DNA of 21,250 nucleotides. Origin: a virus. A model generated the notes under the pieces. It was not told the DNA's origin. It saw nothing but the letters and a program-made list of their open reading frames with translations, and made no database searches. Location of the stretch: IMG/VR virus record IMGVR_UViG_3300044966_000107, positions 1 to 21,250 of that record. The stretch is one strand, 5' to 3'. Both the position numbers and the translations under genes were made by a program. This document shows, in pieces, positions 1-21,250 of the stretch. Numbering within the stretch: the stretch's first letter is position 1; every line of letters starts with the position of its first letter.

Positions 1-1162
1 ATGTAAGGCGCATACCCTCGGCTGGACTACTTCCTGCCACAAACCCAATATAAGCAGTTCCTTGACCAGCATATAAAACTAATGGAGCATTACCGCTAAC
101 CCTATCAAGTGATTCTATATAATTAATTCCACCTGCTTGTGAAAATTCAATGTATTTTGTAGTAGAAGAAGATGTTTTTACTGAAAATGTAGCTTGTGGC
201 GAATTAGTCCCAATCCCTAATCTCCCATTAGTATTATCCCAAAACAGATTATTACTCCCTGCCTGTGAAGTCGTACCATCCCAATAGGATACCTGACCAC
301 TCGCACCTGACCCCGAAATACCACCCGAAACAGTCCATGAGCGATTGGCTGACAAATCGTAAGTCACTCCGTTAATCGTGAGTGTAGTCGCAGAATTTGC
401 AGGGGTGTAGCCTAATGCAGTTGCTATTGATTTATTTTCCCAAAGCGAATTGGTGCTATTGTAGAATAAGCCGTGATTGTTTGATGGTGTTTGTGCAGCC
501 ACGTCATGCAGCTCATCCATCTCGTATCCGTTTTGTATACGAACCTCTATGCGCCCTTGATTAACGTGCTGCCTTGTTACAACTCCAATATAAACCAAAT
601 GATTCGGAGCGTACTGCTTGGTACTTGTATATTCACCTGCCGTTGTTGATGATAAATACAACTGCACCCCTTCAGCAAATGCCGAAGTATTCAACCCATC
701 CAAGTCCCCAAAAGCTACTAAATACCCATTTGAGTTATTCGGTATATCCGCTTGAATTAATCCGAATGTCTGTGCAGATGTCGCATCACTCGTTGCTAAT
801 GCCTTTGCCACAGTTGGCTTATTGCCACTCGCACCATTAATATAAACAACCGTTCCCTTTGTGATTGTCGCACCCGTTACATTACGAACCTCTCGAACCA
901 ATGTACCTGCTTGTCCCGTAATCGGAAAAGCAACCAATGACCCATCGCCTGCAATGTATTGTGTAGTGTCACCCGTTGGGTCATCGAATTTACCATCAAG
1001 AGCAGTCTGAAGATCAGTTTGGTTGGATAGCGTTCCCGTAATTCCACCCCAAACCGCTGAACCGCCACCGCCACCAGAACTATATGATACATTTATATAA
1101 ACAGGCGAAACATCCTGAGTTACATAAACATCCGTTACATTATATGTTACTTTTATAGTCAT
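1..1162 (-). CDS. Tail fibre / receptor-binding protein, C-terminus outside the window
   Basis: An uninterrupted frame of 387 codons runs from an ATG at 1162 off the left edge. The N-terminus is a short beta-rich segment, followed by a glycine linker (SSGGGGGSAV, about residues 29-38) and a fibre-type motif (WGGITGTLSNQTDLQTALDG). Next comes a long beta-rich region, then 'ALGYTPANS' with 'TINGVTYDLSANRSW', and near the cut edge 'SYWDGTTSQAGSNNLFWD' followed by 'GRLGIGTNSPQATFSV'. The last motif is typical of Bacteroidota phage fibres, many of which end in an S74 endosialidase chaperone; whether this one does lies outside the window. The ATG shares its A with the stop of the preceding Ig-like gene (TAATG), which fixes the start and suggests coupled translation. 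Position last in the tail cluster supports a distal fibre that contacts the host surface. The role is inferred from composition and position. Confidence 0.8.
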   Translation of the reverse strand, partial: MTIKVTYNVTDVYVTQDVSPVYINVSYSSGGGGGSAVWGGITGTLSNQTDLQTALDGKFDDPTGDTTQYIAGDGSLVAFPITGQAGTLVREVRNVTGATITKGTVVYINGASGNKPTVAKALATSDATSAQTFGLIQADIPNNSNGYLVAFGDLDGLNTSAFAEGVQLYLSSTTAGEYTSTKQYAPNHLVYIGVVTRQHVNQGRIEVRIQNGYEMDELHDVAAQTPSNNHGLFYNSTNSLWENKSIATALGYTPANSATTLTINGVTYDLSANRSWTVSGGISGSGASGQVSYWDGTTSQAGSNNLFWDNTNGRLGIGTNSPQATFSVKTSSSTTKYIEFSQAGGINYIESLDRVSGNAPLVLYAGQGTAYIGFVAGSSPAEGMRLT

Positions 1163-1500
1163 TACGATGTTATTTGGTCTTCAACGATTACAAAACCAGT
1201 CATATAAGTATAAACTCCATCAGCCTTAGTCACTTGTAAATCATACGCATACTCACCCACAACATAGGTTGCCGTAGTAACCGCACTAAGTGTTACAATC
1301 CGCTGATTAGTTGTTGCTCCTGCTGCGAATGTCGCATTATCCCATGTCCATTGGGTAACTCCTGCTGAGTTCTTTGCCATGAGTTTAAAAGTCCAAGTAC
1401 TCACATTAATTGGTGTTGTTTCGCAGGGTTCTTCATAAAATGACAAATCCATGCTCCACGTGTCACCCTTGCGAATTGTTTTTAAATTATGTTCTGACAT
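1162..1500 (-). CDS. Baseplate protein with Ig-like / BppU N-terminal-like fold
   Basis: A 112-residue beta-rich protein without signal peptide or membrane segment. The opening 'IRKGDTWSMDLSF', a middle 'STWTFKLMAKNSAG', and the closing 'VGEYAYDLQVTKADG' followed by 'YTYMTGFVIVEDQITS' follow the pattern of small phage domains related to the N-terminal part of baseplate upper proteins. In that pattern a polarised 'kGDt' start leads into an immunoglobulin-like sandwich. It sits between a tube-like protein and the fibre, so an adaptor holding the fibre on the tail tip is the natural inference. The ATG at 1500 is 3 bases after the previous stop, and its own stop overlaps the fibre start (TAATG). 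I recognise the style rather than a named family. Confidence 0.6.
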   Translation of the reverse strand: MSEHNLKTIRKGDTWSMDLSFYEEPCETTPINVSTWTFKLMAKNSAGVTQWTWDNATFAAGATTNQRIVTLSAVTTATYVVGEYAYDLQVTKADGVYTYMTGFVIVEDQITS

Positions 1501-1503
1501 ATT

Positions 1504-2112
1504 CTATAATGTTATATAAGCTGCAACGACTGAAGTACCATTCAAAGCAGTTCCAAGCGTTATTAATGGCCCTGCGCTGACAGTATAGTTGTAATACCAT
1601 TTCCCACCATATCCAACCGCTACAAGTTTATGCGTTGATGTTGAACGACCCGTAATTGTTCCTGATGCCACAGTATAGGTATCAATCACAGTCAACTCAG
1701 TAAATCCTCCCGTTACCTGCAAAGAATAGTTATACTGAGCAAAATTATTCACCGTGGAATCATAAGAAACCTCAGTAACGTAGCATTGAAACTGATAAAC
1801 TCTATAATTGTTCTGTGGATCAATTATATCAAGATAGGCAGTGTATTTTGTGTCAACTGTGGTGAGCAAGTCCTCAAAGAAATCAATCCCGTGTTGAGTC
1901 GTACCGACAATCTTAACAAGTCCTGACCCCGTTATCGTTGATGCTCTCTTCCCAGGTATAAACTGTCTATGTGTATTATTTGTCTTTGGGGCAAGTTCAA
2001 GCATATCCCTTGTAATAGTCATTGATGCGTTTTTCGCACAAGCCAATGGGTATATATTACTCCCTATGGTGTACGCTATGACTAAACCTTCCGCTTTTAC
2101 TGGATCTGCCAT
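1504..2112 (-). CDS. Second tail-tube-like protein, downstream of the tail hub
   Basis: A 202-residue protein. The first 140 residues read like a siphophage major tail (tube) protein: 'SMTITRDMLELAPKTNN', 'GKRASTITGSGLVKI', 'FFEDLLTT', 'YTAYLDIIDPQNNYRV' and 'YQFQCYVTEVSYDSTVNNFA', then 'YSLQVTGGF'. The last 60 residues form a separate threonine- and tyrosine-rich beta segment. A conventional tube gene is already present at 6979-7410, in the usual place before the chaperones. This copy after the hub is therefore more likely a structural ring or adaptor at the tail tip that uses the tube fold. Its ATG overlaps the hub stop as TAATG. The tube-like call rests on pattern recognition, not on a database match. 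Confidence 0.6.
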   Translation of the reverse strand: MADPVKAEGLVIAYTIGSNIYPLACAKNASMTITRDMLELAPKTNNTHRQFIPGKRASTITGSGLVKIVGTTQHGIDFFEDLLTTVDTKYTAYLDIIDPQNNYRVYQFQCYVTEVSYDSTVNNFAQYNYSLQVTGGFTELTVIDTYTVASGTITGRSTSTHKLVAVGYGGKWYYNYTVSAGPLITLGTALNGTSVVAAYITL

Positions 2113-4469
2113 TATTGATATAAATAATTATCTGTATATGTGTCAAAAGTATAAGCCGTTCCTGGTGTGTTAATCTTCATATCTCCTCCTCCAATCGTAA
2201 CCGATGAATGACCAGTAATTACCACAGTGAAAGTGTTATTTGTTGCTATTGTCTGCGTTCCTACGGATAAGTCAAAAGTAAATGGCTGATTAGCCACGTA
2301 AACAGGATAAGTTATAGTCCGTATTGCAGTACCTGATTTCCGCAGTTCAAAGGTAACATTTTTGGGATAAGTACTGCACGAAACATTTCCAAAAATACCA
2401 ACTGTGACGGGTGTCGTGAGTGTTGTAGCTGCATCATACCTTGCCGTATTGCTTGACTGAATGCTAAAACCTCCAGAAGTAACCAATGTGAGCGGAGCGG
2501 TAAGCGGTGATGTAGTATAAGTCCCAAGTGTAAAATCAGCCTCAAATGTCTGCGTAGTAGGTAAGTCTTTGGTCTGATCCCATACCTCAACAAGCGTTCC
2601 TGACCATGTATTATTTACTAAATCAATCTCACTAATATTCGCAGGGTAGTACACCTTATTCACATCATCATCCATAAACCGATATGTATTTTTAAATGAC
2701 ATCATTTCAAAACCGCTGCCAGTATCCCATGAAATGCCATAGAGATTGACATCAATCTTGTTACGATTGAATCGGTTATGCTCCCATTGAGCAGTAGCAT
2801 TTTGCCTTCGGAATCCATAGGACTCGCCCAAGAACCGATAACGATACCAATCTGCATCGGTTAGAGTTGTTTGGTCTGATTCAAATATTGCTCCTTTGAA
2901 TGATGGACTAAAATGGTCATCAAGAAATATCTCTTGTTTATAAGAGTTATTAATTGTGAGTGACTTGGTATATAAACTATTTTCACCCTTAATCCTTCTC
3001 AAGTCTGTTTCTGATTCAAAAGCAGATACCACTTTAAAATCAAAGTTCTTTAAATATGCATTATTCGCACTTACTCCAGAAGTAGTCGCAGACAAATAAA
3101 CAGTCAAAGTACCATCCGCAGGAATTGGTAATGACTCTACCTGAGCCGTATTCCACTCAGTTGAAGTCACCCCACTTGTTGATGTAAGGTCAACAAGAAT
3201 TGGAGTACTCCCTCCCAATGATGCAGATGATGCCCATGTGCCATTCTCGTTGAGTGAATAATATGTTAAACCTGATTGAATTACTACATAACCAACTGCG
3301 TTACCAACTTGATGGGTATTTTGAAATCTAAAGTCAACAGTGAAATTAATGCTGCCACCTTGTTTTACGTTTATACTTTGTGACCTTATCCAATGGGTTG
3401 TATCTCCAACGCCTAAACTTTGAATCGGAAAATAAATATACCTATCTATTAATTGCCCACTAAGTGCAACTGCGTAGTCCTCTCTTGCCCTTAAAACTCC
3501 CGATGATGGTGGCGTTGTATTTGATATTGAACCAAAGCCGTAAGTCCATGAATCAACGCTAAACTCTTTAAATGTCGTTCCAGATGAAGTTAATGTGCCT
3601 CTTTCGAATGTTTCGTTTATTAATACCTCATCAAATACATTATAGTAGAAATCAACCTCATCGAACTTTGTTGCCCTATTTAGGCTTCTGAGCATTTCAG
3701 GCATAATAGGCTGCATCTCCCTTCCTACACCTATTTCGATATCATATCTTGTTAGAATCTCAAATTGATTTACAGATGTGACATTTGCAACCCTCAGATT
3801 ATTATTATATGATGTATAAAGTTCTTCAGGTCTAAATAACCACATTTGTCCATCGAAAAATATAGATTGACCGAATGCAGCACATATTTTTTCAATTACA
3901 GTATAGCAATCATCGTATTCAGTCCCTTCTTGTTGGAACGTTTTAGATTCAATATAGCATTGATTAAGCGGATGCCTCCCCGCAGTATCAACCATACTAT
4001 CGTGAAACAGATTATTAAGAACATAATAATCAGCCGTAACACCAGTCGTAAGAGTTGATAAAGCATTTTCTATAAATTGGAGTGGTGTATATTTACCTAC
4101 TGGCTCTGCTCCTGCTACGGCAAAAGGAATGTTTTTTAGTAACCCAAACCCTTCCGCTGCTCTTACTATCAGATAATGATTACCATCATCCCATACCTCC
4201 TCTATATCATCCTGCAAAATATAGCCATACCAAGTGCTATTTGAATAATAACCATTATAATGAACAATAACTTGTATATCTGTGTCATTATTTGCAATGA
4301 AAGTATCGATTGTTACTCCATTGACATTTGTCATTATCTGTATCTCGCATAGAAACGCTCTGATTGGCTTGAAGATATCCTCATCAGTATTATACTCACG
4401 AAAGTCAACAGTGACATCTTTATTGTCCACTGTTTTGAATGCCATTTGATATTTTAGTGCTTTAGCCAA
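2112..4469 (-). CDS. Large tail tip / hub-like protein
   Basis: At 785 residues this is the longest tail protein in the window apart from possible extension of the fibre. The first 220 residues look like a tail hub: a beta-rich start, 'STWYGYILQDDIEEVW', 'YLIVRAAEGFGLLKNIPF' (about 99-116), then 'DDCYTVIEKICAAFGQSIFF' (about 186-205) and 'GQMWLFRPEELY'. Proteins following the tape measure gene in Bacteroidota siphophages share this layout. The middle (about 280-490) resembles a jelly-roll or carbohydrate-binding insertion, and the C-terminus is again beta-rich. No lysozyme or peptidase motif is evident. The ATG overlaps the tape measure stop by 8 bases (ATGGCTAA). The likely role is closing the distal tube and bearing the fibre apparatus. 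The exact family (Dit, Tal or other) cannot be decided by eye. Confidence 0.65.
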   Translation of the reverse strand: MAKALKYQMAFKTVDNKDVTVDFREYNTDEDIFKPIRAFLCEIQIMTNVNGVTIDTFIANNDTDIQVIVHYNGYYSNSTWYGYILQDDIEEVWDDGNHYLIVRAAEGFGLLKNIPFAVAGAEPVGKYTPLQFIENALSTLTTGVTADYYVLNNLFHDSMVDTAGRHPLNQCYIESKTFQQEGTEYDDCYTVIEKICAAFGQSIFFDGQMWLFRPEELYTSYNNNLRVANVTSVNQFEILTRYDIEIGVGREMQPIMPEMLRSLNRATKFDEVDFYYNVFDEVLINETFERGTLTSSGTTFKEFSVDSWTYGFGSISNTTPPSSGVLRAREDYAVALSGQLIDRYIYFPIQSLGVGDTTHWIRSQSINVKQGGSINFTVDFRFQNTHQVGNAVGYVVIQSGLTYYSLNENGTWASSASLGGSTPILVDLTSTSGVTSTEWNTAQVESLPIPADGTLTVYLSATTSGVSANNAYLKNFDFKVVSAFESETDLRRIKGENSLYTKSLTINNSYKQEIFLDDHFSPSFKGAIFESDQTTLTDADWYRYRFLGESYGFRRQNATAQWEHNRFNRNKIDVNLYGISWDTGSGFEMMSFKNTYRFMDDDVNKVYYPANISEIDLVNNTWSGTLVEVWDQTKDLPTTQTFEADFTLGTYTTSPLTAPLTLVTSGGFSIQSSNTARYDAATTLTTPVTVGIFGNVSCSTYPKNVTFELRKSGTAIRTITYPVYVANQPFTFDLSVGTQTIATNNTFTVVITGHSSVTIGGGDMKINTPGTAYTFDTYTDNYLYQ

Positions 4470-6348
4470 CTCGATTTATTTGTGCGTTTGTTCTATTCAA
4501 TGATCCTACTAAATCCTGACCTCTCAAAACTACGTTAACTGCTCCACTCATAGCCATTCCTCCACCCGTTACACCTCCGAAATTGGGGTTAGCAAGAGTT
4601 TTGAAACCGAATGCAGCACCAATACCTTTTAATACAGATTTAAAACCTCCTGCTGCTCCACCTGCTGCTGATGAGAATCCTCCTGAAAGTAAAACACCTA
4701 TAATCTGTATTATACCCGTTGCAATTATTTTAGCAACTAATTGTTTTAATGCACTTGTAATGGCTTTACCAAATTCTTGCATTGAGTTTTTAGCACCAGA
4801 TATAAGTCCTTCAAATAACTGTGATAATGGACTAAAAAATGTATCTGTAATAAGTTGTGTAGTAGCTTGTAAATTAGCAGCCTCTTTAAGTTTTACAAAT
4901 TCAGCTTGTGCAAGTTTTATATTCTGCAATAAAGCCAATGGGTTAACCCCAGGGAATTGTAAAGGTACTTGGATTACTCCTGCCGTTCTTTGTACTTCCT
5001 TTTGTGTTTCTTGTATACGTTTTTTAAGTATCTCAGACGTATCAATATTTCCTCTACGCTGAAAATCAACTTCAAGTTGAGCCGTTACTCTTATTGTTCT
5101 TTCCTGCCTTAATTTTTCAAGAGCCTTTTCATCGGCTTCACTTTTCTTTTTAAGTGCAATAGCCTCTCTCTCTAATTGCTTAGTTCTTTTTTCACCTGCT
5201 AATTTAGCCTCATTAGTTTTACGTGTACTTTCTGCTAATGTATCATTCTGCTCTTTAAAAATACCATTAATCTGTGCAACACGTGGAGTTATCTTATCAA
5301 GCTGACCAAGAAACTCATTTTCAACAACAGTTAATTTACTTATTTCTTTTTGTGCAGATTGTAATGCAGAATTAGCAGCAGCAATTGCGGTAGCTGACCC
5401 TTGAATTGCTTGTGGTGCTTGACCAGATGCTTTTGATACTGCATTGTATTCAGCCGTGAAATTTGCTAAATCTTTTGTTGCCTTAGTTTCCTTATTCCTT
5501 GCAAGTGCTAAAGCCTCCGCATTAGTTGATGCAGCAGATTTTATTCCTGCCTCTTGAATCTGCAATTTTACTAATTCAGCACGTAATAAAACGTTTTGTG
5601 AAATTAGTCTATTAGATTCATCAGTACCTAAGTTCTCTTCACTAATGCCAGAAACGACATCTGGAGAAATTCTTTTAAGTTCTTCGTAATAAGCTATCTG
5701 ATCTTTACGAGCAGTCTTACCATCAAGTAAGGATTGTGTTAATATTTTAACTTTAGCATCCTCAACAACCGATGCTCCTGCTGCCTTAGTTGATTCCTTT
5801 ACGAATTGTAGTTGTGCCTCAACAAGTGCTGCGTTTTCTGCCGTTAATACCTTTATTGCATTCCCTAATGAACCATATTTCTGTATTACACCAGTAACTA
5901 CGGAAACAACCGCACCAAACGCAAACGCTGCTCCTGCAGGCCCAATTAATGCACCTGATAAATTCTTTAATGCTCCACCTACACCACCACTTGTCTTACT
6001 TAATGCAGAGAATTGGTCAATAAGAATCGGTAAGTTATTCTGTATCGCTATAAAACCGAATGGTAAATCACGAACTACTCCAGATAAACCCGTGAGCGTG
6101 TTTTGTGCTTTCTGTGCAGCAGGTGGGATATCTTTTAACCCAGGTTTTAAGTCAGGAATACCAACAGAACGAAGGTTTTTAAGAGATTGCTCAAGGTCTT
6201 TAATATATTGATTCCCCTTTACAAGGTCATCACCTAAAGCACCTTTAATAGATTTACGTGCTGAGTCAAGTTCCTTCTCAACCTCGGTTATAGACTTGGT
6301 AAATGATGAGACATCCGCACCAAGCCGAAATATAAAGTCTTCATTCAT
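4462..6348 (-). CDS. Tail tape measure protein
   Basis: A 628-residue protein, mostly helical and rich in Ala, Lys, Glu and Gln, with long predicted coiled-coil runs. Examples are residues 12-60 and the 'KKKSEADEKALEKLRQERT' stretch. It has hydrophobic or glycine-alanine segments near 133-155 ('GPAGAAFAFGAVVSVVTGVI') and near the C-terminus ('KIIATGIIQIIGVLLSGG'), as is usual for tape measures. It lies directly after the G/GT chaperone genes and before the hub, the classic position. With the usual rule of about 0.15 nm of tail per residue, a tail near 95 nm is inferred. Its ATG overlaps the T-frame stop as ATGA, and its stop overlaps the hub start. No lytic enzyme domain is seen inside it. 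Confidence 0.9.
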   Translation of the reverse strand: MNEDFIFRLGADVSSFTKSITEVEKELDSARKSIKGALGDDLVKGNQYIKDLEQSLKNLRSVGIPDLKPGLKDIPPAAQKAQNTLTGLSGVVRDLPFGFIAIQNNLPILIDQFSALSKTSGGVGGALKNLSGALIGPAGAAFAFGAVVSVVTGVIQKYGSLGNAIKVLTAENAALVEAQLQFVKESTKAAGASVVEDAKVKILTQSLLDGKTARKDQIAYYEELKRISPDVVSGISEENLGTDESNRLISQNVLLRAELVKLQIQEAGIKSAASTNAEALALARNKETKATKDLANFTAEYNAVSKASGQAPQAIQGSATAIAAANSALQSAQKEISKLTVVENEFLGQLDKITPRVAQINGIFKEQNDTLAESTRKTNEAKLAGEKRTKQLEREAIALKKKSEADEKALEKLRQERTIRVTAQLEVDFQRRGNIDTSEILKKRIQETQKEVQRTAGVIQVPLQFPGVNPLALLQNIKLAQAEFVKLKEAANLQATTQLITDTFFSPLSQLFEGLISGAKNSMQEFGKAITSALKQLVAKIIATGIIQIIGVLLSGGFSSAAGGAAGGFKSVLKGIGAAFGFKTLANPNFGGVTGGGMAMSGAVNVVLRGQDLVGSLNRTNAQINRVG

Positions 6349-6596
6349 TTAACCAAACGTTTAAATATTTCTCTATAATCTTCATCGGACATCCCTTTGA
6401 CCTCATCCCCAGGCAATTCCCACAATGCTTCTGGTGATTTAGGCGAAGATTTAGGATCACCATGCAAACGAACCATCGTAAACATTAATAGTCTCGTTTG
6501 TCGGTAATCATCCACCTTCTTTTCCTGATGTCCTTTGAGCATTAGTGAAAAATGCCGTGGTGACATCTTATAAAACTCATTAGGCAGCAGCATCAT
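6345..6596 (-). CDS. Tail assembly chaperone, T part (made as the GT fusion by -1 frameshift)
   Basis: An 83-codon frame from an internal ATG, but the same frame is open back to the A-tract at 6639-6647. That adds 'DFTFEEIEAYAFGE' before 'MMLLPNEFYKMSPRHFSLML'. The extended sequence fits the T domain of lambda-type GT chaperones (a conserved Glu and aromatic pattern followed by 'P.eFy.M'). Upstream of the A-tract this frame is closed by a TGA, so T can only be reached by slippage or by starting at 6596. The fusion would be about 210 residues. T recruits tube protein around the tape measure in the lambda model. The ATG at 6596 overlaps the G stop (AATGATG), so independent initiation cannot be excluded. 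The stop overlaps the tape measure ATG (ATGA). Confidence 0.8.
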   Translation of the reverse strand: MMLLPNEFYKMSPRHFSLMLKGHQEKKVDDYRQTRLLMFTMVRLHGDPKSSPKSPEALWELPGDEVKGMSDEDYREIFKRLVK

Positions 6597-6976
6597 TTCA
6601 CCGAAGGCGTAGGCTTCGATTTCTTCGAAGGTGAAGTCTTTTTTTTTGCTTCAGGCTCATTCACTTGCTTGATGAACTCGTTTTTAGTCCATATCTCCAA
6701 TGCGTTTCTAATCTCAATCATTGCCTCTTCATTACGCAAATTGGATTCTATGTAGTCTACGAAATCGGAGAAAGTCAGTTCAGTCTCTACATCCTTTACG
6801 ATGCAGTTATTCCAATAGCCTGAGTAAAGTATATGTGCTATTCCGATTTCATTGAGTTCATCACCCTTATGAGTTTTGCCTTCGACAAGTTTACCATCAC
6901 CTAAATAACGAAATGATGCCATGCCGAATTTAATGCCAGTCTTAGTGCCATTGATAGTTATAGTGCAGTAGTTCAT
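6593..6976 (-). CDS. Tail assembly chaperone, G part
   Basis: A 127-residue protein with a compact, mostly helical body ('GMASFRYLGDGKLVEG', 'ELTFSDFVDYIESNL', 'EIRNALEIWTKNEFI'). It ends in a basic, flexible tail beginning EAKKKTSPSKKSK, as is usual for G-type chaperones after the slippery site. It sits between the tube gene and the tape measure gene, where siphophages keep this pair. The frameshift site falls at codons 110-113. Most ribosomes should therefore make this 127-residue form, and a minority the GT fusion. The protein binds the tape measure during tail assembly and is absent from the finished virion in well-studied phages. The ATG at 6976 is 2 bases after the tube stop. Confidence 0.82.
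   Translation of the reverse strand: MNYCTITINGTKTGIKFGMASFRYLGDGKLVEGKTHKGDELNEIGIAHILYSGYWNNCIVKDVETELTFSDFVDYIESNLRNEEAMIEIRNALEIWTKNEFIKQVNEPEAKKKTSPSKKSKPTPSVK
6639..6647 (-). other. Programmed -1 ribosomal frameshift site (A9 slippery tract)
   Basis: On the minus strand nine A residues follow GC, so the zero frame reads GCA AAA AAA AAG and contains the heptamer A AAA AAA. Slipping back one base continues as AAA GAC TTC ACC in the T frame. That frame has a TGA directly before the tract. A few bases after the tract is a stem of TTCACC with GGTGAA (plus-strand 6630-6635 and 6597-6602). It encloses a hairpin whose arms are at 6615-6619 and 6625-6629. A slippery site followed after a short spacer by structure is the standard -1 frameshift arrangement. 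Confidence 0.88.
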
Positions 6977-6978
6977 AA

Positions 6979-7410
6979 TTATACAGTTACGTCAAGAGTT
7001 CCTGAAGATTGGATAGTACCAGAGAAGTTTACAAATTCGGTTGTAGATTGATTCAAAGTAAGATCAGTAATATAACCACTAAATTGGTGGTAATAAACTG
7101 TACCAACTGAAGAACCAGTGATTGTTGGATTCTGAACCCTTACAGTTACAATAGTTTTGTTAACCATTGCAGCCAAAAGGTCTTCATAAGATACTTGAGC
7201 AATAGTTGGTGCAGCTTCGCAAATGGCATCAAAATCAACCGTCATTTGTGGCTCTGAAGGGGATGTCAAAACTCCGCAATTGGTTTGCTCAACTGTTGCA
7301 TCCATTGTTGTGTTAACTGAACCAGTACGAAGACATACAAGGTTCTTGTATGAACTTCCACCTGCTACATCTATTTCGATGTTTTGTAATGAACCTAATA
7401 CTTGTGGCAT
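6979..7410 (-). CDS. Major tail (tube) protein
   Basis: A 143-residue beta-rich protein with 'GSVNTTMDATVEQTNCGVLT', 'PQMTVDFDAICEAAP', 'YEDLLAAMVNKTIVTV', 'YYHQFSGYITDLTLNQST' and 'FVNFSGTIQSSGTL'. The ending, in which a beta strand precedes 'f.GTi.ssG', is the usual finish of small tail tube subunits. It lies between the tail terminator gene and the G/GT chaperone genes, the standard position. The start is an ATG six bases after the tail terminator stop. It would polymerise around the tape measure protein to form the tail tube. A second tube-like protein is encoded at 1504-2112. Confidence 0.78.
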   Translation of the reverse strand: MPQVLGSLQNIEIDVAGGSSYKNLVCLRTGSVNTTMDATVEQTNCGVLTSPSEPQMTVDFDAICEAAPTIAQVSYEDLLAAMVNKTIVTVRVQNPTITGSSVGTVYYHQFSGYITDLTLNQSTTEFVNFSGTIQSSGTLDVTV

Positions 7411-7416
7411 TTTATT

Positions 7417-7848
7417 CTATTTTTGATTTACTAAATTACTAATTGTTATTATCTTACGAGCAACAAAATTATCTCCGTTTTGTAACGGCAAATAGTTTGA
7501 CGAAGTCCTTGCAGTAGGGTATACTACAAAATCCGCATCACTAAACCCATCAACCGCAGTATCTGGAATTAATATGTTCAATATTTGTGATGAGATATTA
7601 TCCACCACTCCGTTATCATATACTCTGTATTGTTCACTGAAGATGTCAATTACAACATCAACAAAGTTCCCAAAATACTGATTATTATTATTCGCTGATT
7701 CGGTGATGGATGAAATGACTACATAGTTTTTCGGAGTAGTGCGAAATGGTGTCTGTCCATAAACGGGAACATCTTGCCCATTGTAAGACAAGTTACCATT
7801 TAAGGCGTTCACATATATTACACGTATGTTATTTGATGCGTCTTTCAT
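7417..7848 (-). CDS. Probable tail terminator / tail completion protein
   Basis: A 143-residue mixed alpha/beta protein. The segments 'YVVISSITESANNNNQYFGN' and 'FVDVVIDIFSEQYRVYDNGV', then 'DNISSQILNILIP' and a final strand 'FVARKIITISNLV', resemble the gpU / DUF3168-type fold (strand, strand, helix, strands). It sits between the gp10-like protein and the tube gene, where siphophages place the protein that caps the tube and joins tail to head. The ATG overlaps the previous stop as ATGA. The call relies on position plus secondary-structure pattern, as sequence motifs in this family are weak. Confidence 0.6.
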   Translation of the reverse strand: MKDASNNIRVIYVNALNGNLSYNGQDVPVYGQTPFRTTPKNYVVISSITESANNNNQYFGNFVDVVIDIFSEQYRVYDNGVVDNISSQILNILIPDTAVDGFSDADFVVYPTARTSSNYLPLQNGDNFVARKIITISNLVNQK

Positions 7849-8285
7849 TTATACATTTTTAGCACCTCAATAACTCTTGTTTTAAATTTAGGCCAGTAAG
7901 CTAAGATACTTGGGCGCATGAATGGTCTTGCAGGAATATTCACAGGTCTTATACCTTTCCCTTTAAACTTTGATGCTAAATCTTGCCATTCAGGGTATTC
8001 AGGAGCCTCATATAATGTACCTGTACCGAACTCATGATAAGCAGCGTATTTCGTTTGAGCAACAAGCTGATAACTCATAAATTGGTCTTTCTTTAGGCTT
8101 ATTGATGCTCTAAGTCTCCCAGTGTCTACTGGTGCAAGATTCTTTGCACTTCTCGCCATATCCTCACCATGAGCAGCTAATTCCATATCAATTTCAACGG
8201 CAGCATCATTAACAAGTGTTTTATACTTTTTAAGAATATTGTTAATTGCTCTATCTGAAACCTCTATGTTAAATCCTTTAGCCAT
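7845..8285 (-). CDS. HK97 gp10-like head-tail joining protein
   Basis: A 146-residue protein carrying the gp10 signature: 'LAPVDTGRLRASISLKK' in the middle, 'YAAYHEFGTG' and near the C-terminus 'PARPFMRPSILAYW'. I start it at the ATG at 8285 ('MAKGFNIEVSDRAIN'), which overlaps the connector stop as TAATG. A longer frame from an ATG at 8330 would add 15 residues that run through the end of the connector gene and lie outside the conserved region. The family works at the head-tail interface of HK97-type siphophages, between connector and tail terminator. The gene order here agrees. I recognise no separate head-closure (stopper) gene. Confidence 0.85.
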   Translation of the reverse strand: MAKGFNIEVSDRAINNILKKYKTLVNDAAVEIDMELAAHGEDMARSAKNLAPVDTGRLRASISLKKDQFMSYQLVAQTKYAAYHEFGTGTLYEAPEYPEWQDLASKFKGKGIRPVNIPARPFMRPSILAYWPKFKTRVIEVLKMYK

Positions 8286-8842
8286 TATATAACTACTTGC
8301 CTGTATTGGTGATAATTCAACCCTTCCCATGAAGGATATTGCGAAATAGATTGCCTTGGATCAGCATTCATCTTCTTGCCTCTGTTCTCATACATCCATG
8401 ACACCAAAGTCAGTATATCATTTCTCAAATCATTTGGGAGTGTTCCATATCCTGCCTGATATGTCACAGTGTAGGTACCTAGGATGTACAACCACAACTT
8501 ACCACCAATCACCTCATAATCATCATTAGCAGTTAAAGTCTCATTGTCGTTTATACCTTCCTTCATTGTCACGCTATTAACGCACACTAAAGGAGAATAT
8601 GGTAAATCAATTATCCAAACCTTTGGGTTATTCCCAGTACATTCAACATTGGCTTGTATCAACTTATTCGCAAATGACCTCCCCGTTAATTTCTCAAGAT
8701 GTTGTCTTGCTGCGGAAATAAGGTTGTCAATTAAAGTATCATCGGTGGTGTAGTCAATACGCATCCAATTCTTTGCATCAGTCCTGCTCACAGGCTCTGC
8801 AACGGCATCAGCTTGGATAACTACGCTATTTATGTATACCAT
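8285..8842 (-). CDS. Head-tail connector protein (HK97 gp6-like)
   Basis: A 185-residue protein from the ATG at 8842. The N-terminal 'VSRTDAKNWMRIDYTTDDTL' followed by 'IDNLISAARQHLEKLTGRSF' and the late 'LPNDLRNDILTLVSWMYENR' are the hallmark helices of the phage connector family (PF05135-type). These assemble as a ring below the portal. A TTG start at 8866 would add eight residues, but the ATG at 8842 overlaps the GT4 stop and has the usual N-terminal length, so it is preferred. The stop forms TAATG with the gp10-like gene. In HK97-like phages this gene normally follows the capsid gene directly; here two glycosyltransferase genes are interposed. Confidence 0.85.
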   Translation of the reverse strand: MVYINSVVIQADAVAEPVSRTDAKNWMRIDYTTDDTLIDNLISAARQHLEKLTGRSFANKLIQANVECTGNNPKVWIIDLPYSPLVCVNSVTMKEGINDNETLTANDDYEVIGGKLWLYILGTYTVTYQAGYGTLPNDLRNDILTLVSWMYENRGKKMNADPRQSISQYPSWEGLNYHQYRQVVI

Positions 8843-9804
8843 TCGTATGCTTTTTCTTTGAACCAAGTGCTAAAGTTGTTGAGTGCTTCTCTCGGATCGT
8901 GTTCTCTGCTTCTTGTTTTTGCTTTTCTTGATGCTGAATTATAGGCTTTTTCTTCATCAAGTTCAGTAATTCGTCTGACCCATTCCTTAACATCGGTTCT
9001 GTTTTTAATGTAAATACCTGCCTTACCGCAGTTTTCCTTTAAACCATCTGCCTCAGTACAAATCACAGGAATACCGCTTGACATTGCCTCAGTTGCCGTT
9101 CTGCCCCAACTTTCGTAATCCGATGGCATGAGTAAAATTCGAGTCTGCTTGTAAGTCTCAAGTATGTTCGGATTATTTTTAACATATACCACATTTGGCA
9201 GATTTTCGGTTACTTGTTCATCATATGAACCAAGAACACCCATAAATCGTTTATGTGGCATCGCACGGGCAATATCTGCAAAGACCTTACCCCCTTTGTT
9301 TTCGTTTAAGTTTATTAGTGTAATGTAAGTATTGCGTGAAGTGTTAGTATTAGTATCGTAATAACGATAGTCACAAGGAGGGGTTAATACAAAACTACTA
9401 AAATTATAATTCAGTAGGTCTTTTAGCCAAAAAGAATTATAAATAATATGTTGTTTATTCTCCGCATCAATTATCTCTGGATACGGATGAGAATTATGTA
9501 TAAGGTGAAATACTGGTTTCCGATATAGTTTAGCGGTGTGAATTGTCCACCTTGTATAATCCAAGTGGGTGAATACAACATCTGACCACCTCATTAATCC
9601 TTCAATCACATTTGGGTTGGGTGGGAATACATCAATACCATCGAAAACATAATTGTTTGTTATTTTATAATGATTAGCTTGATGTAGTAATATTTTAATA
9701 TGGTGTCCTTCTGATTGTAAGTGCTTTAGTATTCCATGCAACATATACTCAGCACCGCAATTGTGTTGAGGTGGATATAAATGAATGGATGCGAGTATTT
9801 TCAT
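8830..9804 (-). CDS. Family 4-type glycosyltransferase
   Basis: A 324-residue GT-B enzyme. The N-terminal half begins 'MKILASIHLYPPQHNCGAEY', matching the start of GT4 enzymes (glycine-Ala-Glu after the first strand). It continues with 'HLQSEGHHIKILLH' and 'WSDVVFTHLDYT'. The C-terminal half has 'LINLNENKGG' (about 163-172) and the nucleotide-sugar motif 'YESWGRTATEAMSSGIPVIC', giving E-x7-E at E231 and E239. It would transfer an activated sugar with retention; sugar and acceptor are unknown. There is no signal peptide or membrane anchor, so it is cytoplasmic. It overlaps the GT25-like stop as ATGA, and its own end overlaps the connector start by 13 bases. It is thus embedded in the head operon. 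Modification of capsid or another virion protein is an inference from position; host polysaccharide modification is the alternative. Confidence 0.88.
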   Translation of the reverse strand: MKILASIHLYPPQHNCGAEYMLHGILKHLQSEGHHIKILLHQANHYKITNNYVFDGIDVFPPNPNVIEGLMRWSDVVFTHLDYTRWTIHTAKLYRKPVFHLIHNSHPYPEIIDAENKQHIIYNSFWLKDLLNYNFSSFVLTPPCDYRYYDTNTNTSRNTYITLINLNENKGGKVFADIARAMPHKRFMGVLGSYDEQVTENLPNVVYVKNNPNILETYKQTRILLMPSDYESWGRTATEAMSSGIPVICTEADGLKENCGKAGIYIKNRTDVKEWVRRITELDEEKAYNSASRKAKTRSREHDPREALNNFSTWFKEKAYEWYT

Positions 9805-10358
9805 AATAGTTTATTTGCTGATGCGTTAAATATATCGGTATAATCAGCATAGTGATTCCATAATGGGGATTCATGTGGTTTCTGCCACGCAATCATAGGT
9901 GAAACGATGTAGGTATTACCTCTTGGGTGAATGTTATCCTTTAGCCAATCATCAAACATCTGTGTAGTGTCTTGGTACGCCTCACAGAGTGCTTTAGCGT
10001 TATTAAAGCATACTGCGTGAGTTGTCCATGCTCCAAATGTGCGGAAAAGATTATCAGAATGTCTTTGTATTGGTGCAACAAGATTCGCTCCAAGATATAG
10101 CATATCCCAATCAGTAGGCATCTGATTTATTGCATTGTGCAAGTGTCCTGAATCCTTCAAATAGACATCATCTTCAAAGAACCATAAAATACCATCACTT
10201 TGTGATGTAATCTGCTGCATTGATAAATTGAATGATGTTTTAGCATCATCATTCTTTATAGCGTAAAATATATCAGCATCAAAACCATGAGATAGTAGAT
10301 GGTTGTATGCCCCTTCTGTTCTTGCTGAATCGTGTGTAGTTAGTAGTATAGTATTCAT
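9801..10358 (-). CDS. Glycosyltransferase, family 25-like
   Basis: A 185-residue protein from the ATG at 10358. It starts with a strand and short loop ('NTILLTTHDSAR'), has an acidic metal or nucleotide-sugar motif 'WFFEDDVYL' (E62, D63, D64) and then 'DWDMLYLGANLV' (83-94). It continues with 'WTTHAVCFNNAKALCEAY' (111-128), 'FDDWL' and 'TYIVSPMIAWQ'. This order matches GT25/LPS-type glycosyltransferases, though the protein is shorter than many of them. An upstream GTG at 10382 would extend it by eight residues, but that codon lies inside the terminator hairpin after the capsid gene, so the ATG is better. It overlaps the GT4 gene by 4 bases (ATGA), and the two probably act together. Substrates are unknown. 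Confidence 0.72.
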   Translation of the reverse strand: MNTILLTTHDSARTEGAYNHLLSHGFDADIFYAIKNDDAKTSFNLSMQQITSQSDGILWFFEDDVYLKDSGHLHNAINQMPTDWDMLYLGANLVAPIQRHSDNLFRTFGAWTTHAVCFNNAKALCEAYQDTTQMFDDWLKDNIHPRGNTYIVSPMIAWQKPHESPLWNHYADYTDIFNASANKLL

Positions 10359-10390
10359 AAAAATAGGGGAAGGCTTTAACACCTCCCCCT
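10359..10390 (-). terminator. Intrinsic terminator after the major capsid gene
   Basis: On the minus strand AGGGGGAGG (10390-10382) pairs with CCTTCCCCT (10373-10365), nine pairs including one G-U. The 8-base loop is followed by A and five T. It begins 18 bases after the capsid stop. The T run ends immediately before the glycosyltransferase ATG at 10358. Capsid transcript levels could be separated here from those of the downstream genes, which would then depend on read-through or another promoter. Confidence 0.75.
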
Positions 10391-10408
10391 TATTAGCAAG
10401 AAACAGGA

Positions 10409-11578
10409 TTAGATTGCTCCGTAAACTGCTGCGCTTGGTTGGAACTGAAGAAGTTCACAACGAGCCTCGCATCTGAAAGTGATGAGATTCTTGATGAAGT
10501 CATCTTGGTCGAACTCGGTTGACCTTACTGCAAGACCAGATTGTTGTGCAATGGCAAACTTTGTAGTATCCATTACATATATCTTGGATGCAGTTACAAG
10601 GCTATGAGGAATAACAGGAACACCTGCAATACGAACATTACCATTGAGATCAATTGTCATTCCGCCAGGAACAGAATAATCAGAACCTTTGGTTTTCAAA
10701 AGTCCTGCCCAACCAGCGTGTGTGGTCAAAGCGAGGTTAGCAGTCCAATTGGATGCACCCAATTGAGCGAGGTAATCGATAAACTTCTCGGCAGTGTTAG
10801 CACCTGAAGAAGAACCTGCGGTAGCAGATGCAGCGATGGCATTCAGGTAATAGGTGTCTTCAGCCTTTTGGAAGTCTTCAATCAAAGACTGCTGCAAATA
10901 AGCCTGAAGGAAAGGCAGATCATCAATCATCTGACGAGATACCTTAGCATAACCTGCGATGAAAGACAATGCGGTATTAACCACAGTTACATCGTAGTCA
11001 ACTTGAGGCTTTGCACTACCTTCTGTTTGCTTACCGAAAGAACCTTCACCAACTGGAGTGTTACCACGAGGAAAAGATACTGAACCAGTGCTTACAGGGA
11101 TGATGTTGAACACGCTGCGGAGGTGCGGATTCACGAATGAACGCAGGGCAGGATTGTCAACATAAGATGTGTAAACAGAACCAGTCAGGTTGTTGCTGAT
11201 GGTCATTGTGCCTACTGCTTTCAGGTCAAGGTCTGCTGAGAAACCCTTACCATTTGTACGAGCAGCATTTTTGATTTCATTGTAACCTTTCTCTACAACA
11301 TTCGCAATCTCAGCTTTGATGGCGTTGATATGCTCTGCGTAAGATGTAGCTACTTTGCTTTCAGTCTTAGCATTGATTTTACCCAATGCTGCTTTAGCTT
11401 CCAAGGCATCTTTACGAGCCTCTTCTAAAGACTGGTTGTTTTTTACCAATTGCTCATTGATTTGCTCAATGCGTGTTTCGAAGGCTTTAGCAGCCTTTTC
11501 GTTTTCTGCTGAAACGGCAGCTTTTTGCTCCGCCAGTTTGGATGCAAGAGCATCCTCAAATTTTTTTAATTCTTCCAT
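10409..11578 (-). CDS. Major capsid protein, HK97 fold, with N-terminal delta (scaffold) domain
   Basis: A 389-residue protein. Residues 1-110 are charged and helical with coiled-coil character (from MEELKKFEDALASKL to NAARTNGKGF), matching the delta domain that acts as internal scaffold and is removed by the prohead protease. The mature part follows with 'LTGSVYTSYVDNPALRSFVN', 'HLRSVFNIIPVSTGSVSFPR', 'VSRQMIDDLPFLQAYLQQSL' (E-loop, N-arm and spine-helix region) and 'AGVPVIPHSLVTASKIYVMD' near the end. These are standard for HK97-type capsid proteins. It is encoded directly after the protease with a 1-base gap and followed by an intrinsic terminator, consistent with high expression. The cleavage point near residues 105-125 is inferred from the domain boundary. 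Confidence 0.93.
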   Translation of the reverse strand: MEELKKFEDALASKLAEQKAAVSAENEKAAKAFETRIEQINEQLVKNNQSLEEARKDALEAKAALGKINAKTESKVATSYAEHINAIKAEIANVVEKGYNEIKNAARTNGKGFSADLDLKAVGTMTISNNLTGSVYTSYVDNPALRSFVNPHLRSVFNIIPVSTGSVSFPRGNTPVGEGSFGKQTEGSAKPQVDYDVTVVNTALSFIAGYAKVSRQMIDDLPFLQAYLQQSLIEDFQKAEDTYYLNAIAASATAGSSSGANTAEKFIDYLAQLGASNWTANLALTTHAGWAGLLKTKGSDYSVPGGMTIDLNGNVRIAGVPVIPHSLVTASKIYVMDTTKFAIAQQSGLAVRSTEFDQDDFIKNLITFRCEARCELLQFQPSAAVYGAI

Positions 11579-11579
11579 T

Positions 11580-12707
11580 TTAAATGTTTTTTATAATGTT
11601 TATAAATGAGTCCACTGGCACTTTTATCTCTTTTCCCTGCTCTTGCTCTTTTTCAGTAGCAATCGTGGTACTCATTTTTTCAACCGCCTGTGCGAGTTGT
11701 CTGACTTTTATTAGACATAGTTCAATCGTTTCATCGGTGACATCACTATCACGGATAAACTTCTCAAAATTACGAATAGTATTTTTATATTCGGTTAAAT
11801 CAGTTATTGACTTCATATTCACAATCGGTGTTGCCTCATTCGCACCCCATGCAGTGAGTGAAGAACCTTCGAAGAGCATCACCTCATGTATCTCATTCGC
11901 TTCAGCATTTTTTTGCTCACGTAGAATACGGAATCCGATTGAATGCTCTTTAATTAGGTCTGATTCAACCATCTTGATGAAGTCCTGACCAAGTTTGTGA
12001 GTGCCTATCTTTGAACGGTAGTACAATCCGTAGTTATCCTCTTTCAATTCTATAATTTTACCAAGTGGTTTACTCGGATCATGGTTCATCAGATGTTTTA
12101 CTCTGCCCTTCGCTTCAGGCCCCCAGTCTTGGATACTGCGTTTGAACGCACCTGGCATCATAATGTCACCATCTGAATCCACATTTCCAAAAGCGGAGAA
12201 ATAGCCTGTGACTATACCTTGTTTCGCATCAACATCTTTGATGTCAATTGACTGATGTTTGTAATTGTATATCATACTTTTTTTATTATCTATTTGATTA
12301 AGTTTACTTATTGCCCATTCAATTCCTGCATCTCCACCCCAAGCATCCCACATAATACCACCGCATCCCTCATCATACGGCACATCTTTATTTTGTTGAT
12401 GCCTTTTGAATGATGCCATCCTTGCGATTGTGTCACGTGAAACCCTTTCTCTCTTAGCTAACTGATTCGCTCTTGCCCATCCCACAGGAGTACCGCAATC
12501 ACTGCCATTATCTTCTTTGTACTTTAATGCCCTCTTTGCGTTATTCGTTGCTGCCTCTGGGTAATCGTTGTAGGTTTCTTCTTTGTACTCGTTCTCTTCC
12601 TCTTCAAGATATTCAGCGTATGCCCTTGCTGCATTCGATTCAGAGGTAAATACGCATTCACCATCTCCAATTCTCCATTTTCCGTTGTCGCACCTTGTTA
12701 TCGGCAT
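11580..12707 (-). CDS. HK97-type prohead protease with extra N-terminal modules
   Basis: A 375-residue protein. The protease part starts near residue 145 and shows 'GIVTGYFSAFGNVDSDGDIM', 'VKHLMNHDPSKPLGKI' (catalytic His about 209), 'EHSIGFRIL' (catalytic Ser about 256) and 'FEGSSLTAWGANEATPI', the family pattern. Typical members begin about where 'MIYNYKHQSIDIKD' lies here. Ahead of it are a short module 'CDNGKWRIGDGECVF' with 'AARAYAEYL' (1-35), then an acidic linker. Next comes a module with 'GWARANQLAKRERVSRDTI', 'RMASFKRHQQ' and 'WDAWGGDAGIEWA' (about 50-137), which I have the impression recurs in phage head proteins. The start at 12707 overlaps the previous stop (TAATG). The protease would cut the capsid delta domain. 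The role of the N-terminal modules is unknown. Confidence 0.88.
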   Translation of the reverse strand: MPITRCDNGKWRIGDGECVFTSESNAARAYAEYLEEEENEYKEETYNDYPEAATNNAKRALKYKEDNGSDCGTPVGWARANQLAKRERVSRDTIARMASFKRHQQNKDVPYDEGCGGIMWDAWGGDAGIEWAISKLNQIDNKKSMIYNYKHQSIDIKDVDAKQGIVTGYFSAFGNVDSDGDIMMPGAFKRSIQDWGPEAKGRVKHLMNHDPSKPLGKIIELKEDNYGLYYRSKIGTHKLGQDFIKMVESDLIKEHSIGFRILREQKNAEANEIHEVMLFEGSSLTAWGANEATPIVNMKSITDLTEYKNTIRNFEKFIRDSDVTDETIELCLIKVRQLAQAVEKMSTTIATEKEQEQGKEIKVPVDSFINIIKNI

Positions 12708-13582
12708 TATGATATTATTTGAGGTTCATTTAATCTTGGTTTCCTTAATAAACGACCATTGGCATCACGCTTTGGAATGAACCCAACGGTGCAACGGCAA
12801 TTGATTGTAAACCCTGGAGGTGCAAAAATACCATTACTCTCATCACTCAATTGTCCAGGCTGCATAATTACCACAGGCTCACCCTTCTTACCTGTTGAAG
12901 TGAATGGCTCTTCAAACGGTACAATTTTACCATCCATCTGCACGTGGTCGAATTCATCTTCTGGTATTCTGCGTGTCCGCTTATCCCTTGCAGAAATCCA
13001 TTCTTTATCTACATAGAACCCATGTGCCTCCGCTCCTTTCATTGCACCGATATTGCTTGAGCGCATTACTTCCGTTCTCACAATCCTTCTTGCCCTCATG
13101 GCTGAATATGCGAGGTTCTCATCAGAAAGGATTAGTTTCACAATTTCATCCACACCTAATCCTTCTTCGATTCCTTTAGTTACGATGTCGTTTAATTTCT
13201 TCTTAGTTGTTGATGTTATATCAGCCACCAAGACAAATCCCTGCTTTAGCAGGAACTCCAACACCGCATCAGTCCACTCACGATTAAATCCAAAGGTTTC
13301 AGCCTTTTGTGATTCAATCCTCAAAGCACGATAAACACTATTGCCAAATAGCAAAACGGATTCTTTGTACATCGCCTCAAATATCTTCAGCATCTCCTTA
13401 TCCCACAAATCAAGACCAAGCCGTGAACGTGCAGCATCAATGCCGATGACTTCAATGTCACGGGCAAATCTCTTGAAAGTATTCCAAACAGATTGTTGAA
13501 TCTGCTCAAAGTACTTTTTATCAAGACCTGCTCTGAGTCTCTCCGTTTTCATCCAGTATTCCTTCCTCTGCCTTGCGTTCAT
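12707..13582 (-). CDS. MuF-like / SPP1 gp7-like head morphogenesis protein
   Basis: A 291-residue protein, helical in its first 200 residues. It includes 'ITSTTKKKLNDIVTKGIEEG' and 'AMRARRIVRTEVMRSSNIGA' (the conserved 'R..RT.....N.A' helix). A C-terminal beta segment has 'KEWISARDKRTRRIPEDEFD', and the hallmark 'PGFTINCRCTVGFIPK' ends the family core. Such minor head proteins sit with the portal inside the capsid and aid assembly or DNA ejection. The gene lies between portal and protease, as usual. No toxin domain is fused at the C-terminus. The first ATG (13582) is used; it lies inside the small ORF at 13521-13685. Its stop overlaps the protease ATG. Confidence 0.87.
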   Translation of the reverse strand: MNARQRKEYWMKTERLRAGLDKKYFEQIQQSVWNTFKRFARDIEVIGIDAARSRLGLDLWDKEMLKIFEAMYKESVLLFGNSVYRALRIESQKAETFGFNREWTDAVLEFLLKQGFVLVADITSTTKKKLNDIVTKGIEEGLGVDEIVKLILSDENLAYSAMRARRIVRTEVMRSSNIGAMKGAEAHGFYVDKEWISARDKRTRRIPEDEFDHVQMDGKIVPFEEPFTSTGKKGEPVVIMQPGQLSDESNGIFAPPGFTINCRCTVGFIPKRDANGRLLRKPRLNEPQIIS

Positions 13583-13685
13583 TTTCTAACCTTGTTTTAT
13601 ATGCTGCCCTTAGCGCATCCATCATCCTCTTTTCTATCAGGCAATTTCGTTCTGCCTGTGTTTTAGGGTATTTCTCATATACCAT
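13521..13685 (-). CDS. Possible 54-residue protein bridging portal and MuF genes
   Basis: A small ORF that fills the 92-base gap between portal and MuF genes. It starts at an ATG inside the portal end (ATGGTATATGA, 11-base overlap) and runs 62 bases into the next gene in another frame. The product begins MVYEKYPKTQAERNC, is highly charged (many Lys, Arg, Glu), probably helical ('LIEKRMMDALRAAYKTRLEN') and ends EGILDENGETQSRS. No family is recognised. In its favour are the coupled start, the matching strand and the otherwise unexplained gap. Against it are its short length and the overlap with the MuF start. Translation through this ORF could also bring ribosomes to the MuF start. Confidence 0.45.
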   Translation of the reverse strand: MVYEKYPKTQAERNCLIEKRMMDALRAAYKTRLENERKAEEGILDENGETQSRS

Positions 13686-15051
13686 TTCCATTATTGTCAT
13701 CGGGAACAGTTAAATCCATCATTGACATTTCAAGTGGCATCATCCCTCCGCTTACATACGATGAGGCATAAGCACCTCCCTTCTCTTCATAACCCATTGC
13801 AGTCCGTTTCTCATCAAAGGTCAGCCAATCGGCTTGTTTGAGTTGAGCAACCATCTTCTCCATGTCGCTTTGCAGTTCTGGCAGCGCAGATATGTCAAAA
13901 TCTATATACACGTTCTCACCGAACCTTGGAACGAGCCAAGCATTTAACTCATCCCTCAACTCCGCACAAAGTGGTGCAATGGTGTTGGTGATTAGGTCAC
14001 GCATACCATTGGTGTAGTTGTTATATGATGAGGTGTCAGTATCGAACAACACAATCGGCATTCCAAATACCCGACACCATTGATGCAAAGTCATTTGCAG
14101 AGTCTTAACAAGTTCCATGTCAACTGATGACAAACCGAAGTTCAGGTAGTTGTATGGATATTGCATAACGCCAACAGAACCTTTGTTGTCAGTTCCGTTA
14201 ATCCGCTCATTGATTGCCCTTTGGATAATTGATGCCTGTTCAGGAGTCATCTGAGGGATGTTGTTATTCACAGGCTGCGGAACGAGCGCACCCTTTGCAC
14301 CTCCGTTTTGTGTCATCTTTGCACTTGCATCCGCTGCGTTGTTTGACATCCTTAATAGTTTCCACGCTGAACGAAGTGGTGAAACACCTCTAAGGTGAGA
14401 ACGAGTCACATCGTTAAAGTCTGGATTCCAAGACTTCCAATGACATACATTAGCCTTTGGTATGTTGATACCTTGAGCGACCATGAGTTTATAACCCAAT
14501 AACCCGTAAAGGTCATTCGGGTCAGGGTAAATTTCAAGAAATTGAGTGGGCAGAACGTTTAGTTCAACGAACTTCCCATTATCTATATTCCCATCGTTTC
14601 CGTAGATGTTACCCTCACCGCTGAGTATTCTATACCCGAACAAGTTCTGAAAGAACTGGTCTTGTGCTTGTTGTGGATTTGGTTTCTCCAATAATTTAGC
14701 GAGTGGTGAATTAGTCACCATATTTTCCTCATAAGCGTTTTTCCGCTCCATTAAAGCACGTTCGAACGCTCCTTTGTTGTGCAGACCTTTTGAGAGTTGC
14801 TTGTATCTTTCGAGTGAAGTTTTTGCCTTCTCCCCTGGCTTCATCTTGTAAACATACCAAGGTATTGAACCTGCTTTCCTCGCAAGGAATGTCACGATGG
14901 AGTAAACATCGGAATTTCCCATATAACCTTCAGTCACGTATGCCTCTGAGTAATACGGTTGAAGTACAACACCATTAACGGGTTGAACTTCTCTTTGCGC
15001 TCCGATATTTGGATTAAGTCCTTTCTTTTTGAATATATCTAAAATACCCAT
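13675..15051 (-). CDS. Portal protein, HK97 type
   Basis: A 458-residue protein beginning 'MGILDIFKKKGLNPN', a common start for HK97-type portals. It has 'SDVYSIVTFLARKAGSIPWY' (about 47-66), a long central section with 'VCHWKSWNPDFNDVTRSHLR' and 'GVSPLRSAWKLLRMSNNAAD', then 'TLHQWCRVFGMPIVLFDTDT' and 'LRDELNAWLVPRF' near the C-terminus, the usual conserved block. The size is in the normal range. It forms the twelve-fold ring at the capsid vertex through which TerL pumps DNA and to which the connector binds. It follows TerL with a 4-base gap. Its C-terminus is asparagine- and glycine-rich. Confidence 0.92.
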   Translation of the reverse strand: MGILDIFKKKGLNPNIGAQREVQPVNGVVLQPYYSEAYVTEGYMGNSDVYSIVTFLARKAGSIPWYVYKMKPGEKAKTSLERYKQLSKGLHNKGAFERALMERKNAYEENMVTNSPLAKLLEKPNPQQAQDQFFQNLFGYRILSGEGNIYGNDGNIDNGKFVELNVLPTQFLEIYPDPNDLYGLLGYKLMVAQGINIPKANVCHWKSWNPDFNDVTRSHLRGVSPLRSAWKLLRMSNNAADASAKMTQNGGAKGALVPQPVNNNIPQMTPEQASIIQRAINERINGTDNKGSVGVMQYPYNYLNFGLSSVDMELVKTLQMTLHQWCRVFGMPIVLFDTDTSSYNNYTNGMRDLITNTIAPLCAELRDELNAWLVPRFGENVYIDFDISALPELQSDMEKMVAQLKQADWLTFDEKRTAMGYEEKGGAYASSYVSGGMMPLEMSMMDLTVPDDNNGNGI

Positions 15052-15055
15052 AATA

Positions 15056-16204
15056 TTACATTATACCCCAAGTCAACTGAGGTGCGTTTAATTTCGTATA
15101 TACACTATATCTAAGACCATCAATGGCATGATCCATGAATTTCACAGGCTCATCTAATCTCTCCCCGTTCTTATCCGTTTTCCACTTATAGTTCTTGAGT
15201 TCCTTGATGAGATTGGCTGAAGTATCCAACACAAAGAAAGGCAAAGATTTTATCTTTTGAATACCTACGAACACATCTTTATTCGATGGCTTAGCATTAA
15301 ACCCATTCCTTACAAGTTCTTCGATGGTTTTAGGCTCGGCAGAATCGCAAAATATCTCATCATAGGCTGAAATGCCGAGATTCTTAATCCGCTCTACAAG
15401 GTCATTCGTAGTGAGTTTAGTTTCATACAACATCTCCTCTGCGTAAATACCACCATCATGAAATACCACTTTAACCATTGCCGATGGGTTGTTAAATCCA
15501 AAGTCAAGTCCGTAAACCGTCTCACCTTCAGGCATCTTGGTTACTGGCCTCCAATGGGTGTAAACTGTGTCATTCTGATTTCCTTTCTGACCTAATCCGT
15601 AAACAAGCCAGTAATTCTCATCGGCATCCTTTAGGCGTTCGATTTCAGCCACAAGTTCTTTCGGCAGGAATGGGTTGTCTTTGTAGGTAGTGATGAAGAA
15701 ATCAGCATCATCACGTGGAATGACTTTATCGAATACCCAATGATACTCATCTGAAGGGTTATAGTCGAGAACGATTTTACCCTCAGTCCTCATGGTTAAC
15801 TGCACCCATGCCTCATAAGACATCTCGGTGCATTCGTTCATAAAGAGATAGGTTCTCTTCCTACCCCGTATTTTATGCGGTTGGTCAACGGAAACGAACT
15901 CAACAAGATTACCATTGAGGTTGTAGGTCTGCTCAGTCTTATTGTGATTCGACTCATCGTAAATCCCCATCTTCAGCAGAATCTCAATGAAATCACGCAG
16001 CACCGAACCCTTGATGCTCGGTAATGACTGCCTGACAATGGAAAGGGTTTTACCCCGTTCATGTAGGAGTTTAATCACAAACCACAGAATTATGTTGTAC
16101 GTTTTACCAGAACGTGATCCGCCCTGCATCACAGTGATACGGGAAGACGAATCCTTGAGGATTTCGAATACTCTACTTGTTTGTATTTTCAGCGGTTGTC
16201 CCAT
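15056..16204 (-). CDS. terL: Terminase large subunit
   Basis: A 382-residue packaging motor. The ATPase half has Walker A 'GGSRSGKT' (28-35) and Walker B with catalytic Glu 'TYLFMNE' (118-124). It also has 'LDYNPSDEYHWVF' (146-158), typical of the PBSX-type large terminases. The nuclease half has the RNase H-like acidic set: 'YGLDFGFNNPSAM' (D234), 'IFCDSAEPKTIEEL' (D287) and 'MDHAIDGLRYSVY' (D358, D362). All key residues are present, and the length is at the short end for the family. The ATG lies 32 bases inside the small subunit gene. It cuts concatemers and drives DNA through the portal. Confidence 0.95.
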   Translation of the reverse strand: MGQPLKIQTSRVFEILKDSSSRITVMQGGSRSGKTYNIILWFVIKLLHERGKTLSIVRQSLPSIKGSVLRDFIEILLKMGIYDESNHNKTEQTYNLNGNLVEFVSVDQPHKIRGRKRTYLFMNECTEMSYEAWVQLTMRTEGKIVLDYNPSDEYHWVFDKVIPRDDADFFITTYKDNPFLPKELVAEIERLKDADENYWLVYGLGQKGNQNDTVYTHWRPVTKMPEGETVYGLDFGFNNPSAMVKVVFHDGGIYAEEMLYETKLTTNDLVERIKNLGISAYDEIFCDSAEPKTIEELVRNGFNAKPSNKDVFVGIQKIKSLPFFVLDTSANLIKELKNYKWKTDKNGERLDEPVKFMDHAIDGLRYSVYTKLNAPQLTWGIM

Positions 16205-16454
16205 TGATAATTTCTACAACTAATCCTGATAAATTGCCTTCAATTGTCTGCTCTACTTTCTTGACTGGTTCGCCAAGGTAGTATTTTACAAAGAGTTTTA
16301 TGGCTTCCATATCCTTCTCCTTTATCTTCTCACCCCATGCCTTAAACGCATCTGGCTCGAACACAGATAATTTCTCCATTTGCTCTTCTTCATCCATCCT
16401 CTTTTTTCGACCCGCTCCAGGTCTCTTACCACCCCATCCTTTTACGTTACTCAT
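16173..16454 (-). CDS. terS: Terminase small subunit-like protein
   Basis: A 93-residue protein with the N-terminal 'GWGGKRPGAGRKKRMDEEEQ', the basic glycine-arginine start seen in many phage small terminases and related DNA-binding proteins. Helices follow ('DAFKAWGEKIKEKDMEAIKL', 'FVKYYLGEPVKK'), with a short beta tail. It is directly upstream of and overlaps the large subunit gene, the standard position. It would recognise the packaging site and stimulate TerL. The ATG overlaps the preceding stop by 8 bases (ATGAGTAA). The lack of a long helix-turn-helix region is normal for short members, though the assignment depends partly on context. Confidence 0.75.
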   Translation of the reverse strand: MSNVKGWGGKRPGAGRKKRMDEEEQMEKLSVFEPDAFKAWGEKIKEKDMEAIKLFVKYYLGEPVKKVEQTIEGNLSGLVVEIINGTTAENTNK

Positions 16455-16665
16455 GATTTTCTCCTTGTTTATTCAAGACTATTGCGTGCATATCGTGTGT
16501 AAAGCCTTTTGAGTCCACTTCTTGCCTCTCAAATATCCTCAGCTTTATCCAACCATCATCTGACTGCAAAGTGTCTAAATACGCCTTAAAATCCTCAACA
16601 AAGACATTCAGCATTATGCTATTGTCTTTTGTATTATGCCGTATGTAAAAACCTTTCTTTGCCAT
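16447..16665 (-). CDS. Small conserved-looking protein before the terminase genes
   Basis: A 72-residue mixed alpha/beta protein without membrane segment or known motif. It contains 'KGFYIRHNTKDNSIMLNVFV', 'DFKAYLDTLQSDDGWIKLRI' and 'THDMHAIVLNKQ'. I do not recognise the family. It is the first gene after the repeat-rich region and overlaps the small terminase gene by 8 bases. It is therefore probably the first product of the late transcript, or the last early one if transcription reads through. The single strong ATG is at 16665. Confidence 0.7.
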   Translation of the reverse strand: MAKKGFYIRHNTKDNSIMLNVFVEDFKAYLDTLQSDDGWIKLRIFERQEVDSKGFTHDMHAIVLNKQGENHE

Positions 16666-16670
16666 TTAAA

Positions 16671-16705
16671 CAAAATTAATCAGATTTAGATATTTATGGC
16701 GAAAT
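16671..16705 (-). promoter_or_regulatory. Weak candidate Bacteroidota-type promoter
   Basis: On the minus strand TAATTTTG (16678-16671) matches the Bacteroidota -7 box TAnnTTTG. TTTC at 16704-16701 is one base off the -33 TTTG and about 22 bases upstream, slightly long. Transcription would begin at or just before the ATG at 16665. It is AT-rich sequence, so a chance match is quite possible. Confidence 0.25.
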
Positions 16706-16713
16706 ATTTTTTG

Positions 16714-16850
16714 TAGGGTAACTTGGGTAACTTGGGCAACTTCAAAACGCCTTCCTATAAGGTGCTATAAAAATCACGCGTTATATATACTCTCTATAAT
16801 ATAATATTCTATAACCTTTTATAGGAATTTATCTTACCCAAGTTACCCTA
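16714..16850. repeat. Perfect 17-bp inverted repeat around an AT-rich core
   Basis: The left arm 16714-16730 reads TAGGGTAACTTGGGTAA and the right arm 16834-16850 is its exact reverse complement, 103 bases apart. The arms each carry about two repeat units, so the dyad is part of the wider GGGTAACTT array. Confidence 0.85.
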
Positions 16851-16934
16851 ATACGCTAAAAGCCTTATCTACATTGAGTTTGAGTGGGGTAACTTCGTCA
16901 ATTTACAAGTTACCCGAAGTTGCCCAACCTACCC
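16714..16934. other. Candidate replication origin or early/late control region: nested dyad with GGGTAACTT repeats
   Basis: The non-coding gap after the primase-helicase gene. Three tandem 9-mers lie at 16716-16742 (GGGTAACTT twice, then GGGCAACTT). Inverted copies lie at 16840-16848, 16907-16915 and 16917-16925 (AAGTTGCCC), and another direct copy at 16887-16895. Weaker inverted copies adjoin at 16831-16839 and 16926-16934. The 17-base sequence at 16714-16730 has a perfect inverted copy at 16834-16850. Inside it a 9-base pair of arms (16752-16760 and 16819-16827) flanks a very AT-rich core rich in TATA steps. Repeats in opposite orientation around a melting-prone core, next to the replication protein gene, is the layout of iteron origins such as those of SaPI elements. 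Operator sites for a regulator are the main alternative. Confidence 0.55.
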
Positions 16935-19051
16935 TATTTTGGCATAATTTGGTATTTTTGTACGCCATTCTTCTTTTTTTGCTCATACCCAAGTTCTTTT
17001 AATACAATACCAAGTTTCTTTGATCCGACTCTTAATTTCATTTTATCCATTATAATTGAGACTATTTCAGTATTTGTTAAATAGCTATATCCATCATGTA
17101 TGGTTGGATTGTGAAACAATTTTTCAAGGCATTCCTCTTCAACTGATGGTTCAGAATTCCTTGCATGGGTATATTCTTTCATAAGATCAATCATTGCGTC
17201 ATTTAATTGTGCTTCATAGCCTTTTTTGTGCATATCGTACAATTGACCAAAAAGCTGCTCTTTATCTATACTATTATATAGTTCATAATCAAATTTCCCA
17301 ATAACCTCTAATACAAGTATTCTTCGGTTTCCTGTAATATCATTAAGTATTTTAGTTTCATTAGTAGTGGCACAAAGGGATGCAATCCGTTTCATTTTAA
17401 CGTTTTGTCTACCATACGGCTCTCTTATATCAAAGTGAGGTGCTGAAAGTAGCCGTTTAATTAGTTTAGCATCCTCTTTAGCCTTACCGCTATATTCATC
17501 ATCAAGAATGAGTAATTTTTCGCACATAAGTATCTGGTCATCCTTACCATTATCCAATTGTGACAAACCAAAATACCTTGATAATTGCTTTGGTAGTAAT
17601 TGCTTAAAAAATACTGATTTTCCAGTATTCTGCTTTCCTGCGAAAATCAATTGTAAGATATTTGGGTTGTCTATATATATTGATTCAATGATGCCCAAAA
17701 GCCATGATTGAACTGCAATAAGCCTATAATCAAAGTCACCAGTATCTGAATTAATTGATTGAACCAATGGGGTTATCCTATCTTTTTCATCCCATTCAAT
17801 TGAATCGAAGTATGTTTTAATTGGATTATATATAGGCGTGAAATGACTGAATATTATACTCAAAAACATATCATTAGATAGCTTTTCAAATTTCTCTTTG
17901 GCTTCTAAGAATATAGTATTGAAGTCTTCAGTATTCATCTCATTACCATTCCATTCATACTTTCTTGTAACCTCATTTTTCTTTATTTGATATCTGCGTA
18001 AAAACAATTTAACGGCTTCAATATCAAGTTTATTTGACTTCTTTTCTTCCTTTTTTGCTTGTTCATAACCTTTAGTAACGATTGCGTCATCAGGTATAAC
18101 TCCCTCATCCTCAATCATTTTCTTCGCTTGTTCAACTGTTAATCCAGTAAGTTTTGCAACTTCAGCCACTTTCATCATTATCTTTTCATCTTCAGTATAA
18201 ATATCAATATCATGATGTAAAGCCTCATTATAAAACGCTTTTATAGTTGCTACTTTTTCTCTGCCTTCTGAGTTTCTACAACACAATTCATATTGTTCAA
18301 TACATTCCTGCTCTGTGTATTGATCAGAATATTTACTTATTGCTTTGAAAAATTCAACGCCATGCTTACCATATTGGTGTGCAATAGCAAAACCAAGTCT
18401 TACCCAAGTAACATAATTACTAGTAATGTCTTTTTTGGCTTTTTCTATGTTTTTAAGTACAAATCCAAAACGTGTATCAGAATGAGGTATACCTTCATCA
18501 TTCTTTTTCTCAATCTCTTGTACTTTGCTTTTGAATACTTTTGATTTCTCATTTATGTAAAGGTCAGGATCAAAAGAGACGTATCTAATACGTGAAACAT
18601 TTTTACAAGCAGTATCTATTTTAACTCTAAACTTATCCCAATAGTACTGGGCAAGTCCATTAAATGATTCAAGGTGTTTTGAGCCTTCAATTTTTACTAT
18701 GGCACAAACTCCTGTATGAGAAACTGATTTAAATACTGAAAATGTGTAAGTATCTGACTTTAATTGATTTACTAACCCATTTATATTATCTACATGGTCA
18801 AAGTCTATTCCAATTAAATTGGAATGTTCAATTAGTGTTTTATCTGCCCTCCCTTTGTCAAACCTACCAGAAATTGTGTAATTGGGTAGGTGTTTTTTTA
18901 AATCCCTGCGTTTCTTTTCATCAGGTTCATTCATTATTGGTAGGCATTCATCCTGCCACCTTCCTGTTTTTATACCCGATAAAATTGCCGAAATATCTTC
19001 TGTAACAATACTTTGGATATCAAATCCATTGCGATATGTTGAAATAAGCAT
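16934..19051 (-). CDS. Primase-helicase: BT4734-like primase domain, PriCT-like region and VirE-type ATPase
   Basis: A 705-residue replication protein. Residues 1-175 form a BT4734-like / archaeo-eukaryotic primase-related domain with 'LIGIDFDHVDN' (acidic pair D83, D85), 'SVSHTGVCAIVKIEG' (His 112) and 'RIRYVSFDPDLYIN'. Residues about 195-280 look like a PriCT-2-type helical domain ('YVTWVRLGFAIAHQYG', 'YTEQECIEQYELCCRN'). Residues about 410-600 are a VirE/D5-like ATPase: Walker A 'AGKQNTGKS' (471-479), Walker B 'LLILDDE' (513-519), 'LCATTNETKIL' (sensor) and 'GNRRILVLEV' with a probable arginine finger. The C-terminus may be a winged-helix DNA-binding part. It should prime and unwind phage DNA at the origin. 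The putative origin repeats start at its stop codon. Confidence 0.9.
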   Translation of the reverse strand: MLISTYRNGFDIQSIVTEDISAILSGIKTGRWQDECLPIMNEPDEKKRRDLKKHLPNYTISGRFDKGRADKTLIEHSNLIGIDFDHVDNINGLVNQLKSDTYTFSVFKSVSHTGVCAIVKIEGSKHLESFNGLAQYYWDKFRVKIDTACKNVSRIRYVSFDPDLYINEKSKVFKSKVQEIEKKNDEGIPHSDTRFGFVLKNIEKAKKDITSNYVTWVRLGFAIAHQYGKHGVEFFKAISKYSDQYTEQECIEQYELCCRNSEGREKVATIKAFYNEALHHDIDIYTEDEKIMMKVAEVAKLTGLTVEQAKKMIEDEGVIPDDAIVTKGYEQAKKEEKKSNKLDIEAVKLFLRRYQIKKNEVTRKYEWNGNEMNTEDFNTIFLEAKEKFEKLSNDMFLSIIFSHFTPIYNPIKTYFDSIEWDEKDRITPLVQSINSDTGDFDYRLIAVQSWLLGIIESIYIDNPNILQLIFAGKQNTGKSVFFKQLLPKQLSRYFGLSQLDNGKDDQILMCEKLLILDDEYSGKAKEDAKLIKRLLSAPHFDIREPYGRQNVKMKRIASLCATTNETKILNDITGNRRILVLEVIGKFDYELYNSIDKEQLFGQLYDMHKKGYEAQLNDAMIDLMKEYTHARNSEPSVEEECLEKLFHNPTIHDGYSYLTNTEIVSIIMDKMKLRVGSKKLGIVLKELGYEQKKKNGVQKYQIMPK

Positions 19052-19073
19052 AAGATGAAATTGGATGGTGAAA

Positions 19074-19655
19074 TTAATGATTATGTATCATTGAATGACA
19101 ATGATTGCAAACTGATACCAATTCAAATAGTGGTTCATTTGTCAAATTACGATAACTTAAATGATGTACCGCTTGTGCAGGAGCAGATAAACACGCTTGG
19201 CAAATGTTATTATCTCTTTTTCTAACCATTGCAGCTTTCTGCCTCCACTTTTCAGATTTTATGTATGTATCATAAATAGCTTTCCATTCAAGGTTATCTC
19301 GTCTTCTTCTTTCTTGATGAAATTCATTAAATTTTGCAATATATAATTTATATACACGATTATAATTTTGTTCATATTCATCACGTATTGCCTTTTTTAA
19401 AGTAGGCAATTTTTGATAATCTTTCCCTTTTGGGATGTTTTTACCTTGTACTGACTTACAAGTTTTACAAGCGGTTCGCCTTACCCATGAGCCATTAGAC
19501 TGCTCTACCATAATATGTACTAACTCCTTTGACTTGCAGCATTGATCGCCATATGGGTGACCATTTTCCCCACAATCATAACACCCAAAAAACTGAATAA
19601 ATTCAACATCTTGTAAAATGATGTTTCTGCTTCCGCATTTATTACATACTTGCAT
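19074..19655 (-). CDS. HNH endonuclease with N-terminal zinc fingers
   Basis: A 193-residue protein. The C-terminal 45 residues hold the HNH nuclease: 'NICQACLSAPAQAVHHLSYR', then 'LTNEPLFELVSVCNHCHSMI' and a final histidine-rich HNH (Cys 152/155 and 183/186 as structural zinc ligands, H164-H165 and N174 in the active site, H191). Ahead of it are three more Cys pairs, C4/C7, C25/C28 and C63/C66, suggesting zinc ribbons that bind DNA, joined by a basic helical linker (about 85-145). Free-standing phage HNH enzymes of this kind may be mobile homing enzymes or part of DNA processing. The ATG lies directly at the end of the T run of the upstream hairpin, with no Shine-Dalgarno sequence visible. 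The gene is AT-rich like the following primase gene. Confidence 0.88.
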   Translation of the reverse strand: MQVCNKCGSRNIILQDVEFIQFFGCYDCGENGHPYGDQCCKSKELVHIMVEQSNGSWVRRTACKTCKSVQGKNIPKGKDYQKLPTLKKAIRDEYEQNYNRVYKLYIAKFNEFHQERRRRDNLEWKAIYDTYIKSEKWRQKAAMVRKRDNNICQACLSAPAQAVHHLSYRNLTNEPLFELVSVCNHCHSMIHNH

Positions 19656-19725
19656 AAAAAAAGAAACCCAAAACAGCAGGGGTGAAACCGACCATGTTCT
19701 TACATAGTCTCCCTGCCATTTTGGG
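19656..19725 (-). terminator. Terminator-like long hairpin abutting the HNH start codon
   Basis: On the minus strand CCCAAAATGGCAGGG (19725-19711) pairs with CCCTGCTGTTTTGGG (19681-19667), a continuous 15-pair RNA stem with two adjacent G-U pairs. The loop is 29 bases. TTTC and seven T follow, and then the HNH ATG. The two wobble positions keep the RNA stem intact although the DNA arms mismatch. It could terminate the upstream transcript or control HNH expression. The loop is unusually long for a simple terminator. Confidence 0.65.
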
Positions 19726-19772
19726 CATTAATGTTTTTTTATTACCTGATGGGTTTCACTTCATCAGATTCA
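19656..19772 (-). ncRNA. Structured intergenic element with two hairpins and complementary loops
   Basis: On the minus strand a first hairpin (CTGATG 19767-19762 with CATCAG 19751-19746) has the loop AAGTGAAACC. The second is the 15-pair terminator-like hairpin, whose loop ends in GGTTTCAC (19689-19682). The eight bases GTGAAACC of the first loop (19759-19752) are exactly complementary to it, so a kissing-loop or pseudoknot could form. The VRR-NUC stop overlaps the ATG of a five-codon ORF (MNLMK) that runs across the first hairpin, and a 28-codon ORF (19728-19642) runs through the second. A regulatory RNA leader is inferred; no known RNA family was recognised. Confidence 0.4.
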
Positions 19773-20192
19773 TTACAAATTTACAACATAATCATAAAGT
19801 TCCAAAAACTCATCAGCAGTTCTGATGAATTCATAAATTCCACCTGAACGCCTCTCTCTTTCCTGCTCTTGCAATTGCTCTGGTCGTGGTCGGTCTGAGC
19901 CTACCTTAATTTCTATCATTACTGATCTGCCCTTAATGGTGGCTGAGATATCGGCTGAACCTTTGCGAGTACTTGATGGAATCCATTTACCCTTTACAAT
20001 CCTGCCCTGAACATTCACCCTTGTTGCTCGGTGACCTTTCCAGAAGAGAAAATTAGTGATGTATTTCGTCAACCCATTGGCTTTATCGACTGATGGCATA
20101 GGTGGTGGTGAGTAAAGATTATCTTTCCAAGCGTTTGGATATTGCTCTTTAAACCAATCGTAATGGGTTTCGTTATATCGTATTTTGCTCAT
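19773..20192 (-). CDS. VRR-NUC (PD-(D/E)XK) nuclease
   Basis: A 139-residue protein. The second half carries the nuclease core: 'RKGSADISATIKGRSVMIEI' and 'KVGSDRPRPEQLQEQER', giving D81, E94-x-K96 and a following Gln helix. 'SGGIYEFIRTADEFLELY' closes the fold, as in VRR-NUC domains. The first 75 residues contain 'LTKYITNFLFWKGHRATRVN', a helix-strand that normally precedes the core. VRR-NUC proteins cut branched or structured DNA, and small phage versions are thought to resolve recombination or replication intermediates. It lies between the SSB-like gene and the HNH gene within the replication module. The ATG at 20192 is 62 bases after the SSB-like stop, behind a terminator-like hairpin. 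Confidence 0.87.
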   Translation of the reverse strand: MSKIRYNETHYDWFKEQYPNAWKDNLYSPPPMPSVDKANGLTKYITNFLFWKGHRATRVNVQGRIVKGKWIPSSTRKGSADISATIKGRSVMIEIKVGSDRPRPEQLQEQERERRSGGIYEFIRTADEFLELYDYVVNL

Positions 20193-20205
20193 AAGTTAAA
20201 GTTTT

Positions 20206-20235
20206 AAAAATTCCCCGATGTAGACACACCAGGGG
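20206..20235 (-). terminator. Intrinsic terminator after the SSB-like gene
   Basis: On the minus strand CCCC (20235-20232) pairs with GGGG (20216-20213). After one bulged T, GGTGT pairs with ACATC around a GTCT loop. AA and five T follow. It lies 18 bases after the SSB-like stop and before the VRR-NUC gene. The stem is moderate, so partial termination is likely. Confidence 0.55.
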
Positions 20236-20253
20236 TAAATCACAGATTGAACA

Positions 20254-20517
20254 TTAGAAAGGTAAGTCCTCTATTATAGGTGCTGCACTATTGGATTTTT
20301 CAACGGGTTTTAAATTGCCAATATAGGTCTTTTTGGTTTTAGCCTCTCTTTCTTCCTTAGATTGACGGATAGAGATTGACCCAGTATTGCCGTAGTTATC
20401 AGCTTGGTCGTTTATCCAAATGTCTACCTGAAGATAAAGTTTGCCATTCTTAGCTTGTGTTAATTTGCTCTTGTCAATGTCTGAAACGCAGATGCTGCCT
20501 GTAAATAACTGACTCAT
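20254..20517 (-). CDS. Very small SSB-like single-strand DNA-binding protein
   Basis: An 87-residue protein with 'GSICVSDIDKSKLTQAKNGK' and 'LYLQVDIWINDQADNYGN', resembling the first strands of an OB fold. A short region follows ('GSISIRQSKEEREAKTKKTY', 'IGNLKPVE') and then a disordered linker. It ends in 'IIEDLPF', very like the acidic C-terminal tip (DDDIPF/DDLPF) with which SSB proteins recruit partner enzymes. It is much shorter than ordinary SSB (about 110-180 residues), so the OB fold may be reduced or domain-swapped. It follows the exonuclease gene with an 11-base gap, a context that fits coating of single strands during recombination or replication. Direct binding activity is inferred. 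Confidence 0.65.
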   Translation of the reverse strand: MSQLFTGSICVSDIDKSKLTQAKNGKLYLQVDIWINDQADNYGNTGSISIRQSKEEREAKTKKTYIGNLKPVEKSNSAAPIIEDLPF

Positions 20518-20528
20518 AATTATTGGTT

Positions 20529-21089
20529 TTAATAAATTTCTTTAGGAACTCCGAAACGTGATATCTGGTCTTCCCACCACGAATGGTCTTTGGGTATCAT
20601 CTTTTTCTCTACCCTTGCATTCTTTGGGTCTATTCGGATTATCATACCCAAATCAGACATAGTAGCTGCCATGTAGCCGTTTACTTGCCTATCATATCCA
20701 AAATAGGGGATTGAATTTCGTAAAGGTATTTCAGATACCTTCAAATCTAAGACAATCTTACCAGTTCTTACCATGTCAACCCTGCCCTTGTAAGGCAATA
20801 TAAGACCGTTATTTTCGAACTCTGCGTAAACCGATAACTCAGTATCCAAGAATGGTAATAAACCGTTTAATTCTGCCCGTACTGCGTTGGCAAGTGGCAC
20901 TACGATATCCCGATTATCATGGTTGTAGTTCTCAGGTTCAAGAAGGTACTCATGTACCGCAGTACCAAGTCGCATCTTTGCTGATGGGATAAATCCTGCT
21001 CCTTTGGTAATACCTGAATAGGAATATCCTTTCATTGTGTTGTAAGCCTCGAAGTTGTTCCGATAGTACTGAATGTTACTTACTTGCAT
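20529..21089 (-). CDS. PD-(D/E)XK exonuclease (RecB/Cas4-like fold)
   Basis: A 186-residue nuclease. The motifs in order are 'LGTAVHEYLLEPENY' (H46), 'PYKGRVDMV' (D105), 'IVLDLKVSE' (D115-x-K117) and 'YDRQVNGYMAA' (Q135-x3-Y139). This is the usual order H, D, (D/E)xK, QxxxY of RecB-like and phage exonucleases of the DUF3799 type. All catalytic positions are present. The ATG lies 10 bases inside the end of the preceding gene. In phages such enzymes usually resect double-strand ends for an annealing protein; the SSB-like gene next to it supports a recombination role. Confidence 0.85.
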   Translation of the reverse strand: MQVSNIQYYRNNFEAYNTMKGYSYSGITKGAGFIPSAKMRLGTAVHEYLLEPENYNHDNRDIVVPLANAVRAELNGLLPFLDTELSVYAEFENNGLILPYKGRVDMVRTGKIVLDLKVSEIPLRNSIPYFGYDRQVNGYMAATMSDLGMIIRIDPKNARVEKKMIPKDHSWWEDQISRFGVPKEIY

Positions 21090-21250
21090 ATCTCTTCAGT
21101 TTTAAGGTTATGCAATTCCGCTCCAGACTTTGCCAAGGCTTCAGCCATTTGAGCCAACGTGAGTTTGCTCCATGACTTTACACGTAACTTGTCAACGGGG
21201 AATACACGTATAAAATTCACAATTACCGCCTTTGCCCATGCCTCAGATTC
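21080..21250 (-). CDS. C-terminal end of an unidentified gene in the recombination module
   Basis: The open frame enters from the right edge and supplies the last 56 residues, with 'WAKAVIVNFIRVFPVDKLRV' and 'LTLAQMAEALAKSGAELHNL' and the end KTEEICK. The 3' end overlaps the exonuclease ATG by 10 bases, which supports coding and coupling. The fragment looks helical and carries no motif I can name. A single-strand annealing protein is a reasonable guess from its place before an exonuclease, but the sequence visible does not show it. Confidence 0.6.
   Translation of the reverse strand, partial: ESEAWAKAVIVNFIRVFPVDKLRVKSWSKLTLAQMAEALAKSGAELHNLKTEEICK

Follow-up and report, generated by a model that had tools for sequence, protein, structure and literature searches.

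We identified an array of nine short repeats that very probably serves as the replication origin of a tailed phage, with the neighboring primase-helicase as its initiator and the predicted C-terminal winged helix of that protein as the reader of the repeats, an arrangement proposed from sequence comparison, structural models and analogy with SaPI replicons. The window, by which we mean the whole stretch of DNA analyzed, is the 21,250-bp virus record IMGVR_UViG_3300044966_000107, whose replication and packaging genes lie on the minus strand and whose closest named relatives, by primase and terminase comparison, infect Flavobacteriia and Bacteroidia. An earlier note on this DNA had suggested a SaPI-type iteron origin, and the comparisons reported here support it indirectly: the array stays with the primase gene rather than with any particular gene downstream, its layout persists as the iterons change in concert, the C-terminal winged helix of the primase diverges along with the iteron, and the predicted fold of the protein resembles that of SaPI initiators. 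In the literature, we did not find the replication start of phages with BT4734/VirE primases described.

An iteron array at the primase-helicase stop codon

Nine iterons with the consensus GGGTAACTT, five of them exact, lie within 16716-16934 (Table 1). The array starts directly at the stop codon of the primase-helicase gene, as the earlier note had it, and surrounds an AT-rich core (73% AT vs 67% for the whole intergene); replication genes flank it on one side and the terminase on the other, and a single 72-codon ORF (16447-16665) also lies in between. The note had also described three tandem 9-mers and at least four further copies. Two of the tandem copies are exact and the third is a near copy with one mismatch, while six further copies were found. 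The 17-bp inverted repeat (16714-16730 with 16834-16850) that it had called perfect is exact, and consists of blocks B and C standing face to face. An inner 9-bp dyad (16752-16760 with 16819-16827) is likewise exact in the window but is broken in the close relatives L002 and L004; it is therefore probably incidental, and we rejected it as a functional element. The second copy of block B retains the GGGTAAGAT form used by relatives, as it also does in L014 and L016, and may be a relic or a specialised site.

Table 1 Features of the proposed origin, its neighborhood and related nuclease genes.
Feature	Position	Strand	Details
Iteron, block A copy 1	16926-16934	-	GGGTAGGTT, 2 mismatches; overlaps primase stop codon; same place in relatives
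Iteron, block A copy 2	16917-16925	-	GGGCAACTT, 1 mismatch
Iteron, block A copy 3	16907-16915	-	GGGTAACTT, exact
Single inverted iteron	16887-16895	+	GGGTAACTT, exact; position conserved in relatives
Iteron, block B copy 1	16840-16848	-	GGGTAACTT, exact
Iteron, block B copy 2	16831-16839	-	GGGTAAGAT, 2 mismatches; word used by relatives such as L003
AT-rich core, proposed unwinding element	16743-16830		88 bp, 73% AT; block B-C gap conserved in relatives
Block C, three tandem iterons, inverted vs blocks A and B	16716-16742	+	Exact at 16716-16724 and 16725-16733; GGGCAACTT at 16734-16742
Primase-helicase, proposed origin initiator	16934-19051	-	705 aa; Pfam matches, AlphaFold model, PDB match
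Predicted C-terminal winged helix, proposed iteron reader	16937-17107	-	About residues 649-705; AlphaFold models and co-divergence
Possible Bacteroidota -7 promoter element	16671-16678	-	TAATTTTG; just before ATG of 72-aa ORF; kept in L003, L006
T5orf172 nuclease genes in or beside iteron arrays	L025:16860-17423; L150:5170-5748; L153:5236-5811; L155:5237-5812		C-terminal domain homologous to primase winged helix

The whole window has 12 sites with at most one mismatch to the iteron, a number not attained in any of 100 dinucleotide shuffles (4.17 ± 2.04); seven of these sites fall inside 210 bp. The 300 nt after the primase gene have a repeat score of 60, against a maximum of 17 in 200 shuffles; none of 407 other stretches of the window reached this score, so that no other repeat cluster there is as strong. 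Folded as a single strand, the array is also more stable than its shuffles (z = −3.5), as expected from inverted repeats, and we did not count this as evidence. GC skew, a check proposed in the earlier note, counts against the origin reading in being negative throughout the window with no switch at the array, though it follows the coding strand; a switch was also missing at the array in mymlan6-1, and we set skew aside as origin evidence. An Rfam search returned no match, sigma-70 and terminator scans stayed at chance level, and a scan of a genome collection yielded no prophage relatives.

The primase-helicase carries BT4734-N, PriCT-2 and VapE/DUF5906 helicase domains by Pfam and, in its AlphaFold model, a C-terminal winged helix whose recognition helix opens with residues 676/677. 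Both methods gave PriRep1 with dsDNA (7pds) as the best PDB match (Z 23.4), followed by the NrS-1 C-terminal region (Z 14.9) and then the SaPI5 primase-helicase (Z 13.5). Taken alone, the C-terminal domain had no confident PDB match, and its weak matches include winged-helix regulators. In SaPI Reps, the C-terminal domain reads iterons just downstream of the protein's own gene, and Cch2 is alike (PMC7581432); we read the array as an origin because its anatomy is the same, with iterons downstream and a proposed C-terminal reader. On this model, the winged helix of the primase-helicase would bind the 9-bp iterons, and the protein would assemble on blocks B and C, facing across the AT-rich core, with block A and the single inverted copy supplying additional sites. 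The SF3-type helicase domains would melt the core and load as hexamers, the AEP primase domain would make the first primers, and replication would start at the array.

One layout in related phages

The earlier note had proposed a search for the same 9-mer beside homologous genes. Two iterons in tandem (GGGTAACTTGGGTAACTT) occur in 12 of the 2.9 million viral contigs scanned, ten of which have them directly after a homologous primase gene (42-99% identity). No initiator was identified in the eleventh, L012. In the twelfth, L013, GGGTAACTT repeats (13404-13590) directly follow the gene for a DUF927 helicase carrying a Cch HTH domain, so the same 9-mer also accompanies an initiator of unrelated type.

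Many more relatives were gathered by protein-based scans. An array scoring above all 200 shuffles was present within 300 nt of the end of the primase gene in 36 of 41 non-redundant relatives, and in 33 it was the top repeat stretch of the locus. The five that did not exceed shuffles are L045, which looks like an inverted-duplicate contig; L046 and L048, which are distant; L050, which has a nuclease gene between primase and array; and L051, whose iteron TGTAATAT is too AT-rich for the score yet is still found in nine copies by position listing. For L086 and L093, the tested stretch starts after the nuclease gene because the match extended into the nuclease C-terminal domain. Two cultured phages, P12024S and phi46:1, have no such array directly after the primase gene; in the latter (Cellulophaga phage, L024), AAAAGTTATCTAAAAGTTTT-like repeats occupy several intergenic places (23770-23880, 27800-27970) and not one post-primase array. 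Separately, in the far relative L160 (a 41-kb contig, 24% identity), GTGTAAA repeats surround a TATATA-rich core behind the helicase gene (~3540-3900), and L106 has GGGTAAGAT tandem repeats and an AT-rich stretch upstream of a DUF3987 gene, next to where it starts (724-760).

The layout is shared by two clades about 30% identical to each other, and holds although the primases are only down to 30% identical and the iterons differ. Counted from the stop codon, three copies lie at ~3-28, one inverted copy at ~36-50 and two copies at ~77-105, followed by the AT core and two or three inverted copies at ~180-220; in the L031-L036 group the layout is shifted. Iteron words include GGGTAACTT, GGGTAAGAT, GAGTAGGAT, GGGTAGGAT and GGGACACTT, and those of the second clade include GGTAACC, AGGTAATA, AGGTAAGG, TGTAATAT and AATGACA. 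In their tandem copies, L031 and L047 differ by GTTACCC versus GTGTCCC and retain spacers such as AGCCCAACAACAGCGCGG; L032 and L036 differ at the sixth position of the word in those copies that both have. In both pairs, the same base change appears in nearly every iteron and the spacers are conserved.

An array of this kind could instead be mainly an operator, through which the primase-helicase or another regulator would control the downstream late/packaging promoter or its own operon. Consistent with this, block C lies ~40 bp upstream of TAATTTTG before the 72-aa ORF, as also in L003 and L006, and in the second clade the next gene has its start codon immediately beside the last iteron. However, the downstream gene changes between clades (72-aa ORF, HNH-like, VRR-NUC) and the array remains after the primase, nine sites around an AT-rich core far exceed the needs of a simple operator, the partner in co-divergence is the winged helix of the primase, and an unsystematic look revealed no separate conserved regulator. 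We consider an operator unlikely as the main function, and the array may have a dual origin/operator role. TAATTTTG matches TAnnTTTG and is a possible Bacteroidota -7 promoter element; at its position, it could yield a near-leaderless transcript of the 72-aa ORF.

Co-divergence of the winged helix and the iterons

We compared winged helices at matched helicase identity (92.6% for pairs with the same iteron and 92.1% for pairs with different iterons, the pairs not being independent) and found them 77% identical where the iterons were the same (76 pairs) and 50% identical where they differed (67 pairs). In the second clade, one of 722 alignment columns separates the iteron classes: a C after GGTAA goes with Lys/Arg, and a T or G with Phe/Ile/Met/Val. 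This column falls in the wing, and well-supported branches of the tree force at least four class changes. Among simulated labelings with an equal number of changes, 32 of 1000 had a separating column anywhere in the alignment and 29 of 2000 had one within the winged helix, figures to be read with the base class having been picked after inspection of the data.

In the clade to which the window belongs, the nine CTT-type phages all have Gly at residue 676, and the ten GAT-type phages all have Ser, Asn or Tyr there. Three contigs found by GGGTAAGAT twice and lying outside the set on which the rule was made (L101, L109 and L110) have primase neighbors with Ser at the predicted position 676. The Gly676 rule alone is not significant, since 13% of simulated labelings yield such a winged-helix column, and we do not treat Gly676 as a proven specificity residue, perfect as it is within the set. 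Nor is the number of disjoint columns in this clade, 17, unusual (318 of 1000 simulations reach 17). With regard to the C-terminal domain setting origin specificity, what we observe is co-divergence, at the level of sequence.

Because the winged-helix codons adjoin the array, linkage contributes to this co-divergence. At the extreme, a different, unseen protein would bind the iterons and the co-divergence of the primase C-terminus would reflect physical linkage only; the winged-helix codons do end at the first iteron, and recombination would move both together. Against this, the closest and clearest pairs change iterons and winged helix and yet keep much spacer sequence and the downstream genes, and similar arrays directly follow unrelated initiators (DUF927 in L013; PrimPol-DUF3987 in L167, L171, L178 and L181), making an unseen binder a very improbable explanation. 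Least credible of all is a role in packaging, as a pac/cos site that the small subunit of the terminase would read: the array lies ~260 bp upstream of a small-terminase-like ORF (16173-16454), but in Flavobacterium phage mymlan6-1 it is placed at about 17.4 kb, behind the genes for primase and nuclease, and over 800 bp and other genes separate it from the terminase small subunit further on, and the iteron sequence changes with the primase C-terminus.

If the array is an origin as we propose, its layout makes origins recognizable in dozens of phage contigs and in the cultured Flavobacterium phages snusmum, mumin and mymlan, whose availability means that the origin can be tested now. The natural pairs of iteron and winged helix likewise offer material for learning how origins are read by their initiators, and how both partners can change and remain functional.

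Nucleases at the proposed origins of relatives and comparison with known systems

Block A is interrupted by a T5orf172 nuclease gene in the mumin and mymlan phages; the array of snusmum, from the same primase group, is uninterrupted. In hhalign, the C-terminal part of this nuclease aligns with the winged helix of the primase (probability 97, E 1.2e-10). Related T5orf172 nucleases follow other VapE primases (L150, L153, L155, L165, L172, L175 and L176), and the combination of T5orf172 nuclease and initiator domain, present in L025, L150, L153, L155, L165 and L175, is absent from the window. The same nuclease family also follows PrimPol-DUF3987 genes (L167, L168, L169, L171, L177, L178, L181, L182 and L185), where the nuclease HTH resembles the C-terminal HTH of the initiator and the post-initiator gap holds repeat arrays. 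Two unrelated initiator families show the pattern: BT4734-VapE, with its winged helix, and PrimPol-DUF3987, whose HTH is different. When nuclease domains were compared with those of the neighboring initiators, cognate matching was modest in the VapE group (243 of 20,000 permutations) and none was found in the DUF3987 group, so we do not claim one-to-one pairing.

By sequence resemblance and analogy, these proteins are candidate origin-directed nucleases. We tentatively raise, as a possibility we hold at somewhat below even confidence, that they take part in an arms race in which origin-adjacent nucleases cut rivals with the same iterons. The copied initiator DNA-binding domain would direct cutting to rival origins, and phages would escape by altering every iteron and the initiator winged helix together. 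If this link holds, origins would be a target of phage conflict beyond the Vibrio PLE/ICP1 case.

That case offers the closest parallel for the nucleases. In Vibrio cholerae PLE RepA and its origin and in ICP1 Odn, the initiator DNA-binding domain varies with the origin iterons, and Odn joins a T5orf172 nuclease to a DNA-binding domain like that of the initiator (PMC8263062). The nucleases of the window's relatives resemble Odn (PMC8263062; PMC10448857), but the initiator there is of the RepA_N type and here an AEP-helicase, and among the relatives the nuclease gene is located within or next to what we propose as the phage's own origin; the window has no such gene. NrS-1 primase-polymerase and pRN1 ORF904 are, like the proposed initiator of the window, primase-helicase fusions that serve as single initiator, the likeness of NrS-1, whose C-terminal region was the second-best match, being one of fold. 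Plasmid pRN1 requires 166 bp downstream of orf904 (PMC4234260). As far as is known, the type of array differs from that of the window in both.

The nearest counterparts are SaPI PriRep1, SaPI5, SaPIbov1 and SCCmec Cch2, which have the AEP-linked SF3/D5-type helicase fold that Pfam and the fold match give for the window's protein. In SaPI replicons, as proposed for the window with its array around an AT-rich segment directly behind the initiator gene, a short-iteron origin lies directly downstream and the C-terminal domain is implicated in reading it (PMC7581432). Whereas a SaPI satellite has no full packaging/capsid set of its own, the window belongs to a tailed phage encoding its own terminase and portal. 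It differs further in its BT4734-N and VapE domains, its 3-1-2-core-3 layout and its GGGTAACTT iterons, and its relatives differ from SaPIs in extensive iteron switching between close relatives. The evidence supports placing the window within the SaPI-like kind of initiator and iteron origin, as a variant found in a phage.
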